Source: Natronococcus occultus SP4 (GTDB lineage Archaea > Halobacteriota > Halobacteria > Halobacteriales > Natrialbaceae). From it: a stretch of 64,000 nt of DNA. The translations under genes and the position numbers were made by a program. The stretch is taken from the NCBI RefSeq assembly GCF_000328685.1, contig NC_019974.1, positions 2,223,001-2,287,000 on the forward strand, read 5' to 3'. The first letter of the stretch is position 1, and each line of letters starts with the position of its first letter. The notes under the pieces are model-generated. The model did no database searches and was not told the DNA's origin. It saw nothing but the letters and a program-made list of their open reading frames with translations. This document shows positions 1 to 64,000 of the stretch, piece by piece.

Positions 1-543
1 CTCCGGGAGCCGGGCAACCAGCCGACGACGGACCAGGACGTAGCCGATCGAGATCACAACGCCCGCCGCGACGACCGAGACGATCCACCCCTCGAAGACC
101 ACGAGGGCCGGTACCGCGAGCGCGACCGCGAGGACGCCGTCCTCGGGTGCGCCGTCGTACCGAACCCAGCGGCGGGGGCGGAGCCAGCGATCGTGGACGT
201 GGTCGTAGACGGCGCGGTCGCCGTCGCCGGTCGCGGGATCGAACTCGGGACCGTCCCCGAGCGCGTCGCTCGCGGCGTGGAGCCAGGCCGCGACGAAGCA
301 GGCGGCGACCGCCGCGGTAGCGTTCGAGGGAACCAGCAGCGCCGCGCCAATCGCGGCCACAGCGGCTGGAGCACCGATCACGGGGAAATGAAACGTTCGC
401 CGGTGTTCGAAGACGAGGTCGATATCCGGCAGAAGTCCGCCGAGGACGGCCCCGACTGCAAGCGGCGTTGCCAGCTCGGGAACGGCGTAGGCGACGGGGG
501 CGACGACCGCGAGCCCCGCGAAGACGTGGGTCGTCGCCATCAT
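1..543 (-). CDS. Membrane-bound metal-dependent hydrolase-like protein, 3' end missing
   Basis: The frame is open from an ATG at 543 (tandem Met-Met) to the window edge, 181 codons, so the C-terminus lies outside. The N-terminus reads MMATTHVFAGLAVVAPVAYA. A conserved GGLLPDID stretch and a later His-Ala-Ala-Ser-Asp motif lie between hydrophobic segments, as in the YdjM/DUF457 family of membrane-bound predicted metal-dependent hydrolases. A family relative lies at 4903-5463. The substrate is unknown. It diverges from the lipoprotein gene at 651. Family assignment rests on motif resemblance only. Confidence 0.75.
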   Translation of the reverse strand, partial: MMATTHVFAGLAVVAPVAYAVPELATPLAVGAVLGGLLPDIDLVFEHRRTFHFPVIGAPAAVAAIGAALLVPSNATAAVAACFVAAWLHAASDALGDGPEFDPATGDGDRAVYDHVHDRWLRPRRWVRYDGAPEDGVLAVALAVPALVVFEGWIVSVVAAGVVISIGYVLVRRRLVARLPE

Positions 544-650
544 GGTCGTCCCGAGGGACGCCGTCGGCAAAACGGTACGCGAACGAGCGACCGTTGCCGG
601 TGTGCGAGTGCTTGCTCACGGCTTTTCAATCGCAGCCCGCAACCTGTAGT

Positions 651-1250
651 ATGGATCACACCACTCGACCGCGACGCCGCGTGCTCCGAACCGCGGCTGC
701 GGCGGCAACGGCGTCGACGGCGCTGCTGGCCGGCTGTGCCGACGACGAGGAAGAGACCGACGAGGCCGAAGCCGAGGAGGGGACCGGCAACGGACAGGAG
801 GCCGACGACGAGGAGAACGGGGACGACGATGACGTCGCCCACGACGACGATGGAGACCTCGGCGAAGACGAGGAGGGCGACGACGCGAGCGAGGACGACG
901 AGCAGGAGGTGACCGAGGCCGACTCCTGGGAGGACGTCGAGGAGATCCTGCTCGCCACTGACGGGGACGTCTGGGTCGGCGAGGCGCCGTCGGTGATCGA
1001 GAACGAGGAGAATCCGACGCTCGAACTCACGGCCGGCGATGAGTACGACATCGGTTACGTGAACCGTGACGCCGACAGCCACGGCCTGGCGATCTGGGGC
1101 GACGGCGACGAGGAGCGTGAAGCCACGGACGTTACCGAAGAGGAGGACACCCAGCAGTGGCTGACGGTCGAGGCGGACGAGGAGCTGACGGAGTACCGCT
1201 GTCCGGTCCACCCCGAGACGATGACCGGGGAGTTCGAGATCGACGAATAG
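651..1250 (+). CDS. Tat-exported cupredoxin (halocyanin-like) lipoprotein
   Basis: This 199 aa protein starts with a twin-arginine signal (RPRRRVLRTAAAA) and a lipobox ending LLAGC, so it should be exported folded and lipid-anchored. Residues about 25-100 are an extremely acidic low-complexity linker. The C-terminal domain carries the type 1 copper ligand pattern: a His in DSHG, then Cys, His and Met in YRCPVHPETM. That is the halocyanin/plastocyanin arrangement, suggesting a membrane-tethered electron carrier. The ATG at 651 was chosen because it places the Tat motif at the N-terminus. The redox partner is unknown and no respiratory genes are adjacent. Confidence 0.85.
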   Translation: MDHTTRPRRRVLRTAAAAATASTALLAGCADDEEETDEAEAEEGTGNGQEADDEENGDDDDVAHDDDGDLGEDEEGDDASEDDEQEVTEADSWEDVEEILLATDGDVWVGEAPSVIENEENPTLELTAGDEYDIGYVNRDADSHGLAIWGDGDEEREATDVTEEEDTQQWLTVEADEELTEYRCPVHPETMTGEFEIDE

Positions 1251-1263
1251 CGCCGCTCGGCGC

Positions 1264-1716
1264 TCACCGGAGCCCCTTCTCCTCGAGCTCCGCGATCGCC
1301 TCGTCGGTCTTCTCGAGTCCGTCCAGTCCCATCCCCGCGAGGACGTGGTCGGCTTTCGTGAACTGGATCTCCGCGTACTCGACGAGCTGGACTCGGTTCC
1401 CCCACGGGTCGTGGAACTCGAGGCCAGGAACGTCGAGTCGGTCGACGCCACACGCCTCGAGGCGTCGCTCGGCCGCGTCGGCGTCCTCGACGACGAGCCC
1501 GAAGTGGCGCTTGTCGTCGCGGGCGGTGTCACCGCTCTCTGCGAGCGCGACGAACTGATCGCCCATATCGAGGAAGGCCTTCGAGTCGGATCGGCTCCGG
1601 AGTTCGAACGCGAACAGGTCCTCGTAGAACTCGAGCGCGTCGTCGATATCGCCGACCACCAGCGCGACGTGGTTGATGCCGACGAGCGACGGTCGTTCGG
1701 GTTCGGATTCGGTCAT
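1264..1716 (-). CDS. VOC-family (glyoxalase/bleomycin resistance-like) protein
   Basis: A 150 aa single-module vicinal oxygen chelate protein. It opens with the usual beta strand INHVALVVGDIDDALEFYED, has a central HFGLVVEDADAAE repeat of the fold, and ends the core with FHDPWGNRVQLVEY, which contains the family's DPxGN turn and metal-binding Glu. The ATG at 1716 is preferred over an in-frame ATG 33 bases upstream, because the upstream extension lacks family resemblance. VOC proteins include glyoxalases, dioxygenases and resistance proteins; sequence alone does not tell which. It converges with the cupredoxin gene. Confidence 0.85.
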   Translation of the reverse strand: MTESEPERPSLVGINHVALVVGDIDDALEFYEDLFAFELRSRSDSKAFLDMGDQFVALAESGDTARDDKRHFGLVVEDADAAERRLEACGVDRLDVPGLEFHDPWGNRVQLVEYAEIQFTKADHVLAGMGLDGLEKTDEAIAELEEKGLR

Positions 1717-1837
1717 GCGTCCCGAGACGTCACGGCCGGTCGCCGTCAATGTTCGGCGAGCAGTGTAGGACTCCCGCGGCAGAAGGGAGATATCGCTCGC
1801 TGGAGGATCTCGTCAGAATGATAGACTCGGTTTCATA

Positions 1838-2046
1838 TATGTCGGCGTCTGCCGTGGCGTCCTCGACCTGCTGATCGGCTCGCTGGTCGGGCCGATTGGA
1901 ACGTTTCTCGGCGCGATATTCGGGCCGGCCCTCGGCGGGCCGTTCTGGAAGCGCGTGGCGGAACCGTCCCGGGAGGTCAGGGAACTCGAGCGCCGCGTCA
2001 GCGAACTGGAGAACGATCGGAACCGAGAGCGCGAGAGTAGGGGCCG
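1838..2046 (+). pseudogene. Remnant of a small membrane/coiled-coil protein
   Basis: The frame beginning around 1838 encodes a Gly-rich hydrophobic helix (GVLDLLIGSLVGPIGTFLGA) followed by a basic, heptad-like segment (REVRELERRVSELENDR). It has no good start codon. An ATG at 1818 lies in another frame that stops at TGA soon after. The frame also overruns into the antisense of the dUTPase gene, while a TAG occurs at about 2040 in a neighbouring frame. This is best read as a gene broken by one or two frameshifts, or a fragment. Function is unknown. Confidence 0.4.
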
Positions 2047-2068
2047 TCCTCGTCGCGTCGTCCGTCCG

Positions 2069-2551
2069 TCAGTCGAGATTCTCTCCCTGGTAGCTGCCGT
2101 CGTAGGCGTCCTCGTGGTCGGCCTCGGCGAGGACGAGCTGGGCGATGCGGGCGCCGCGGGCGATCTCGACGTCGTGGTGGACCTGCAGCAGTCCTTCGCC
2201 CCGTCCCTCGTAGCCGGCGTCCCAGACGGCGGTGTTTAACATACAGGAGTTGCGCATCAGCGACGAGCGCGGGTAGACGAACCCGACGTGGCCCTCAGGG
2301 ATCTGGATGCGCTCGCCGTAGCGGGCGACGTAGGCACCCTCCGGCAGGTAGTAGGTGTCGGGAGCCTTCTGCTCTAACTCCTCGAGCGGGCGGGCGACGC
2401 GGTCGCCGATCTGTTTGCCGTCCCGGCCGATCCGGCCGGGCTCGAGCTGTTCGAAGACGACATCGAGCGTGAGATCGACGCCGTTGGGCTGGATCTGGTC
2501 GTCGGCCGTCGGGGAGACGTACTCCGCGACGAAGGCGCCGGAGCGGAACAT
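2069..2551 (-). CDS. dut: dUTPase / dCTP deaminase-family protein
   Basis: A 160 aa member of the trimeric dUTPase/dCTP deaminase superfamily, which removes dUTP or converts dCTP to dUTP to keep uracil out of DNA. Motifs visible are QPNGVDLTLD near the N-terminus, YPRSSLMRNSCML (phosphate-binding loop) and WDAGYEGRGEGLL (nucleotide-binding strand). The short form starting MFRSGAFVAEYV matches haloarchaeal proteins annotated as dUTPase; the longer Dcd paralogue is not in this window. The ATG at 2551 was chosen over an upstream in-frame start because the extension is not family-like. It diverges from aconitase. Confidence 0.85.
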   Translation of the reverse strand: MFRSGAFVAEYVSPTADDQIQPNGVDLTLDVVFEQLEPGRIGRDGKQIGDRVARPLEELEQKAPDTYYLPEGAYVARYGERIQIPEGHVGFVYPRSSLMRNSCMLNTAVWDAGYEGRGEGLLQVHHDVEIARGARIAQLVLAEADHEDAYDGSYQGENLD

Positions 2552-2768
2552 AGCGTCGGTATGCGCCGGAGCTGAAAAAAGGGTATCCGTTCGGATCGGC
2601 CGTGGCAGGGCCTTACGGATCACACGCGCGGACCGTACGGCGATGCCCACGCCGCGTCCGCATGACGGCGCTCGCGGGCTGACGAACGTTCAGTGGCGTG
2701 GCAATACTTACGCAAAAGCCCGTCGAATGCCCGAAAATAACACGGTCGTTCCCGATAGAAACACGCTG

Positions 2769-2777
2769 GATTTATCA
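2769..2777 (+). promoter_or_regulatory. TATA-like box of the aconitase gene
   Basis: GATTTATC lies about 31 bases before the aconitase ATG at 2804. This predicts transcription starting around 2798-2800, giving a nearly leaderless mRNA. Confidence 0.5.
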
Positions 2778-2803
2778 AGGCGGAAAGCCGAAATTCGCAT
2801 GCT

Positions 2804-4759
2804 ATGGGACAGACTCTCACCGAAAAGATTCTCGACGACCACCTCGTCGAAGGCGAGCTCGAGACCGGCGAGGAGATCGGGATCGAGATCGACCAGGTAC
2901 TTACTCAGGACACGACCGGAACGATGGTCTGGCTGCAGTTCGAGGCGATGGGACTGGACGAAGTCCAGACCGAGATCGCCGCCCAGTACTGCGACCACCA
3001 GACCTACCAGTTTGACTTTAAGAACACCGACGACCACCGTTTCCTGCGCTCTGCGGCCGGCAAGTACGGGGCCCACTTCTCTCGTCCCGGTAACGGTATC
3101 TGCCACAACGTCCACCGCGAGAACTTCGCCGCGCCCGGCAAGACGCTGCTCGGCTCGGACTCCCACACGCCGACCCCCGGCGGTCTCGGCGAACTCGCCA
3201 TCGGTGCCGGCGGGATCGACGTCACCGTCGCGATGGGCGGTGCTCCCTACTACATCGAGATGCCCGAGATCGTCAACGTCCGTCTCGAGGGCGAGCTCCC
3301 CGAGTGGGCCACCGCGAAAGACGTCATCCTCGAGCTGCTCCGTCGCCTGAGCGTCAAGGGCGGCGTCGGCAAGATTCTCGAGTACACCGGCCCCGGCGTC
3401 GAGACGCTCACCGCCCCCGAGCGGATGACGATCACCAACATGGGGACTGAACTCGGTGCGACGACGTCGATCTTCCCGACCGACGAGCAGACCGAGGACT
3501 ACCTCGAGCGCGTCGGCCGCGGCGACGAGTACGTCGAGCTCCAGCCCGACGAGGACGCCGAGTACGACGACGAGATCGTCGTCGACCTCTCGGACCTCGA
3601 GCCGCTGATCGCCAAGCCCTCGATGCCGGACAACGTCGTTCCGGTCAGCGAGGTCGAAGGCGAGGACGTCGACCAGGTCATCGTCGGCTCCTGTACGAAC
3701 GGCGGCTACGAGGACATCCTCCCCGTCGCGAAGATGCTCGAGGACCGCCAGACCTCCCTGGAGACCGAGACGATCGTTGCGCCCGGCTCCAAGCAGGCCT
3801 CCGAGATGCTCGCCCGCGAGGGGTGGGTCGCGGAGATGATGGCCGCCGGCGTCAACTTCTCCGAGGCGACCTGTGGGGCCTGTATCGGGATCGGCCACGT
3901 TCCGGCCTCCGATTCGGTCTCGCTGCGGACCTTCAACCGCAACTTCGAGGGTCGCTCGGGTATCGAGGACGACAACGTCTACCTCTGCTCGCCGGAGGTC
4001 GCCGCCGCCGCGGCGCTCGAGGGCGAGATCACCGACCCGCGCAACCTCGACGACGTCGAGGCGCCCGGCGTCGAGCTCCCCGACGAGTACGACGGCTCGA
4101 AGACGGACCTCATCGCCCCCGACGAGGCCGTCGACGACGAACTCATCAAGGGCCCCAACATCGGCGACGTCCCGATCCGCGACGAACTCGGCTCGGACAT
4201 CGAGGGCGAGGCGCTGCTGAAGATGGAGGACAACATCACGACCGACCACATCATCCCCGCGACCCAGGACATCCTGATGTACCGGTCGAACGTCCCCAAG
4301 CTCAGCGAGTTCACGCTCTCGCGTGTCGACGACACCTTCGCCGACCGCGCGCTCGAGGCCGACGGCGGCTTCCTCGTCGCCGGCGAGAACTACGGCCAGG
4401 GTTCCTCGCGAGAACACGCCGCGCTCTGCCCGATGTACCTGGGCATCGAGGGCGTCCTCGCACAGAGCTTCGCCCGGATCCACCGTGCGAACCTCTTTAA
4501 CTTCGGTATCGTCCCGCTGACGATCGACGAGGACACCTACGAGTCGATCGACCAGGGCGACGAGATCGAGATCGTCGACGACGTCTACGAGGCCGTCACG
4601 AGCGGTCAGGAAGAGTTCACCGTCCGCGTCAACGACGAGGAGTACACCGCGACGCTCGACGCCTCCGAGCGCGAGCGCTCGATCCTCGCGGCCGGCGGCA
4701 AGCTCTCCTGGACCCGCGACCAGGCCGAGGACGGCGGCGCCGCGACCGCTGACGACTGA
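2804..4759 (+). CDS. acn: Aconitate hydratase
   Basis: A 651 aa aconitase that isomerises citrate to isocitrate in the TCA cycle using a 4Fe-4S cluster. Cluster-ligand regions are visible as GSCTNGGYED and ATCGACIGIGHV. Substrate-binding loops include GSDSHTPTPGGLGELAIG. The C-terminal swivel domain is on the same chain, with GENYGQGSSREHAAL, the typical aconitase swivel motif carrying the catalytic Ser region. The length is that of the compact haloarchaeal/mitochondrial-like form rather than the 900 aa bacterial AcnA. It is monocistronic, with its own TATA-like box and a T-tract after the stop. Confidence 0.96.
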   Translation: MGQTLTEKILDDHLVEGELETGEEIGIEIDQVLTQDTTGTMVWLQFEAMGLDEVQTEIAAQYCDHQTYQFDFKNTDDHRFLRSAAGKYGAHFSRPGNGICHNVHRENFAAPGKTLLGSDSHTPTPGGLGELAIGAGGIDVTVAMGGAPYYIEMPEIVNVRLEGELPEWATAKDVILELLRRLSVKGGVGKILEYTGPGVETLTAPERMTITNMGTELGATTSIFPTDEQTEDYLERVGRGDEYVELQPDEDAEYDDEIVVDLSDLEPLIAKPSMPDNVVPVSEVEGEDVDQVIVGSCTNGGYEDILPVAKMLEDRQTSLETETIVAPGSKQASEMLAREGWVAEMMAAGVNFSEATCGACIGIGHVPASDSVSLRTFNRNFEGRSGIEDDNVYLCSPEVAAAAALEGEITDPRNLDDVEAPGVELPDEYDGSKTDLIAPDEAVDDELIKGPNIGDVPIRDELGSDIEGEALLKMEDNITTDHIIPATQDILMYRSNVPKLSEFTLSRVDDTFADRALEADGGFLVAGENYGQGSSREHAALCPMYLGIEGVLAQSFARIHRANLFNFGIVPLTIDEDTYESIDQGDEIEIVDDVYEAVTSGQEEFTVRVNDEEYTATLDASERERSILAAGGKLSWTRDQAEDGGAATADD

Positions 4760-4774
4760 TCGCGACGCAGTAGT

Positions 4775-4788
4775 CTCGTTCTTTTTTG
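4775..4788 (+). terminator. T-tract terminator after aconitase
   Basis: A run of six T residues at 4782-4787 (GTTCTTTTTTGC) follows the aconitase stop by about 22 bases, as expected for an archaeal intrinsic terminator. Confidence 0.55.
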
Positions 4789-4902
4789 CACCGACCGAGA
4801 GTCCCACGTCCCGGTTCAGGCGACACCTACTCGCCAGCCTCCGGTCGCGTCCTCGGGGTACGGACGCCGTAACTACACGCCACGGACGGCTACGGCCGAT
4901 CC

Positions 4903-5463
4903 ATGTGGCCCTGGGGACATCTCGGCGTCGCCTACCTCCTGTACTCGCTGTACGCCCGCGGTCGGTTCGGACGGCCACCTCGGCCCGAACCGGCGCTTGC
5001 GGTTCTGGTCGGCTCACAGTTCGCCGACCTGATCGACAAGCCGCTGGCGTGGTGGGTCGGACTCCTTCCCAGCGGCCGCTCGCTCGCTCACTCGCTACTG
5101 TTTGCCGCAGTGTTGCTCGCCGTCGTCTACGCTGCTGGGTTCGCGCTCGGCCGCGTCGAGACCGCGACGGCGTTTATTATCGCACACCTCTCACACCTGC
5201 TGGCGGACGTCCCGCCGCGGGCGTTTCTGGGCTACCCCTTCGAGACCGAGTTCCTCCTCTGGCCGCTGCTCGAGCAGCCGACGTTCCGGTACGGCGAGCG
5301 GCTGTTCGAACCGCCCGCAGTCGTCGAGCTGGTCGTCGGCCCGTTCACGAACCCCGCGGTCTTTGTCCTGTTCGAGTGGGTCCTGTTCGGCGTGGCGATC
5401 GCGCTGTGGTACGTCGACGGCTGTCCCGGGCTCGAATACGTTCGCGATCGGATTCCGGCCTGA
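4903..5463 (+). CDS. Membrane-bound metal-dependent hydrolase-like protein
   Basis: A 186 aa membrane protein with several hydrophobic segments. The N-terminus WPWGHLGVAYLLYSLYARGR and the later motifs FADLIDKP, HSLLFA and HLSHLLADVP place conserved His and Asp residues as in the YdjM/DUF457 group of predicted membrane-bound hydrolases. The partial protein at 1-543 is a distant relative. The ATG at 4903 is the only good start. Substrate and role are unknown. It precedes the luciferase-like gene by 77 bases on the same strand. Confidence 0.75.
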   Translation: MWPWGHLGVAYLLYSLYARGRFGRPPRPEPALAVLVGSQFADLIDKPLAWWVGLLPSGRSLAHSLLFAAVLLAVVYAAGFALGRVETATAFIIAHLSHLLADVPPRAFLGYPFETEFLLWPLLEQPTFRYGERLFEPPAVVELVVGPFTNPAVFVLFEWVLFGVAIALWYVDGCPGLEYVRDRIPA

Positions 5464-5540
5464 CCTGGACCGGTCTCGAACCCGGTGAGCGCGGACGGGA
5501 ACGAACACCGTCTTGTACGCGCGACCGGTAGCTCGAGCGA

Positions 5541-6461
5541 ATGCCCTCCGATCACGCGAACGCGGGTTACCGACGGCTGTTCGACCGCGAGGGATTGACC
5601 TTCGGCGCGGGCTTTCCCCTGACCGGAACGAACCGGTCGACGCCCGATCCCACGACCGAAATCGAACTCGCGACCCTCGCTGAGGAGCTGGGATTCGACG
5701 GCCTCTGGGCACGGGACGTCCCCACGTTCTGGCCGAAGTTCGGCGACGCGGGCCAGACGTTCGACACCTGGCCGTGGCTCTCCCACGTCGCGGCCCACAC
5801 CGACGAAATCGCGCTGGGTACCTCGAGCGTCGTCCTCCCGCTTCGCCACCCGCTGCACGTCGCGAAGTCGGCCGCGACGGTCGATCGCCTCTCGGACGGT
5901 CGGCTCGTGATGGGGGTCGCCTCCGGGGACCGGGATCCGGAGTACTCGGCCTTCGGGATCGACCGCGGGAGTCGAGGCGAACTGTTCCGCGAGGACGTCG
6001 ACACCCTCCGAACCGTCTGGACAGAGGACTATCCCACCCTCGAGGGCCGGTGGGGTCGCCTCGATGGCGAGCTCGACGTCGTCCCGAAACCAGTCGCGGG
6101 GACGATCCCCCTGCTGCCGACCGGAAACTCCCGGCAGGCAGACGAGTGGATCGCCGAGCACGGCGACGGCTGGCTGTTCTATCATCTGCCGGAGTCGACC
6201 CTGGAGAGTTACATCGCACAGTGGTGCGAAACCGCAGGCGACAAACCGTTCGCGATCGCGGTCCGGGTCGAGCTCGCCGAGGACCCGACCGCCGAGCCCG
6301 AACCCCTGCATCTGGGCTACCGGGCCGGCGTCGAGTGGTACCGCGACTACTTCCGCCGGCTCGAGGAGTACGGCCTCGATCACGCGATTATCGGGCTGCA
6401 AAACGAGGACCGCGAGCGGGCGTTCGAGCGGTTCGCAGACGAGATCCTCGACGAGCTATGA
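5541..6461 (+). CDS. LLM-class (luciferase-like) flavin-dependent oxidoreductase
   Basis: A 306 aa protein of the bacterial luciferase-like monooxygenase/F420 reductase fold. Typical features are the N-terminal LTFGAGFPLTG strand, LAEELGFDGLWARDV, a LGTSSVVLPLRHPLHVAKSA block, LSDGRLVMGVASGDRDPEY, and a phosphate-binding LLPTGNSRQADEWIAEHGDG near residue 195. Members use FMN or F420 to oxidise organic substrates; the substrate here is unknown. The stop codon TGA (6459-6461) directly touches the end of the tnpB element, so the element inserted exactly behind this gene without visibly truncating it. Confidence 0.88.
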   Translation: MPSDHANAGYRRLFDREGLTFGAGFPLTGTNRSTPDPTTEIELATLAEELGFDGLWARDVPTFWPKFGDAGQTFDTWPWLSHVAAHTDEIALGTSSVVLPLRHPLHVAKSAATVDRLSDGRLVMGVASGDRDPEYSAFGIDRGSRGELFREDVDTLRTVWTEDYPTLEGRWGRLDGELDVVPKPVAGTIPLLPTGNSRQADEWIAEHGDGWLFYHLPESTLESYIAQWCETAGDKPFAIAVRVELAEDPTAEPEPLHLGYRAGVEWYRDYFRRLEEYGLDHAIIGLQNEDRERAFERFADEILDEL

Positions 6462-6491
6462 CATCCTCCCTGGCGTGAACGCCGGGGTTTC
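6462..6491 (-). repeat. Right-end hairpin of the tnpB element (candidate reRNA/omegaRNA 3' end)
   Basis: The arms at 6468-6475 and 6480-6487 form an 8 bp stem with one mismatch around a TGAA loop, just downstream of the tnpB stop. A perfect 12 bp palindrome GCCTCTAGAGGC (6520-6531) lies in the last codons of tnpB. In studied TnpB systems the guide RNA scaffold covers the 3' end of tnpB and the right end, and the guide is the flanking DNA. Here that flank would be the 3' end of the luciferase-like gene. Confidence 0.55.
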
Positions 6492-6513
6492 CTCCGTGGG
6501 AGTTTCAGTCGGT

Positions 6514-7860
6514 CTAAGAGCCTCTAGAGGCAACATTCCCGTCGAAGTGGACGGTACTCGGGTCTGTGCGCTGATTTTTGGGACGATGAGAGCGTGGTAA
6601 CTCCGACCAGTCATGGTCGTCCCACTCGAACCGCACGGGCCGTGCCATCGGCCTGACTGCTTGATCTGTCTGCCGCTCCAAAAACGTCTCTGACGCCGTG
6701 AGGTCGGCGTGGCCCTCGAACCCACACGGACAGATGAGTGTGTCCTGGTGGCGCGTCGTTCGGTCTGTGGACCCACACTGCGGGCATTCTTGACTGGTCC
6801 ATGCTTCCGACCGAACCTCAACCGAGATTCCATATTCCTCGGCTGTACACGCCAGTCGTTCGGTAAACTGCCTGAACGCCCAGAAGTTGTGTGTCTTGGC
6901 GTTGGTTTCAACCGACCAGTGTGTCTCCAGCACGTCGGTTAACCTGCCGATATACACGGTATCAACGCCTTCGGCGTACAGTCGGTCTAGCAGATCACGA
7001 CACAACGCCTCTTGTGCGTGGTCGCGGCGACGGGTCCGTTTCCGATACCGTCGCCGAATACGTTCGCTACTGTATCGGCCATCTCCGAGTTTCGACTGCA
7101 ACTCGGCAATGTGGCGTGTAGTGTCGCGGAATCGCTGGAACAGGTCGCGGCCCTCATACAGATATTGCTGACCGGTCGTGGTGGTACAGGCGACGAGATT
7201 GTTCGCACCGATGTCCAGAGCGGCTTTTTCGGAAGCCAGTGGAGTGTCCCATGCATCGTCAGAAACAGTCACGGGTTGCGAAGCTCTGAACGTGTCGTCA
7301 ATCTCGTCGTACCACAAGTCCAACCGACCCTGTTTCTCGTAGTCAGGCCAGTTCGGGTCACCAGCGATTTCCAGCCGGAGACGCCCGGTGTGGTCGTATC
7401 TGTCTTTCAATTCACTTCCGACCAGTATCTCAAGCCGGGAACGGTCGCCCCACTCGACGGTGTACGAGGTGTTGCGAATGACGGTCTTGAGTTGCCGCCC
7501 GTCGTCTTCGTTGCCACGGAAGCCCGGCGGCTCGGGGTGTTCAGTGACCGACGTATCCGAATCATCGTAGTACTGCTCTTTGAGTCGGAAGAAGCCTCGC
7601 CACGCTTCTGAGTTCTTCCGAATCACCTGTTGGGCGGTAGACGCACCGAGAACGCCTTTGTACCTGCCTTCAAGTTGGCCTGTATCGGCGTCCCATACGT
7701 CCTCGCCGCCATACCCGTCCTCGTCGTTGTACCGCATGAGGCGTTCGTAGTTGGTTTGGTTCCAGAGAGCGGCAGAAGCGTCCAACAGGTCCCGGAGCAG
7801 CTGCTCTCCGCTATCGGAGAGCGGTCGCACGGTGAACATGTTGGTACGCTTCATTCCCAT
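6514..7860 (-). CDS. tnpB: TnpB-family RNA-guided nuclease homologue with altered RuvC-II motif
   Basis: A 448 aa TnpB/IS1341-type protein. The order is an N-terminal helical region, Ruv[19 protein letters not shown] with the catalytic Asp, RuvC-II in [15 protein letters not shown], a zinc ribbon (CPQCG then CPCGF) and RuvC-III in [11 protein letters not shown] with its Asp. The RuvC-II glutamate (normally in a vvvEdL context) is replaced by Gly, so either it is nuclease-impaired or the acid comes from another position. Start at 7860 (MGMKRTNMF); 7854 is also possible. The upstream in-frame extension is not family-like. Lateral origin is implied by the element ends. Confidence 0.9.
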
Positions 7861-7986
7861 TTTGATGTTTGAACTGACTCGTGTTGAAGGCCAGCCATCC
7901 GGAGTGAAAGTGAACCTGATACCGACTGGTGGAGACCCAGGCCTGGCAGTCTGGTAGTGGTTTGCCACCGAAACTGATGCGATTCA

Positions 7987-8054
7987 CGCCCTTCCTGTTC
8001 GCTCCTCGGTTCCGACAACGAATGTCGGAACACTCGTTACTCACAGGAAGGGCG
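7987..8054. repeat. Nested inverted repeat at the left end of the tnpB element
   Basis: A 12 bp perfect inverted repeat (CGCCCTTCCTGT at 7987-7998, ACAGGAAGGGCG at 8043-8054) encloses a second perfect 9 bp hairpin (GTTCCGACA at 8009-8017, TGTCGGAAC at 8023-8031, loop ACGAA). Subterminal hairpins of this sort are what TnpA recognises in IS200/IS605 elements. It could also act as a terminator or shape the 5' leader of tnpB. Confidence 0.65.
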
Positions 8055-8101
8055 GGACTCTCTCGCTATCAAAGGTAGGTCGCCGTCTCTGTCGCGGACG
8101 C

Positions 8102-9538
8102 TCACGCCGGATACCGATCGCGCCACGGCCGCCGTCGCTCGAGGGCGGCGCTGGCCGCGAGGACGTCGGCGTCGCCGAACCGCGCCCCGGCGAGCTGGAG
8201 CCCGACGGGGAGCCCGTCGACGAACCCTGCGGGGACCGAGGCTGCGGGGTGACCGGTGAGGTTGTACGGCTGGGTGAGCACCCAGCCCCGTCGCGGACTG
8301 ACGTCGGCGCCGTCGATCGTCGCCGGTGGCTCGCCGTGGGGAAACGGGGTCGTGGCGAGCGTCGCCGACGCGATCAGGTCGTACTCCTCGAAGCAGTCCT
8401 GCAGGCCGTCGAAGATCCGCGAGCGGACGACGTCGGCTTGCGTGAGTTTCCGGACGGTCGGCGACGTCGCGTCCACGACCGTCTCGACGAACGCGTCGTG
8501 CAGTCGATCGCGATCCTCGCCACGCGGATCGTACCCGACCGCCTCGAGATCGTCGAGCATCGCCTGCCACCGAACGGTCGCCATCGCGTAAAACGCGTCG
8601 AGGATCTCCTCGCGGTCGTGACCCAGGTCAGGGTCGACCTCCTCGACCGTCGCGCCGGCTCGCTCGAGGGCGCGGACGGCGTCGTCGATCGTCTCCCGGA
8701 CCGCGGGCTCGAGCGGGTAGACACCCAGGTCCGGGCTGTAGGCGATCCGCAGGTCGTCGATCGGTCGGTCGACGGCCGCGAGGTAGTCGTCGGTCGCGGG
8801 CACGGAGTGCGGGTCGTCGCGGTGGGGGCCGGCCATCGCCGAAAGCGAGCGCGCGGCGTCCTCGACGGTGCGGGTCATCGGGCCGACGTGGTAGAACGGT
8901 GTGTGGCTCGCGAAGGCGTTGGGACGATCGACGTTCGGCACCAGCCCGTACGTGGGTTTGTGTCCGTAGGCGCCACAGGCACTGGCCGGGATGCGAATCG
9001 AGCCGCCGGTGTCTGACCCCGGCGCGAGCGGGACGAGGCAGTCGGCCAGCGCCGCCCCGGCCCCGCCCGAGGAGCCGCCGGCGGTGCGCTCGAGATCAAA
9101 CGGCGTGCTCGTCGGACCCGCGACGCGGTTGGTTGTCGTCGTCCCGACGCCGAACTCGGGGGTGTTGGTCTTGCCCACGACGATCGCACCTGCGGCCTTC
9201 AGACGGTCGACGTACGCCGCGTCGGCATCGGCGGGCCGATCTTCGAACAGCAGCGATCCGTACGTCGTTTCGACGCCCGCGACGCCGTCGATGTCCTTGA
9301 CAGCGACGGGAACGCCGTGGAGCGGCCCCAGGGGCTCGCCGTCCTCGATCGCGCGCTCGGCCTCGCGGGCCGCTTCGCGTGCCGATTCCTCGGCGACGGT
9401 GACGAACGCGTTCGTCCGCCCGTTTCGCTTGCGGATGCGCTCGATGTGGTCCTCGACGACCGCGACGGGAGAGAGCTCGCCGTCCCTGACGCGTCTCGCG
9501 ATCCCGGCCGCGGACAGTCGCGTGCTCGCTCCGCTCAT
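8102..9538 (-). CDS. Amidase (amidase signature family)
   Basis: A 478 aa amidase signature enzyme that hydrolyses carboxamides, or acts in GatA-like reactions. The Ser-cisSer-Lys triad context is complete: Lys in PVAVKDIDGV, the Gly-Ser-rich loop AGGSSGGAGAAL, and the nucleophile region PGSDTGGSIRIPAS. The start at 9538 (MSGASTRLSAAGI) fits the family; a longer in-frame extension would overlap the neighbouring oxidase gene. No gatB or gatC is nearby, so a stand-alone amidase is more likely than the tRNA amidotransferase subunit. Substrate unknown. Confidence 0.9.
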   Translation of the reverse strand: MSGASTRLSAAGIARRVRDGELSPVAVVEDHIERIRKRNGRTNAFVTVAEESAREAAREAERAIEDGEPLGPLHGVPVAVKDIDGVAGVETTYGSLLFEDRPADADAAYVDRLKAAGAIVVGKTNTPEFGVGTTTTNRVAGPTSTPFDLERTAGGSSGGAGAALADCLVPLAPGSDTGGSIRIPASACGAYGHKPTYGLVPNVDRPNAFASHTPFYHVGPMTRTVEDAARSLSAMAGPHRDDPHSVPATDDYLAAVDRPIDDLRIAYSPDLGVYPLEPAVRETIDDAVRALERAGATVEEVDPDLGHDREEILDAFYAMATVRWQAMLDDLEAVGYDPRGEDRDRLHDAFVETVVDATSPTVRKLTQADVVRSRIFDGLQDCFEEYDLIASATLATTPFPHGEPPATIDGADVSPRRGWVLTQPYNLTGHPAASVPAGFVDGLPVGLQLAGARFGDADVLAASAALERRRPWRDRYPA

Positions 9539-9629
9539 GGACACCGTCACGCGAGCCGATAGGATAAACGTGGGTCCGGCGACTGCAACCGCGCCGTCGA
9601 CGGCTGCGACGGTCCCGCCCGCCGTGCTG

Positions 9630-10757
9630 TCAGAACCTGTCGATCGCGAACGGCTCGATCGGCTGGTCGGTTCCGTCCTCAAGCGCGAGGTCGGCGAGGA
9701 TCTCGCCGAGGACGCTGGCGAACTTGAAGCCGTGGCCGGAGAACCCGGCGCCGACGACGACCCGCGGGTCCTCGGAGAGCGTATCGAGAACGAAGTCGTC
9801 GTCGGGGGTGTTGGTAAAGAGGCAGGTCCGCAGTCCCATCGTCGGCCCCGCGCCGTCGGGGAAGTACCGCTCGGCGAACTCCCGGAGGAGCCGCTCGTCG
9901 GTCTGGGTCGGCTCGCGCTCGAAGGCGTCGGGATCGACGGCCTCCTCGCGGTGATTGTACCGTCCGAGCTTGAACCCCGGAACGTCGTGGACTGGGAACC
10001 CGTAGTAGCGCCCCTCCGGAACCTCGACGTTCCAGACGGGAAATCGCTCGCGCTCGAACCGTTCGGGTTCGGTCGGCTGGAACCACGCCAGCACCTGTCG
10101 CTCGGGGACCAGGGCCGGCTCGAGGACGTCGACGAACCGTCCGGTCCAGGCGCCCGCGGTGACGACGAGCCGGTCGGCCTCGTAGCCGTCGTGGTCGGTC
10201 TCGACGCGGACGCCGTCGTCGGTCGGCCGCCAGTCGACGACCCGCTCGCGGGCGCGGATCGTCGCCCCCTCGCGGTGGGCGCGCTCGACGTGGGCGACGG
10301 TACAGGCCTCGGGCTCGAGGAACCCTCCGTCGGGCTGGTAGATCGCCTCGTACCCCTCCGGGAGCCGGTAGCCGGGGTAGCGGTCGGTCAGCTCGGCGCT
10401 CGAGAGCGCCTCGTAGGCGAGCCCGTGTTCCTCGCAGGCCCGTCGCGACCCCGCCACGACGTCGCCGTCCGCAGGTCCGGCGTCGACCGACCCCGTGCGG
10501 TGAAACAGCTGACGACCGCTCTCGTCCTCGAGGTCGGCCCACAGCTCGGCGGCGCGTTTCGCGAGCGGGACGTAGGCCGGGTCCTCGGCGTAGGCGAGCC
10601 GAAATATCCTGGAGCGGCCGTGCGAGGAGCCCCGGCCATGGGGAACGTCGTAGCGTTCGAGACCCAGTACGTCGGCGCCGCGAGCCGCGAGGTGAGCGGT
10701 CGCGGCGCTACCAACTCCGCCGACCCCGAGAACGATCACGTCGTACCGTTCGCTCAT
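9630..10757 (-). CDS. solA: Sarcosine oxidase / N-methyltryptophan oxidase-like flavoprotein
   Basis: A 375 aa FAD-dependent amine oxidase of the monomeric sarcosine oxidase family, which oxidatively demethylates N-methyl amino acids and releases hydrogen peroxide. It has an N-terminal FAD-binding motif (VIVLGVGGVGSAATAHLA) and the flavin-anchoring region GLRTCLFTNTPDDDF, where the Cys is the family's covalent FAD attachment site. The GAGFSGHGFKFA motif near the C-terminus contacts the isoalloxazine. It lies upstream of the amidase on the same strand, so the two could act together on a nitrogenous compound. Exact substrate unknown. Confidence 0.88.
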   Translation of the reverse strand: MSERYDVIVLGVGGVGSAATAHLAARGADVLGLERYDVPHGRGSSHGRSRIFRLAYAEDPAYVPLAKRAAELWADLEDESGRQLFHRTGSVDAGPADGDVVAGSRRACEEHGLAYEALSSAELTDRYPGYRLPEGYEAIYQPDGGFLEPEACTVAHVERAHREGATIRARERVVDWRPTDDGVRVETDHDGYEADRLVVTAGAWTGRFVDVLEPALVPERQVLAWFQPTEPERFERERFPVWNVEVPEGRYYGFPVHDVPGFKLGRYNHREEAVDPDAFEREPTQTDERLLREFAERYFPDGAGPTMGLRTCLFTNTPDDDFVLDTLSEDPRVVVGAGFSGHGFKFASVLGEILADLALEDGTDQPIEPFAIDRF

Positions 10758-10792
10758 GAGGCCGTCTACGGGGAGGGGTTCGAAAACAGTTG

Positions 10793-11203
10793 TCAGTCTC
10801 GGCGGGCGCGCTCGCGGATCCGCCGCTGCTGTCGGCGTTCGGTGACGTGCCCGACCCCGTCGGCCAGCTCGTCGCGGACCTCGTCCTCGAAGGCGTCGAC
10901 GTCCTCGAGGAAGTCCGTCGAGAACTCCTCGACGAGTTCGTAGGTCCAGCGGTCGCTGATCGCGCCCGCGGGCAGGTGCTCGTCGCGCAGTCGGTCGGCC
11001 CGCTCCTCGTGGCCGGCCTCGCGCAGGGCGTCTTCGGCGTCACTGAGGCGGTCCATCGCGTGGCCCAGTTCGTGGTGAAATCGGAGGAGATCGCCGTACG
11101 CCCGATGGACGTATTCGATACCGAGCTGGAGGTCGTGCAGGGCGGCTTCCTCGCGGTCGCTCAGCTCGAGCTCGTCCGGATCGGAATCGGCGTCGGAAGT
11201 CAT
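10793..11203 (-). CDS. Conserved haloarchaeal protein of unknown function
   Basis: A 136 aa, charged, almost entirely helical soluble protein. The N-terminal third is acidic (DADSDPDELELSDREEAAL), the middle has a His-containing helix (LLRFHHELGHAMDRL) and the C-terminus is basic (RRQQRRIRERARRD). HELGH resembles a zinc-protease HExxH string, but there is no hydrophobic helix or other metalloprotease context, so a protease call would be unsafe. The next gene downstream, at 10757, is the sarcosine oxidase-like gene. The start at 11203 is the only reasonable ATG. Confidence 0.7.
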   Translation of the reverse strand: MTSDADSDPDELELSDREEAALHDLQLGIEYVHRAYGDLLRFHHELGHAMDRLSDAEDALREAGHEERADRLRDEHLPAGAISDRWTYELVEEFSTDFLEDVDAFEDEVRDELADGVGHVTERRQQRRIRERARRD

Positions 11204-11278
11204 GCCGTCGTTCCGACGGCAACGAGCGGAAAAGTCGTTTCAGGAACGGCAACGGGTGCCGGTTTCGCGCGCCAGGTG

Positions 11279-13096
11279 CTACCGACCCGGGTCCGGCTCG
11301 ATCGTCGCGTCCTCGGACTCGACGGCCGTCCGCGTCGCGGGCATCGCCAGCAGACTCACGAGCGCCGAGAGCTCTCCCGTGTGATTCTCGCCGCGGCGGT
11401 GGTCCCGACAGCGTCGCCGGACCGCCTCGTAGTCGATCCCGGGCAGAGCCCGGATCGTCGCCTCGCGATCCTCGAGGAACGTCGGCAGCCAGCCCTCGCG
11501 CAGCGTCTCGGCGTTCGCTCCGCCCGACGAGTCCTCGAGACGGTCGCGGTAGATCCGTGCGAGCCAGTGAACCGTCTCTGCCCGGTCGAGCGAGACACCG
11601 CTCTCGTTGTGCGGGATCGCGGCGAGGTCGGGCGCGAGCCGCGACACCGCCCGGTTGACGACGTTGTGCCGGACGGCGTCGGACCGGGGCAGCTCAAGCG
11701 AGAGCTCGATCAGTCGCCGATCGAGGAACGGATAGACCGTCGGAAGCACCTGCGCGTCGCCGTAGCGGTCGAAGGACGTCTCGTTGGTCAGCGGGTACCA
11801 GAACCCGGTTCGATCGAGCGCCGCCACCGACGGGTGGTCGATTCCGTGGTCACGGACGCCGTCAGCGGTCGTCTCCAGGGATCGTTTCAGCACCCGTCGA
11901 GCGTCGGGAATCTCGTCGGTATCGACGTACGACGGCGTCTCGGCCGCGCGGCTCTCCATATACCGGTGGAGGTCGTCGATCTGACGCTCGATCGGCAGCG
12001 AGAGCTCGCCGAACGGCGTGGGGACGCGGCGTCGGGACAGCGTCCACCCCTTGAAGAAGACGTCGGCGTACAGCCCCGAGACGAGCGCGTCGACGTCCGC
12101 CCGGAGCTCGTCGGCGACCGCGAGGGTTCGAGCCTCGTTGAACCAGCCGATACCGTTGCCGTGGCGGGCGTACCCCTCGAGGAGCGCGGGCGTTCGGTCC
12201 GGCCCCAGCTCGAACCGGGTGAAGTGAACGCCGATGGCGTCGGCGACCCGCGCCGCGACGGTCGACTCGCCGGCCGAGCCGGCCGCGAAGCCGTACGCCC
12301 GATCGGGCTCGAGGACGGCCGCGAGCAGTCGCGAGTCGCTCCCCCCGGAAAGCAACAGCCCGTGTCGACGGTCGGCCCGAATCCGATCGCCGATCGCGTC
12401 GGTGAACCGGTCGACGAATCGATCGACGAAGCGGTCGATCGGTCGGTCTCTCGGCTGTGGGGTCGGATACCAGTACCGCTCGCACTCGATTCGGTCCGGG
12501 CTCGCGGCGTTGACGGTCACGATCGACGCGGGCGGGAGCTGGGCGACGTCCTCGAAGGGGGTCTCGATCCCACGGACGGTCTTGTGAGCGAGGTACTCAA
12601 CGAGGGACGCGGGATCGAACGCGGCCGGAACGTCGGGATGGCCGACCAGCGACTGCACGGACGACGAAAAGCGGAGGCGATCCGTGTTCGAGTGGTAGTA
12701 GACCGGTCGACTGCCGAGCAGATCCGTCACGAGTCGTAGCGTTCGTTCCTCCCGTTCGAGGACGCACGCGACGAACTCGCCGTTCAGTTCGGTCAGCGCC
12801 CCGAGCCCGTCGGCGGCGTAGGCGCGGGCGCAGTAAGCCGGCGTCGAGACGCCGATCGGCCGTCGCTCCCAGGAGCCGTTCCGCCGACGGCCGTAGACGG
12901 TGCCGATCACGACCAGCGTCGCCCCCCGTTCCGGAACGGAGATCGGCTGCGGTGACGGCTCGTGGGTCGCGGCGACGCAGGTCAGTCCCGCTTCGTCGGT
13001 GCGTGCGATCTCGCCGACGCTTCCGCGATCGATCCAGTCCAGCAGCGGATCGATCTCCGGACGGTGCTCCCCGAACGCGCCACAGACCCCGACCAT
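11279..13096 (-). CDS. Asparagine synthetase B-like amidotransferase
   Basis: A 605 aa two-domain protein. The N-terminal Ntn-glutaminase-like domain has LRLVTDLLGSRPVYYH and RLRFSSSVQSL. The C-terminal ATP-pyrophosphatase domain begins around residue 245 with LLLSGGSDSRLLAAVLE, the SGGxDS P-loop. Together they resemble glutamine-dependent asparagine synthetase and related amide-forming enzymes. The catalytic Cys, normally residue 2, is residue 5 here (MVGVCGAFG). Either N-terminal processing is unusual, the start is different, or glutaminase activity is lost. It may make a specialised amide rather than asparagine. Neighbours give no pathway. Confidence 0.8.
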   Translation of the reverse strand: MVGVCGAFGEHRPEIDPLLDWIDRGSVGEIARTDEAGLTCVAATHEPSPQPISVPERGATLVVIGTVYGRRRNGSWERRPIGVSTPAYCARAYAADGLGALTELNGEFVACVLEREERTLRLVTDLLGSRPVYYHSNTDRLRFSSSVQSLVGHPDVPAAFDPASLVEYLAHKTVRGIETPFEDVAQLPPASIVTVNAASPDRIECERYWYPTPQPRDRPIDRFVDRFVDRFTDAIGDRIRADRRHGLLLSGGSDSRLLAAVLEPDRAYGFAAGSAGESTVAARVADAIGVHFTRFELGPDRTPALLEGYARHGNGIGWFNEARTLAVADELRADVDALVSGLYADVFFKGWTLSRRRVPTPFGELSLPIERQIDDLHRYMESRAAETPSYVDTDEIPDARRVLKRSLETTADGVRDHGIDHPSVAALDRTGFWYPLTNETSFDRYGDAQVLPTVYPFLDRRLIELSLELPRSDAVRHNVVNRAVSRLAPDLAAIPHNESGVSLDRAETVHWLARIYRDRLEDSSGGANAETLREGWLPTFLEDREATIRALPGIDYEAVRRRCRDHRRGENHTGELSALVSLLAMPATRTAVESEDATIEPDPGR

Positions 13097-13178
13097 CGTA
13101 CCCGTCTCTGGGGAAACACCGGGAAAGTGGCTTCGGCCTATCTATCCAACTTGCGGTGCTTGCGCCTGCAGACGTCCG

Positions 13179-13727
13179 TCAGCTGTCGCTTCGGAGCAGC
13201 GTGGCGAACTCCCGGGCGAACGACTCGACGGCCTCCCAGTCGGTGTACTCGTAGTCCCGCGCGGTGTCGGTGTCCCCGCCGGATCGCCCGGCGATTCGGC
13301 GCATCACGAACCGCTTGAGCAGGCCGTACTCGCTGTACTTGAGCGCCCCCGCGACGGCGAGCGTGCCGTCAGGATCCCATCCCGTCTCCTCGAGGAACGC
13401 TTCGAGCAGCTCCGTCGCGGGCGCACGCTCCTCCGGATCGTCGTGAGCCGCCGTGAGACTGACCGAGAGAAAGGCCGAGGGACGCCGGTTCAGCGTCTCG
13501 AGGTGCTCCCGGACGAACGTCTCGACGGAGGACTGGTGGCTGCCGAGGTGGATCGAGGCGCCGACGACGATCCCGTCGTAGGCGTCAGGCTCGAGGACGT
13601 CGGGTGGGTGAGCGAGGTGGACCAGCGTCGGATCGTGGCCCTCGGCCTCGAGGACGTCGCCAATGCGCTCGGCGACGGTCGCCGTCTGGCCCTCGGTCGT
13701 TCCGTAGCAGAGTAGCACCGTCGCCAT
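13179..13727 (-). CDS. Flavodoxin-domain protein, HemG-like
   Basis: A 182 aa flavodoxin-fold protein starting ATVLLCYGTTEGQTATVAER, a typical FMN phosphate-binding loop. IVVGASIHLGSHQSSVETFV and LSVSLTAAHDDPEE match the menaquinone-dependent protoporphyrinogen oxidase (HemG) group. HemG oxidises protoporphyrinogen IX in haem synthesis; several haloarchaeal relatives have no proven role. The ATG at 13727 was preferred over one 48 bases upstream because it begins directly with the first beta strand. No other haem gene is adjacent. Confidence 0.8.
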   Translation of the reverse strand: MATVLLCYGTTEGQTATVAERIGDVLEAEGHDPTLVHLAHPPDVLEPDAYDGIVVGASIHLGSHQSSVETFVREHLETLNRRPSAFLSVSLTAAHDDPEERAPATELLEAFLEETGWDPDGTLAVAGALKYSEYGLLKRFVMRRIAGRSGGDTDTARDYEYTDWEAVESFAREFATLLRSDS

Positions 13728-13806
13728 CAGTGGCCACCCCGGACTGTGTGAACGCGCATACGCGCCCTTCCACACCGATCCCCATCAAGCCCCAGCTGCG
13801 GTTCGC

Positions 13807-15045
13807 TCAGAGCGCGAGCCGATCCCCCAGCGCGGGAGCCGCGGCGTCGAACCCGTCCTCGCGGAGGTCCGCAGCGAACTCCTCGCAGCGGTCGCCGTGA
13901 TTGACCAACACGTGTGCGTCCGCGTACTCCTCGAGGAAGGCGAGCAGTCCCTCTCGATCCGCGTGGGCCGAGAAATCGTACTGCTCGACCTGCGCGCTGA
14001 CCCGCATCGAGCGGCCGTCGATGACCGCGCTGCCGGTCTCGTAGAGCTCGCGGCCGGGCGTCCCCTCGACCTGGTGACCCGTCAGGGCGATCTTGTTGGT
14101 CGGGTGCGAGCGGACGGCGGGAACGTAGGTCATCGCGGGGCCGCCGTGGAGCATTCCGCTCGTCGTGACGATCACCGTGTTCTGCTCGGCGATGCGTTTC
14201 CGCTGGCCGTCCCGGCCGTCGACGAAGCGGGCGTTGCCCTTCGCCCGCCGGAGCAGGTCGGGATCGCGCAGGAACTCCCGGTTGGGCTCGCGGAGGAACA
14301 GCTCCGTCACCCGTTTCCCCATCCCGTCGACGTAACACTCGAGATCGTGTTGCTCGCAGAGACAGAGCATCTCCTGGGTGCGCCCGATCGCGAACGCGGG
14401 GACGACGACGGTGCCGCCCTCCCAGAGGGTTCGCTCGAGGCTGTCGACGAACGCCTGCTCGATCTCCGCGCGTGGCGGGCGGGTGACGTCGGCGTAGGTG
14501 CTCTCGCAGATCACGGCGTCGGCCGGGGGTCGGGCGGTCGTCCCCGAGAGGAGCTGCTGGTCCTCGGTGTGGAAGTCGCCAGTGTACAGCAGCCGCGTGT
14601 CGCCGTCCGAGACCAACACGTGGGCGCTACCGGGGACGTGACCCGCGTCGAAGAACGTGATCTCGTAGCCTGCGGCCTCGAAGGGGTCGCCGTAGCCGTG
14701 GGTCTCCGACACCTGCGTGAGGCGGGCGAGTTCGGTCTCGGTGAACGGGCAGTTGTACGTCCCGCCGTGGAGCTCGAGCGTATCCCGCGCGAGCACCATC
14801 GCGAGCTCGGAGGTCGGCGACGTCCAGTGGATCGGCGGGCGGGCCTCCCCCGACAGCAGCGTCGGGATCGAGCCGACGTGATCGAGGTGGCCGTGGCTGA
14901 CGACGACGGCGTCGGGGTCGACGTCCTCGATCGGAAACGACGGCGGGTTCCCCGAGTCCATCCCGAAATCGATCAGCAGGGAGTCGTCGACGAGAACCGC
15001 GCTCCGGCCGATCTCGCGAGCCCCGCCCAGCAACCGAACGTCCAT
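13807..15045 (-). CDS. MBL-fold beta-CASP RNA nuclease (archaeal CPSF2-like)
   Basis: A 412 aa metallo-beta-lactamase/beta-CASP nuclease without KH domains. Metal ligands appear in VVSHGHLDHVGSIP, in YTGDFHTED and in the C-terminal NHGDRCEE. The beta-CASP region includes GGTVVVPAFAIGRTQEML, TTSGMLHGGPA and the SAHADREGL motif. This domain content fits archaeal RNase J/CPSF2-type enzymes involved in RNA 5'-3' decay or 3'-end processing. It is cytosolic. It lies upstream of the HemG-like gene on the same strand with an 80 base gap. Whether it is exo- or endonucleolytic cannot be told. Confidence 0.87.
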   Translation of the reverse strand: MDVRLLGGAREIGRSAVLVDDSLLIDFGMDSGNPPSFPIEDVDPDAVVVSHGHLDHVGSIPTLLSGEARPPIHWTSPTSELAMVLARDTLELHGGTYNCPFTETELARLTQVSETHGYGDPFEAAGYEITFFDAGHVPGSAHVLVSDGDTRLLYTGDFHTEDQQLLSGTTARPPADAVICESTYADVTRPPRAEIEQAFVDSLERTLWEGGTVVVPAFAIGRTQEMLCLCEQHDLECYVDGMGKRVTELFLREPNREFLRDPDLLRRAKGNARFVDGRDGQRKRIAEQNTVIVTTSGMLHGGPAMTYVPAVRSHPTNKIALTGHQVEGTPGRELYETGSAVIDGRSMRVSAQVEQYDFSAHADREGLLAFLEEYADAHVLVNHGDRCEEFAADLREDGFDAAAPALGDRLAL

Positions 15046-15092
15046 GCAGGGGCGTTCTCACTCGACTCGCTTGCCTCCGTCGATCCGCCAGC

Positions 15093-15470
15093 TCAGCGGT
15101 CGTCGCCGAGCGACCGACCGACGAGAAAGAGCAATCCGATACACAGTACGACCATGACGGCCTGGGAGCCGGCCGCGATCGGGCTGTCGACGGAGCCACC
15201 GGTCGCGAGCGTCCAGACGTCGGTGAGTCCTCGGGTGCTGCCCGCAACGCCGACAAGTCCCAGCAGTCCGTAGCCGTACGCGACCGCTCGTCGACGACCC
15301 GTTGAGCGACCGATCCAGCCGAGGACGACGAGAGCGACGCCGAAGATCGCCGGGATGAGCGCCGTGATACTCGCGAACCCGGTCCCGACGTACGCGGCGA
15401 TACCGAGCACGACGAGGACGGCGCCGATCGCGATCCCGCCACTGAACAGTCCCGTTTCGTCAGTTGCCAT
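15093..15470 (-). CDS. Small integral membrane protein, unknown
   Basis: A 125 aa protein with about four hydrophobic helices: IGAVLVVLGIAAYVGTGF, ITALIPAIFGVALVVLGWIG, YGYGLLGLVGVAGS and a final VMVVLCIGLLFLVGR. A short positively charged loop (RSTGRRRAVA) follows helix two. There is no signal peptide or catalytic motif. Same-strand neighbours are another small membrane protein upstream and the beta-CASP nuclease downstream. The function is not recognised. Confidence 0.7.
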   Translation of the reverse strand: MATDETGLFSGGIAIGAVLVVLGIAAYVGTGFASITALIPAIFGVALVVLGWIGRSTGRRRAVAYGYGLLGLVGVAGSTRGLTDVWTLATGGSVDSPIAAGSQAVMVVLCIGLLFLVGRSLGDDR

Positions 15471-15547
15471 GAACGAAACGACTCCGGGAGGGGTAATACT
15501 GGTTACGCTCGCGTGGCGACGAACGGGACGTCGCGTGGCGGGCAGGC

Positions 15548-15898
15548 TCAGGACGGTCCGTTCGAGCGCGCCTCACCGGGGGGTGTCTCACTCGGGGACG
15601 CGGTCCGGCGCAGGAGCCCGATGAGGTAGACGTCGACCAGACAGACGATCAGGATCGCGAGCGGGACCGCGATGTCGGTGTAGCTAACCGACTCGACCTG
15701 GAGGGCAGTGACGACGAACGGGTCGCCGAGATCGAGCGCGCCCGAGACGGACCGCGCGCTCAGAAAGCCAAGCGCGAGGACGTAGAGCACGAACCAGATC
15801 GCGCCCCGTTTCCACCGGCCGAGATACCAGTGGCCGAGCCCGGCGACGAGGACCGTCAGGAGATACGCCGGCCAGATCGGTCGGCTAAGCCCGGTCAT
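15548..15898 (-). CDS. Small membrane protein, TM2-like
   Basis: A 116 aa protein with three to four predicted membrane segments. The first two resemble TM2/DUF5683-like modules: WPAYLLTVLVAGLGHWYLGR followed by a basic turn (WKRGAIWFVLYVLALGF). The last segment, PLAILIVCLVDVYLIGLL, precedes a polar tail. The G-H-W-Y-L-G-R turn is characteristic of such modules, which have no defined biochemical role. It follows the MATE gene with opposite-end spacing of about 50 bases on the same strand. Confidence 0.65.
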   Translation of the reverse strand: MTGLSRPIWPAYLLTVLVAGLGHWYLGRWKRGAIWFVLYVLALGFLSARSVSGALDLGDPFVVTALQVESVSYTDIAVPLAILIVCLVDVYLIGLLRRTASPSETPPGEARSNGPS

Positions 15899-15949
15899 AG
15901 GTACCGGTTCGGTACGGAGACCAATCCCTGTTTTCCTTTCGCACGGAGA

Positions 15950-17437
15950 TCAGTCGCCAGGACTCGGGTCCGGGGTCGGCGCCTCGTCGGCGACGACGCT
16001 GTCGGTCCAGGTTCCTCGCAGGAACCACGCGGCCGTGACGAGTGCCGAAACGACGTACGAGATCGCGACGGCGTACCAGACGCCGATGACGCCCATCTCG
16101 AGGACGACGATGGCGACGGCGGCGATCGGGATGCGGTAGAGCCACAGCTCCTGGATCGAAAGGAGCATCGCGGCGCGGGTCGAGCCACTGCCCCGGATCC
16201 CGCCGAGCATGATCTGGAAGGCGCCGAGGAAGAGGTAGGAGGGACCGACGATAGTGACGTAGGCGGCGCCGTAGGCGATCACCTGTGCGGACTCCTCGCC
16301 CTCGATGAAGATCGCCGTGATCGGTTGGGCGAACTGGTAGGCGACGCCGATCACGACGGCAAAGATCGAGAGAACGAGCGCCGTGCTGAGCGTGACCGCC
16401 TTCTTGGCCCGGTCGACCTGGCCAGCGCCCAGGTTCTGGCCGACGACGGTTTCGGTCCCGCGAGCGAGCCCGAGCGCGGGCAGGAACATCAGCGACGAGA
16501 GGCGGTTGACGATCCCGTAGGCCGCGACGGCCTCGGTGCCGGCGATCGCGATCAGCGCCGTCAGAACGGTGATCCCGAAGGCTCGAAACCCCTGCTCGGT
16601 CGCGATCGGTCCGCCGATCTCGAGGACCTTTCGGACGGTCTCGCTCTCGAGGCGGAGGTCGGACAGCGACGGCTTCAGCCCGACCCGGCCCGAAAAGAGC
16701 AGGTACAGGCCGACGACCGCCGCGATCCCCCGGGAGAACACGGTCGCGACGGCGGCGCCGGCGACGCCGTACCCCTCGAACCCGGTGGCCTCGTAGAGCG
16801 TCGCCTCGAGACCCGTCAGGCCGACCCAGGCGAACATCGGGTTGTCGGCGAACCCGAGGATGAGAAACGGATCGATGACGACGTTGATGGCGACGCTGAT
16901 CACCATCAGGTACAGCGGGGTTCGGGTGTCGCCCCACCCCCGCGAGAGCGCGTCGAAGATGAAAAACCAGAACATGAACGCGACGCCGACGAAGACGATC
17001 CGCGTGTAGGTGACGGCGTAGGCGAAGGCGTCGCTGCCGGGTTCGGCGCCGACCAGTCGGATCAGCCACGGCGAGAGCAGATAGCCGAGCGCGCCGAAGG
17101 CGACGCCGACGATCGTGACGAACGACAGCGTCTGTCCGGCGACGTGGGAGGACCGAGTGAAGTTGCCCGCACCCTTGTGCTGGGAGATCAGCACCGTCCC
17201 CGCGACGGTCAGGCCGCCACCGACGCTGACCATCAGGAAGACGATCGCCCACGAGTACGACAGCGCGGCGACGGCGTCGCCGCCGAGCCGCCCGACCCAG
17301 TAGGTGTCAGCGAGGTTATACCCGACCTGCAGGAGCTGACTGGCGACGATCGGTGCCGAAAGAACGAGCAGCGGCTTGAACAGGCCGCCGTCGATGACGT
17401 TTACCGAACGATCCGTTCCCGTCCGCGACTCGCTCAC
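15950..17437 (-). CDS. MATE-family multidrug/cation exporter
   Basis: A 495 aa protein with twelve hydrophobic segments in two homologous halves, as in NorM/DinF-type exporters that expel drugs or metabolites using a Na+ or H+ gradient. Characteristic pieces are VASQLLQVGYNLADTYWVGR near the N-terminus and LGLARGTETVVGQNLGAGQV in the second half. Its start codon overlaps the last bases of the TetR gene (ATGA at 17434-17437), so the two are co-transcribed and translationally coupled. That strongly suggests the TetR protein controls this pump. Substrate unknown. Confidence 0.92.
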   Translation of the reverse strand: MSESRTGTDRSVNVIDGGLFKPLLVLSAPIVASQLLQVGYNLADTYWVGRLGGDAVAALSYSWAIVFLMVSVGGGLTVAGTVLISQHKGAGNFTRSSHVAGQTLSFVTIVGVAFGALGYLLSPWLIRLVGAEPGSDAFAYAVTYTRIVFVGVAFMFWFFIFDALSRGWGDTRTPLYLMVISVAINVVIDPFLILGFADNPMFAWVGLTGLEATLYEATGFEGYGVAGAAVATVFSRGIAAVVGLYLLFSGRVGLKPSLSDLRLESETVRKVLEIGGPIATEQGFRAFGITVLTALIAIAGTEAVAAYGIVNRLSSLMFLPALGLARGTETVVGQNLGAGQVDRAKKAVTLSTALVLSIFAVVIGVAYQFAQPITAIFIEGEESAQVIAYGAAYVTIVGPSYLFLGAFQIMLGGIRGSGSTRAAMLLSIQELWLYRIPIAAVAIVVLEMGVIGVWYAVAISYVVSALVTAAWFLRGTWTDSVVADEAPTPDPSPGD

Positions 17438-18147
17438 TCCCGATCACGCTCGGCCGTCTCGTCGTCCGCCTCTCTCGTGTCGGCTCCCAGGTCGGCGGCG
17501 AGCCGATGCTGGTGGTCGTTCTCGGGGAGAGTCCGCGGGTCGCGATCGGCCGGGAACGACGCGTCCTCGGCGAGCAGGTCGTCGAACACCCACGTCGCGG
17601 TTCCCTCACGGACCTCCTCCAGATAGGCGTCCCGCCCGATCGTCAGCTGGCGGATCCGCGCGCCGTCGAAGGCCGCGATCAGCACCGCCGCGGTCGTCTC
17701 GGGGTCGTGGTCCCGGAACTCGCCGGCCTCGAGCCCGTCTCGGAGGATCTCCTCGAGGATCTCGCGAAGCTGGTCGTCGCTCTTGCGGAGCTTCTCGCGG
17801 AACCGGTCGTTGTACGGCCCCTGCGTGCGCAACTCGAGCATCGCGACGTGGAACGACTGGCGATCGTTCTCGCCGGGACCGTAGAGAAACCAGTCGACGA
17901 ACGTCGCCAGTCGCTCGACCGGGGGAAGATCCCGGGTTTCGGCGACCCGATCGTCGAACCGCTCGAAGAGGAACTCGAGAAAGTCCGCCAGCAGGTCCTC
18001 CTTGGAGTCGTAGTGGTAGAACAGCAGCGACTTGCTCTTGTCGGTCCTGTCGGCGATATCCTGGGCCGTCAGCTCGGTGTAGCCGTGTTCACAGAGCGCC
18101 TCGTAGGCCGCGCGCATGATCGAGGTACGAACGTCAGGGTCAGTCAC
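17434..18147 (-). CDS. TetR/AcrR-family repressor of the MATE exporter
   Basis: A 237 aa regulator. The N-terminal helix-turn-helix domain spans about residues 9-55 and includes LTAQDIADRTDKSKSLLFYH, the usual TetR recognition helix ending in Phe-Tyr-His. The rest is a helical ligand-binding domain, followed by an acidic and basic tail. The start is GTG at 18147. A TATA-like TTTAT at 18172-18177, about 27 bases upstream, fits a leaderless transcript beginning at that GTG. A perfect inverted repeat overlaps the start, implying autorepression and control of the downstream MATE gene. The inducer is unknown. Confidence 0.92.
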   Translation of the reverse strand: MTDPDVRTSIMRAAYEALCEHGYTELTAQDIADRTDKSKSLLFYHYDSKEDLLADFLEFLFERFDDRVAETRDLPPVERLATFVDWFLYGPGENDRQSFHVAMLELRTQGPYNDRFREKLRKSDDQLREILEEILRDGLEAGEFRDHDPETTAAVLIAAFDGARIRQLTIGRDAYLEEVREGTATWVFDDLLAEDASFPADRDPRTLPENDHQHRLAADLGADTREADDETAERDRE

Positions 18148-18177
18148 TAACTGACTAGTTAGTCAGCGACGATAAAG
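18146..18177 (-). promoter_or_regulatory. Operator and TATA box of the tetR-MATE operon
   Basis: A perfect 7-4-7 inverted repeat (ACTAACT-GACT-AGTTAGT) spans 18146-18163. It covers the predicted transcription start and touches the GTG codon. A TTTAT TATA-like element at 18172-18177 sits about 27 bases upstream of the GTG. A repressor bound here would block polymerase loading. Confidence 0.7.
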
Positions 18178-18197
18178 GGTATTTCGGTTCGAAGCCG

Positions 18198-18476
18198 CTA
18201 CGGACGGTACCGTCGTACGCCGAACGGTTCGTAGCCCCCGAAGGCGACCTCCAGCGATCCGATCCACCAGTTCCAGCGCTCGGGCGGCCCGCCGTCGGGC
18301 GCGTCCGCGAGCTCGTCGAGGACGACGTCCTCGGTCAGCGGGATGTCGGTGTCGTCCTCGTAGCGACCGGCGTCGGCAAGGTCGACGGCCTGGCGGGCGA
18401 CGACGCGGGCGCCGCCGCTCGTCCCGCCGAAGCGCTCACGCAGGCGGTCCTCGAGGCGGTCGCGGTCGATGCTCAC
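18198..18476 (-). CDS. Conserved haloarchaeal protein of unknown function
   Basis: A 92 aa protein if started at the GTG at 18476 ([18 protein letters not shown]). Longer in-frame starts exist, one of which would overlap the divergent S6e gene by two bases and run through its promoter, so the shorter form is preferred. The core has a helix rich in Arg/Ala (GGARVVARQAVDLADAGRY) and a Trp-rich C-terminus (WNWWIGSLEVAFGGYEPF). No family with known activity is recognised. It sits between the tetR operon and rps6e. Confidence 0.65.
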   Translation of the reverse strand: MSIDRDRLEDRLRERFGGTSGGARVVARQAVDLADAGRYEDDTDIPLTEDVVLDELADAPDGGPPERWNWWIGSLEVAFGGYEPFGVRRYRP

Positions 18477-18582
18477 GCGGGGGAGTACGCACTCGAGGTG
18501 GTAAACGTCGGCGGCCGCGGGCGGGGGCTCGTCGAGACCGTGTTTCGATGTGTTTTTGGGCACCCGCCGTTTTTCACCGGGC

Positions 18583-18975
18583 ATGGCAAGTTTCACAGTC
18601 GTCGTTGGCGATCCGGACTCCGGGTCGACCTACCAGCTCGAAGCGGACGATCAGGACGCGAACCGGTTCATCGGCAAGTCGATCGGCGAGGAAGTCGACG
18701 GCACCGCCGTCGGACTCGACGGCTACACTCTCGAGATCACCGGTGGCTCCGACGAGGCCGGCCGACCGCTCAGCCCCGACGTCGCCGGACCGAATCTCGA
18801 GGAAGTGCTGATGAAGGGCCGCCAGGTCGGCTACCACCCCACCCGGGACGGCGAGCGACGCCGCGTCACGGTCCGTGGACGGGAGGTCTCCGACGCCGTC
18901 GCACAGATCAACGCCTCCGTGGTCGAATCCGGGAGCAGCGACATCGACGAGCTGCTGGGCGGCGACGACGAGTAA
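18583..18975 (+). CDS. rps6e: 30S ribosomal protein S6e
   Basis: A 130 aa archaeal-eukaryotic small-subunit ribosomal protein. It starts [20 protein letters not shown] and carries the family strand [17 protein letters not shown] and the basic [18 protein letters not shown] region that contacts rRNA. Its length is normal for archaeal S6e, which lacks the long phosphorylated tail of eukaryotes. A T-rich stretch (TGTTTTTGG) about 28 bases upstream of the ATG suggests a leaderless mRNA. An in-frame upstream start would add residues not found in the family. Confidence 0.95.
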
Positions 18976-18989
18976 CGACTCACGTTCTT

Positions 18990-19421
18990 ATGGCAGATAG
19001 AGTTTCGAGCGATCATCCGTCAGTGCGGACCGTTCGCTCGACGCGTACCGAGACCGCGACGGGAAGCAAACTCGAGATTCCGGCCGAGGACCGCGACGCG
19101 TTCGTGCCCGACGAGGTCGTTCGGGTCGTCCTCGACGGAACCGAACGGTTCGCCCGTATCGAACGCGCACTGACGGGCGAGGAGCTCTCCGTTCCCGGCG
19201 TCTACGACACGCCGGAGCTGGCCCGGAACCCCGGCGAGGGAGCCGACCGACTCACGGAGTGGATCGACGACCACGACATCCGTTCGGGCGGGTCGGTGCT
19301 GATCGACGTCGTCGAATCCGAGTTTCTCTACGGACTCCGCGAACCCGGCGAGACGAACTTCTACGACGCCCGCGAGCCGCCAAACGACAGCCTGAGCGAC
19401 ATCGCGAGCGATCTGGAGTAA
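18990..19421 (+). CDS. Conserved haloarchaeal protein of unknown function
   Basis: A 143 aa acidic soluble protein beginning MADRVSSDHPSVRTVRSTRT. It has a beta-rich N-terminal half (SKLEIPAEDRDAFVPDEVVR, then VVLDGTERFARIERAL) and a C-terminal part with SGGSVLIDVVESEFLYGLR. It follows S6e by only 14 bases and is probably co-transcribed. That conserved placement hints at a housekeeping role, but no motif defines one. The ATG at 18990 is preferred because upstream in-frame sequence is antisense-like and overlaps S6e. Confidence 0.75.
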   Translation: MADRVSSDHPSVRTVRSTRTETATGSKLEIPAEDRDAFVPDEVVRVVLDGTERFARIERALTGEELSVPGVYDTPELARNPGEGADRLTEWIDDHDIRSGGSVLIDVVESEFLYGLREPGETNFYDAREPPNDSLSDIASDLE

Positions 19422-19428
19422 GCGGTCG

Positions 19429-19923
19429 CTACCGCTCGGGCGACGAAGACGCCGCGAGAAACCGTTCCAGCAACAGCCCGAAGGCCAGATGCTGGTGCAT
19501 CGTCCGCTCGAGGGTCGCCTGGACGTACTCCTCGTCGACGACGGCGTACTCCTTGGTCCTGACCTTCGCGTGCATCTCGAGGACGTCCCGATCCTCGAGG
19601 GCGTGGAGACACGGATACACCGTCCCCGGGCTGAGCTGTGCGTCGAACAGGTCGGCCAGATCCGCGAGCAGCTCCTTTCCGTGGGTCGACCCGCGAGCCG
19701 AGACAAGCACGAGCAACAGCTCCTCGAGGTTTTCTTTGACCAGCGAGTCGTCGAACGCGACGTCCTCGGTCGCGAGCGCGTCGGGTACCTGATCGAGCAG
19801 TTCGTCGAGATCGTGTTCGGTCGCCGCCGCGTCGACGGTGTCGGGAGCGTGCCCGGACGCACGGGCGCTCGCGGCGGTTCGGTCGTCGAACGCGGCTGCG
19901 ATGGAGGGGTCGTGTTTACTCAT
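19429..19923 (-). CDS. PadR-like transcriptional regulator
   Basis: A 164 aa DNA-binding protein. After a disordered 50-residue N-terminus, the PadR-type winged helix spans about residues 60-125: LEELLLVLVSARGSTHGKEL, LSPGTVYPCLHALEDRDVLE and VRTKEYAVVDEEY. SPGTVYPxLxxLE is diagnostic for the family. It converges with the S6e-linked gene and is transcribed towards it. A TATA-like TTTATTA at 20079-20085 predicts a roughly 130-base leader. Proximity to the archaellum cluster makes a motility role conceivable but unproven. Confidence 0.85.
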   Translation of the reverse strand: MSKHDPSIAAAFDDRTAASARASGHAPDTVDAAATEHDLDELLDQVPDALATEDVAFDDSLVKENLEELLLVLVSARGSTHGKELLADLADLFDAQLSPGTVYPCLHALEDRDVLEMHAKVRTKEYAVVDEEYVQATLERTMHQHLAFGLLLERFLAASSSPER

Positions 19924-20274
19924 TGACAGTCACCGTGGTGTCGGAGCTGGGTCGGCGTCGATCTCACCGGCGCGCGCCGGTCGAACGACGGGCTTCGGTC
20001 GCCACAGCGGCGGGTTTCCGTCGGCTTCGATCGAGCGGTTCGTGACCCATCGACTACTCTCACCACGTATCGAAGCGTAATAAATACCAGGTTTCGTGAA
20101 AGTCAAAGAATAGTATATTGATTTCCGCCTGTGGGATAATCGACGTCTGAGGGCTCATTCGCGACGGTATCGCTATTCTCGACAGTTCTGCCGAAAGTGT
20201 ATCTGCTGAACCATAATGTCTCGTGAACGATCTCCGTCCCGTTCGGCTCCCGGCCGTCGCGGCGTCGGTAGGTG
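19924..20274. other. Intergenic region between the PadR and flaD genes
   Basis: This 351-base stretch holds the probable padR promoter (TTTATTA, 20079-20085, minus strand) and an AT-rich segment around 20080-20220. On the minus strand two small frames lie between that promoter and padR. One, of 28 codons, starts at 20050 (MGHEPLDRS), about 30 bases from the TATA box. The other runs open into the padR ATG. Either could be a leader peptide; neither is supported beyond position. No RNA gene is recognised. Confidence 0.4.
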
Positions 20275-20703
20275 CTACGTGTCGTCGACAACGCCGACGA
20301 GCCCGTCGGGACGCTCGTCGGCGTCGAGTTGCCGGTCGGTCCGCTGGTTGGCCATCCGTCCGACCAGCGCCTCGTCCGCCAGACTCTCGCCGTCGATCCG
20401 GGCGATGTAGGCGAGGCTTCTGGCGTGGGCGGCAAAGACCGTTCCCTCGAGGGAGTCGACCGATTCCTCGAGCGTCGGCGACGCGTCGGCCTCGCCCGGC
20501 TCCCGGGACATCCCCCGGACGTACGAGACGAGTCGCTCGCGGGCCCGTGGGCCGATCCAGCCCACGTCCTCGTAGTAGCGCAGACAGTTCAGCGCGCCCG
20601 TTGTCCCGAACCGATCGGTGAGAAACCGCATCCACCGGATCGTCGCGTCCGTTCGGTCGGCTGAGGGGTCGAGCGTCTCGAGGTATGGGGTCGAGTCTGC
20701 CAT
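20275..20703 (-). CDS. flaD: Archaellum FlaD/E-domain protein
   Basis: A 142 aa cytoplasmic archaellum accessory protein made almost only of a FlaD/E domain. The core is MRFLTDRFGTTGALNCLRYY followed by EDVGWIGPRARERLVSYVRG, and matches in pattern the C-terminal domain of the FlaCE protein at 25885-26967 (LEALSYYVELGWIDEDVRA). FlaC/D/E proteins link chemotaxis signals to the motor. A TATA-like TATAT just upstream indicates its own promoter, separate from the main fla operon, which ends 66 bases earlier. Confidence 0.85.
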   Translation of the reverse strand: MADSTPYLETLDPSADRTDATIRWMRFLTDRFGTTGALNCLRYYEDVGWIGPRARERLVSYVRGMSREPGEADASPTLEESVDSLEGTVFAAHARSLAYIARIDGESLADEALVGRMANQRTDRQLDADERPDGLVGVVDDT

Positions 20704-20717
20704 CGGTATCTATCGAA

Positions 20718-20728
20718 CGATATATCTA
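20718..20728 (-). promoter_or_regulatory. TATA-like box of flaD
   Basis: On the minus strand the sequence reads TTAGATATATCG, centred about 20 bases before the flaD ATG. It suggests that flaD can be transcribed independently of the flaCE-flaJ operon. Confidence 0.45.
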
Positions 20729-20768
20729 ACTGAGCATGAAGGTTCGTTCCGTTACGAGCGGTGAGTCG

Positions 20769-22535
20769 TCAGACGGTGACGACGAACTCGACGACGTACT
20801 GGGTCGTGGCTGCGACGACCGCCCCGAGCCAGGTCAACAGGACGAAGTGTACCAGTCCGCTGATGAGGTGACCGCGGTCGGTGAGCCGAATGATCACCGC
20901 CGACAGCGCCGCGTTCAGCAGGATCGTAAACGTCAGCAGGTACTCGATGGCGCCGATGTTGTACTGTTCGGTGTGAAGCAAGCCGTCGGTGAAGTCGCCG
21001 GGCGCGGGCCCACCCGCCACGTCGCTGCCCGCGTCGGCCGTGTCGCCGAGATCCATCTCGTCCGTGATGTCCATCATGATATCGACGACCTCGAGCCCGA
21101 TGAAGAAGGCAAAGACGCTCGCGGCGGTGATGCCGTACAACACACCGATGAGCGTCATCGTCGCCTGCCGTCGTTGGTCGCGGACCTTCAGCACCTGGTT
21201 GTAGTTCGTGCTGATGATCTGGCCGAGCAGCTTCGGGTCGCCACCCATCCCTCGCCCGACGACGTACATGTCGCCGAACTTCTGGATGAGATACGACCCG
21301 GTCTCGGCAGCGAACAGCCGCCAGGATCGGATCCCGTCGATCCGCATGTTGAGGCGCTTGTAGAGCGCGTCGATGTTCTCGGTCAGCGCGCCGAAGTCCT
21401 TCCGTCGCAGACTCGCGAGGACGCTGCTGGTCGAGGACTGTTTGACACTCTCGACGGCCCCGAGCGTTCGCACGAAGCTGGGAAACTCCCCGTCGCGAGT
21501 CTTCACTTTCTGTTCTTCCTGGCGCATCTTCCAGCCGGGGTACAACAGCGGCGTCACCGGGACCGCAAGCAGGATCGACAGCGGGACGTCGACGTCCGGG
21601 ACCGGGACGAGCCCGGACAGGACGACGACGACCGCAAGCGCCAGCAGGGCACTTCCGCCACAGCCGATCGCCAGCGCGGTCGGGATCCCGCTGGTCGGCC
21701 CCGGGCCCGCGGTGTCCTCGAGATACCAGACCGGATCCGCGGGGGCGATCAGGTGGATCGCGTAGACGAACCCCAGCTGGACGATCAGGAACATGACGAT
21801 CGTGCCGGCGATCAGCAGCGTCGGGTTCGCCCCGATCAGGATCGGCAACACGATCGCGAACACGAGAACGAACGCGACCGACAGCATCATCGACATGTAC
21901 AGCTCCTTCATCACGTCGAGTTTCGACAGGTCGGCCTCGTACCGGGTGACGAACTGCTGGATGATCGTATCCTGTTCGTCGATCAGGAACTCGCTGATCT
22001 GCTGGCCGCCGCCGACCGTGTAGGCGAGCCGTTCGAGGAAATCGGACAGCAGCGGGCTCGCGGTCTGTTTGGCCCGCATCCGGCAGGCGTCGTCGAGGCT
22101 CATGTTCCAGGTGTCGACCATCGCGACCAGATGTCCCATCTCGTCGGCCAGGGCGTCGTACTCCTCCTCCTCGGCCAGGATACGGAAGATCTCGACCCGG
22201 TTGACGTTCGTCATCGACAACACGGTGATGTGGGTCAGAAACAGGTGGAACCGCTGGCGGATCTGCTTTCGCTTGCGGTCCTCCAGTAGCTTCGGGTAAC
22301 CCACCGCGACGGCGACCGCGAGCAGGCCGACCAGAAACAGCGGAACGGCGATCAGTAGCGGGAGACCCACCAGTATCGCCAGCAGCGGCAACGCCAGCGA
22401 GAGCCCGACAGCGGGAGCAACAACGAAGAGGAGATACCGATCGGTCGACATCTCCATGCGCTCGTAGGCCATCCCGAGCTCGCGAAGCGCCGATCGGGCG
22501 GCCAGCTCCGGCGACGAGTGAGTCTCCGAGGACAT
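20769..22535 (-). CDS. flaJ: Archaellum membrane platform protein FlaJ (ArlJ)
   Basis: A 588 aa polytopic membrane protein, homologous to type IV pilus PilC/TadB platform proteins, which anchors the FlaI ATPase and filament assembly. Two clusters of hydrophobic helices flank large cytoplasmic domains with the T2SSF pattern: AYTVGGGQQISEFLIDEQDT in the first and VVGRGMGGDPKLLGQIIST in the second. The ATG at 22535 lies one base after the flaI stop (22537); upstream in-frame sequence is antisense to flaI codons and is rejected. It is the last gene of the main fla operon. Confidence 0.95.
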   Translation of the reverse strand: MSSETHSSPELAARSALRELGMAYERMEMSTDRYLLFVVAPAVGLSLALPLLAILVGLPLLIAVPLFLVGLLAVAVAVGYPKLLEDRKRKQIRQRFHLFLTHITVLSMTNVNRVEIFRILAEEEEYDALADEMGHLVAMVDTWNMSLDDACRMRAKQTASPLLSDFLERLAYTVGGGQQISEFLIDEQDTIIQQFVTRYEADLSKLDVMKELYMSMMLSVAFVLVFAIVLPILIGANPTLLIAGTIVMFLIVQLGFVYAIHLIAPADPVWYLEDTAGPGPTSGIPTALAIGCGGSALLALAVVVVLSGLVPVPDVDVPLSILLAVPVTPLLYPGWKMRQEEQKVKTRDGEFPSFVRTLGAVESVKQSSTSSVLASLRRKDFGALTENIDALYKRLNMRIDGIRSWRLFAAETGSYLIQKFGDMYVVGRGMGGDPKLLGQIISTNYNQVLKVRDQRRQATMTLIGVLYGITAASVFAFFIGLEVVDIMMDITDEMDLGDTADAGSDVAGGPAPGDFTDGLLHTEQYNIGAIEYLLTFTILLNAALSAVIIRLTDRGHLISGLVHFVLLTWLGAVVAATTQYVVEFVVTV

Positions 22536-22536
22536 G

Positions 22537-24216
22537 CTACGCGAACTGATCGACCCCCCTGATCCGGATCGGCAGCCCCTGGAGGCCGTCGCGCTGGAAG
22601 TCCGCGATCGCGCGGTTGACCTCGTGGTAGCCGAGCACGTCGGCATCGATCAGCTGGCGGACGATCTCCGCCCGGCGGTCGAGCTCGTCGTAGATCCGTC
22701 GGGTGTCCTGGTAGCCAAGCAGCGTCGCGATCTGTTCCTCGAGGACGTAGGAGTTGTTCCGGCCCGTAAAGGAGACGACGTCGTCCCGGGGATCCCAGCG
22801 GAACGCCTGGCGGGTGACGACGCCGTCCTCGTAGTCGGAGTAGCCCTCGATCTCCTGGACGGAGGTGACCCGCCGGAGGACGTCGTCGCCTTGCTTGACC
22901 CGGTTCTGGAACAGGGCGACGTCGCAGTTGTCCATGAACGTCTCCGGGACGTTGATCGGGCTCCCGGTAAAGCGCTGGATCATCGAGACGATGTCGCTGG
23001 CGTGGAACGTCAGCATGACGGGGTGGCCGGTCTGGGCGGCCTGGAACGCCATCTGGCCCTCCTCGCCGCGGACCTCGCCGACGACGATGTAGTCGGGCCG
23101 CGAGCGCAGCGCGGCCGCGACGAGGTCAAACATGTCGACGTCGGCGCTCGCGTCGCCCGACCCCTCCCGAGTGAGCAGCTGCTGCCAGGTGTCGTGGGGC
23201 GGGACGACCTCCGCGGTGTCCTCGGCGGTGTAGATCTTCGCGTCCCGGGGAATAAAGGAGAGCGCGGCGTTCAGCGTCGTCGTCTTCCCCGAGGCAGTCT
23301 CGCCGACGACGAACACCGTCTGCTCGTTCTCGAGACAGAGCCAGAGGTACGCCGCCAGCTCGGGACTGAGCGTCCCCCACTTCGTGATCTGGAGGATCGA
23401 CAGCGGGATCTCCTCGCCCTGGCGGATCGTCAGCGAGGGGCCCTGGACCGAGACGTCGTCGGAGTAGATGATGTTGATCCGCGAGCCGTCGGGCAGGGTC
23501 GCGTCGATCACCGGATCGGAGTCGCTGACGGGGTGGTCCATCCGCTCGCCCATGTTGCGCAGCCACTGTTCGAACTCCGCGGCCGTCCCGAAGTCGACGG
23601 TCGCCTCGATCATCCCGTAGGTGCCGTGATCGAGATAACACTGGTCGGGACCGATGACGTGGATGTCCTCGTTTGCCGTGTCGGTCATCACCGGCTCCAG
23701 GGGACCGAGCCCGACGATGTCCCGCTGGAGCTGGTAGCGAAGCCGGGAGAACTGCTGTTCGGTGACCCCGATCGAGCTGGTGCCGAAGGCGCCGAGCAGC
23801 CCCGTGGACTCCCCGGTCCGCTCCCCGCCGACCGTGACGACTTCCTCCAGCAGGGCGTCGATGTGTTCCTCGAACTCCTCGCTGTCGGTCGGAGCCGGCC
23901 GCGTGACGCTCTTGTCGAGAATCCGACGGCGGATCTCGTCGTACAGCTCGCCGTCGACGTCCTCGAGGACGGGCTCGACGCAGTAGTAGGTCGTCGAGAT
24001 GCCGACGTCGCCGTGGACGTGACAGAAGATCGGCTCCTCGGGGGTGTAGATGACGTTCGGCCGGGGCGACTCCCACTCCACGTCGGGTTCGTCGATCAGG
24101 ATCGGATACTCGTTGTACTCGGCGTAGAACGCCTCGAGATGCTCGCGCAGGTGGGGGTGGTCCTCAGTGAGAGCGGCGAGGTCGTCCTCGAGTCGCGGCG
24201 TCCCGAAGTCGGACAT
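22537..24216 (-). CDS. flaI: Archaellum motor ATPase FlaI (ArlI)
   Basis: A 559 aa type II/IV secretion superfamily ATPase that powers archaellum assembly and rotation. The N-terminal domain (about 1-240) precedes the RecA-like core: Walker A in VVGETASGKTTTLNAA near residue 302, an acidic YTAEDTAEVV box, Walker B region RPDYIVVGEVRGEEG and the His box MLTFHASD. Length and motif order are normal. Genes flaH, flaI and flaJ follow each other with one-base gaps, so they are translationally coupled and their products form the motor complex at the membrane. Confidence 0.97.
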   Translation of the reverse strand: MSDFGTPRLEDDLAALTEDHPHLREHLEAFYAEYNEYPILIDEPDVEWESPRPNVIYTPEEPIFCHVHGDVGISTTYYCVEPVLEDVDGELYDEIRRRILDKSVTRPAPTDSEEFEEHIDALLEEVVTVGGERTGESTGLLGAFGTSSIGVTEQQFSRLRYQLQRDIVGLGPLEPVMTDTANEDIHVIGPDQCYLDHGTYGMIEATVDFGTAAEFEQWLRNMGERMDHPVSDSDPVIDATLPDGSRINIIYSDDVSVQGPSLTIRQGEEIPLSILQITKWGTLSPELAAYLWLCLENEQTVFVVGETASGKTTTLNAALSFIPRDAKIYTAEDTAEVVPPHDTWQQLLTREGSGDASADVDMFDLVAAALRSRPDYIVVGEVRGEEGQMAFQAAQTGHPVMLTFHASDIVSMIQRFTGSPINVPETFMDNCDVALFQNRVKQGDDVLRRVTSVQEIEGYSDYEDGVVTRQAFRWDPRDDVVSFTGRNNSYVLEEQIATLLGYQDTRRIYDELDRRAEIVRQLIDADVLGYHEVNRAIADFQRDGLQGLPIRIRGVDQFA

Positions 24217-24217
24217 G

Positions 24218-24946
24218 TTAGGCGACCGTCCGGGTGATGATCGAGACGCCCCGACCCTGCTGGACGCTGAACCCGATCGTGTCGTCGACGGGCGCGTTCA
24301 TGTTCTGGAACCGCCGGACGCGGATGCTGCGTCTGACCTCCTTGCCGACGGCGGTCGTCTCGATGTCGAAGTAGACGTCGGCGACGCTTCGCAGCGGGTG
24401 CAGGGCGTCCTCGTCGATCCCCGAGGGGTCGACGGTCAACACGATCGTCTTCCCGCCTCTGGTCATCTGCCGGAGGAAAGTGACCAGCCGCTGGAGCACC
24501 CGGTTCTCCTCGCCGGCCTCGCTGCCGGCCTCGTAGTTGGGGTCGTGGCGCAACAGCGCCGAGAGGGTGTCGACGTAGACGACGTCGGCCCGCCAGAGCT
24601 GCTCGGCGTCGACGAGCCGGGCAAGCAGCTGTCGGGTCGGCCCCGTATCGCGGGTGTCGACGTTCGCGTGCAAGAACAGCAGCCGTTCGGCCAGCAGGAG
24701 GTCGACGACGTCGTAGGACAGCGAGTGCATCTGGTCGACGAACTCGCCGGCCCCGAGCTCCGTCGAGACGTAGCTGACGTCGGTCCCCTCGGTCGCCATC
24801 CCGTAGGCGAACCGCTGGGAGAGGGCGCTTTTGCCCGCGCCGTCCTCGCCCTCGATCAGTACGATGCTTCCGGTCGGGATCCCGTCGCCGACGGCGTTGT
24901 TCACCCGATCTCGATCCGCCAGTCCGATTGAGTAGTGTTCGCTCAT
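24218..24946 (-). CDS. flaH: Archaellum ATP-binding protein FlaH (ArlH)
   Basis: A 242 aa KaiC/RecA-like protein that binds ATP and regulates FlaI. Walker A is LIEGEDGAGKSALSQRF at about residues 30-45. The Walker B-like strand is ADVVYVDTLSALL. No catalytic Glu directly follows, consistent with the reported lack of strong ATPase activity in FlaH. Its C-terminus is one base from flaI. The ATG at 24946 matches the short N-terminus expected for the family. Confidence 0.95.
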   Translation of the reverse strand: MSEHYSIGLADRDRVNNAVGDGIPTGSIVLIEGEDGAGKSALSQRFAYGMATEGTDVSYVSTELGAGEFVDQMHSLSYDVVDLLLAERLLFLHANVDTRDTGPTRQLLARLVDAEQLWRADVVYVDTLSALLRHDPNYEAGSEAGEENRVLQRLVTFLRQMTRGGKTIVLTVDPSGIDEDALHPLRSVADVYFDIETTAVGKEVRRSIRVRRFQNMNAPVDDTIGFSVQQGRGVSIITRTVA

Positions 24947-24948
24947 GG

Positions 24949-25434
24949 TTACGTTCGAAACTCGAAGACCGCGCTGGTCTCGTTGATCGTGACGACCGCC
25001 CGGTGTTCCCCGCCGGCGTCGAAGCCGTCCTCGAGGTCAGCAGCCGCGAGATCGATCTCGAGTTCGGCGACGGCGCCGGGCCGCCAGTGGTCGTCGCCGT
25101 GGAGCTCGATCTCCGAGCCGTCGTCGACGTAGGCCTCGCTCACGACGTACTCGCCGTCGAGGACGACGTCGAGCCCGGAGCCGTCGCTGGCGAGGGTGTT
25201 CTCGCCGGTGTTTTTGACGTACAGGGTGACGGTGTCGCCGTCGTAGACCGCGTCGCTGCCCGCGTCGCTGATGATCTCGATGTCGGTGTCGATCGTCTCC
25301 GCGGTGTTGCCCGTCTGGGTACTGACCGAGCCGCTGACGTCCGTGACCGCCGTGACGAGCGTCCCGGCGACGCCCGCGGCGACGATCATCGCGGCGATAA
25401 ACAGGATCAGACTCGAGATCGACGTGCTCGACAT
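24949..25434 (-). CDS. flaG: Archaellum stator protein FlaG (ArlG)
   Basis: A 161 aa protein with one N-terminal membrane helix (SSLILFIAAMIVAAGVAGTL) and an extracytoplasmic beta-rich domain containing DAVYDGDTVTLYVKNTGENT. FlaG forms filaments capped by FlaF that bind the S-layer and hold the motor in place. The N-terminal helix resembles class III pilin-like sequences but shows no clear preflagellin peptidase site. It lies two bases from flaH and one from flaF in the operon. Confidence 0.92.
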   Translation of the reverse strand: MSSTSISSLILFIAAMIVAAGVAGTLVTAVTDVSGSVSTQTGNTAETIDTDIEIISDAGSDAVYDGDTVTLYVKNTGENTLASDGSGLDVVLDGEYVVSEAYVDDGSEIELHGDDHWRPGAVAELEIDLAAADLEDGFDAGGEHRAVVTINETSAVFEFRT

Positions 25435-25435
25435 C

Positions 25436-25867
25436 TCAGATCGACTCCGTGATCGCGACGCCGTGTTCGGTGACGAGCTTGATGCGCTCGGGGTCCTCGG
25501 GCAAGTCCTCGGTTTCGACGGTGACGGTCAGCTCCTCCTCGGGGAGCCACAGCTCGTGGTCGGACTCCCCGTCGATCGTCGTCTCCCGGTCTGCGGGAAG
25601 CGTTCCGTCGACGAGCACCGTCGTGTCGGCGGCCGACAGCGAGGACGCGCCGTCGTTTCGTGCGGTCACCGTCAGCTCACCGTCGGCGTGCTCGACCTCG
25701 ACGTCGGCGACCGCCGCGTTCTGGGCCTCGAGGGCACGGTTGTCCCGATCCTCGATGGCATTCTGGCGTAAGTCTTGTGCCGACTGCAGGGCGGGGTAGG
25801 CCACGCTGACCGCGACGAGGACGCCGACGAGGATAACTGCTGTCGCACCGCTGGTGCTAAATCCCAT
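25436..25867 (-). CDS. flaF: Archaellum stator protein FlaF (ArlF)
   Basis: A 143 aa protein with a single N-terminal membrane helix (GATAVILVGVLVAVSVAYPA) and a beta-sandwich domain with DVEVEHADGELTVTARNDGA. FlaF binds the S-layer from the pseudoperiplasmic side and pairs with FlaG as stator. Length and topology are typical. It is separated from flaCE by 17 bases and abuts flaG. Confidence 0.92.
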   Translation of the reverse strand: MGFSTSGATAVILVGVLVAVSVAYPALQSAQDLRQNAIEDRDNRALEAQNAAVADVEVEHADGELTVTARNDGASSLSAADTTVLVDGTLPADRETTIDGESDHELWLPEEELTVTVETEDLPEDPERIKLVTEHGVAITESI

Positions 25868-25884
25868 CTTCGATCACCCGACCG

Positions 25885-26967
25885 TCAGGGGTCGACGGTT
25901 CGTCTGATCTCGCCGATCTCCCGCAGCTGGACCACGTAGGCGTAGCTGTCGGCGTGGTCGGCCGCGGTGAGCGATCCCGACGGGTCGGCGTCGACGTCCG
26001 CGAGCCCGGGCCCCGACAGGACGGTCTCGAGGTGGGCCCGGACGTCCTCGTCGATCCAGCCGAGTTCGACGTAGTACGACAGTGCCTCGAGGGTCGCCCG
26101 CGGGCCGCCCGACTCGAGCAGCGTCGCGAGCCACTCGAAGACGACGACGTCGGTCGCGTAGGTGTCTGGCAGCGTCCGGAGCGTCGGGGCGTCCGCGGGG
26201 GTGTCGATCGGCTGCGGATCGGGCTCGGGTTCGGGTTCTGGCTCGGGCGCTGGATCGTCCTCCTCGAGGTCGGCGACGGGTTCGACCTCGACGTCTTCCT
26301 TCAGGTCGTCGAACGAGACGGTCTCCCCGTCGTCGGCGCTCGCGCCGCCGAAGACCTCGAACCCGCTGTCGGCCTCGCCCTCGCCGGTGAAGGGGTTGAT
26401 GTCGTCGGTCACCTGATCGTACAGTCCCAGCAGCCGTCGCACCCGGTCGTTGAGCTCGTCGACCTGTGAGACGACCTGCTCCTGGGAGTCCTGGATCGCG
26501 TCCAGGCGCATCTCGGTGTCCTCGATCGACTCCTCGAGGCTCTCGGTCCGGTAGCGCAGGTCGTCGACGACCTCCTCGTCGACGCCGCCGTCGGCCTGCT
26601 CCTCAGGGTCGTCGTTGGACTGGGTGAACGAGCTCGCCCAGCTGAGATCGAACCCGTCGTCGTCGGGCTCGTCAAGCGGCGCGGGCTCGAGGGCCGCGAA
26701 CTCGTCGTCCTCCTCCGGGGGCGTCTCCTCACTGTCGATCGTCAGCTCCGGTTTCTTCTCGAGGGGGTCGTCGATAGGGTCGTCCTCGTCCGGGCTCTCC
26801 GTCGCGGTCTCGTCGTCCTCGTCTTCGGGGACGTCTTCGTCTTCCGGGGCGTCCGCCTCGGCGTCCTCGGGTGTCGTGTCGGTTTCCCAGTCGGCGGGCT
26901 CGAGCGAGTCCCGCTCGGCGGACTCCCTGCCGCGGCCGAACAGGCTCATGAGCCAGTTCCAAGCCAT
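25885..26967 (-). CDS. flaCE: Archaellum switch-complex protein FlaCE (fused FlaC and FlaD/E)
   Basis: A 360 aa fusion typical of haloarchaea. After an amphipathic start (MAWNWLMSLFGRGRES), a very acidic low-complexity region fills about residues 20-130. A coiled-coil FlaC segment follows at about 135-195 (TEMRLDAIQDSQEQVVSQVD). The FlaD/E domain lies at about 265-350 (DVVVFEWLATLLESGGPRAT). The protein couples the Che signalling adapters to the motor. A GGAGG ribosome-binding site lies nine bases before the ATG, inside the end of the upstream 23-codon frame, suggesting coupled translation. Confidence 0.92.
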   Translation of the reverse strand: MAWNWLMSLFGRGRESAERDSLEPADWETDTTPEDAEADAPEDEDVPEDEDDETATESPDEDDPIDDPLEKKPELTIDSEETPPEEDDEFAALEPAPLDEPDDDGFDLSWASSFTQSNDDPEEQADGGVDEEVVDDLRYRTESLEESIEDTEMRLDAIQDSQEQVVSQVDELNDRVRRLLGLYDQVTDDINPFTGEGEADSGFEVFGGASADDGETVSFDDLKEDVEVEPVADLEEDDPAPEPEPEPEPDPQPIDTPADAPTLRTLPDTYATDVVVFEWLATLLESGGPRATLEALSYYVELGWIDEDVRAHLETVLSGPGLADVDADPSGSLTAADHADSYAYVVQLREIGEIRRTVDP

Positions 26968-26968
26968 C

Positions 26969-27040
26969 CTACCGGTCCTCCGTCGTTCCGAGGACGTCTG
27001 CCCCGGACAGTATTTTTCGCGCGGTCTCGTGGTTAGACAT
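26969..27040 (-). CDS. Putative 23-codon leader peptide of the archaellum operon
   Basis: A 23 aa frame (MSNHETARKILSGADVLGTT then EDR) ends one base before the flaCE ATG. That spacing is like the gene junctions inside the operon. A TATA-like AATTTTAG is centred about 27 bases upstream of its ATG, so it would be the first codon of a leaderless fla mRNA. The flaCE ribosome-binding site overlaps its last codons, so translating it could control access to flaCE. The frame stays open further upstream, but that lies outside the predicted transcript. The evidence is positional. Confidence 0.5.
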   Translation of the reverse strand: MSNHETARKILSGADVLGTTEDR

Positions 27041-27062
27041 ACTCCTCTCTTGTGAGACCACC

Positions 27063-27072
27063 GCTAAAATTC
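27063..27072 (-). promoter_or_regulatory. TATA-like box of the archaellum motor operon
   Basis: On the minus strand the sequence is GAATTTTAGC, centred near 27067, about 27 bases before the ATG at 27040. This is the expected distance for a haloarchaeal leaderless promoter. Confidence 0.55.
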
Positions 27073-27420
27073 TCGCCACGAGTTCAGTCCTCGTTTCGAG
27101 CGGTGAGTCGAGCCTCGAATCGAATCGTGAGCTGACAAACATCTTGATTATCAACCTGTTTGAGATTCTACCGGGGACGAACCCCTGCAACCGCGTCGCC
27201 GTCGACATCGCCCGGGCCGTCCTCGGGAGACGGTGCAGCCCTCGACTCGCTGTCACGCCGCGTGGCCGCGGGCCGAGCGCCCGAGGACGGCAGCCGCCAG
27301 CGTGGCGGCTCGGACGCCCGTTCGGACCCCGCCCGCGTTCGCGTGGGTGGGCGTTCGAACGTCACGTTCGGATCGGACGTCCTCGGGATCGCGTGGCACG
27401 CGGAGACACTAACACAACCA
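27073..27420 (+). promoter_or_regulatory. Intergenic and presumed long leader of the archaellin operon
   Basis: No TATA-like element lies within about 200 bases of the first archaellin ATG. The nearest is an AT-rich CTTGATTATCAACC at about 27141-27155, implying a leader of roughly 240 bases. The leader contains a perfect 8 bp hairpin with a 3-base loop (27292-27299 with 27303-27310) and, closer to the gene, overlapping palindromes CGTTCGAACG (27352-27361) and GAACGT-C-ACGTTC (27357-27369). These are candidate RNA structure and operator sites. The first archaellin has no clear Shine-Dalgarno sequence. Confidence 0.4.
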
Positions 27421-28113
27421 ATGTTCGAACAAATTACAGACAACGACGAACGCGGTCAGGTGGGTATCGGCACGCTGATCGTGTTCATCGCGATGGTGCT
27501 GGTCGCGGCGATCGCGGCCGGCGTCCTGATCAATACGGCCGGCTCACTCCAGAGTCAGGCCTCCGATACGGGTACAGAGACCCAGCAGGCGGTGGCGAAC
27601 CAGATCGAGGTGACCCATGCAGTTGGGTACGTCGGTCACGATGGCACTGTCGCTGATGACAACACTGACGCCGATGAAGATGAGATCGGGTACGCTGACC
27701 TAATCATCAAGCAGTCGGCCGGTTCTGACGTCATCGACCTCGAGTCGATGACCGTCCAGTACACGAGTTCGTCTGCTGATGCAACGCTCGAGTATGAAGA
27801 CGACTTCGGCGATGAAAGTGGCGATTCTCTCGATGACTTCCTCACTGAGGATTCTGACGACACGTTCGCAACGATTGAGGCTGGTCAGAACTCTGACGAG
27901 GGAGAGGTTAACGTTGTTGAGGCAGGAAATGCTCTGACGGACACCAGCGATCGAGCGCTTCTCCGGCTCAACGTCGATGCGATCGAGGACGACTACGCAC
28001 TCGAGTCCGGTGACAGTGCGACGGTCGCACTGACTGACCAGTCTGGTGCGCAGTTCACCTACGGCATCACGACGCCGCCGAGCTTCGTCGATAAGGACGT
28101 GGTGGAGGTCTAA
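27421..28113 (+). CDS. Archaellin 1 (FlaB/ArlB-type)
   Basis: A 230 aa preflagellin. The short basic leader [12 protein letters not shown] is followed by [20 protein letters not shown]; the prepilin peptidase FlaK/PibD is expected to cut after the Gly. The long hydrophobic helix forms the filament core. The outer domain is acidic, and the conserved end [12 protein letters not shown] closes it. It is the first of four tandem paralogues and likely a main filament subunit. The mature chain has no N-x-S/T sequon. The frame is open upstream to about 27160, but the ATG at 27421 gives the correct signal peptide. Confidence 0.96.
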
Positions 28114-28115
28114 CC

Positions 28116-28919
28116 ATGTTCGAGCGAATCCACTCCGAGGACGAGCGCGGTCAGGTCGGGATCGGTACGCTGATCGTGTTCATCGCGATGGTGCTAGTTG
28201 CGGCGATCGCAGCCGGCGTCCTGATCAACACGGCCGGCTCCCTCCAGAGTCAGGCCTCCGACACTGGTTCGGAAACGCAGCAGGCAGTGGCGAATCAAAT
28301 CGAAGTGACTCACGCTGTTGCTGAAAACCAGTTCGAATGGGATGACGTAGACGATCCTCCAGGCGATCTATCTGATGATACTCAGGTTGAAGCCGTATCG
28401 ATCCCTGGTGACGACGTAGATACCGGGGCAGAGTACCAGGTCAACGACGAAGAGACCTATAACGAGCTTCGGCTATCGGTCAAATCGTCGGCCGGCTCTG
28501 ATGTTATCGATCTTTCGTCGATGACCGTTCAGTACACGAGCGGTGAGGACTCACACACACTCTCTCACGAGAGTCAGGTAGAGGGAATCGATAACCCAGA
28601 TACTGAACTCGCCGAGGGAGAGAGCTTAGAACCGTTCTTCGTTACCACAGAATCTACCGATCGAGACTCCGAAGAGACGTCTCTCACTGAAACGGAAGAT
28701 CGAGTTGACGTTATTATCCCACTGATTGGTGACGAAGGTGAGGCTGGTGGTGTATTGGAGAACGGTTGGACTGAAGACCAGAACCAGCCGTCCGCTCTCG
28801 AGCCTAGTGACAGCGTCTCGATTCAGCTCGTCGACCAGTCCGGTGCCGAATACACCTACGGTGTAACGATGCCCCAGACTGTCGACCATCCAGCAGAGCA
28901 ACCGGTTGTAACGGTCTAA
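28116..28919 (+). CDS. Archaellin 2
   Basis: A 267 aa preflagellin, the longest of the four. The leader [12 protein letters not shown] and core helix [20 protein letters not shown] are almost identical to archaellin 1, while the outer domain is expanded by about 40 residues with many Asp/Glu. The C-terminal [16 protein letters not shown] is conserved. Its ATG follows the archaellin 1 stop by two bases, so the genes are co-translated. No N-x-S/T sequon is present. An expanded outer domain often means a surface-exposed variable loop. Confidence 0.96.
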
Positions 28920-28928
28920 CGTGATACA

Positions 28929-29522
28929 ATGGTTAACACACAAAATTCAAACTCCGAAAATGATCGCGGTCAGGTCGGGATCGGAACGCTCATCGTGTTC
29001 ATCGCGATGGTCCTGGTCGCAGCGATTGCGGCCGGCGTTCTGATCAACACGGCCGGCTCGCTCCAGAGCCAGGCTTCCGACACCGGTACAGAAACCCAAC
29101 AGGCAGTGGCGAATCAGATCGAAGTCGTTCACGCGTATGGTGATACCGATGGAGAAGATACCGTTAACGACCTTCATCTTGTCGTGAAGAAATCCGCTGG
29201 ATCAGATGTGATCGATATGGAGTCGATGACTCTCCAGTACACGAGTGAATCCACAGCTGAGACGCTCGAATACGGTGATGCAGATGGTGACGGAGAATTC
29301 GGGACGGCTGGACTAGCGGACACCGAAGAGGACGGTACGGCACTTACCGACACTAGCGATCGGATCGAGATATCCATCGGAATTACCGGGACGTTCGATG
29401 GTGATGAAGAATTGAACTCCGGAGATAGTGCGACTATCGAATTAGTCGACCAATCCGGAGCGAAGTTCTCGTACGGTGTAACGGTTCCGGCAACGTTCGG
29501 CGGTGACGTTGTGGAGGTCTAA
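28929..29522 (+). CDS. Archaellin 3
   Basis: A 197 aa preflagellin. The leader is distinct and polar ([14 protein letters not shown]), followed by the shared [20 protein letters not shown] helix. The first roughly 180 bases of the mature region are nearly identical to archaellin 4, which points to recent duplication or gene conversion. The outer domain is shorter than in archaellin 2. The conserved ending is [12 protein letters not shown]. The start follows archaellin 2 by nine bases. No N-x-S/T sequon occurs after the cleavage site. Confidence 0.95.
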
Positions 29523-29525
29523 CTA

Positions 29526-30107
29526 ATGTTCGAAACAGTCGCAAACGACGATGACCGAGGTCAGGTCGGAATCGGAACGCTCATCGTGTTCATCGCGATG
29601 GTCCTGGTCGCAGCGATCGCGGCCGGCGTTCTGATTAATACGGCCGGCTCGCTCCAGAGCCAGGCCTCCGACACCGGTACAGAAACCCAACAAGCAGTGG
29701 CGAACCAGATCGAAGTCGTTCACGCGTATGCGGAAGATACAGAGGAGGGTCCTGACGGATTCGACGAACTTAATCTGATCGTGAAGAAGTCTGCCGGTTC
29801 GGACGTAATCGATATGGAGTCGATGACCGTTCAGTATACGGACTCGGACGACTCGTTGACTCTTGCACACGATGAGGGCTTCGAAACTGAGGCTGGTACC
29901 GATGACAGTGACGACGACGCTCTCACTGCAACTAGCGATCGGATTCAGCTAACGATCGACTTGGATGATTCTGAGGACGAACCTAACGTTCTGAGCCCTG
30001 GTGACAGCGCAACGGTCGAGCTCATTGACCAGTCCGGTGCACAGTTCAGCTACGGTGTGACGATGCCGCAGACAGTCAGTGACGATCAGACCGTCGTCGA
30101 CGTCTAA
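29526..30107 (+). CDS. Archaellin 4
   Basis: A 193 aa preflagellin, the shortest. The leader [12 protein letters not shown] precedes the common core helix. The segment through [20 protein letters not shown] matches archaellin 3 closely; the outer domain then diverges. It ends [16 protein letters not shown]. It begins three bases after archaellin 3 and is last in the operon, followed by a T-tract. Minor archaellins at such positions may serve as hook or basal subunits, but nothing in the sequence assigns that. No N-x-S/T sequon is present. Confidence 0.95.
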
Positions 30108-30180
30108 TCGCCACTCCGACTACCACACCCATCGAATTTCGGAGCCGACTTGAGCACACACCCGAGTCTGCTCCTACAGC

Positions 30181-30187
30181 ATTTTTA
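30181..30187 (+). terminator. T-tract after the archaellin operon
   Basis: ATTTTTAG lies about 75 bases after the last archaellin stop in a gene-free 229-base gap, and is the best candidate terminator for the archaellin transcript. Confidence 0.45.
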
Positions 30188-30306
30188 GACGTCAGGCTGG
30201 CTAACCGAGAGTGCTCTTCTCGAGCACCGATAACTGAAGGCTAGTTGAAAATTGACTTGAAGCAAGCATCCGTCGCTCACAACTCACCACTCGATATCGC
30301 CCAGAG

Positions 30307-30313
30307 ATTTTTA
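30307..30313 (+). promoter_or_regulatory. TATA-like box of the lipoprotein gene at 30337
   Basis: ATTTTTA is centred 27 bases before the ATG, consistent with a leaderless transcript. The sequence between them (TATACTATTCACTAATAGTA) is AT-rich and contains an imperfect inverted repeat ACTATT/AATAGT. Confidence 0.5.
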
Positions 30314-30336
30314 CAGGTATACTATTCACTAATAGT

Positions 30337-30993
30337 ATGATCGACGACGGTACGTCCTCGAGACGGCGGTTTCTCGGGACGGCGATGGCCGCTGTGGCGA
30401 CGGCCGGACTGGCCGGCTGTACCGGTTCGACCGGACAGATCCAGCCCGAAGAGCCCTCGGAGCCCCGCGAGGGGAGCCCCGAGGAGTTCTACTACTTCCT
30501 CGAGGACAACGACATCGCGGTCGAGGACTTGGCCCGCGAGGACGACGAACTCTTTCTGACCTACGACTCCGACGCGGCGGACGTCGAGGAGTCCGACGAA
30601 GAGATCATGGTGATCTACGAGGTGTACAAGCTGGCGCTGATCCACCGCGGCTCGGAGATCGAGTTTCTCTACACCGAGATCGCGGACCCCTTCGACGGCC
30701 AGGCCCACGGCTGGGGGATCGACACGGAGTGGGTCCATCGGTTCGACAGCGAGGACGACGCGGACGAGCCGGGCAACGAGTCGGTCACTGACGAGACGAC
30801 CAACGCGAGCGCGGGCAACGACTCCGCGGGCAACGAAAGCGAGGGGCTTGATATGGACCAGGTCACCCTCTGGAGCAACATCATGAACACCAAAGTGTAC
30901 GAGGACGACGTCGAGGCGGTCGGCAACGAAACGGACGCGAACGAGACCGCGGCCAACGCGACCGACGACGTCCTCGAGAACGAGAGCGACTGA
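30337..30993 (+). CDS. Tat lipoprotein of unknown function
   Basis: A 218 aa exported lipoprotein with a twin-arginine signal (SSRRRFLGTAMAAVATAG) and lipobox GLAGC at about residue 28. The mature domain starts with an acidic Pro/Glu stretch and has a conserved-looking core EEIMVIYEVYKLALIHRGSE, then an Asn/Thr/Ser-rich section with several N-x-S/T sequons (about residues 148-170 and 200-215), suggesting glycosylation at the surface. No enzymatic motif is visible. It begins a run of four same-strand haloarchaeal genes. Confidence 0.8.
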   Translation: MIDDGTSSRRRFLGTAMAAVATAGLAGCTGSTGQIQPEEPSEPREGSPEEFYYFLEDNDIAVEDLAREDDELFLTYDSDAADVEESDEEIMVIYEVYKLALIHRGSEIEFLYTEIADPFDGQAHGWGIDTEWVHRFDSEDDADEPGNESVTDETTNASAGNDSAGNESEGLDMDQVTLWSNIMNTKVYEDDVEAVGNETDANETAANATDDVLENESD

Positions 30994-30999
30994 CCAGCC

Positions 31000-31377
31000 A
31001 TGACCGAGGACGGCCCCCGCGACGAGGGCGTGCTCACCCCCGAGGAGCTCGCGCTCGAGCACGATTCCGTCGCCGAACTGGGCGAGAACCGGTTTCTGGT
31101 GCGCTCGGAGGGCGACGCGAGCCCGGAACGGGCGCTCCCCGACGGCCGCGGCGGACACGATCACGCGACCCCGCGGGTCGGCGACACCCCCGAACCCCAC
31201 GCGGTCGACATCGCCCTGAAGGTCGACGGCGAGGTCGCACGGTATCGGACGTCCTCGAACGACGTCCGCGAGGTGTTCGCCGAACTGCTGACCTGGTATG
31301 CGACCCAGCTTGACGCGGATCTCTCGCCCGAAGAGACCCTGCGGCTGATGCTCGAACACGCCGACCTTGAGCGCTGA
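31000..31377 (+). CDS. Conserved haloarchaeal protein of unknown function
   Basis: A 125 aa soluble protein, seven bases after the lipoprotein gene and so probably co-transcribed. The N-terminus contains VLTPEELALEHDSVAELGEN. The middle has a His/Gly-rich, probably disordered part (GRGGHDHATPRVGDTPEPHA). The C-terminal half is helical (VREVFAELLTWYATQLDADL) and ends SPEETLRLMLEHADLER. No family with a known role is recognised. Confidence 0.7.
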   Translation: MTEDGPRDEGVLTPEELALEHDSVAELGENRFLVRSEGDASPERALPDGRGGHDHATPRVGDTPEPHAVDIALKVDGEVARYRTSSNDVREVFAELLTWYATQLDADLSPEETLRLMLEHADLER

Positions 31378-31433
31378 CTCGGGACGCGACGGATGACGCG
31401 TCCTTTTTCCCCCTCGAGCGACGAGAACGGCCC

Positions 31434-31859
31434 ATGAGCAATCCACGCGAGGAGTTTCTGGCAGGGGAGCGTCCCGACGACGTCGCCCTGTTTCTGGCCG
31501 ATTCGTACGTCGAAGACGACCGCCTCGAGAAGTTCGGCGACCCCGTCGAGGACGGGACCGTGATGATCGTCGACGGCGAGAGCGGGCGCAACGCGTTCAA
31601 GGCCGCGACCGACACCGACGCGATGAGCTTCGCCAAGACCGCGATGCAGCGGGAAAGCGAGATCAACGACGACCTCACCAGCGGCGAGTGTCCCGACACC
31701 GACGAGGACGGCGCCCACGAGCCCCAGTTCGTCTTCGCGTTCGCCGAGGAACAGAACGAGGACGTCGGCGGAATCTACGCCGAGGGCGCGGTCGTCCACG
31801 CCTACGCGCAGTGTTCCTGCGGGACGGCCTACTCGGATCGCTGGAACGTCGACGACTGA
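31434..31859 (+). CDS. Conserved haloarchaeal protein (DUF5807-like)
   Basis: A 141 aa acidic protein with features I associate with the haloarchaeal DUF5807 group: REEFLAGERPDDVALFLADS at the start, a central GTVMIVDGESGRNAFKAATD segment and a C-terminal AYAQCSCGTAYSDRW. The Cys-Ser-Cys pair near the end could bind a metal, but only two Cys are close together. No function is known. The family name is from memory and was not checked. Confidence 0.65.
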   Translation: MSNPREEFLAGERPDDVALFLADSYVEDDRLEKFGDPVEDGTVMIVDGESGRNAFKAATDTDAMSFAKTAMQRESEINDDLTSGECPDTDEDGAHEPQFVFAFAEEQNEDVGGIYAEGAVVHAYAQCSCGTAYSDRWNVDD

Positions 31860-31943
31860 TCGACGCCCGTCGACTGGGACCCGTACGACGACGAGCACCG
31901 CCAAGGAGCAGCCTTTTCCTGCCGGCCCGGCTACTCGCCCGCA

Positions 31944-32642
31944 ATGAGTTCCTTCGAGACGCCACACGAGACCGACCGCGGCTTCGGGCTGTCGCGTCGC
32001 GAGGTAACCGTCGTCGGCGGCGCGAGCAGCCTGATGGCGGTCACCATCGCATTGATGTACGCCTTCGCGATGACCCCGATCGCCGAGCTTAACCAGCTCG
32101 TGTTCTCGGTACCCATCGTCGGCGTCATCGTCTACGGCGCGGCGATCACGATCGGCGACCTGATCGCCGAGCGAGGCGTCAAAAACGACAACATGGGGTC
32201 AGCGTTTCTCGGGATGGTCATCCTCCAGGTCGCGTTCGCCGCCTTCGGCGCGGGCGTGATCGCGTTCGCGCCGCCGGATCTCCGGGTGACGATCCTCGGT
32301 ATCACGGCGGTCATCACCGCGATCATGATGGCCGTGATCTCGGGGTACGTCTACGCCCGCTCGATCACCTTCGAACACTGGGGGCGGTTCTCGACGTACG
32401 CCTTCATCGGCGGCGTGATCGCGATCCTCGTCGGCAGCTTCGTCCTCCCGGAGCTGCTGCTGGCCGGCTTCGCGCTGTTCTTTCTCGGCTTCGTCCTCCG
32501 GCTCGGCTACGAGATCTGGCAGGTCCGGGACAACCACAACGCCTCGGTCGGCCTGCAGACGATCGGCGTCTACGTCGCCGTCGCCGGGGTGTTCGTCCAC
32601 GTCCTGCAGCTCGTCCGGGCCTACGTCCTCTCCCAGGAGTAA
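31944..32642 (+). CDS. Seven-helix integral membrane protein, unknown
   Basis: A 232 aa protein with about seven hydrophobic segments after a polar N-terminus: VTVVGGASSLMAVTIALMYA, VFSVPIVGVIVYGAAITIGD, FLGMVILQVAFAAFGAGVIA, ILGITAVITAIMMAVISGYV, FIGGVIAILVGSFVLPELLL and two more. The topology resembles Bax inhibitor-1/YccA proteins, but the defining C-terminal Asp pair is not evident, so the family is left open. It converges with the DHH phosphoesterase gene. Confidence 0.7.
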   Translation: MSSFETPHETDRGFGLSRREVTVVGGASSLMAVTIALMYAFAMTPIAELNQLVFSVPIVGVIVYGAAITIGDLIAERGVKNDNMGSAFLGMVILQVAFAAFGAGVIAFAPPDLRVTILGITAVITAIMMAVISGYVYARSITFEHWGRFSTYAFIGGVIAILVGSFVLPELLLAGFALFFLGFVLRLGYEIWQVRDNHNASVGLQTIGVYVAVAGVFVHVLQLVRAYVLSQE

Positions 32643-32660
32643 GAACGGCTCGCCGAGGGC

Positions 32661-33896
32661 CTACGCCGACTCCTCGTCGACGTCGTCCGCGGTCTCCGAC
32701 GCTTCGTCCGATTCCGCGACGTCGCGGAACGCGTCGAGTAACACCTGTTTTGCGACCGCGCCTCGCGAGGTCCAGTGCATCGCGTAGTCGAGCATGTCGT
32801 CGTAGATATCGGGCTTGCAGCCCGCAGCCTTCGGGTGGCCCCCGCCGTTGACCTGGCCCGCAACCTCGTGACAGCGCTCGAACGCGTCGGTCCCCCGGAT
32901 CGAGGCCGAGCCGGCGGGTTTGACGACGATCGAGGCGTCGGCACCCCGCTCGCGCATCGCCTCGGCGACCTCGTTTTGCGAGCAGCGCCCGTAGGTGATC
33001 CCGACCGTGTACCCCTCGATCTCGCGGAACTCCGCGCGACCGACGGCCTGCTCGATCAGCGCCTCCTTCTCGACGCGGCGCTCGGTCAGAAAGTCCGCGA
33101 CCCACTCGGGCAGATCGACGCCGTACTCACGGACGACCTCGACGTACTCGGCGGGGTCGGTCCAGTAGGCGTAATCCGCCAGATCGTCACTGCGGGGATC
33201 CTCGCGCAGCCAGAGGTCGTGATCCCGCGTCACCGCCGCCAGCTCCTCGTACATCGGGGAGAACTCGTACTCAAGCGAACGGTAGACGACGTCGGCCGAA
33301 CACTCCTCGTCGGAGTCCCCGACGACGAGCTCGACCCCTGCGTCTCGAACCGCCGCGGCGACCTCGTCGTCCCACTGGTGGTGGTCGTACCACGAGACCC
33401 GGTCGGCGGTCTCGGTCGCCGCCGCGAGCTCGTCCTCGACGTACTCGTACTTGTCCGGACAGAGGTCACAGACGTAGAGGTCGATCCCGTCCTTGCCGTA
33501 CTCGGCGACTCGCGCCAGCGCGTCCTCGACGTCGTGGGGACTCGCCGGGACGAGCGCGACCTCGTGGGGCGTGGGCTCGGGCTCCTCGAGGGGGTCTTCG
33601 GCTTCCCCCGCCGCGAGCGCGAGGTTCTCCTCGTGGGCGTCGTCGGCGGCGTCCGACTCGTCGGGATCGGGGACGTTCCGGACGTCGTCGTAGGCCTCGC
33701 GCAACAGGGCGACGCAGGCCAGTCCGTCGGCGTCCGGGTCCGCGACGACCGCAACCTCGGCGCCCTCCAGGGCCGCCCGAGTCTGTTCGTCCTCGAGGTC
33801 GTCCTCGAGATCGTCGGGGAGGAAGAATCCGGTACCGGGAAGCACCGACTTGCGGGCAGTCGGTAGATCGCCGCTGTCGATGAGTTCGTCGTACAT
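32661..33896 (-). CDS. DHH/DHHA1-family phosphoesterase
   Basis: A 411 aa RecJ/NrnA-superfamily enzyme. Motif I is VAVVADPDADGLACVALLRE, which lies before an acidic insertion. The DHH motif proper is VSWYDHHQWDD. The DHHA1 domain ends with VNGGGHPKAAGCKP, whose GGGH motif binds substrate. Such enzymes cleave nucleotides, oligonucleotides or single-stranded nucleic acid using Mn2+. The start at 33896 (MYDELIDSGDLP) is preferred over one 45 bases upstream. The acidic insert at about 75-105 is haloarchaea-like. Exact substrate unknown. Confidence 0.88.
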   Translation of the reverse strand: MYDELIDSGDLPTARKSVLPGTGFFLPDDLEDDLEDEQTRAALEGAEVAVVADPDADGLACVALLREAYDDVRNVPDPDESDAADDAHEENLALAAGEAEDPLEEPEPTPHEVALVPASPHDVEDALARVAEYGKDGIDLYVCDLCPDKYEYVEDELAAATETADRVSWYDHHQWDDEVAAAVRDAGVELVVGDSDEECSADVVYRSLEYEFSPMYEELAAVTRDHDLWLREDPRSDDLADYAYWTDPAEYVEVVREYGVDLPEWVADFLTERRVEKEALIEQAVGRAEFREIEGYTVGITYGRCSQNEVAEAMRERGADASIVVKPAGSASIRGTDAFERCHEVAGQVNGGGHPKAAGCKPDIYDDMLDYAMHWTSRGAVAKQVLLDAFRDVAESDEASETADDVDEESA

Positions 33897-33953
33897 GTCT
33901 TCCACTGGGCGGGCTGGCCGGAAGTAACCGCCGATCCACACCCCGTAGCCGCT

Positions 33954-34400
33954 TCAGGCCCCGGCTTCGGCCCCGCCGGTCTCGAGCTGGCGAACCGTCA
34001 ACACCGGCGCTGGCGAGCGACGGACGACCCGTTCGGCGACGCTGCCGAGCAGGAGTCGGTTCTCGCCGTGTCGACCGCGCGTGCCCGTGGCGATGACGTC
34101 GGCGTCGACCTCCCGGACGTACTCGCAGATCTCGGCGGCTGGCCGTCCCTCCCTGACCGCGGTCGTCACGTCGTCGTCGGTTCGGTCCTTGACCGACGCG
34201 ATAGCCGCGTCGGCGGTCGTCTCGAGAGCGGTGCGCAGCTCCTCCCGGAGCTGTTCGGGCGAGGCATCGACCTCGCTGGCGTCGATCACCGAGAGGACGT
34301 GGATCTCGGCGTCGAACTTCTCGGCGAGATCGAGCGCGACGTCGACCGCGCGGTTGACGCTGTCGGAGCCGTCCGTGGCGACGACGACCGTATCGAACAT
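33954..34400 (-). CDS. Universal stress protein UspA family
   Basis: A 148 aa Usp-fold protein. It starts MFDTVVVATDGSDSVNRAVD and has the ATP-binding signature near the C-terminus, ATGTRGRHGENRLLLGSVAE, matching the G-2x-G-9x-G(S/T) motif. It is therefore likely an ATP-binding Usp. Three Usp genes lie within 2 kb here (with 34526-34984 and 35554-35922), which suggests a local stress-response group. It is divergent from the second. Confidence 0.92.
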   Translation of the reverse strand: MFDTVVVATDGSDSVNRAVDVALDLAEKFDAEIHVLSVIDASEVDASPEQLREELRTALETTADAAIASVKDRTDDDVTTAVREGRPAAEICEYVREVDADVIATGTRGRHGENRLLLGSVAERVVRRSPAPVLTVRQLETGGAEAGA

Positions 34401-34525
34401 ACCGGCACGTACGAGCGCCAGGGCTTAAACGCTCCCGTCACCGGCGGAGCACTCGTGTGACGCTTGCGAGCCCTCGAGCGAGAACGGTGGGGAGTCTTTT
34501 TGACGCCGGAACACACACTGCCGCT

Positions 34526-34984
34526 ATGGACGCCAGCGAGTCGTTTACCGTCGACACGGTCCTCGCACCGGTCGACGGGAGCGAGGAATCCGCGACCGCC
34601 GTCGAGTACGCCGTCGCCGTCGCCGACCGCTACGACGCGTCGGTCCACGCACTGTTCGTGCTCGGCCGCGGCGTCGTACAGGGGATAGACGCCGGCACCG
34701 TCGAGGAAGAGGCCGTCGCCGACAGCACGCAGGGCTTTCTCGACGACATCAGTCACATCGCCGCCGACGAGGACGTCTCGCTGTCGACGTCGGTCGACAA
34801 TGGGTTCTCGACGACCCGCAAGACCCGCCACCCGGGCAACGTCGTCCTCGACACCGCCGACGCCGTCGACGCCGACTTCATCGTGTTGCCACGAGAGCCG
34901 GTGACTGGGGCCTCCGCCGAGGTCCTCGAGAAGGCTGCGGAGTACGTCCTGTCCTACGCCAGCCAGCCCGTCCTCTCGGTGTAG
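34526..34984 (+). CDS. Universal stress protein family
   Basis: A 152 aa Usp-fold protein with the opening strand TVLAPVDGSEESATAVEYAV. The C-terminal nucleotide-binding motif is not canonical: IVLPREPVTGASAEVLEKAA lacks the G-2x-G-9x-G pattern, so it may not bind ATP. A TTTTTG element about 27 bases before the ATG at 34526 suggests a leaderless mRNA; an in-frame extension upstream is not Usp-like. It converges with the acetyltransferase gene. Confidence 0.88.
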   Translation: MDASESFTVDTVLAPVDGSEESATAVEYAVAVADRYDASVHALFVLGRGVVQGIDAGTVEEEAVADSTQGFLDDISHIAADEDVSLSTSVDNGFSTTRKTRHPGNVVLDTADAVDADFIVLPREPVTGASAEVLEKAAEYVLSYASQPVLSV

Positions 34985-34987
34985 CCG

Positions 34988-35551
34988 CTACGCCAGCAGG
35001 ATCCCCATCTCCTGTTCGAAGTTCTCGGTGCCGGTTGGTTCGAACCCGACCCGCTCGTACAGTGCGATCGCCGGCGCGTTCCAGCGCTCGACGGTCAGCC
35101 AGACGTACTGGATCCCCAGCTCGCTTGCGTGACCTAGCAGATGTTTCAGCAGCTGGGTGCCGATGCCGGACTCCTGGTAGGCCTGGAGGACGAAGATCGC
35201 CAGCTCCCACTCGACGTCCTCGACGTCTTCGACCGACTCGGGGTCGTCGACGTCGGGGACGAGGACGGCGTGGCCGACGACGTCCTCGCCGTGGCGGGCG
35301 ACGACGTTGACGCTGTTTTCGGCGATCGTCTCGAGCCAGTTGCGGATCCGCTCGGCGCCTGTCGGCGGGATCCCCTGGGCGCGGTCGGTCGGGTCGAACT
35401 CGACGTACATCTCGACGGTGTCGTCGAGCACCTCGCCGGCGAACTCCTCGACGGCGCGGTACTCGATCTCCCGGTCCGACTGGTCGGTGTCGGTCGTCGG
35501 CGGGGCGGGAAACGGTCCCGACGTCGTGTCGGGATACACGCGATCCGGCAT
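34988..35551 (-). CDS. GNAT-family N-acetyltransferase
   Basis: A 187 aa protein with an approximately 35-residue disordered N-terminus and then a GNAT fold. Motif A is LQAYQESGIGTQLLKHLLGH (acetyl-CoA pyrophosphate loop, Q-x-x-G-x-G pattern), and motif B is IQYVWLTVERWNAPAIALYE followed by RVGFEPTG. Such enzymes transfer acetyl groups from acetyl-CoA to amines of proteins or small molecules; the substrate here is unknown. The start is two bases from the end of the upstream Usp gene on the same strand, so the two are likely an operon. Confidence 0.9.
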   Translation of the reverse strand: MPDRVYPDTTSGPFPAPPTTDTDQSDREIEYRAVEEFAGEVLDDTVEMYVEFDPTDRAQGIPPTGAERIRNWLETIAENSVNVVARHGEDVVGHAVLVPDVDDPESVEDVEDVEWELAIFVLQAYQESGIGTQLLKHLLGHASELGIQYVWLTVERWNAPAIALYERVGFEPTGTENFEQEMGILLA

Positions 35552-35553
35552 CG

Positions 35554-35922
35554 TTATCGCACCAGCTTGACCGTCGTCGGGGCGTTCAACAGGACGAACT
35601 CGGTCAGCGATCCCAGCTGGATCTTCCCCATCGGGCTGATCGTCCCGCCGCCGATGACGAGCTGGTCGAACTCGCCCTGTTCGGCGTAGTTGACCAGCGA
35701 GCTGCCCGGCTCACCCTCGAGCCGCTCGATCTCGGCGTCGACGCCGGCCTCCGAGAGCAGCTTCTCGGCCTGCTGGTACATCTCCTCCTGGGAGCGTTCA
35801 GTCTCCTCTTTTTCGAGGACGACGATGGTGAGATCGTCGCCGATCTCGGTGGTTCGATCGATGGTTCGGCGCAACGCCGTGATCGATTCGTCGCTTCCGG
35901 CGAGACCCAGCAACACGTTCAT
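35554..35922 (-). CDS. Short universal stress protein family member
   Basis: A 122 aa Usp-like protein with the start MNVLLGLAGSDESITALRRT and a central EKEETERSQEEMYQQAEKLL helix. The C-terminal part contains QLVIGGGTISPMGKIQLGSL, a G-rich loop resembling the Usp ATP motif. It is shorter than the typical 140-150 aa. It overlaps functionally with the downstream acetyltransferase as a probable two-gene operon. It diverges from the AAA ATPase gene. Confidence 0.85.
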   Translation of the reverse strand: MNVLLGLAGSDESITALRRTIDRTTEIGDDLTIVVLEKEETERSQEEMYQQAEKLLSEAGVDAEIERLEGEPGSSLVNYAEQGEFDQLVIGGGTISPMGKIQLGSLTEFVLLNAPTTVKLVR

Positions 35923-36021
35923 GGCTACGTGTGTGAGCTAATGGACGAAAACGGTTGTGCCGCCCGCGGGAGCGACCGCGTGACGACGATGTTAAGGGCG
36001 CGTGGAGAATACGTTGACCGA

Positions 36022-37413
36022 ATGAGTGACGCAGCGCTCGATGTCGTCGAGTTCGTGCTCACGACGAGCGTCTACTCCGACGACAGGACGCTGGACGAGA
36101 ACGATCTCCCGCCGTCGTACCGTCGGGTGTTCTGGACGGGCGGGAGCGACGACGGCGACGACGAGGACGGCCGAACCCGCGGGGGGATCACCCGTCCCCT
36201 CTCGGCGACCAACAGCACCGCACGCGAGGCGACGGGCGTCGATCGGCCCTGGGAGGCCGTCTCCGGGCTGATGTTTACCGACCGGGACGAGTTCTCCGGG
36301 ACGATCACGCTCACCGAGCAGGGGATGGCCGAGCAGTGGTATCTCGAACGGGTCGACGAGGAGCGCCTGCTCGAGAACCCCACCCTCGCGAAACATTTCG
36401 ACGAGGCCGACGGGTACGACGTCGACGTCAGCCACGAGGACGCCCGCGAGCGAAACCGGCCGATCCAGGCCGACCGGGTCTGGATCGACGGGCTGCTCGA
36501 GGAGTACTTCGACGAGGAGGAAGACGAGGAGATGCTCGATCTCGTCGACGTCCGGGCCCCCGAGGAGGTCGACGTCACCCTCGACGACCTCGTGCTGACC
36601 GAGGGCCAGGAGGCCGAGATCGACAAGATCGCGAAGGCGATCGAACACCGCGACTACCTCGCGGAGATCGGCCTGCGCGAGATCGGGAAGCTGCTGTTCG
36701 TCGGTCCGCCGGGCACCGGGAAGACCTCCACCGCACAGGCGCTGGCCCAGGACATGGATCTGCCGTTCGTCGAGGTCAAACTCTCGATGATCACCTCCCA
36801 GTATCTGGGCGAGACGGCCAAAAACGTCGACAAGACCTTCGAGGTCGCAAAGCGGCTCTCGCCGTGTATTCTGTTTATCGACGAGTTCGACTTCGTCGCC
36901 AAGACACGGCGCAGCGACGAACACGCCGCCCTGAAGCGGGCCGTCAACACCCTGCTCAAGAGCATCGACAACATCTCGCTGATCCAGGACGACGTGCTCC
37001 TGATCGGGGCGACGAACCACCCCGACCAGTTAGACGCCGCGGCCTGGCGGCGCTTCGACGAGATCGTCAACTTCCCCAAACCCGATTACGACATGCGAGC
37101 CGACATCCTGCGGGTGATCACCCGACAGATGCGCATCGACGAGTTCGACCCCGAACTCGTCGCCGAGGCCACCGAGGGGATGACCGGGAGCGACCTCCGG
37201 ATGGTGCTCCGGGAAGCCGTCCTCGAGGCGCTGACGGAGGATCGGACCGCGCTGACCCAGGAGGACCTGCTCAACGCCGTCGAGGAGTTCGAGGAGCGGG
37301 ACAATCTCAAGAACATGGACATGATCGACGGCGACCACGACGCTCTCGTCGCGGGCGGGGACGTCGGAAGCAGCGGCGACGATCACGGTCACGACCACGA
37401 CCACGATCACTGA
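36022..37413 (+). CDS. AAA+ ATPase with histidine-rich C-terminal tail
   Basis: A 463 aa protein. Residues 1 to about 190 are a haloarchaeal N-domain without recognised family; the AAA module follows. Walker A is FVGPPGTGKTSTAQALAQ near residue 227, Walker B CILFIDEFDFVAKTRRS near 284, sensor 1 VLLIGATNHPDQLDAAAWRR, then the second region of homology. The helical lid includes EATEGMTGSDLRMVLREAVL. The last dozen residues alternate His and Asp (DDHGHDHDHDH) and may bind metal. TTAAGG about 27 bases upstream of the ATG at 36022 suggests a leaderless start. It may be an unfoldase or remodelling factor; client unknown. Confidence 0.9.
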   Translation: MSDAALDVVEFVLTTSVYSDDRTLDENDLPPSYRRVFWTGGSDDGDDEDGRTRGGITRPLSATNSTAREATGVDRPWEAVSGLMFTDRDEFSGTITLTEQGMAEQWYLERVDEERLLENPTLAKHFDEADGYDVDVSHEDARERNRPIQADRVWIDGLLEEYFDEEEDEEMLDLVDVRAPEEVDVTLDDLVLTEGQEAEIDKIAKAIEHRDYLAEIGLREIGKLLFVGPPGTGKTSTAQALAQDMDLPFVEVKLSMITSQYLGETAKNVDKTFEVAKRLSPCILFIDEFDFVAKTRRSDEHAALKRAVNTLLKSIDNISLIQDDVLLIGATNHPDQLDAAAWRRFDEIVNFPKPDYDMRADILRVITRQMRIDEFDPELVAEATEGMTGSDLRMVLREAVLEALTEDRTALTQEDLLNAVEEFEERDNLKNMDMIDGDHDALVAGGDVGSSGDDHGHDHDHDH

Positions 37414-37468
37414 CCCCGTTCGGTGTCGAGAACGCAACGACCAACTGTTCGGCGTTCGTCGTGCCGGT

Positions 37469-38254
37469 ATGTACGATTTCCACGCCCACACCAGCTACTC
37501 GGACGGCTCCTTTCTACCGGGGATGGTGCGAGCCGCCGAGGAGGCAGGACTCGAGGGAATTGGGCTGACCGACCACTGCTCGATCAGCTCGCGCGACCGG
37601 GCCAACGCCACCCGCAACCGCTACGGGTTCAACCTGGATCTCACCTACCAGCGGCGCCGCGACGCGATCGAGCAGGTCCGCGAACGGACCGGGATCGACG
37701 TCTACGACGCCGTCGAGATGGACTACGATCCTCGCGACGAAGCGGAGATCGAAGCCTTCCTCGCGGAAGCGGACTTCCAGTATGTGATCGGCAGCGTCCA
37801 CGCCGTCGAGGGCGAGAACGTCCAGGTGGCCTCGAACTTCGAGGGGCTCTCCGAATCCGACCGGGACACCGTCGTCGACGACTACATCGATCGTCTCGTG
37901 GCGCTGATCGACTCGGAGCTGTTCGACGTCGCGGCCCACCTCGATCTTATCGAGCGCACGCCGCCGCTGCAGGGACGGACGACGACCGACCACTACGAGC
38001 GGGTCGCGCGGGCGTTTGCCGACTCCCGAACGGTCCCCGAGATTAACGCGGGGCGGGCGACCCGCGAGGACCCGATCGTCCACCCCTCCAGGGAGTTCCT
38101 CGAGGCGCTCCGAGAGTACGACGTTCCCGTGACACTGGGAACCGACTCACACGCACCCGAGGAGATCTGCGAGCGAACGACCTTCCTCGAGGAGTACCTG
38201 CGCGACCGAGAACTCGAGCCGGTGAGCCCGCCGGGGCTGGACGCACACCGCTAG
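37469..38254 (+). CDS. PHP-domain phosphoesterase (histidinol-phosphatase-like)
   Basis: A 261 aa PHP-fold metal-dependent phosphoesterase. All metal-binding motifs are present: MYDFHAHTSYSDGSFLPGMV (motif I HAH), GIGLTDHCSI (motif II), EMDYDP and GSVHAVEG (motif III region), HLDLIER, and TLGTDSHAPEEI (motif IV, D-x-H). The organisation is like HisK-type histidinol phosphatases, but many haloarchaeal PHP proteins act on other phosphate monoesters, so the substrate is open. It follows the AAA gene by 55 bases. Confidence 0.88.
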   Translation: MYDFHAHTSYSDGSFLPGMVRAAEEAGLEGIGLTDHCSISSRDRANATRNRYGFNLDLTYQRRRDAIEQVRERTGIDVYDAVEMDYDPRDEAEIEAFLAEADFQYVIGSVHAVEGENVQVASNFEGLSESDRDTVVDDYIDRLVALIDSELFDVAAHLDLIERTPPLQGRTTTDHYERVARAFADSRTVPEINAGRATREDPIVHPSREFLEALREYDVPVTLGTDSHAPEEICERTTFLEEYLRDRELEPVSPPGLDAHR

Positions 38255-38296
38255 CGCCGACGCCACGCTTTTCCGCGCGCCGTCCGTCGGTTCGGT

Positions 38297-38722
38297 ATGA
38301 CCTCCGATCGGAACGTGTTCGGCACCGAGCTCGAACCCTGTAGCACCGATCCGATGACCGGCTTCCTGCGGGACGGCTGCTGTCGGCGCGTCGAGGGCGA
38401 CCGGGGTCGCCACGAGCTCTGTGCGGTGCTCACCGAGGAGTTCCTGCGGTTCAGCAAGGCCCAGGGCAACGACCTCACGACGCCCCGCCCCGAACTCGAG
38501 TTCCCCGGGCTCGAGCCCGGCGACCGCTGGTGTCTCTGTCTGGGACGGTGGCTCGAGGCCGAGGACGCAGACTGTGCGCCGCCGGTCGTCCTCGAGGCGA
38601 CCCACGAGGCGGTCCTTCGTGACGTCGATCCGGACCTGCTCCGGGAACACGAGTACGATCCTCGAGAGCACGACGGGCCGATCGACGGCGACTCCGACTC
38701 CGCTCACGAGCGGTCGAAGTAA
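38297..38722 (+). CDS. DUF2237-family protein
   Basis: A 141 aa protein matching the pattern of DUF2237: NVFGTELEPCSTDPMTGFLR then DGCCRRVEGD, with later AVLTEEFLRFSKAQGNDLTT and GDRWCLCLGRWLEAEDA. The conserved Cys cluster (C at 18, and the Cys-Cys pair) is family-typical and could bind a metal. No biochemical function is established for this family. The C-terminus carries an acidic haloarchaeal tail. Co-directional with the PHP gene, 42 bases apart. Confidence 0.85.
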   Translation: MTSDRNVFGTELEPCSTDPMTGFLRDGCCRRVEGDRGRHELCAVLTEEFLRFSKAQGNDLTTPRPELEFPGLEPGDRWCLCLGRWLEAEDADCAPPVVLEATHEAVLRDVDPDLLREHEYDPREHDGPIDGDSDSAHERSK

Positions 38723-38772
38723 GCGAGCGATCGGGGAACACCCTTTATACGACGGCTTCGAATGGCCGGTAG

Positions 38773-39096
38773 ATGATCGATGGATCGAACCGGACGGACG
38801 CCACCGACGCGTTCGCCCAGCGGGCACAGGCCGAGTACGGCGAGTCGATCCGTCACCTCGTCGCGTTCGGCAGCGCCGTCCGCGGCGGCGAGCGGGGCGT
38901 CCACGGCGAGGCGGAGCTGTTACTGGTCCTCGAGGACGTCGAGCCCGAGCGCGAACTCGAGGCGCTGGCTCGCGAGGTCGGCCTCGAGCACGGGACCGTC
39001 CTCGAACTGCACGTGTTGCCGGCCGAGCGGTACGAGGAACGCGAGGACCACGAGTTCGTCGAGCGGGCGTTCGCCGAAGGGGAGGTATATGTGTAG
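38773..39096 (+). CDS. Minimal nucleotidyltransferase-like protein with altered active site
   Basis: A 107 aa protein with the fold signature of minimal nucleotidyltransferases: IRHLVAFGSAVRGGERGVHG, where Gly-Ser begins the active-site loop. The usual Asp-x-Asp that binds metal is replaced by Glu residues (GEAELLLVLE), so catalysis is doubtful. Such MNT proteins normally pair with a HEPN partner; none is adjacent. CTTTATACG about 27 bases before the ATG predicts a leaderless transcript. Function unknown. Confidence 0.7.
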   Translation: MIDGSNRTDATDAFAQRAQAEYGESIRHLVAFGSAVRGGERGVHGEAELLLVLEDVEPERELEALAREVGLEHGTVLELHVLPAERYEEREDHEFVERAFAEGEVYV

Positions 39097-39165
39097 GCGA
39101 CGCGGTTCCGTTCCGAGTGACGGCCACGATCGCACCGACGCCGCGACCGAGGGGGCGCAGTAGGG

Positions 39166-39993
39166 ATGCGCGTCACCCTGCTCGGCACCGGTGACACGAC
39201 CGGGACCCCGACGGTCGGCTGTGACTGCGAGACCTGCCGGCTCGCCCGGGAGCGAGGACTCGAACGGACTCGCTTCTCGGTCCACGTCGAGAACGAACGC
39301 ACCGACGAGTCGCTGCTGATCGACTTCAGCCCCGACTTTCGCACCCAGTTTCTCCGCGAGGACGTCCCCCTGCCGGACGCCGGGATCGTCACCCACATTC
39401 ACTTCGACCACCTCGACGGGCTGGGCAACGCCTTCCGGGTGTTCGACTCGCTGACCGTCTACGCGGCCGACGAGACCGATCCGCGGACCGGCAAGAGTGT
39501 CGCCGAGACCGTCGCCGACGACTACCACTACCTGAACACGATCACGGTTCGGCCGACGACGCCGCTGGAGCCGGTCCGGATCTGCGGGCTCGACGTGACG
39601 TTCGTCCCCGTCGACCACCCGCCGCTGGTCTGTTACGGCCTCGCGATCGAGGACCCCGAGACGGGCGCGAAGCTGTCGCTCACGGGCGATACGAACTACG
39701 CCGTTCCCGAGCGGTCACGGGACGTCCTCGCAGGTCCCGACCTCCTGCTTGCCGACGCGATCGTGCCGGCGCATCTCTGTGCGTCCCACCCCGCAGGCGG
39801 CCGCCACGAGGCACCGGACGGGACGCCCTACACCTTCGGCTCGAAACACATGACCCGCGAGGGGGCGCTGGCGCTGGCTGACGAACTCGAGGCGAGCCGA
39901 ACCCGTCTCGTCCACGCCGCACACTACTATCCCGCCGACGAGGCGTTCGAAGAGCCGCTTGCCGTCGACGGCGAACGGTACGTCCTCGAGTAA
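39166..39993 (+). CDS. PhnP-like MBL-fold phosphodiesterase
   Basis: A 275 aa metallo-beta-lactamase-fold protein. It begins MRVTLLGTGDTTGTPTVGCD with a Cys pair (CDCETCRLARERG) that in PhnP binds a structural zinc. The metal ligands occur in IVTHIHFDHLDGLGNAFRV, then HPPLVCYGLAIED and LSLTGDTNYAVPE. PhnP hydrolyses cyclic ribose phosphates in phosphonate breakdown, but no phn operon is seen, so the physiological substrate is unknown. It follows the MNT-like gene by 70 bases. Confidence 0.88.
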   Translation: MRVTLLGTGDTTGTPTVGCDCETCRLARERGLERTRFSVHVENERTDESLLIDFSPDFRTQFLREDVPLPDAGIVTHIHFDHLDGLGNAFRVFDSLTVYAADETDPRTGKSVAETVADDYHYLNTITVRPTTPLEPVRICGLDVTFVPVDHPPLVCYGLAIEDPETGAKLSLTGDTNYAVPERSRDVLAGPDLLLADAIVPAHLCASHPAGGRHEAPDGTPYTFGSKHMTREGALALADELEASRTRLVHAAHYYPADEAFEEPLAVDGERYVLE

Positions 39994-40002
39994 GCGACGG
40001 AG

Positions 40003-41274
40003 TTAGAACCCGCCGCCGAACAACAACTCGAGGAAGTCCTGCACCGCGAAGACGGCCAGGACGAACGCCAGCAACACGAGGAAGGCGTTGACGACGTTCA
40101 GCGCGGTCGTGTTGCGGTACTCGCCCATCGTCTCGCGGTCGTTGACCGCCCAGAACAGCAACAGCGCGGCCAGAGGCAGTCCGAAGATCCCGTTGTACGT
40201 CGGGAAGAGGATGACCATGTCGACGACCGACAGGTCGAGGACGCTGCTGACGATCGGCGACGCGAACCCGCTCGCGGTCAGCCCGACGAAGACGAGCTTG
40301 AACAGGCGACTGCTCTGGTCGACGTCGATATCCATCGCCTGTGGGATGATGTAGGCGGGGGTCCACATGATCGGGATGATGCTGTTAAACGCCGCGGCGG
40401 TGACGCCGGCGATGAACAGCACCATCGCCCACGTCCCGAGCACTTCGACGAGGGCCTCGCCGGGCGTGATGAACGATTCGAGCTCGGTGAACCCCATCGG
40501 CTGTAACACCGCGGCCGAGACGACCAGGATCGCGACAGTGGTGATCCCGCCGACGGTGAAGCCGAGGACCAGATCCTGGCGCGCGTCGGAGACGTCGCCC
40601 TCGTCGGTCCAGCCTTTCTCCTCCACGAGAATCGACTCGAGGAAGAAGTTTGGCCACAGCGCGGTCGTCCCGAGCAGGCCGGCCGCGATCGCGAGCGCGC
40701 CAAGCGAGTCCGAGGTCGGAACGAACCCGAGCGCGACCCCGCCGAGGTCGGGGTTGCTCCAACCGGCGACGATGAGATACAGCACCATCACCGCCATCAT
40801 CATCACGATCATCAGCTGTTCGATCTTCTGGTAGTTCAGTAAGCCGACGCCGATGGCAACCAGTGTCGTGACGACGGCGACGGGTTGCCAGGCGATGGCG
40901 CCACCGGTGACGAAGGAGACTCCGGCGCCGACGGCAGCGACGAGGCCGAGCGTCCAGGCGACACAGCCGATCGACAGAAACACCGCGATCGCCGTCGCGA
41001 GCCTCTTTCCGACCTTCTCACGGACGAATATCATGAGCGGCTTGCCGTGGATTCCGAGCCGCGCGCTCATGTCCTGGGCCATCACGCCGAGCAACACCGC
41101 TCCGACGACGGCCCACAGCAGCGTGTAGCCGTGCATGATCCCCGCCTGGCTCGCGATAAAGACCGAGCCAGAGCCGAAGTAGCTGGCGACCATGACGAAC
41201 GCCAGCCCGTACTCCTGTACCGCCTCGGATAGTTCTCTAGCGATTCTTGCCGTGAAGTTTTCAGTAGTACCCAT
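40003..41274 (-). CDS. Nramp-superfamily transporter with non-canonical metal-binding motifs
   Basis: A 423 aa protein with about eleven membrane helices in Nramp order. The first helix region, VMVASYFGSGSVFIASQAG, aligns with the canonical AYxDPGN helix, but Asp, Pro and Asn are replaced (FGSGS). The helix 6 motif is LWPNFFLES where Mn/Fe transporters have MPHN. It therefore probably does not carry Mn2+ or Fe2+ in the standard way; Nramp-related magnesium or aluminium transporters have comparable losses. It is transcribed away from the DUF5787-like gene with a 180-base gap upstream. Confidence 0.82.
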   Translation of the reverse strand: MGTTENFTARIARELSEAVQEYGLAFVMVASYFGSGSVFIASQAGIMHGYTLLWAVVGAVLLGVMAQDMSARLGIHGKPLMIFVREKVGKRLATAIAVFLSIGCVAWTLGLVAAVGAGVSFVTGGAIAWQPVAVVTTLVAIGVGLLNYQKIEQLMIVMMMAVMVLYLIVAGWSNPDLGGVALGFVPTSDSLGALAIAAGLLGTTALWPNFFLESILVEEKGWTDEGDVSDARQDLVLGFTVGGITTVAILVVSAAVLQPMGFTELESFITPGEALVEVLGTWAMVLFIAGVTAAAFNSIIPIMWTPAYIIPQAMDIDVDQSSRLFKLVFVGLTASGFASPIVSSVLDLSVVDMVILFPTYNGIFGLPLAALLLFWAVNDRETMGEYRNTTALNVVNAFLVLLAFVLAVFAVQDFLELLFGGGF

Positions 41275-41452
41275 GAATTAAATTTGCGGTTGTTTCCGTC
41301 TGTCGCTCGTTCATCCTATAGAGATAGTACTGCGAAGTCAGCCAAATATAGCAGTTACGCACGGAAAAGCCCCCGCGTTTCAAGTTCCGGGCTACGGCCG
41401 AAACAGCGCCTGAATCGCCTGAACTGAGGTGTGTTGAAAGCCGCGCTATCGG

Positions 41453-42430
41453 TCAGCTGAACCGCTCCAGCCCCGTCTGTGTCCGCCGCCGTCCGCTCGG
41501 ATCGGCGACCCAGTCGGTGCGGTGGTCTCGCTCGGTCTCGTGGTCGACTGCCGGAGCGGACCCCCGGACGTAGCCGGGACAGTCGACCCCACAGTCACCT
41601 TCCGCGTCGACGGCCCGACCCGCCCACTCGCAGTACGGCACCGTCGCCCCGTTCGAGTCGGCGGCCCGACAGCGCTCACAGGCCGGCAGCCCGTACGTGC
41701 GCCACCCCTTCCCGTAGGCCCGTTCTGCGAGCCGACGGCGGGTGCGTGCTTTCGCCGCGGGCGAAGCGATCGCGATATCGGTCCGACCGGGGTGGGACTC
41801 GAGCGGTTCGATCCCGGGTTCGGCGACCGACAGCGGCGTCGGCTCCCGGAGGACGTCGATCTCGCGGACCGCGCCGTCCTCGCGGTGAACGCGCCAGATC
41901 CCGACTTCGTCGGGGATCCGGTTGCGGTGGGCCCCGGTCACGTAGCTCTCGGTGGCCAGTACGACCTCGTCGACCACGCCGAGGCTGACGTCCGTACGCA
42001 GCTGGGCCTCGAGGTCGCCCGGTCGGCCGAGATCGGGCTTGTTCTCGATAGCGAGGACGCGGTCGTACCAGTCGGGGTACCGGGCGACCTGGCGGACGTA
42101 CTCCCGTCCGTTCCGGCGTTCGCGTTCGAAGAAGCCGACTTCGATCGCGCGCTCGGTCGCGCGCCGGGCCCGGTTCGGATGGCAGTCGAAGGCGTCTTTC
42201 CAGTACCGCGTGCGGCCGGGGCCGACTCGCGACTCGATCGCCGCCGTCGGAATCGACTCGGCCGTGATCGCCGCTCGATCCGGGAACCCGGGGCCGGGTT
42301 CGATCCCGACGATATCGAGGACGCGACCGCCTGGGTTGGCGACGCCGGCCCCGAGCTGGCGGGCGAAGAGCCGATCGCTCCGGCCCTCGAGGAAGGCACA
42401 CAGCTCGAGCTCGAACGCGAACTCGCTCAC
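41453..42430 (-). CDS. DUF5787-like haloarchaeal protein, possible PD-(D/E)xK nuclease
   Basis: A 325 aa protein read from the GTG at 42430 (VSEFAFELELCAFLEGRSDR); the longer frame above it is not family-like and overlaps the small zinc-finger gene. The motif DRVLAIENKPDLGRPGDLEA has an E-x-K spaced like a PD-(D/E)xK nuclease, followed by QLRTDVSLGVVDEVVLATES. The C-terminus holds a Cys cluster (ACERCRA, YCEWAG, CGVDCPGY) that may bind zinc or an Fe-S cluster, as in Cas4-like nucleases. The nuclease idea is inference. The family name is from memory. Confidence 0.7.
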   Translation of the reverse strand: MSEFAFELELCAFLEGRSDRLFARQLGAGVANPGGRVLDIVGIEPGPGFPDRAAITAESIPTAAIESRVGPGRTRYWKDAFDCHPNRARRATERAIEVGFFERERRNGREYVRQVARYPDWYDRVLAIENKPDLGRPGDLEAQLRTDVSLGVVDEVVLATESYVTGAHRNRIPDEVGIWRVHREDGAVREIDVLREPTPLSVAEPGIEPLESHPGRTDIAIASPAAKARTRRRLAERAYGKGWRTYGLPACERCRAADSNGATVPYCEWAGRAVDAEGDCGVDCPGYVRGSAPAVDHETERDHRTDWVADPSGRRRTQTGLERFS

Positions 42431-42544
42431 GAACGGACGAACGGCCGACGGAAAGAAAAGGGGTCGGATCCGTCGGTTCGCTCTCCGACAGTGTCTCTTC
42501 GAACAACAGGATTGATCACCCTGTGGTTCGAAGCCGGACGACGT

Positions 42545-42688
42545 ATGGGGGTACTCGATGCGTTGGGCGTTCGAAACTGCGACGGAACGACGCGGTACGA
42601 GTGTCGAAACTGCGGGCGAGAGCTGACGGCAGACGACGAGAGCTGCTCCGGCTGTGGCTCCCGGGAGATCGCCCACTACGAGTTCTGA
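42545..42688 (+). CDS. Small zinc-ribbon protein
   Basis: A 47 aa protein (MGVLDALGVRNCDGTTRYEC onward). Two pairs, C-x-x-C in YECRNCGREL and C-x-x-C in ESCSGCGSREI, form a minimal zinc ribbon of the kind abundant among haloarchaeal very small proteins. It ends IAHYEF. The gene lies divergently from the DUF5787-like gene and 95 bases ahead of a second small zinc protein. Role unknown; members of this size class have been linked to regulation or protein interaction. Confidence 0.7.
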   Translation: MGVLDALGVRNCDGTTRYECRNCGRELTADDESCSGCGSREIAHYEF

Positions 42689-42783
42689 CTCGGTTCGGCG
42701 TCCGTACACCCCGAGCAGCCGCAGTACGCGTCCCACCGCGAGCGAAACGCTGATTTACGATCGAGACTACCTCCCGGTGAGGA

Positions 42784-42987
42784 ATGGCAAACCGGGACGA
42801 CGTTTCCAGGGAACTCGCGGAGTGTACGGAGTGTGGTGCCGTCTACGCGGCCAGACAGTGGCCTGATGGGCGGATCAAGACGATCGGGAGCGAGAGCTGT
42901 CAGTGTGGCTCGACGGAGTTCTCGCTCGTCGAAACGGTCGCGGCCGACGACGAGGTCGAAGGGCGGACGCCGGACGAGGCGGAGTAG
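42784..42987 (+). CDS. Small zinc-finger protein
   Basis: A 67 aa protein with C-x-x-C in LAECTECGAVYAARQWPDGR and a second C-x-C in ESCQCGSTEFSLVETV, giving four metal-ligand Cys in a treble-clef or ribbon arrangement. The C-terminal tail is acidic (DEVEGRTPDEAE). Same orientation as the 47 aa zinc protein just upstream. No known function. Confidence 0.7.
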   Translation: MANRDDVSRELAECTECGAVYAARQWPDGRIKTIGSESCQCGSTEFSLVETVAADDEVEGRTPDEAE

Positions 42988-43032
42988 CGTCCGAACCGGA
43001 ACGCGTTTGCTCTGCCGTACTCGTCTGTGCTC

Positions 43033-43581
43033 ATGAGCGAAGATCCGTTGACGCGCCGACGAACGCTCGTCGGCGCAGGTTCGATCGCGATTCTCGGAAC
43101 CGCCGGCTGTCTCGAGGACGACGAATCCGACGACGAGCCGGCCGATGGGGAGTCTGCGGACGCGTTCGACGACGATCTGGTCGACGATCCGGCCGACGAC
43201 ACGGATCACGAGGTCGATATCTCGGAGCTACTCGTTTACGAGCGTGACGGCGAGCAGCTCGCGAACTCCCACGCCGGCCACTGGCACTACGAGACCCGGA
43301 CGGGCGGCCTGCCGGTGGTCGAGCCGGGGTCGACGCTCGACCTCGAGACCAGGTTCACGAAGGACGGCGAGGACGTCGCTGTCGGCGACGGCGAGCCCTA
43401 CCAGCCCGGTCTCGAGATCGCCGACGGCGAGCCGGAGGGTGTCGTCGACATCGACGTCGGCCCCACGCTCCTCTCGCTATCGGGTGCGGAGACGGGGGAG
43501 ACGGCGGTGGTCTTCCAGCTGCTCGAGGACGGCGAGGCCGTCTGGGAGGCGCCGCCGATCGACGCCTTCGTCGAGAGCTGA
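43033..43581 (+). CDS. Tat lipoprotein of unknown function
   Basis: A 182 aa exported lipoprotein: twin-arginine signal TRRRTLVGAGSIAILG and lipobox GTAGC near residue 22, followed by a long Asp/Glu-rich spacer to about residue 60. The folded part contains HAGHWHYETRTGGLPVVEPG and a beta-rich C-terminus (GETAVVFQLLEDGEAVWEAP). The cluster of His residues (HAGHWH) could bind a metal, but no known copper or haem motif is complete. Start taken at 43033, where the Tat motif is N-terminal. Confidence 0.75.
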   Translation: MSEDPLTRRRTLVGAGSIAILGTAGCLEDDESDDEPADGESADAFDDDLVDDPADDTDHEVDISELLVYERDGEQLANSHAGHWHYETRTGGLPVVEPGSTLDLETRFTKDGEDVAVGDGEPYQPGLEIADGEPEGVVDIDVGPTLLSLSGAETGETAVVFQLLEDGEAVWEAPPIDAFVES

Positions 43582-43695
43582 CGGCGACCGAGACCACCGG
43601 ACTGCTCGGGACTGGTCGGTACCGTGATACGCCCCGAGAACAGTAGGTTTATCAGTCGCACCGGGGAACTTCTACCTAAGATTACTCATCGTCTT

Positions 43696-44949
43696 ATGGC
43701 AGGAACTCAACAACCGGAGGTGAACATCGGACTCGTCGGCCACGTCGATCACGGCAAGACGACGCTGGTGCAGGCACTCAGCGGATCGTGGACTGACCAG
43801 CACAGCGAGGAGATGAAACGCGGCATCTCCATCCGACTGGGCTACGCCGACGCGACGTTCCGGCACTGTCCCGATCTGGATGAACCCGAACGCTACACCG
43901 TCGAACAGGAGTGTCCGGACGGCTCGCCCAGCGAGCCGCTGCGGACCGTCTCGTTCGTCGACGCGCCGGGCCACGAGACCCTGATGGCGACGATGCTGTC
44001 GGGGGCCTCGCTGATGGATGGCGCCGTGTTGGTCGTCAGCGCCAACGAGCCCGTTCCCCAGCCCCAGACCGAGGAGCACCTGATGGCGCTGGATATCATC
44101 GGGATCGACAACATCGTCATCGCCCAGAACAAGGTCGACCTCGTCGACTCCCAGCAGGCCCGACAGAACTACCGGGAGATCCAGGAGTTCGTGGAGGGGA
44201 CCGTCGCCGAGGACGCTCCCGTCGTCCCCGTCTCGGCGGGCCAGGAGGTCAATCTCGACCTGCTGATCCAGGCGATCGAGGAGGAGATCCCCACGCCCGA
44301 ACGGGATCCCGGGACCGACCCCCGGATGCACGTCGCCCGGAGCTTCGACATCAACAAACCCGGGACGACCGCCAAGGACCTCGCCGGCGGCGTCCTCGGC
44401 GGGAGCCTCATCCGGGGCGAGCTCGAGGTCGGCGACGAACTCGAGATCCGTCCGGGACGGGAGGTCGAGGAGGGCGGCCAGACCGAGTACGTCCCGATCC
44501 AGACGACGGTCCGATCGCTGCAGGCTGGTGGCGCCGACGCGGAGTCGGTCACCCCCGGCGGGCTGCTGGGGGTCGGCACCGGACTCGACCCGTCGCTGAC
44601 GAAAGGCGACGCGCTCGCTGGACGGATCGCGGGTCCGCCGGAATCGCTCCCGCCGACCTGGGAGCAGTTCACGATGGACGTCGACCTGCTCGATCGCGTC
44701 GTCGGCAACGTCGAGGACGCGAGCCAGGAGGGCGACGCCGCCGACATCGACGAGATCAACACTGGCGAACCCCTGATGATGACCATCGGAACGGCGACGA
44801 CCGTCGGCGCAGTTACAAGCGCCCGCAGCGGGGAGTGTGAGGTCAAGCTCAAACGCCCCGTCTCGGCCGAGCCGGGCTCGAAGATCGCGATCAACCGTCG
44901 GATCGGCGCCCGCTGGCGACTGATCGGGCTTGGAACGCTTCGCGAGTAA
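43696..44949 (+). CDS. eif2g: Translation initiation factor aIF2 subunit gamma
   Basis: A 417 aa GTPase that delivers initiator Met-tRNA to the small ribosomal subunit. G1 is [20 protein letters not shown], switch 2 [20 protein letters not shown], and the base-specificity motif is NKVDLVDS. A central zinc-knuckle-like Cys pair (around [10 protein letters not shown]) is reduced relative to other archaea. Domains II and III follow ([20 protein letters not shown]). The ATG at 43696 was preferred; a TTTAT about 46 bases upstream gives a leader of roughly 20 bases. It heads the conserved operon 43696-46687. Confidence 0.97.
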
Positions 44950-44962
44950 GACGACAGCGAGC

Positions 44963-45349
44963 ATGAGTACCCGGGTCGCCCTCGACACGAGCGCGTTGAT
45001 GATGCCGGTCGAACTCGACGTCCGGCTGTTCGACGAGCTCGAGCGGCTGCTCGGCGCCGCCGAGCTGATCGTTCCCCAGCCCGTCATCGAGGAGCTCCGA
45101 CGACTGTCGGAGAAAGGCGGCACCGAGGGAACTGCGGCGTCGGTCGGGTACGACCTGGCGACCGAACGCTGTCTCGTCGTCGACACGGAGGAATCGTACG
45201 CCGACGACGCCTTGGTCGAACTCGCCCGCGAGGGCAGCGTCGACTACGTCGTCACGAACGATCGCCCGCTGCGGGACCGGGTGCTCGAAGCGAGCATACC
45301 GGTACTTGCATTACGCGGGAGAAACAAGCTGGCAATCACTCAACCATAG
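44963..45349 (+). CDS. PIN-domain protein (Fcf1/VapC9-like)
   Basis: A 128 aa PIN-fold ribonuclease-like protein: first Asp in RVALDTSALMMPVELDVRLF, Glu in QPVIEELRRLSEKGG, and the terminal Asp pair in SVDYVVTNDRPLRDRVLEA. In archaea this gene is regularly found between aIF2 gamma and RpoE', as here. Such conserved linkage argues for an RNA-processing or rRNA-cleavage role rather than a toxin; no antitoxin is adjacent. It ends exactly where rpoE starts. Confidence 0.88.
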   Translation: MSTRVALDTSALMMPVELDVRLFDELERLLGAAELIVPQPVIEELRRLSEKGGTEGTAASVGYDLATERCLVVDTEESYADDALVELAREGSVDYVVTNDRPLRDRVLEASIPVLALRGRNKLAITQP

Positions 45350-45919
45350 ATGTACAAACGGGTCAGACTAACGGATACGATCGAAGTACCGCCGAAAGCG
45401 CTCGGTGACGTCTCGCCGAAGCTGGTCAAACAACTGCTGCAGGACAAACTCGAGGGACGGATGGACGAGGAGGTCGGCAGCGTCGTCTCGATCACGGAGG
45501 TCCACGACATCGGCGAGGGTGCCGTCCTCCCGAACAAGCCCGGCGTCTACTACGAGGCCGAGTTCGACGCCGTCACCTTCGATCCGGACATGCAGGAGGT
45601 CGTCGACGGCACGATCGTCGAGGTCGTCGAGTTCGGCGCCTTCGTCGGAATCGGCCCCGTCGACGGGCTGCTCCACGTCTCCCAGATCAGCGACGAGTAC
45701 CTCGCGTTCGACGGCGAGAACCAGCAGCTCGCCTCCAACGAGTCCAACCGAACGCTGGGCGTCGACGACGCCGTCCGGGCTCGTATCGTCACCAAGAGCA
45801 TCGACGAACGCAACCCGCGCGACTCGAAGATCGGTCTCACCGCGAAACAGCCCGGGCTCGGCAAGCACGGCTGGCTCGAGGAGGACCACGAGAAGCGCGA
45901 AGCGACCACGGGTGAGTAA
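45350..45919 (+). CDS. rpoE1: RNA polymerase subunit E' (Rpo7)
   Basis: A 189 aa homologue of eukaryotic Rpb7, which with Rpo4 forms the stalk of RNA polymerase. The N-terminal RNP-like domain starts MYKRVRLTDTIEVPPKALGD. The C-terminal S1 domain begins near residue 80 (VDGTIVEVVEFGAFVGIGPV) and contains SQISDEYLAFDG. Length is typical. It follows the PIN gene without a gap and precedes spt4 by two bases. Confidence 0.96.
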   Translation: MYKRVRLTDTIEVPPKALGDVSPKLVKQLLQDKLEGRMDEEVGSVVSITEVHDIGEGAVLPNKPGVYYEAEFDAVTFDPDMQEVVDGTIVEVVEFGAFVGIGPVDGLLHVSQISDEYLAFDGENQQLASNESNRTLGVDDAVRARIVTKSIDERNPRDSKIGLTAKQPGLGKHGWLEEDHEKREATTGE

Positions 45920-45921
45920 CA

Positions 45922-46119
45922 ATGGCATCCGATCGACTCGTCTGTCGCGAGTGCCACCGGGTCAACGACCCCGACAGCGACACCTGCGACTCCTGTAACT
46001 CATCGTCGCTGACCGAGGACTGGGCTGGCTACGTCGTCATCGCCCACCCCGAGGACAGCGAGATCGCCACGGAGATGCAGGTCACCGAACCAGGTGCGTA
46101 CGCGCTGAAGGTCCGGTAA
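45922..46119 (+). CDS. spt4: Transcription elongation factor Spt4 (RpoE'')
   Basis: A 65 aa zinc protein that pairs with Spt5/NusG to increase RNA polymerase processivity. The zinc ligands are C-x-x-C in RLVCRECHRVNDPDSDTCDS and CDSCNSSS. The rest, LTEDWAGYVVIAHPEDSEIA, is the usual Spt4 core. Previously annotated as RNA polymerase subunit E''. Normal length, embedded in the operon. Confidence 0.95.
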   Translation: MASDRLVCRECHRVNDPDSDTCDSCNSSSLTEDWAGYVVIAHPEDSEIATEMQVTEPGAYALKVR

Positions 46120-46120
46120 C

Positions 46121-46687
46121 GTGACTCGCGACGACAGCGACCCCGACCGCGCGGACGAGCAGCTTCTGGTTTTGCCCGACGAGCTACGCCACGAGCTCAA
46201 GGAGCCGATGGGCCCGATCGAGACCGACGCCGACGTTCTCCTCGAGGACGTCTCGGGGCCGCTGATCGCCGTCGGCGACGTCGTCACCTACCACATCGTC
46301 CGCGCCGGCCGGGACCCCGACGTCGCGCTCGTCGACGAACGGACCAAACGCCAGCTCGTCGAGGCGGAGATCCGCGAGACCGTCACCGAGCGAGTCAACG
46401 TCGAGGCCCGGAACCCGCCCGCCGAACTCACCAGCGACGTCCTCGAGACGCTCCGAGAGAGCCTTGAGCGCGAGGAGCCGACGACGGTGCTTGTCGACGG
46501 CGAGGAGGACCTGGTCGTACTCCCGGCGATCATGGTCGCGCCCGACGGCGCCAGCGTCGTCTACGGCCAGCCTGACGAGGGGATGGTCCACGTCGTCGTC
46601 GACGACGAGGTACGCCGGGAGGTCCGTGCCCTGCTCGAGCGCTTCGAGGGCGATCAGGAACGGTTCTGGGAGCTGCTCGAGGAGTAG
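46121..46687 (+). CDS. GTP-dependent dephospho-CoA kinase (DUF359)
   Basis: A 188 aa DUF359 protein starting at a GTG one base after spt4. The family was shown in Thermococcus to be the archaeal dephospho-CoA kinase that uses GTP in the last step of CoA synthesis. Diagnostic pieces are SGPLIAVGDVVTYHIVRAGR (near residue 45), DPDVALVDERTKRQLVEAEI, and TVLVDGEEDLVVLPAIMVAP. In many archaea the next genes are rps24e and rps27ae; here the operon ends and they are not in the window. Confidence 0.92.
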   Translation: MTRDDSDPDRADEQLLVLPDELRHELKEPMGPIETDADVLLEDVSGPLIAVGDVVTYHIVRAGRDPDVALVDERTKRQLVEAEIRETVTERVNVEARNPPAELTSDVLETLRESLEREEPTTVLVDGEEDLVVLPAIMVAPDGASVVYGQPDEGMVHVVVDDEVRREVRALLERFEGDQERFWELLEE

Positions 46688-46771
46688 ACGGAAGTCGGAG
46701 ACCGATTCTCGGGAACGCCAGTTCGTCGCTGGACGCTGCGTATAAATGGTGGTACGTCTTCTCTACAGGCA

Positions 46772-46784
46772 GCCCCTCAAAAAA
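46772..46784 (-). terminator. T-tract after the flavoprotein gene
   Basis: On the minus strand the stop codon at 46788 is followed by GTTTTTTGAGGGG, a six-T run at 46779-46784, consistent with an archaeal terminator. Confidence 0.5.
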
Positions 46785-46787
46785 CGT

Positions 46788-48200
46788 TCAGGCAGTCGAG
46801 GGCTCGGCGAGTTCGCGGAGTCGCTCGAGGTTGGTAATCGCCGATTCTTGGTACTCAGCGATCCGTTCGAGCGCGTCCTGCATGCGTGGGTCCTCGAGGT
46901 GTTCGTTCATTCCCCGCGTAATGTTGAGTCGACATCCTTGTCGCCAGTCCTCGATGTCGGGTTCCGCCTGCCACGCGACGAGGGTCCGTTGGATGACGAG
47001 GGTTTGGCGGACGAGCTTCTCCGCGTCGCCGAACCCGGGGTTGGGCGGGCACAACCGGTTTTTCTCCGCGTCGTCGTCGCGGTTCGCCTCGACGTAGGCG
47101 GTGATAGCAGCGCTAAACGGAATGACTCCGGGAGCGTGAATATACTGAAGGGTGATCCGGTCGGGGGCGAAGATCGGCCGAGTCGGGGGAGTATCGACAC
47201 CGTGGGCGGTGCAGTCGACGTGCACATGCTGTGGGTTGGTGGGCACGGTCCCATCGTCGAGTACGATGCGGTCGGCCTCGAGACGCTGGACGTATCCTTT
47301 GCGGATGACGTTGCGAATCTGGCGCAGGTCGTCGCGTTCGTCCTGGCTGAGGATCGCCCCGCGATAGGTTTCGGGTTCGATCTCGGGATCGAGCGGGATC
47401 AGCACCTCGTTGGCTTCCAGCCGGCGGAACAGGTCGGGGACGTCCTCGGCCTCCGCGGCAGCTTTCGTCCACAGCGACCACATCTCCATGAATAACGGCA
47501 CGCGCTCCAGGGGTTGGTATTTGCGCCGGGGGGTGGTCCAGGGGTCGCGTGGTCGAATCCACCGGATCTCCGCCGGTGGAACGCCCTGGTTGAGCAGCCA
47601 GCCGCAGGTGTCCATGGACGTCTTCCCCGCCCCGATGACAGTGAATCCGTCGGCTGGATCGGTGAGGTCGACGAGTTCGTTGGGGGTGACCAGCCGCACG
47701 TCCGGGTCGATGTCGAACGGTGGTGTGTGGGTCGCGGGGATGGACGATTCCACGTAGGTGGCGTCCACGACCCGGCGCCGGACCTCGACCTCGGTCGTCT
47801 CGCCGGTCAGCCGCGACTCGAACCGATGGCGACCACCACTGGAACCGATGTAGTTGGACATGCCGAAAAAGCGGACCTGCCCCGAGCCGAGCAGCTCTTC
47901 GTCGAGTACGCGGCGGTAGTAGTCGCAGATCTCCACACCGGTCGCCCGCTCGTAGAAGCCGGCGTTGGGGCCGTCCTCGTCGACCTCGTCGTTGCCGAGC
48001 CGCCGCGAGTCGACCCCATAAATCGCAGACGGCTGGTGGAGCCGCACGAACGGGTAGGCGTCGTTCCAGTGGCCACCCGGATTCGCCCGTCGGTCCACCA
48101 TCACGACATCGGCGTCGGACTCCTCGATCAGCGTGTCCGTAAACGCCATCCCCGACGCCCCCGCACCCACCACCAGATAATCCGCCTCAGGCGCTTCCAT
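46788..48200 (-). CDS. FAD/NAD(P)-binding flavoprotein of unknown substrate
   Basis: A 470 aa flavoprotein. The N-terminal Rossmann motif is YLVVGAGASGMAFTDTLIEE with RRANPGGHWND, typical of Baeyer-Villiger/flavin monooxygenase-like proteins. A second GxGxx motif (FTVIGAGKTSMDTCGWLLNQ) probably binds NADPH. The rest includes APGVIPFSAAITAYVEANRD. Similar proteins are common in actinobacteria, so acquisition by transfer is possible, but I could not test it. It lies alone, ending against a T-tract and beginning before a 324-base gap. Substrate unknown. Confidence 0.82.
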   Translation of the reverse strand: MEAPEADYLVVGAGASGMAFTDTLIEESDADVVMVDRRANPGGHWNDAYPFVRLHQPSAIYGVDSRRLGNDEVDEDGPNAGFYERATGVEICDYYRRVLDEELLGSGQVRFFGMSNYIGSSGGRHRFESRLTGETTEVEVRRRVVDATYVESSIPATHTPPFDIDPDVRLVTPNELVDLTDPADGFTVIGAGKTSMDTCGWLLNQGVPPAEIRWIRPRDPWTTPRRKYQPLERVPLFMEMWSLWTKAAAEAEDVPDLFRRLEANEVLIPLDPEIEPETYRGAILSQDERDDLRQIRNVIRKGYVQRLEADRIVLDDGTVPTNPQHVHVDCTAHGVDTPPTRPIFAPDRITLQYIHAPGVIPFSAAITAYVEANRDDDAEKNRLCPPNPGFGDAEKLVRQTLVIQRTLVAWQAEPDIEDWRQGCRLNITRGMNEHLEDPRMQDALERIAEYQESAITNLERLRELAEPSTA

Positions 48201-48524
48201 GTCGAACCACCCCGGTCGTCAGACGCTCAGCGCGATTGCTCCCGAAAGAACCACCCTTGACCTGCTTCTCTCCGGCTTCGAACTGATCACTGGCGTCTGT
48301 CATCTGATGGACCAATCTGCGAGACGAAGTCACAAAGAGCTACTCTGTGATGGATCTGCAGGGGTTGAGCAATCTGCAGACGGTGACGGACGCGGCGCGA
48401 GTAAAAGAGTTTACTATACATAACGCGAGTTTCACTTCCTCCTTTGAATGAAGAAATCGTGCTGCCAACTACTACTGATGCTGAACCCCAATGCTTATTT
48501 CTAAATATAGGTATAAGAGATCCA
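48201..48524. other. Intergenic region with divergent promoters
   Basis: This 324-base gap separates the divergent flavoprotein and membrane protein genes. It includes a 5-4-5 inverted repeat GTAAA-AGAG-TTTAC at 48402-48415, and an AT-rich element (TTATTTCTAAATATAG) at about 48496-48511 that probably drives the plus-strand gene at 48525. A TTG at 48444 opens the same frame as that gene but would lie upstream of the promoter. No RNA gene recognised. Confidence 0.4.
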
Positions 48525-48920
48525 ATGGTTCTGGACCGGTGGTATCCGGAACGTGCTCCGACGTGGGCGGACGTGTTCGTCGTAGGTCTGGCGCTGGTAG
48601 TGCCGTCGCGGCACCTGATCAGGACAGACCCCATCCTCTGGAGATGGGTGGCTATCGGGTTTCTACTCGGACTCGGTTCCCTTGGGCCGCTGGCTAACTC
48701 GGCGATCGGTCTGCAGGCAGGAAGCTGGTTCCGGAAGATCGGTGGCGCCGGACGGATCGCGACGACTGCGTTGGCCGCACTCGTTGTGGCAGTTACGATG
48801 TATCAGTTCGATATTTTGACTGCGGTCGTGGCCAGCTTCGGGGTCGGAGTGATCGCATCCGTGCTCGTATACGCCACAATGTATGTAGCCAGAGCCGGTG
48901 AAATAGACGGCTGGTACTGA
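48525..48920 (+). CDS. Integral membrane protein, unknown
   Basis: A 131 aa protein (start MVLDRWYPERAPTWADVFVV). Three to four hydrophobic segments follow: ADVFVVGLALVVPSRHL, WVAIGFLLGLGSLGPLANSA, TTALAALVVAVTMYQFDIL and VVASFGVGVIASVLVYATMY. The ATG at 48525 lies about 22-27 bases after an AT-rich promoter element, so it is preferred to the TTG at 48444. No family recognised. Confidence 0.65.
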   Translation: MVLDRWYPERAPTWADVFVVGLALVVPSRHLIRTDPILWRWVAIGFLLGLGSLGPLANSAIGLQAGSWFRKIGGAGRIATTALAALVVAVTMYQFDILTAVVASFGVGVIASVLVYATMYVARAGEIDGWY

Positions 48921-49314
48921 GGGTTGCTCCCAGTTCGTTCGGAGACGACGTGACGAATTGACCAGTTCGAACTACGCCATAGTTTTAATCGGACCACAGA
49001 TTCGACCATCCTCCCTGACCGACGACAGGGAGTTTCCACACCCACCCCAACCGATTCGTTCGTTCGTATCCGCTCACTCACTCATCCACTGGCAGAGGTT
49101 GCTCTGCCAAGCCATTCGTTCGTGTTATCTGCTCACGGGCACGGAGTGCCCGTTCGCACGGTACGCGGGCCCGTCGGTCTCGCGTACTCGCGACGACCTC
49201 GCACGGCATCGGACTATCGCTCGCGGTAGTCCAGCGTGCGCCACCGCAGGCCGGTGGGGCTCGAGGATGCGTTTCCTCTGCCGGACCTCGAGTCGAAGAA
49301 CGACTTCTGTTCGA
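48921..49314. other. Intergenic region holding a palindromic element
   Basis: This 394-base gene-free stretch contains the hairpin-rich element described at 49008-49200. The rest, about 49200-49314, shows no open frame with support, promoter or RNA gene. Confidence 0.4.
49008..49200. repeat. Candidate palindrome-associated remnant of an IS200/IS605-type element
   Basis: The left end CATCCTCCCTG at 49008 matches the right end of the tnpB element at 6462. It begins a perfect hairpin (49011-49017 with 49026-49032), followed by GTTTCC as in the other element. Two more perfect 8 bp hairpins follow: TGGCAGAG/CTCTGCCA (49090-49109) and ACGGGCAC/GTGCCCGT (49135-49153). There is no tnpB. It looks like a non-autonomous or decayed relative. 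The right-hand limit is uncertain. Confidence 0.45.
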
Positions 49315-49692
49315 TTACTGTCGAATCGAGCCACCTCGAGCCCGCCAGCGCCAGCCGTAGTACAGCGTCGCTGCGGCGAAGCCGATCGCTCCGACGGTGT
49401 AGGTCGTCGCCGGGGTCAGGGCCGCGGCGGTCCCGGTGAGGACGGCCAATCCGCCCGAAAGCAGCAGCTGGAACTCGAGCGTGCGATGGCGGTCGACGAG
49501 GACGCCGGCGGCGACTGCCCCACAGGCGTAGAGCCCGATCAGGCCGGGAACGAGTCCGGCAACGCCGCGATTACCGAACCCCGCGTACAGTAGAACGACC
49601 TGGACGAGCAGGAGCGGACCGAGGACGAGGACGGCGAGTAGCTGCCGCTCGCGTTCCAGCATCCGCTCGTCGACCGCGTTCCCGGTCTGCAT
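49315..49692 (-). CDS. Integral membrane protein, unknown
   Basis: A 125 aa protein with four predicted helices after a polar, charged N-terminus (MQTGNAVDERMLERERQLLA): VLVLGPLLLVQVVLLYAGFG, GLVPGLIGLYACGAVAAGVL, LLLSGGLAVLTGTAAALTPA and VGAIGFAAATLYYGWRWRAR. The ATG at 49692 lies roughly 25-30 bases after an AT-rich sequence (CTACTAATTC on the plus strand), so a 13-codon longer version is less likely. Role unknown. Confidence 0.7.
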   Translation of the reverse strand: MQTGNAVDERMLERERQLLAVLVLGPLLLVQVVLLYAGFGNRGVAGLVPGLIGLYACGAVAAGVLVDRHRTLEFQLLLSGGLAVLTGTAAALTPATTYTVGAIGFAAATLYYGWRWRARGGSIRQ

Positions 49693-49818
49693 ACTGCGAT
49701 CTAGTGTCGACTGTCTACTAATTCTTTCCACCGGAAACGAGATGACGGGCTCGAACGTCGTCCTCGCCCGCGATCGATACTCGGGACCTTCTTACCGTCC
49801 GAGTGAGACGTACAGAAT

Positions 49819-50910
49819 ATGTATGATTTCGTCGTCGTGGGCGTCGGCCCCGCCGGCGCGCGTTTCGCGCGTCGAGCCGCCGAGCGCGGCCACGACGTCC
49901 TCGCCCTGGAGCAGGGGACGGTCGGCACGCCGCTTGCCTGCTCGGGCCACGTCAGTACGGACATCTGGAGCGTAGCGGGCGAGGACGCCCGCGAGGAGCT
50001 GCTCCAGAACGAGATCTACGGCGCGCGCTTTCACGTCGGCGGTCCCCGCAGCGACGCCTACCCCTTCTACAAGGAGGAGGTCGCCTCGAACGTCATCGAC
50101 CGCGTCGGGCTGGATCGTCACCTTGCCGACCTCGCTCGCGAGGCCGGCGCCGACGTCCGGGAACACCATTCGGTCACGAGCGTCACCGAACACCACGACC
50201 GCGTCGAGGTCGTGGCGAGCGGACCCGACGGGCCCGTCACCCACGAGGCGAAGATGGTCGCGGGCTGTGACGGCCCGCGCTCGCGGGTCCGCCAGGAGCT
50301 CGGACTGCCCGAACCTGACGAGCTGCTCCACGGAGTGCTGGCGTTTTCCGAGGAGGACGATCACGAGGACTTCGTCGACGTCCACCTCACCCCGCCGACG
50401 TTTTTCGCTTGGCGGATCCCCCGTGGCGAGGCCGGCGTCGAGTACGGTCTCGCGGCTCCGCCGGGCGTCGAGGTGACCAAACACTTCGAGGAGCTGATCG
50501 ACGGCTACGAGATCGACGTTTCCCACCGGTGTTCGGGGGCGATTCCGATCGGCCCTGCGGATCGAGTGACGAGCCGTCGGGGCTTTCTGATCGGTGACGC
50601 CGCAGCCCAGACCAAACCGTTCACCGGCGGCGGGATCCTCTACGGGACGACGGCCGCGGACCACGCGGCCCGCGAGATTGACCCCGATCGGCCGACATCC
50701 GTCGCGGCCTACGAGCGCGCCTGGCGCGAGGACCTGGAACGCGACCAGCGGCTGGGGCACTGGATCCGTCGGGCCTACTCGCTGCCCGAGCCGATCCAGC
50801 GGATCGGGCTGGGCGCGCTGTCGGGCGAGATCGGCGTCCACATGGATCGTCCGACGTCGCTGGTCTCGCCGACCCACCTGAAGGCGATGCTGTCGCGGCT
50901 TCGGCCGTGA
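49819..50910 (+). CDS. Geranylgeranyl reductase-family flavoprotein
   Basis: A 363 aa FAD-dependent reductase of the geranylgeranyl reductase family, which saturates isoprenoid chains of archaeal lipids, quinones or carotenoids. FAD-binding begins FVVVGVGPAGARFARRAAER. The middle includes VAGCDGPRSRVRQEL, and the second FAD signature is GFLIGDAAAQTKPFTGGGIL. The Cys region CSGHVS near residue 41 matches the family position. It is shorter than typical digeranylgeranylglycerophospholipid reductases of about 400 aa, so a quinone or other prenyl substrate is possible. Confidence 0.87.
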   Translation: MYDFVVVGVGPAGARFARRAAERGHDVLALEQGTVGTPLACSGHVSTDIWSVAGEDAREELLQNEIYGARFHVGGPRSDAYPFYKEEVASNVIDRVGLDRHLADLAREAGADVREHHSVTSVTEHHDRVEVVASGPDGPVTHEAKMVAGCDGPRSRVRQELGLPEPDELLHGVLAFSEEDDHEDFVDVHLTPPTFFAWRIPRGEAGVEYGLAAPPGVEVTKHFEELIDGYEIDVSHRCSGAIPIGPADRVTSRRGFLIGDAAAQTKPFTGGGILYGTTAADHAAREIDPDRPTSVAAYERAWREDLERDQRLGHWIRRAYSLPEPIQRIGLGALSGEIGVHMDRPTSLVSPTHLKAMLSRLRP

Positions 50911-50998
50911 CTCCCGTGCGGCCGTACTCGGGTTCGGACGTGCCACCCCGGAACCGCAGGCGACGAATCGAAGCCCCTCGTCTCGAAACCGCCGACAG

Positions 50999-52429
50999 AT
51001 GACCGAACGGCTGGCGGCCATCGCCGCGTTCGTGGCGAGCGTCCTCGAGCGGCTGGGGATCATCGACGCCGAGCGACTGCGCCCGACGGTCGAGCTGGCC
51101 TGGCCCCGGATCGTCACCGGGGTTGCGATCATGTCCAAACAGACGGCTGACCTCGCGATGGTCGGGATCGCCGTCGGCACCACCGGGACCGCGGGACTGG
51201 CCTTTGCGCTTGCCTACTGGGAGATCGTCGCGATGCTCGGACTCGGCCTGGCGGGCGGGACCGTCAGCCTCGTCTCCCAGAACTACGGCGGGGCAGAGAA
51301 CGAACGGGCGTCGCTGGTCGTCACCCAGAGCGTGATACTCGCCGTCGTTCTCTCGATGCCGCTTGCGGCCGCGTTCCTGCTCGTCCCCGACACACTGATC
51401 GGCCTGTTCGACGGCGACGCGGAGTCGCTGGCTCACGGCCGCACCTACCTCGTCTACGTCGCGCCCGCCGTGCTCTTCGAGATCCTCAACCTGATCGCCA
51501 GTCGCACCTACACCGGTGTCGGCGACACCTTCACCGAGATGATGGCCCGCGCGGGCGGCGCGGTGCTGAACGTCGTGCTCAGCGCCCTCTTCATCTTCGG
51601 CCTCGAGATGGGCGTCGCGGGCGCCGCGCTCGGGACGACCCTCTCGACGGGGTTCGTCACGGCCGTCCTCGGGTGGGGGATGGTCGGACGCTCCTACGGT
51701 GCGCTCGGGATGGAGCCAAGCCCCGTCCCGATCACCCGCGAGGGGCCGTGGCTCGAAGCGGGCGTGATCCGCGAGCTCGTCGAGATCTCGGCCCCGGAGA
51801 TCGGCCGCCGGCTCGCTCAGGGAATCGTCGTCTTCCCGCTGCTGTGGATCGCGGCTTCCTTCGGCCCGGTCGTCGTCACCGCCCTGGAGGTCGGTCGCCG
51901 CGTCCGCAGCCTGATCAACAGCGTCAACTGGGGGATGGGACTCGCCTCGAGCTCGCTGGTCGGCCAACATCTCGGCGCGAACGAGGTGGAGGAAGCCGGC
52001 GCCTACGGCGAGGGGATCGTCCGCCTCTCGACGGTCTGTTACGTCGGGATCGCCGCCGTCGTCCTCGCGTTCGCCGAGCCGATCGCGGGGCTGTTCGTGA
52101 GCGAGCCAGCCGAGGTCTCCCTGGCCGCGACGTTCGTCGCGGTCGGCGCCGTCAGCGCAATCGGGCTCGGCGTCGACGGCGCCGCGGCGGGCGCGTTGCT
52201 CGGCGCCGGCGACACCCGGCTGCCGCTCGTGGCCTCCCTGATCGGGCGGTACCTCTTTGCGTTACCCGCGGCGGCACTCGGGCTCGTCACCCCGCTCGGC
52301 GTCGGGGGACTCTATCTCGCCTTCCTGCTCGAAACGTACGTTCCGGGCGGAATCAACTACTGGCTGTTCCGGCGCGGGCGCTGGAAGGCCGTGAGCCGAC
52401 GGTATCGGCCCGACGCCGAAGCGGAGTAA
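50999..52429 (+). CDS. MATE-family exporter (second copy)
   Basis: A 476 aa transporter with twelve hydrophobic segments in two repeats. WPRIVTGVAIMSKQTADLAM opens the first half; GGTVSLVSQNYGGAENERAS and SSLVGQHLGANEVEEAGAYG are equivalent loops of the two halves, as in NorM/DinF proteins. It differs clearly from the MATE protein at 15950-17437 and has no regulator beside it. It follows the geranylgeranyl reductase gene by 88 bases and converges with hisS. Substrate unknown. Confidence 0.9.
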   Translation: MTERLAAIAAFVASVLERLGIIDAERLRPTVELAWPRIVTGVAIMSKQTADLAMVGIAVGTTGTAGLAFALAYWEIVAMLGLGLAGGTVSLVSQNYGGAENERASLVVTQSVILAVVLSMPLAAAFLLVPDTLIGLFDGDAESLAHGRTYLVYVAPAVLFEILNLIASRTYTGVGDTFTEMMARAGGAVLNVVLSALFIFGLEMGVAGAALGTTLSTGFVTAVLGWGMVGRSYGALGMEPSPVPITREGPWLEAGVIRELVEISAPEIGRRLAQGIVVFPLLWIAASFGPVVVTALEVGRRVRSLINSVNWGMGLASSSLVGQHLGANEVEEAGAYGEGIVRLSTVCYVGIAAVVLAFAEPIAGLFVSEPAEVSLAATFVAVGAVSAIGLGVDGAAAGALLGAGDTRLPLVASLIGRYLFALPAAALGLVTPLGVGGLYLAFLLETYVPGGINYWLFRRGRWKAVSRRYRPDAEAE

Positions 52430-52441
52430 AAACGAGACCCG

Positions 52442-53740
52442 CTACGCGAAGTCCTCGTAGGTCGGACGTTCGCGGTCGCCGGGGAACTCCTCGACGGCGG
52501 TCTGGAGCTGGTCGCCCGACTCCATATCTTTGATCGTCACCTCGTCGTTCGCCAGGTCCTGCTCGCCGACGATGACGACCGTCTCGGCGTTGATCGAGTC
52601 CGCATAGTCGAGCTGGGCGCCGAAGGAGCGACCGGCGACGTCGGTCTCGACGACGTGGCCCCGGTCGCGCAGCTCGCGGGTGATCCGGGCGGCCTCGGCG
52701 CGGGTGTCGCCGACCTGGAGCACGTAGTAGTCGGTGGTCACTTCCTCCTCGGGCCAGACGCCCGCGCGCTGACACAGCAGCGCCAGCGTCGCGTGGCCGG
52801 GCGCGACCCCGACCGCGGGGGTCGGTTGGCCGCCGAAGCTCTCGATGAGGTCGTCGTAGCGCCCGCCGCCGAAGATCGACCGGGAGACCTCGCCCGTCGA
52901 GTCGAAACACTCGAAGACGACGCCGGTGTAGTAGTCGAGCCCCCGGGCCGTCTCCAGCGAGATCGTACAGTACTCGCGGGCACCGAAGTCCTCGGCCGCC
53001 CCGAGGACGTGCTGCAAGTTTTCGACGGCCGCCGTCACGCGCTCGGTGTCGGCGAACGACTCGACGTCCTCGAGGTCGCCGCTCGCGATCAGCTCGTCGA
53101 ACTCGGCGGCCTGGTCGTAGGAGAGGCCGGCCTCGACCAGCAGGTCGTGGTACTCCGCGGTGGAGATTTTACCGGACTTGTCGACCGCCCGGATCGCCTC
53201 GGTCGTGTCGACGTCGGTCTCGTAGCTCTCGAGCACACCACCGAGAATGTCGCGGTGGGAGATCCGGAACTCGAAGTGGTCGCCGGTGAGCCCGAGATCG
53301 GTCAGGGCGTCGGCGGCCCACGCGAGGATCTCGGCGTCGGCCTCGGGCTCCGAGGAGCCGAAGATGTCGACGTTGGTCTGGTAGAACTCGCGCTGGCGGC
53401 CCTGCTGAACCTGCTCGTAGCGCCAGAACGGGCGCGTCGAGAACCACTTGATCGGTTTCGAGAGCTCCTGCTGTTTCGCGACGACCATCCGCGCGACCGT
53501 CGGCGTCAGCTCGGGGGTCAGCGTGACGTGGCGCCCGCCCTGGTCCTCGAAGGCGTACAGCTCCTCGACGATCTCGTCGCCGCTCTTGTCGGTCCACATC
53601 TCCGCGCGCTCGAGTGCGGGGGTGCCGATCTCGCGGAAGCCGTACCTGTGAGCGGCGTCCTCGATCGTGTCGATGGTCGCCCGCCTGGCGGCCATCTCGC
53701 CGGGGTAGAAGTCACGAAACCCCTTGATGCCGTCGTACAT
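52442..53740 (-). CDS. hisS: Histidyl-tRNA synthetase
   Basis: A 432 aa class II aminoacyl-tRNA synthetase. Motif 1 is in HRYGFREIGTPALERAEMWT, motif 2 in RPFWRYEQVQQGRQREFYQT, the histidine-specific signatures in LETARGLDYYTGVVFECFDS, and motif 3 in FGGGRYDDLIESFGGQPTPA. The C-terminal anticodon-binding domain starts near residue 330 (TDYYVLQVGDTRAEAARITR). Complete and of normal length. It converges with the second MATE gene and diverges from tspO. Confidence 0.96.
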   Translation of the reverse strand: MYDGIKGFRDFYPGEMAARRATIDTIEDAAHRYGFREIGTPALERAEMWTDKSGDEIVEELYAFEDQGGRHVTLTPELTPTVARMVVAKQQELSKPIKWFSTRPFWRYEQVQQGRQREFYQTNVDIFGSSEPEADAEILAWAADALTDLGLTGDHFEFRISHRDILGGVLESYETDVDTTEAIRAVDKSGKISTAEYHDLLVEAGLSYDQAAEFDELIASGDLEDVESFADTERVTAAVENLQHVLGAAEDFGAREYCTISLETARGLDYYTGVVFECFDSTGEVSRSIFGGGRYDDLIESFGGQPTPAVGVAPGHATLALLCQRAGVWPEEEVTTDYYVLQVGDTRAEAARITRELRDRGHVVETDVAGRSFGAQLDYADSINAETVVIVGEQDLANDEVTIKDMESGDQLQTAVEEFPGDRERPTYEDFA

Positions 53741-53879
53741 ACCCCACCGTTCGGCGACGGCGACCTTCTAACCTTTCGTTTGGCCGGCGATCCCGCAAAT
53801 TCGGACCGTCGGCCGCGACGAGCGCGGCTCGCCCGCCGAGAGGGCGGAGGAATTTATACGGCGTCGACGAAGGCGCCGT

Positions 53880-54404
53880 ATGCCTCCGCGCATCGATCGG
53901 ACCGCTCCCGAGACGTTCGGCGACGGTGAGTGGCGGGAGCTGGGCCTGGCCGTCGGCTTCTGCGAGCTCGCCGGTGTCGTCCCCGGTCTGTTGACCGCCA
54001 AGGACGTAGACGAGTGGTACCCGACCCTCGAGAAACCGCCGCGAACGCCGCCGGGCTGGGTGTTTCCGCCCGTCTGGACCGTCCTGTTCGCGACGATGGG
54101 GGTCGCGTGGCACCTGATCCGTCGGGACCGAACCGCGAGCCCGAGGCGAAAACGGCGGGCAGAGCGCACGTTCCTCCTGCAGCTCGCGTTGAACGCGCTC
54201 TGGTCGCTCGTGTTCTTCGGTCGGCGGTCGACCCTCGGTGGGCTCGTCGTCATCGCGTTGCTCGGACCGGCGATCGCCGTGACGATCGCGGCGTTCGCTC
54301 GCATCGATCGCCGGGCGGCGCTGTTGCTGGTGCCGTACCTGTGCTGGGTCGCGTTCGCGACGACGCTGAACTACGGACTCTGGAAACGCAACCGCGGTCG
54401 ATAG
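53880..54404 (+). CDS. tspO: TspO/MBR-family tryptophan-rich sensory protein
   Basis: A 174 aa membrane protein with five hydrophobic helices. The hallmark motif is WYPTLEKPPRTPPGWVFPPV followed by WTVLFATMGVAW; later LQLALNALWSLVFFGRRSTL and the end FATTLNYGLWKRN fit the family. TspO proteins bind porphyrins or cholesterol-like ligands and are linked to light, oxygen and stress responses. An ATTTATACG box about 27 bases before the ATG at 53880 supports a leaderless transcript. Confidence 0.92.
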   Translation: MPPRIDRTAPETFGDGEWRELGLAVGFCELAGVVPGLLTAKDVDEWYPTLEKPPRTPPGWVFPPVWTVLFATMGVAWHLIRRDRTASPRRKRRAERTFLLQLALNALWSLVFFGRRSTLGGLVVIALLGPAIAVTIAAFARIDRRAALLLVPYLCWVAFATTLNYGLWKRNRGR

Positions 54405-54408
54405 GATA

Positions 54409-54999
54409 CTACCGGACGTTCGTCACGTACGTCTGCTCGTGGTCGGGGAACAGCTCTTCGATGGCTTCGGGGCCGTCTTCCTGGGCGATGATCGCCCGCA
54501 GCTCCGCCTCGTAGTCCGCGCGGTCGATCGCCTCGCTCGGGCCGACGGTCACCTCGAGGTGGTCCTCGACGAGTCGGTCGACTGCCGTCCGACCGAACCC
54601 CGACAGCGGCGCGATGTAGTCGACGTCGTGGCGGTCCTCGAGGCTCTGGGCCTGGGCCCGCGAGACGGTCGGCACGCGGTCGTCCCGGCGGGTCCCGTCG
54701 GCGATCGCGTCGAACCGTCCCTCGGCGAGGCGCTCGAGGGCCTGCTGGTGGACGTGTTGAATCCCGTTGCGAGGGAAGCCGTCCTCGCGGATCCGATCGA
54801 CGGCCTCGCGAGCTACCTCGGAGCCGAGTTCGAGTCGCTCGAAGTCGAATCCAGCGTTTTCCGCGCTCTCGCGGGCGTGTTTCCAGTCGTCGCTGACGCC
54901 GAAACAGGCAGTTACGAGCGTGACGTCGTAAAACTCCTCGAGGACGAGTGCCGCGAGCGTCGAATCCTTGCCCCCGCTGTAGAGCAGTCCGAGCTCCAT
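54409..54999 (-). CDS. PP-loop ATPase (adenine nucleotide alpha-hydrolase superfamily)
   Basis: A 196 aa PP-loop protein: [20 protein letters not shown] carries the SGGKDS ATP-pyrophosphatase signature. LTACF-like VTLVTACFGVSDDWKHARES, a GIQHVHQQALERLAEGRFDA segment and DGTRRDDRVPTVSRAQ complete the active-site region. Relatives modify tRNA or diphthamide; this short form resembles a group (COG2117) annotated only as tRNA-modification-like, so the substrate is open. Its ATG overlaps the stop of the PDCD5 gene (TGATG at 54999), which implies coupling. Confidence 0.8.
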   Translation of the reverse strand: MELGLLYSGGKDSTLAALVLEEFYDVTLVTACFGVSDDWKHARESAENAGFDFERLELGSEVAREAVDRIREDGFPRNGIQHVHQQALERLAEGRFDAIADGTRRDDRVPTVSRAQAQSLEDRHDVDYIAPLSGFGRTAVDRLVEDHLEVTVGPSEAIDRADYEAELRAIIAQEDGPEAIEELFPDHEQTYVTNVR

Positions 55000-55352
55000 C
55001 AGCGGCGCTTGATGTCGAAGCTCTTCGAGTCGGGTTTGAGCTCCTGGAGGAGCTGTTTCATCTTCTCGTCGTCGATCTTCCCCTGGATGCGCCCGCTGCG
55101 AGCCAGCGCGATCACCTGCTGTTCGACCTGTTCGCCGAACTGTTCCTTGCTCATCTTGACCGTGTTGAGCCGCTTCCGGGCGTCGTCGGTCAGGTGCTGG
55201 CGAAGCAGTGCCTTCTTCTGGGCTTCGGCCTGCTGCTGGGCGGCCTCCCGGCCGGCCTGGTCGGCCTCGCCGCCTTCGGCACGCTCCTGAAGCTGTTCCA
55301 TCTTCTTTTGTCGGAGCTCCTCGAGTTTCTCCTCGTCGGGTGAGCCGCTCAT
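54999..55352 (-). CDS. PDCD5-family DNA-binding protein
   Basis: A 117 aa archaeal homologue of programmed cell death protein 5. A Lys/Glu/Gln-rich helical N-terminus ([20 protein letters not shown]) precedes the conserved core [20 protein letters not shown] and the C-terminal [20 protein letters not shown]. Archaeal members bind DNA or assist translation-related complexes; the exact role is not settled. It lies just downstream of rps19e, a gene pair conserved across archaea, and overlaps the PP-loop gene. Confidence 0.9.
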
Positions 55353-55455
55353 AGTGGGACGTTGCTCGCCTGCGCAGAAAATGATTACGGACGATCACGG
55401 CAAGAGGCGCCGCTGATCGGGCGAGCGGTACGAAAGCGATTCGACGAAAACTCCC

Positions 55456-55911
55456 TTACGCGTAGCGCTCGAGCTCCGGACGGTCGAGCTCCTCGAGGAC
55501 GTTGCCGGCGGTGTCGTCGAGCAGGCTTCGGCCGTCGGCGGTGATGCGCCGTCCCTCGCCCTCGGCGGTCTCGACGAGCCCTTCCTCCTCGAGCTGCTGG
55601 AGGATGGTGCGGATCACGTTCTTCGAGCCATCGGTGCGACGGTCGGGCGCGACGCGGTAGCGGTTCGTGCCGCCTTTCGCACCGCCGTACTCCGTCGAGA
55701 GTCGTTCGACGCCGACGGGGCCGCGGTCGGCGACCTTCCGCAGGAGGCTCGCGGCGCGGGTCGCCCAGAAGTCCTCCTGCTCGGGAGGTAGTTCGCGGTC
55801 GACGCCAGTTTTGGCGAACTGGCTCCAGTCGGGTTCGTCGAGTCGGTCCTCGAGGTCCTCGGCGAGCGCCTCGATGAGGTCGTCCGCCGGAACGTCGTAC
55901 ATCGTAGCCAT
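55456..55911 (-). CDS. rps19e: 30S ribosomal protein S19e
   Basis: A 151 aa archaeal-eukaryotic small-subunit protein needed for 18S/16S rRNA maturation. It starts MATMYDVPADDLIEALAEDL; core motifs are DFWATRAASLLRKVADRGPV and GVERLSTEYGGAKGGTNRYR, with the end RTILQQLEEEGLVETAEGEG. A CTTAAATG box about 27 bases upstream of the ATG at 55911 indicates leaderless expression. The longer upstream reading frame is antisense to thiL and is rejected. Confidence 0.95.
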   Translation of the reverse strand: MATMYDVPADDLIEALAEDLEDRLDEPDWSQFAKTGVDRELPPEQEDFWATRAASLLRKVADRGPVGVERLSTEYGGAKGGTNRYRVAPDRRTDGSKNVIRTILQQLEEEGLVETAEGEGRRITADGRSLLDDTAGNVLEELDRPELERYA

Positions 55912-56025
55912 TGGCGTTGGGTTCCCTGCCGCGGCATTTAAGGCCATCGTCTTTCCCCGAGCTCGACCCCGAGCGCCGTCCTCGCGGTCCGGACCGTTTT
56001 TCGTTCTGGCCCCGAAACGCTGGGT

Positions 56026-56931
56026 ATGGACGAACGCGCCGCACTGGCGCTGTTGGAGGGGGAACTCGACCCGGTCGGGGACGACGCGGCCGTCGTCGAC
56101 GACCTTGTCGTGACGACGGATATGCTCCACGAGCGGACGGACTTTCCGTCGGGAACGAGCCGCTACACGGCCGGCTGGCGGTCCGTCGGCGCCTCGCTGT
56201 CGGACATCGCCGCGATGGGAGCCACGGCGACGGCCGCGGTCGCCGCCTACGCGGCCCCCGAGTTCCTCGCGGACGAGCTGCTCGCGTTCGTTCGGGGCGC
56301 GCGAGACGTCTGCGAACGCGTCGACGGCGAGTACGTCGGCGGCGACCTCGACGGCCACGAGGAGTTTACCGTCGCGACGACCGCGATCGGGCGGACCGAC
56401 GATCCGGTTCCGCGCAGCGGCGCCCGGCCCGGCGACGCGGTCTGTGTCACCGGCACGCTCGGACGGAGCGCGGCCGCTCTCGAGCTGTTTCGACGGGGCG
56501 AGCGCGAGGACGACGCCGACGCCCGCGAACGGGCGAACGAGCTGTTCCGGTTCGAGCCCCGGATCGCGGCTGGTCGGGCGCTCGCACCGCACGCGACGGC
56601 GATGATGGACTCCAGCGACGGCCTCGCGCGGTCGCTCCACCAGCTCGCCGAGGCCAGCGACTGTGGCTTCGCGATCGACGCAGCGGACGTGCCGATCGAC
56701 GACGCCGTGCGATCGCTCTCGGAGAGCGAGGCGGAGGCGCTCGAGCGCGCGACGACGTTCGGCGAGGACTTCGAGCTCGTCGCGACGGTACCCGAGACGT
56801 CTCTCGAGGCGGTTCGCGAGGCCGTCGACGTCCCGCTCTCCCGGATCGGAACCGTCGTCGAGCCGGCGGACGGGATCACCCTGGACGGCGAGGCGCTCGC
56901 GGACCGGGGGTACACCCACGGCGAGGCCTGA
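56026..56931 (+). CDS. thiL: Thiamine-monophosphate kinase
   Basis: A 301 aa AIR synthase-superfamily enzyme that phosphorylates thiamine phosphate to thiamine diphosphate. Motifs are GDDAAVVDDLVVTTDMLHER (ATP/Mg), TAGWRSVGASLSDIAAMGAT, YVGGDLDGHEEFTVATTAIG and the C-terminal ATAMMDSSDGLARSLHQLAE. The N-terminus is unusually short: the ALLEGELDPVGDD region starts almost at once, while bacterial ThiL has about 20 more residues. It diverges from rps19e and ends one base before the stop of the convergent protease gene. Confidence 0.92.
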   Translation: MDERAALALLEGELDPVGDDAAVVDDLVVTTDMLHERTDFPSGTSRYTAGWRSVGASLSDIAAMGATATAAVAAYAAPEFLADELLAFVRGARDVCERVDGEYVGGDLDGHEEFTVATTAIGRTDDPVPRSGARPGDAVCVTGTLGRSAAALELFRRGEREDDADARERANELFRFEPRIAAGRALAPHATAMMDSSDGLARSLHQLAEASDCGFAIDAADVPIDDAVRSLSESEAEALERATTFGEDFELVATVPETSLEAVREAVDVPLSRIGTVVEPADGITLDGEALADRGYTHGEA

Positions 56932-58089
56932 TCACTGGACGATCGCGATCGGAACCGGCATGAAACACAGCGCGCCGAGGACGAACGTGACGACTCCGAG
57001 CAGGAATCGCCCGGCGCCGAGCCGTTCGTCCTGCATCGGGCGGGCCGGGCCGACCGATGCGAGCACCGCGGTGAAGATCCCCCAGAACACCCAGATGAAC
57101 ACCGAGTTGCCGCTGTGGCCGCTCACGTAGTAGAGGTACGCCGCGAGCCCGAACAGCGCGCCCGGCACGAGCGCCGCGATCGTCTCCTGGAGCTGTCCCG
57201 CCATCGCCCGGAGAATGTGGCCGCCGTCGAGCTGGCCGACCGGGATCAGATTGAGGAAAGTGACGAACATCCCGACCCAGCCGCCGATGACGACGGGGTT
57301 GACGGCCATCGCCGGATCGTCCCGGTAGAGGGGCTGGTCGAAGGCGGCCGCGAGCCCCTCGAGCAACAGCGGGTAGCCGAGCTCGATCTGGATCGCGTTC
57401 GGATCCGCGACGACGTCCTCGGGAGCGGTGACGGGCGGCAGATGGAGCCCGACGATCGTGATGACGACCGTTGCGACCAGGCCCGCCAGCGGGCCGGCGA
57501 CGCCGATGTCGAACAACGCCTTCCGGTCGGGCATCCGCCCTTTCATCTTGATCACGGCGCCCATCGTCCCGATCAGCGTCGGCACCGGAATGAAGTAGGG
57601 CAGGGAGGCGTCGACTCCGTGGTAGCGGCTCAGCACGTAGTGGCCCATCTCGTGGACCCCGAGGACGCCCAGGATCGCGACCATGAACGGCCAGGCCTCG
57701 ACCATCGCCAGCGGATCGGCGAACGGATCGATGTGGTACCACATCGACCCGGCGAACAGCGTCGAGACGACCGTCGCGAGCAACAGGAGGACGTTCGTCC
57801 AGGGGATACCGTCGATCCCGATCGACCGGGGTTCGGCGACGAGGACGTACTCGCCGTGGCGCCGCGTCAGCTCGACGTCGTACCCGTCCTCGCGAAATAC
57901 CGGCCATAGCTCCCGCATCAGCGGTTCGGGAGCGATCAGCGGATCGCCGTAGTAGACGAGCTGGCCGTCCTCCCGTCGGGTTTCGTAGACCGCAAACACC
58001 GACTCGATGCGCTCAAGCGGCGGCCCGTCGTCGAGGGAAACGGTCCGGCGGCCCGCGGTCCCGTCGCCGGACGGATCGACGTCGTCCAT
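56932..58089 (-). CDS. Site-2 protease-type membrane metalloprotease (M50)
   Basis: A 385 aa intramembrane protease with six or seven helices. Active-site motifs are LGVLGVHEMGHYVLSRYHGV (HExxH) and FVTFLNLIPVGQLDGGHILR (the third ligand Asp in xxxDGG). A conserved cytosolic N-domain of about 100 residues (FAVYETRREDGQLVYYGDPL) precedes the membrane part. Such enzymes cleave membrane-bound regulators. The start at 58089 is chosen because the upstream in-frame extension is low-complexity. A second M50-like protein starts at 63283. Confidence 0.9.
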   Translation of the reverse strand: MDDVDPSGDGTAGRRTVSLDDGPPLERIESVFAVYETRREDGQLVYYGDPLIAPEPLMRELWPVFREDGYDVELTRRHGEYVLVAEPRSIGIDGIPWTNVLLLLATVVSTLFAGSMWYHIDPFADPLAMVEAWPFMVAILGVLGVHEMGHYVLSRYHGVDASLPYFIPVPTLIGTMGAVIKMKGRMPDRKALFDIGVAGPLAGLVATVVITIVGLHLPPVTAPEDVVADPNAIQIELGYPLLLEGLAAAFDQPLYRDDPAMAVNPVVIGGWVGMFVTFLNLIPVGQLDGGHILRAMAGQLQETIAALVPGALFGLAAYLYYVSGHSGNSVFIWVFWGIFTAVLASVGPARPMQDERLGAGRFLLGVVTFVLGALCFMPVPIAIVQ

Positions 58090-58269
58090 CGTACGGAGGC
58101 AGCGGCTGCTCGTATAAATCGGCTTCCTTCCCAAAAGTGAGTGACCCCGCGTCCCGAGACAGTCGGCGGCACGCGGGCGCAGTCGCAATCGTGTGATCAG
58201 GGGGTACCGCGCCGAACGACCCCAGTCGCGTCGGCGCGGGAGGTGTCAGTTCCGTCGAGAGCCGACAGC

Positions 58270-58509
58270 TCAGACGGCTTCCACGCGCCAGGTCGTCGCG
58301 CTCGTGTACGACCACTTCTCGACCTCAAGGTCGCTCGCGGAGTCGGAGAGTTTGACCATCAACGCGCCGATCTCCTTCGGGGACATGTCGACGTCGTCCG
58401 CGATGAACTTCCCCTTGAAGTATAGTTCCCCGTCTTCAGCCTGTTCGCGCAGGTAGTTCTTGAGCCGCCGTTCTTTGCTTTCCGTGGAGGGTTGGGCTGT
58501 CGTGCTCAT
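58270..58509 (-). CDS. Conserved haloarchaeal small protein (DUF7123-like)
   Basis: A 79 aa protein. SKERRLKNYLREQAEDGELY followed by FKGKFIADDVDMSPKEIGAL looks like a small winged-helix domain, and VEKWSYTSATTWRVEAV ends it. A TTTATAA box at 58539-58545 places the transcription start about six bases before the ATG at 58509. The helix-turn-helix character suggests DNA binding, but that is inference. The DUF number is from memory. Confidence 0.7.
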   Translation of the reverse strand: MSTTAQPSTESKERRLKNYLREQAEDGELYFKGKFIADDVDMSPKEIGALMVKLSDSASDLEVEKWSYTSATTWRVEAV

Positions 58510-58793
58510 CGACGATACCCTCTTGCAGCGAATACATGTTATAAAGGAAGGTTGATTAGCGAGAATTCAATTGCGTTCAGATCAGCGTGAAATAATATGT
58601 GCCTTGCCGGCTTTATTGAGACTATTCACGAGCGATTAAGAATCGTCTAGACGTTTTATTGGCTTCTCTAACGTATTATTTCCATACAATCTACAAGGAA
58701 TAGAATAATTATAATATTAAGTGATTGCTTCAGTTTTGCCTGCGATGGCAGGCCGTTTCCCCCTCCCCCATTTCGGCGTCGTGCTCGGTTCGA
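58510..58793. other. AT-rich intergenic region
   Basis: The region contains the promoter of the small gene at 58509 (TTTATAA) and a distinctly AT-rich block of about 180 bases, 58551-58730, unlike the GC-rich surroundings. No frame, RNA gene or repeat is recognised in it. The right end holds the terminator hairpin of the moaE gene. Confidence 0.4.
58738..58753 (-). terminator. Terminator hairpin after the moaE gene
   Basis: A perfect 6 bp hairpin (GCCTGC at 58738-58743, GCAGGC at 58748-58753, loop GATG) lies just downstream of the moaE stop on the minus strand. Confidence 0.45.
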
Positions 58794-59615
58794 TCAGGCC
58801 TGCTCGTGGACCCAGAACTCGTCCTCGACGGTCACTTCCTTCTTGAACAGGGGAACCTCGTCCTTGAGACGGTTGATCCCGTCCTCGACCGTTCGGAACG
58901 CTTCCTCGCGGTGGCCCGCGAGGACGACGACGAAGACGATGTCCTCGCCGTCCGCGACGACACCAGTCCGGTGGTAGAGTTCGACGTCGAACACGCCCTC
59001 TCTGTCCTTGAGGTCGCTCTCCAGGGCAGCCATTCGCTGTTCGGCGACTCCCTCGTATTTCTCGAACTCGAGGTACTCGGTACGGGTGTCGTCGGGCTCG
59101 TCCTTCGCCCGCACCCGGCCGGTAAAGGTCGCGATCGCACCCGCGCGGTCGGCCCGCGGCGAGCGTTTGACCCGCGCGACGAGCGACTCGAGGGTCTCGT
59201 AGGGTTCCTCGTCCTCGAGAGCCTCGACGAGGGCTTGCTCCTCGAGATCGCCGGGACCGGAGACGGTCGCGAGGACGTTCCCGGCGTCGTCGGGCGAGTC
59301 GCCGACGACGAGCGTCGGATACCGGAGACGGGGGACGCCGACGACGACGGCGTACTCGCAGTCGGTTGCGAGCGATTCCAGGGCGCCGGCGACCGACAGT
59401 CCGGTTCCCGAGGCGGTCCAGTCGCCGTCGGCGCCGAGTCCGTACGTGACGTCGCCGCCGATCGTCAGCGACTCCTGGGTGCCGTCGGCGATCGTCGCGT
59501 CGTACCGGACGACGCCGACACGTCCCTCCCGAGAGAGCCGATCGACGACGCGGTCGACGACGCGGTCGAGCCGTTCGTCGCTCGCCCCGCGGTTCAGACA
59601 GCCGAGTACGTACAT
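58794..59615 (-). CDS. moaE: Molybdopterin synthase large subunit MoaE fused to a degenerate MobB-like domain
   Basis: A 273 aa fusion. The C-terminal half (about 150-273) is MoaE, which builds the dithiolene of molybdopterin with MoaD: AGAIATFTGRVRAKDEPDDT, YLEFEKYEGVAEQRMAALES, and the active-site AGHREEAFRTVEDGINRLKD then PLFKKEV. The N-terminal half resembles MobB (MYVLGCLNRGASDERLDRVV, then REGRVGVVRYD), but the GTP-binding P-loop GxxxxGKT is replaced by LNRGASDERL. It likely no longer binds GTP. The start is at 59615. No moaD is adjacent. Confidence 0.87.
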   Translation of the reverse strand: MYVLGCLNRGASDERLDRVVDRVVDRLSREGRVGVVRYDATIADGTQESLTIGGDVTYGLGADGDWTASGTGLSVAGALESLATDCEYAVVVGVPRLRYPTLVVGDSPDDAGNVLATVSGPGDLEEQALVEALEDEEPYETLESLVARVKRSPRADRAGAIATFTGRVRAKDEPDDTRTEYLEFEKYEGVAEQRMAALESDLKDREGVFDVELYHRTGVVADGEDIVFVVVLAGHREEAFRTVEDGINRLKDEVPLFKKEVTVEDEFWVHEQA

Positions 59616-59697
59616 GGCGGAGGATTGGTCCGGTTCCGGTTTGTAGCTGTCGCCGTCGCGGGTGCGGTCTTTGTAGCCGGGACGCGAACGAACGGAC

Positions 59698-60693
59698 ATG
59701 ACCATCCGAATCGGATTCACCGGCGACGTCATGCTCGGCCGGGTCGTCGATGACCGCCAGCAGCGCCGTCCCGTCGACGCGGTGTGGGGGAACGTCCTCG
59801 ATCGGTTACGGGAGCTCGACGGCCTGGTGATCAATCTCGAATGCGTCCTCTCGAAACGCGGGACGAAATGGCGACGCACGCGCCGACCGTTTCATTTCCG
59901 TGCGGATCCCGACTGGGCCGTCCCGGCCCTCGAGCGCGCGGGCGTCGACTGCTGTACGCTGGCGAACAACCACGTACTCGACTACGAGGAGACCGCACTG
60001 TGCGATACCCTCGATCGTCTCGACGAGGCGCGGATCGCCCGGACAGGTGCGGGTGAAACGATCGAGGACGCCCTCGAGCCCGCGGTCGTCTCGACGGACG
60101 GGCTCGAGGTCGCGGTCGTCTCGTTGACCGACAACACCCCCGAGTACGCGGCCGAGGAGGACTCTCCCGGAACCGCCTGGATCGAGATCGACCACGAGGA
60201 CGCGGCGACGAGACGGCGCGTCCGCGAGGCGCTTGAGGACGCCCGCAGGGTGGAGCCGGACCTGCTTGTCGCCTCGCTACACTGGGGGCCGAACATGGTC
60301 ACGGAGCCGCCCGCGTCGTTCCGCGAGTTCGGTCGCTGGCTGATCGAGGCGGGCGTCGACGTCGTCCACGGCCACAGCGCCCACGTCTTCCAGGGGATCG
60401 AACTCCACGAGGGTCGTCCGATCCTCTACGACACGGGCGACTTCGTCGACGACTACGCGGTCGATCCGGAGCTTCGCAACGATCGGAGCTTCCTGTTCGT
60501 ACTGGAGCTGGGTGACGACGGGGAGCTGCTCGAGCTTCGCCTCTACCCGACCGAAATCGAGGACTGTGCGGTCCACGAGGCGAGCCCCGAGGCCGCCGAC
60601 TGGTCCCGCGATCGGATGCGGGAGCTGTCGGACCCGTTCGGAACCGCGTTCGAACGGGACGAGGCTGCGCTGGTCCTGTCGCTCGGGGACTGA
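59698..60693 (+). CDS. CapA-family protein (PGA synthesis/metallophosphatase-like)
   Basis: A 331 aa calcineurin-like CapA-family protein. Metal-binding and signature motifs are RIGFTGDVMLGRVVDDRQQR, LVINLECVLSKRG, CTLANNHVLDYEETALCDTL, LVASLHWGPNMVTEPPASFR and VDVVHGHSAHVFQGIELHEG. In bacteria CapA/PgsA helps make poly-gamma-glutamate capsules, a polymer also made by some Natrialba. No capB or capC is in the window, so capsule synthesis is only a possibility. There is no signal peptide, unlike bacterial CapA. Confidence 0.87.
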   Translation: MTIRIGFTGDVMLGRVVDDRQQRRPVDAVWGNVLDRLRELDGLVINLECVLSKRGTKWRRTRRPFHFRADPDWAVPALERAGVDCCTLANNHVLDYEETALCDTLDRLDEARIARTGAGETIEDALEPAVVSTDGLEVAVVSLTDNTPEYAAEEDSPGTAWIEIDHEDAATRRRVREALEDARRVEPDLLVASLHWGPNMVTEPPASFREFGRWLIEAGVDVVHGHSAHVFQGIELHEGRPILYDTGDFVDDYAVDPELRNDRSFLFVLELGDDGELLELRLYPTEIEDCAVHEASPEAADWSRDRMRELSDPFGTAFERDEAALVLSLGD

Positions 60694-60794
60694 CCGACGT
60701 CATCGGTGCGCTCGAGTCCGCCTCACGGGAGTCCGTCACGGCCGCCGCGGAGTTGGCAATCCTTAAGATAGCGACTCCGTTACACCGGGTTAGG

Positions 60795-61520
60795 ATGAAA
60801 GTGGTCGTTTCTATCGGCGGGAGTGTACTCGTCCCCGAGCCCGGGGCCGATCGGGTTGCCGAGCACGCCGCGGTTATCGATGACCTGGTCGGGGACGGCT
60901 GCCGGGTCGGGACCGTCGTCGGGGGTGGCGGCGTCGCCCGCGAGTACATCGGCGCCGCCCGCGAACTGGGAGCCAACGAGATCGAACTCGACAAGCTGGG
61001 GATCGACGTCACCCGGCTCAACGCGCGCTTGCTCATCGCCGCGCTCGGCGAGGACGCCGTCACCGCGCCGGCCGAGGACTACGAGGAGGCCGGCGAGGCG
61101 CTGCGACGGGGCGACGTCTCGGTGATGGGCGGGGTCGCCCCGGCCCAGACGACCGACGCCGTCGGCGCCGCCTTCGCGGAGTACGTCGACGCCGACCTGC
61201 TCGTCTACGCGACCAGCGTCCCCGGGGTCTACAGCGACGACCCCAACGAGGTCGACGACGCGACGAAGTACGACTCCCTCTCGGCGACGGAGCTGGTCGA
61301 CGTCATCGCCGGCCTGGAGATGAACGCCGGCTCCTCGGCGCCCGTCGACCTGCTTGCGGCCAAGATCATCGAGCGCTCCGGGATGCGGACGATCGTCCTC
61401 GACGGCACCGACCCCGACCGGATCTCGCGGGCGGTCCGTCACGGCGACCACGAGGGAACCGACGTCGTCCCCGACGGCGTCGGCGAGGAACCGACCTACT
61501 GGGCGAACGGGGAACGATGA
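60795..61520 (+). CDS. pyrH: Uridylate kinase
   Basis: A 241 aa amino acid kinase-fold enzyme that phosphorylates UMP to UDP. It starts MKVVVSIGGSVLVPEPGADR (phosphate-binding Gly loop) and contains GTVVGGGGVAREYIGAAREL, GDVSVMGGVAPAQTTDAVGA and YATSVPGVYSDDPNEVDDAT. Archaeal UMP kinases are of this short form. Its stop overlaps the lysS start by four bases (ATGA at 61517-61520), so translation is coupled. Confidence 0.94.
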   Translation: MKVVVSIGGSVLVPEPGADRVAEHAAVIDDLVGDGCRVGTVVGGGGVAREYIGAARELGANEIELDKLGIDVTRLNARLLIAALGEDAVTAPAEDYEEAGEALRRGDVSVMGGVAPAQTTDAVGAAFAEYVDADLLVYATSVPGVYSDDPNEVDDATKYDSLSATELVDVIAGLEMNAGSSAPVDLLAAKIIERSGMRTIVLDGTDPDRISRAVRHGDHEGTDVVPDGVGEEPTYWANGER

Positions 61521-63208
61521 GCGCCGACGAGAACGACGCGAACGACGGGGACGAACCGGACACCGAGAGCCCCTACACCCTCCAGCGCGAGGACGACGCG
61601 CGTCACGTCTTCTGGGCCGACGCGGTCGCCGACCGGGTCGAAAGGAGAGATCCCGACGAACCGATCGTGATCAAGGGCGGCATCTCGCCGTCGGGCGTTC
61701 CTCACCTGGGCAACGTCAACGAGGTGATGCGGGGGTACTACGTCGCCGAGGTGCTCCGTGAGCGCGGCCACGAGGTCAGCCAGGTGTTTACCGCCGACGA
61801 CCGTGACCCCCTCCGCAAGCTCCCTCGGACCCTCTGTGATCTCGACGGAGACCTCGTCGATCTGGGCGAGGTCGACGCGGGCGCGCTCGGCCGGAACCTC
61901 GGCTCGCCCTACACCGACATTCCGGACCCGTTCGGCTGCTGTGACTCCTACGGCGCGCACTTCTCGCAGATCATCCAGGACAGCGCCGACGCCGTCGACG
62001 TTCCGATCGAGATGGTCTCGACGACCGAGCTCTACACCGACGGCGAGTTCGACGACGTGACACAACACGTCCTCGCCAACCAGGATCGGGCCCGCGAGGT
62101 ACTCTCGCAGTACCAGGACAAGGTCGACGAGGAGTACGTCCCGTTCAACCCGATCTGTGAGGAGTGTGGCAAGATCACCGAGACCGTCACCGACGTCGAC
62201 TTAGCAACCGACCCTGCGACCGTCGACTACCGCTGTACCGACATGGACGCCGGCGACCGCACCATTGAGGGCTGTGGCCACGAGGGAACCGCCACCATCC
62301 GCGAGGGGAAGATGCCTTGGCGCTTCGAGTGGCCCGGCCAGTGGCAGGCCTTAGGCGTCGACTTCGAACCCTTCGGCAAGGACCACGCCGAGGGCTCCTG
62401 GCCAAGCGGCCAGGACGTCGCGCGCAACGTCCTCGAGACCGAGCCACCGGTGCCGATGGTCTACGAGTGGTTCACCCTCGACGGCGACCCCTTCTCCTCT
62501 TCCGAGGGCAACGTCATCCTCGTCTCGGACGTCCTCGAGCTGCTCGAACCCGAGGTGCTGCGGTACTTCTTCGCGAAGGACCCCTCGAAGGCGCGGGACT
62601 TCAGCGTCGAACGGCTCGACCAGCTCGTCGACGAGTTCGATCGCTTCGAGGCGACCTACTTCGGCGAGGTCGACGCCAGCGAGGACGAACGGGCCTTCGC
62701 GGAGCGGGTCTACCCCCTCGTCGTGGAGGAGCCCCGCGAGGACCGGATTCGGCTCCCCTACACGTTCGCCGCCGTGCTGGGGATGTTCGACGACCCCGAG
62801 CTGCGCGAGGAGGTCGCCCGCAAGGAAGGCCACATCCCCGAGGACGCCCCCGAGCGGGCCGTCGAGGACGCCCTGGCACGCGTCGAGCGGGCGCGCAACT
62901 GGGCGCGCCGAACCGGCAACGAGTTCGACTACGAGCTCAAGCGCAGCGCGATCCCCGACCACGAGTTCGACGCGACGACCGAGGACGCCCTCGACGAGCT
63001 CGCCGACTTCGTCGCGGCGGGCCACGAGCCCGACGAGATTCAGGGCGAGATCTACGAGACCGCAAAGCGCCACGACGTCGAGATCGGCGACTTCTTCGGG
63101 GCCGGCTACCGGCTCTTTTTCGACGAGGAGCAGGGGCCGAAGCTGGGCCCGTTCCTCGGCAAGCTCGACCGGGAGTTCGTCGTCGCGCGACTCCGGCGGG
63201 AGCGCTAA
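61517..63208 (+). CDS. lysS: Lysyl-tRNA synthetase, class I
   Basis: A 563 aa class I LysRS, the form used by many archaea instead of the class II enzyme. The HIGH-type motif is GGISPSGVPHLGNVNEVMRG, and the KMSKS-equivalent is GDPFSSSEGNVILVS. A zinc-ribbon-like insertion runs from NPICEECGKITETVTDVDLA to GCGHEGTATI. The helical C-terminal domain binds the anticodon stem. It is preceded by an overlapping pyrH. The acidic N-terminal stretch (DENDANDGDEPDTESPY) is a haloarchaeal extension. Confidence 0.96.
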   Translation: MSADENDANDGDEPDTESPYTLQREDDARHVFWADAVADRVERRDPDEPIVIKGGISPSGVPHLGNVNEVMRGYYVAEVLRERGHEVSQVFTADDRDPLRKLPRTLCDLDGDLVDLGEVDAGALGRNLGSPYTDIPDPFGCCDSYGAHFSQIIQDSADAVDVPIEMVSTTELYTDGEFDDVTQHVLANQDRAREVLSQYQDKVDEEYVPFNPICEECGKITETVTDVDLATDPATVDYRCTDMDAGDRTIEGCGHEGTATIREGKMPWRFEWPGQWQALGVDFEPFGKDHAEGSWPSGQDVARNVLETEPPVPMVYEWFTLDGDPFSSSEGNVILVSDVLELLEPEVLRYFFAKDPSKARDFSVERLDQLVDEFDRFEATYFGEVDASEDERAFAERVYPLVVEEPREDRIRLPYTFAAVLGMFDDPELREEVARKEGHIPEDAPERAVEDALARVERARNWARRTGNEFDYELKRSAIPDHEFDATTEDALDELADFVAAGHEPDEIQGEIYETAKRHDVEIGDFFGAGYRLFFDEEQGPKLGPFLGKLDREFVVARLRRER

Positions 63209-63282
63209 CGGGTTCTCCACCGTCGCCCGACGAGCTCCGGGCAACACAAACCATTTGAGAACCCCTCCCCCAACTACGATAG

Positions 63283-64000
63283 ATGCAATACGGCTCTCCC
63301 GCTTTCGTCTCGGTGCCGGAACTTTTCGGTTCGACGACGCTGACGTGGGTGCTGATCGGCCTTCTCGCCTACTGGTTCCTGATCCTCTCGCTTCGTAACG
63401 CCGGACTGCTGCCGAGCTACGTCGGAACACAGGGGCCGATCACGACGTTTCACACCACGCGTGGCCGAGCGTTTCTCGACTGGCTTTCCGGCCCGAAGCG
63501 GTTCTGGCGAGCGTGGGCTAACGCGGGGATCGGCATCGCGGTCGTCGTCATGGTCGCGATGTTCGGCTTTCTGCTGTTCGCGGCGATCGCCGCGCTGTCG
63601 GCGCCCCAGCCGACGTCCTCGGTCCAACAGCCACGGAACGTCCTGATCATCCCCGGTGTCAACGACTTTCTCCCGCTCTCCGCGACGCCGGGGATCGTCT
63701 TCGGGCTGCTCGTCGGGCTGGTCGTTCACGAGGGGGGCCACGGCCTGCTCTGTCGCGTCGAAGACATCGACATCGAGTCGATGGGTGTCGCGATGCTCGC
63801 GATCCTCCCGATCGGGGCCTTCGTCCAGCCCGACCAGGAGAGTAGCCAGGACGCCGATCGCGGAGCCCAGACGCGGATGTTCGCCGCCGGCGTCACCAAC
63901 AACTTCGCGATCACGATCGTCGCGTTCGCCCTGCTTTTCGGTCCGATCGTCGGCTCGATCGCCGTCGCCCCCGGCGCCGCAGTCGGCGGGGTCGCCCCCG
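63283..64000 (+). CDS. M50-family membrane metalloprotease, 3' end outside window
   Basis: Only the first 239 codons are present; the frame is open at the window end. The N-terminus MQYGSPAFVSVPELFGSTTL leads into a membrane helix (TWVLIGLLAYWFLILSLRNA) and a second one near residue 85. The HExxH active site is LLVGLVVHEGGHGLLCRVED at about residue 150. The remainder is expected to hold a PDZ-like domain and the Asp-Gly third ligand. It resembles the site-2 protease group; its target is unknown. Confidence 0.85.
   Translation, partial: MQYGSPAFVSVPELFGSTTLTWVLIGLLAYWFLILSLRNAGLLPSYVGTQGPITTFHTTRGRAFLDWLSGPKRFWRAWANAGIGIAVVVMVAMFGFLLFAAIAALSAPQPTSSVQQPRNVLIIPGVNDFLPLSATPGIVFGLLVGLVVHEGGHGLLCRVEDIDIESMGVAMLAILPIGAFVQPDQESSQDADRGAQTRMFAAGVTNNFAITIVAFALLFGPIVGSIAVAPGAAVGGVAP

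What the first reader, a model, noticed from the sequence alone, without database searches (positions are those of the whole stretch)
6514..7860. TnpB with the RuvC-II glutamate replaced by glycine
RuvC-I (ALDIGANN) and RuvC-III (GHADLTAS) keep their Asp, but the strand expected to carry the catalytic Glu reads [12 protein letters not shown]. Either this is a nuclease-impaired TnpB that could act as an RNA-guided DNA binder, as in the TldR repressors derived from tnpB, or the acid has moved (for example to the Glu in DVLETHW), as proposed for some TnpB branches. The Arg after the Gly is also unexpected, since the usual residue is acidic.
Basis: partly seen in the sequence, partly recalled or inferred. 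Interest (0 to 1): 0.72.

Follow-up and report, generated by a model that had tools for sequence, protein, structure and literature searches.

The report
Haloarchaeal TnpB with relocated catalytic glutamate
This is an ordinary jumping-gene RNA-guided nuclease of salt-loving archaea: the supposedly missing catalytic glutamate sits at a second, already described position in the protein, so the enzyme is most likely active and not a dead DNA binder.

Summary
On the minus strand (6514-7860) there is a full-length TnpB in which the canonical RuvC-II Glu is Gly305, followed by Arg306. It is not a defect of this copy. Gly305 is shared by all of about 80 close relatives, and all of them keep Glu352 ([13 protein letters not shown]), six residues before the first zinc-ribbon Cys. 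That is the published "alternative" RuvC-II glutamate (E_alt) of Fanzors and of a D-hydrophobic-G clade of TnpBs. In 71 TnpBs clustered below 80% identity, 36 have Gly/Ser at the canonical site and all 36 have Glu at the alternative site. The other 35 have canonical Glu, and none has Glu at the alternative site. Arg306 is at a variable position. The element looks intact: 1617 bp, exact insertion shown by empty sites in five same-genus genomes, TAM CTAC, covarying right-end hairpin, dN/dS about 0.1. This argues against a TldR-like dead repressor. Cleavage was not tested and active-site distances were not measured. Best reading: a member of a known kind, an E_alt IS200/IS605-type TnpB, widespread in haloarchaea.

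The parts
6458..8074 (-). whole IS200/IS605-type (IS1341-like, no tnpA) element, 1617 bp; left end at 8074, right end at 6458
   Evidence: Joined flanks align without a target duplication to the empty site in five same-genus genomes and one more distant genome of the same family. Relatives of the element stop matching at about 6458 and 8072-8081.
6514..7860 (-). tnpB coding region, stop at 6514-6516; the conserved start MKRTN is the ATG at 7854
   Evidence: Pfam PF01385 and PF07282, NCBIfam NF040570
7213..7215 (-). Asp216, RuvC-I catalytic Asp (ALDIGANN)
   Evidence: invariant in all 71 representatives
6946..6948 (-). Gly305 at the canonical RuvC-II Glu position
   Evidence: G in 35 and S in 1 of 36 E_alt representatives; E in 35 of 35 canonical ones
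6943..6945 (-). Arg306, next to Gly305; mostly G, D or A in relatives
   Evidence: variable position; codon AGG against GGG in the close relative L009
6925..6927 (-).
   Evidence: not conserved: E 22, D 7, S 5, R 1, G 1 of 36; K in some close relatives
6805..6807 (-). Glu352 (SEAWTSQEC), relocated RuvC-II glutamate, E_alt
   Evidence: E in 36 of 36 E_alt representatives and 0 of 35 canonical ones; matches ExxxxxxCxxC; follows predicted strand 346-351
6703..6705 (-). Asp386, RuvC-III catalytic Asp (GHADLTAS)
   Evidence: invariant in all 71 representatives
6458..6493 (-). right end: hairpin CCCCGGCG-TTCA-CGCCAGGG, then AGGATGTCAT; expected 3' end of the omega-RNA scaffold
   Evidence: 96.1% of cells paired; 7 of 8 pairs show a change on both sides in 29 relatives. 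The window copy has one C-A mismatch.
6438..6457 (-). inferred guide AGCTCGTCGAGGATCTCGTC, the flank directly after the right end
   Evidence: inferred from IS200/IS605 TnpB rules and from the boundary
8075..8078 (-). TAM CTAC, 5' of the left end
   Evidence: CTAC or CTAT directly before the left end in nearly all of about 27 relatives at different sites; boundary fixed

Best explanation
The gene is the tnpB of a haloarchaeal IS200/IS605-family element (IS1341-like: tnpB only). The protein is most likely an active RNA-guided DNA nuclease whose catalytic triad is Asp216-Glu352-Asp386. Shown here: in this lineage the canonical RuvC-II Glu is replaced by Gly305, and a Glu is fixed at the start of the loop between the RuvC strand 346-351 and the zinc-ribbon (TNB) domain, the E_alt arrangement of Fanzors and related TnpBs. 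Inferred: the protein binds an omega-RNA made from the end of its own transcript and the right end. The guide is the flanking DNA (AGCTCGTCGAGGATCTCGTC). It cuts DNA next to the TAM CTAC, which is the empty target site, and so favours retention of the element. Arg306 is a private change at a tolerant position.
For: Glu352 is invariant and Gly305 universal in about 80 close relatives. Among 71 representatives, loss of E_can and presence of E_alt agree without exception: 36 and 35, Fisher p = 4.5e-21. Scanning every alignment column, the acidic positions at 90% or more that tell the classes apart at the active site are 305 and 352; only Asp216 and Asp386 are shared by all (Glu164 in the WED/REC half is a lineage feature). 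E_alt is described as ExxxxxxCxxC in Fanzors and in a D-hydrophobic-G TnpB clade (PMC10711439), and as lying between the fifth strand and the TNB domain (PMC11423790), as in the model. The model matches TnpB, Cas12f and the mimivirus Fanzor2 9b0l. dN/dS is 0.10-0.14. Element ends, TAM and a covarying right-end hairpin are intact. A relative carries tnpA next to an E_alt tnpB (ISHhu1).
Against: No cleavage data exist here for this protein or any close relative. The AF2 model is modest (mean pLDDT 66.8; roughly 50-75 in RuvC), and no coordinates were available to measure distances between the three acids. The profile alignment to ISDra2 TnpB did not put its Glu278 opposite Gly305; that register rests on intermediate haloarchaeal sequences. 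The window copy has a private Arg306 and one mismatch in the right-end hairpin.
Confidence: 0.88

Rival explanations
1. It is a nuclease-dead TnpB that acts as an RNA-guided DNA binder or repressor, as TldR proteins do.
For: The canonical Glu is absent, and TldRs arose repeatedly from TnpB by RuvC inactivation (PMC13418256).
Against: Three conserved acids remain, with Glu352 at a known catalytic position. The change is lineage-wide and tied to gain of E_alt. Relatives of the element sit at many different sites and this site is empty in five same-genus genomes. No fixed partner gene was seen.
Confidence: 0.05
2. The catalytic Glu moved to Glu312 of DVLETHW.
For: It is acidic in this copy and in many relatives, and lies on the same segment as the canonical position.
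Against: It is S, R or G in 7 of 36 E_alt representatives and K in some close relatives, and E is equally common there in TnpBs that have the canonical Glu.
Confidence: 0.02
3. The lineage is active, but this particular copy is losing function (Arg306 beside the active site, a mismatch in the right-end hairpin, no intact tnpA in the genome).
For: Arg306 is unusual among close relatives; C-A mismatch in the hairpin; the genome's only Y1 transposase is in two pieces; single copy.
Against: The ORF is open and full length. dN/dS against the nearest relative is 0.116, no higher than between other pairs. Position 306 varies widely; Arg and Lys occur there in canonical TnpBs too.
Confidence: 0.2

Closest known systems
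E_alt TnpBs of the D-hydrophobic-G clade (PMC10711439)
   Same: RuvC-I DIG motif, no canonical Glu, Glu six residues before the first CxxC, RuvC-III Asp
   Different: haloarchaeal, tnpB-only element; second zinc pair is CxC (CPC) instead of CxxC; whether this subfamily was in that paper's tree was not checked
TnpB (VNG_RS11800) on Halobacterium salinarum plasmid pNRC200
   Same: 85.5% identical over the whole length, TVYIGGLTD and SEAWTSQEC, right end GGAGGATGTCA
   Different: Gly-Gly instead of Gly-Arg; different site; annotated only as IS200/IS605 family transposase
Fanzor1 and Fanzor2 (SpuFz1; mimivirus Fanzor2, 9b0l)
   Same: relocated RuvC-II Glu between the fifth strand and the TNB domain; bilobed fold
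   Different: eukaryotic or viral, DPG motif in RuvC-I, larger N-terminal part
ISDra2 TnpB (canonical)
   Same: overall fold, Asp pair, omega-RNA from the right end, TAM next to the left end
   Different: Glu at the canonical strand position; TAM TTGAT (from memory) against CTAC here
TldR repressors
   Same: TnpB descent, no canonical RuvC-II Glu
   Different: a complete alternative acid set and intact transposon context here

Membership tests
TnpB (IS200/IS605 RNA-guided nuclease family) | OrfB_IS605 / guided_TnpB profile plus TNB zinc ribbon, over curated cut-offs | tested here: met
TnpB (IS200/IS605 RNA-guided nuclease family) | element inserted 3' of a short TAM without target duplication | tested here: met
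   empty sites and conserved CTAC/CTAT
TnpB (IS200/IS605 RNA-guided nuclease family) | structured right-end RNA scaffold ending at the element boundary | tested here: met
   hairpin with covariation. The same hairpin may serve as single-stranded DNA for TnpA, so the RNA role is inferred; the region is not in Rfam.
TnpB (IS200/IS605 RNA-guided nuclease family) | RNA-guided double-strand cleavage | not testable with these tools
   needs biochemistry
E_alt class of TnpB/Fanzor | no Glu at the canonical RuvC-II strand | tested here: met
   Gly305
E_alt class of TnpB/Fanzor | Glu at ExxxxxxCxxC before the zinc ribbon, conserved | tested here: met
   Glu352, 36 of 36; motif
E_alt class of TnpB/Fanzor | Glu352 within metal-binding distance of Asp216 and Asp386 | not tested
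   model coordinates not available; only secondary structure seen
Fanzor / pro-Fanzor | DPG in RuvC-I | tested here: not met
   DIG
TldR | inactivated RuvC acid set | tested here: not met
   three acids conserved at known catalytic positions
TldR | association with a non-transposon gene, loss of transposon mobility | tested here: not met
   relatives at diverse sites; this site empty in same-genus genomes

The most novel reading that the evidence does not exclude
Haloarchaea hold two large, separately diversified E_alt TnpB clades that work as active compact nucleases in high salt and, like Fanzors, lack trans (collateral) cleavage. They would give prokaryotic material to test what moving the glutamate does.
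Probability: 0.3. Interest if true: 0.4.

Novelty: new member of a known kind. Interest (0 to 1): 0.17.

Why it matters
It guards against a recurrent annotation error: calling a TnpB dead because the canonical RuvC-II position lacks Glu. A check for Glu at ExxxxxxCxxC separates E_alt nucleases from true TldR-like proteins. It also shows that the E_alt type is common in haloarchaea: about 90 of 145 sampled genomes have a member of this clade, counting best E below 1e-60. Model haloarchaea such as Halobacterium salinarum carry close relatives.

Tried and rejected
Glu312 and Glu358 as the relocated acid: Glu312 varies; Glu358 is G or T in L075 and L082 and T or S in the second E_alt clade. TldR domestication: no fixed locus. 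A direct HMM alignment to ISDra2 TnpB gave an unreliable register around its Glu278, so the register was taken from intermediates. Rfam search of the window element found no family over threshold (only HgcC at 19.9 bits, gathering score 50). Viral contigs hold only one member of this clade; two other viral scans found nothing. The 2023 TnpB census (10.1073/pnas.2308224120) and the 2024 TldR paper are not held; from memory, the census reports rearranged catalytic sites in multiple TnpB branches. The tree does not decide between one and two origins of E_alt: 2 changes on the quick tree, but one clade is not rejected (p-AU 0.83).

Full report
Observation. The minus strand of 6514-7860 encodes a full-length TnpB of 448 residues, over the curated cut-offs of Pfam OrfB_IS605 and Cas12f1-like_TNB and of NCBIfam guided_TnpB. 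Asp216 (RuvC-I) and Asp386 (RuvC-III) are present. The strand that carries the catalytic Glu in canonical TnpBs reads TVYIGRLTD, with Gly305 and Arg306.

What the Gly means. Eighty related loci from haloarchaeal genomes were fetched. All that cover the site have Gly305, and all keep Glu352 in SEAWTSQEC or a close variant of it. In the 35-sequence alignment Gly305 and Glu352 are both invariant and Glu312 is not. Glu352 lies in E-xxxxxx-CxxC, the motif that defines the alternative RuvC-II glutamate, E_alt (PMC10711439). That paper separates TnpB homologues into E_can and E_alt groups and splits E_alt into a D-hydrophobic-G and a DPG clade; the protein here has DIG. A structural study of Fanzors places the Glu between the fifth beta strand and the TNB domain (PMC11423790). 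In the AF2 model a strand spans 346-351 and Glu352 follows it.

Quantified test. TnpBs were collected from the genome of the window, from other haloarchaea and from viral contigs, clustered below 80% identity and aligned. Of 71 with the region, 36 have Gly or Ser at the canonical site and all 36 have Glu at the alternative site. The other 35 have canonical Glu and none has Glu at the alternative site (mostly Pro). Fisher p = 4.5e-21 (the sequences are related, so this overstates independence). Scanning all columns for conserved acids finds Asp216 and Asp386 in both classes, the canonical column only in one, Glu352 only in the other, and one lineage feature, Glu164, outside RuvC.

The element. 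Joined flanks match an empty site in five same-genus genomes and one more distant relative. The alignments put the insertion between GAGCT and GTAGG on the + strand with no target duplication. The element is thus 6458-8074, 1617 bp, with CTAC as TAM in element orientation. Nearly all of about 27 relatives at other sites have CTAC or CTAT there. The right end GGAGGATGTCAT follows a hairpin in which 7 of 8 pairs show compensatory change across 29 relatives (shuffles and slid controls far lower). The hairpin could act as omega-RNA, as single-stranded DNA for TnpA, or as both. dN/dS against eight relatives is 0.10-0.14. These facts fit a maintained mobile nuclease and do not fit a domesticated repressor.

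Mobility. The own genome has one copy of this subfamily and many canonical TnpBs. Its only Y1 transposase match is split in two, so the copy is probably immobile now unless helped in trans. Related E_alt tnpB genes sit next to tnpA elsewhere (ISHhu1).

Known relatives. The subfamily is annotated in public records as IS200/IS605 transposase or RNA-guided endonuclease TnpB; Halobacterium salinarum pNRC200 carries an 85.5% identical protein. A second haloarchaeal E_alt clade (for example L130) ends in the Rfam RNA sot0042 (153 bits), a family that Rfam built from Halobacterium salinarum sense overlapping transcripts, now called omega-RNAs (PMC12558985).

Limits. No cleavage assay was possible. 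The model is of modest confidence and no coordinates were available, so the geometry of residues 216, 352 and 386 is inferred from conservation and from published E_alt structures. The sample is mostly haloarchaeal. That the kind is already described rests on PMC10711439 and, from memory, on a 2023 census that could not be read here.

Verdict. Observation confirmed; the dead-binder reading is not supported; the moved-acid reading is supported, with Glu352 instead of Glu312. A new member of a known kind, of low interest.

Noticed in passing
window 5541-6461 (+): The element inserted exactly at the stop codon of a luciferase-like (LLM-type) oxidoreductase gene; relatives end in TAG or TAA, here the element supplies TGA, so the protein is unchanged in length.
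   Followed up: yes
window 7957-8062: The left end holds a long imperfect inverted repeat (CCGCCCTTCCTGT ... ACAGGAAGGGCG) enclosing GTTCCGACATTCGTTGTCGGAAC, probably a TnpA-type or RNA structure.
   Followed up: no
L019, L023, L031, L035, L038, L052, L053, L069, L074, L086: MITE-like palindromic insertions (GTCGTCGGGC..GCCCGACTGCTTGAGGGA..) sit in the right-end hairpin loop of several relatives, and extra peptide segments in their tnpB may come from similar insertions.
   Followed up: no
L130:1304-1489; L007:502-670 and 2640-2823: A second haloarchaeal E_alt TnpB clade carries Rfam RF02656 (sot0042) at its 3' end (153 and 74 bits); a further sot0042 copy of 122 bits lies just upstream of the main tnpB in L007.
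   Followed up: partly
own genome G000:C1:3264426-3264784: The only Y1 transposase (IS200 TnpA) match in the genome is in two overlapping pieces, probably a frameshifted pseudogene, although the genome carries many tnpB genes.
   Followed up: partly
L117 and L138 (IMGVR_UViG_3300010222_000004): One predicted viral contig carries both an E_alt and a canonical haloarchaeal TnpB within a few kilobases of each other.
   Followed up: no
window 28001-30000: GC drops to 0.548 against about 0.67 elsewhere, a possible foreign segment.
   Followed up: no
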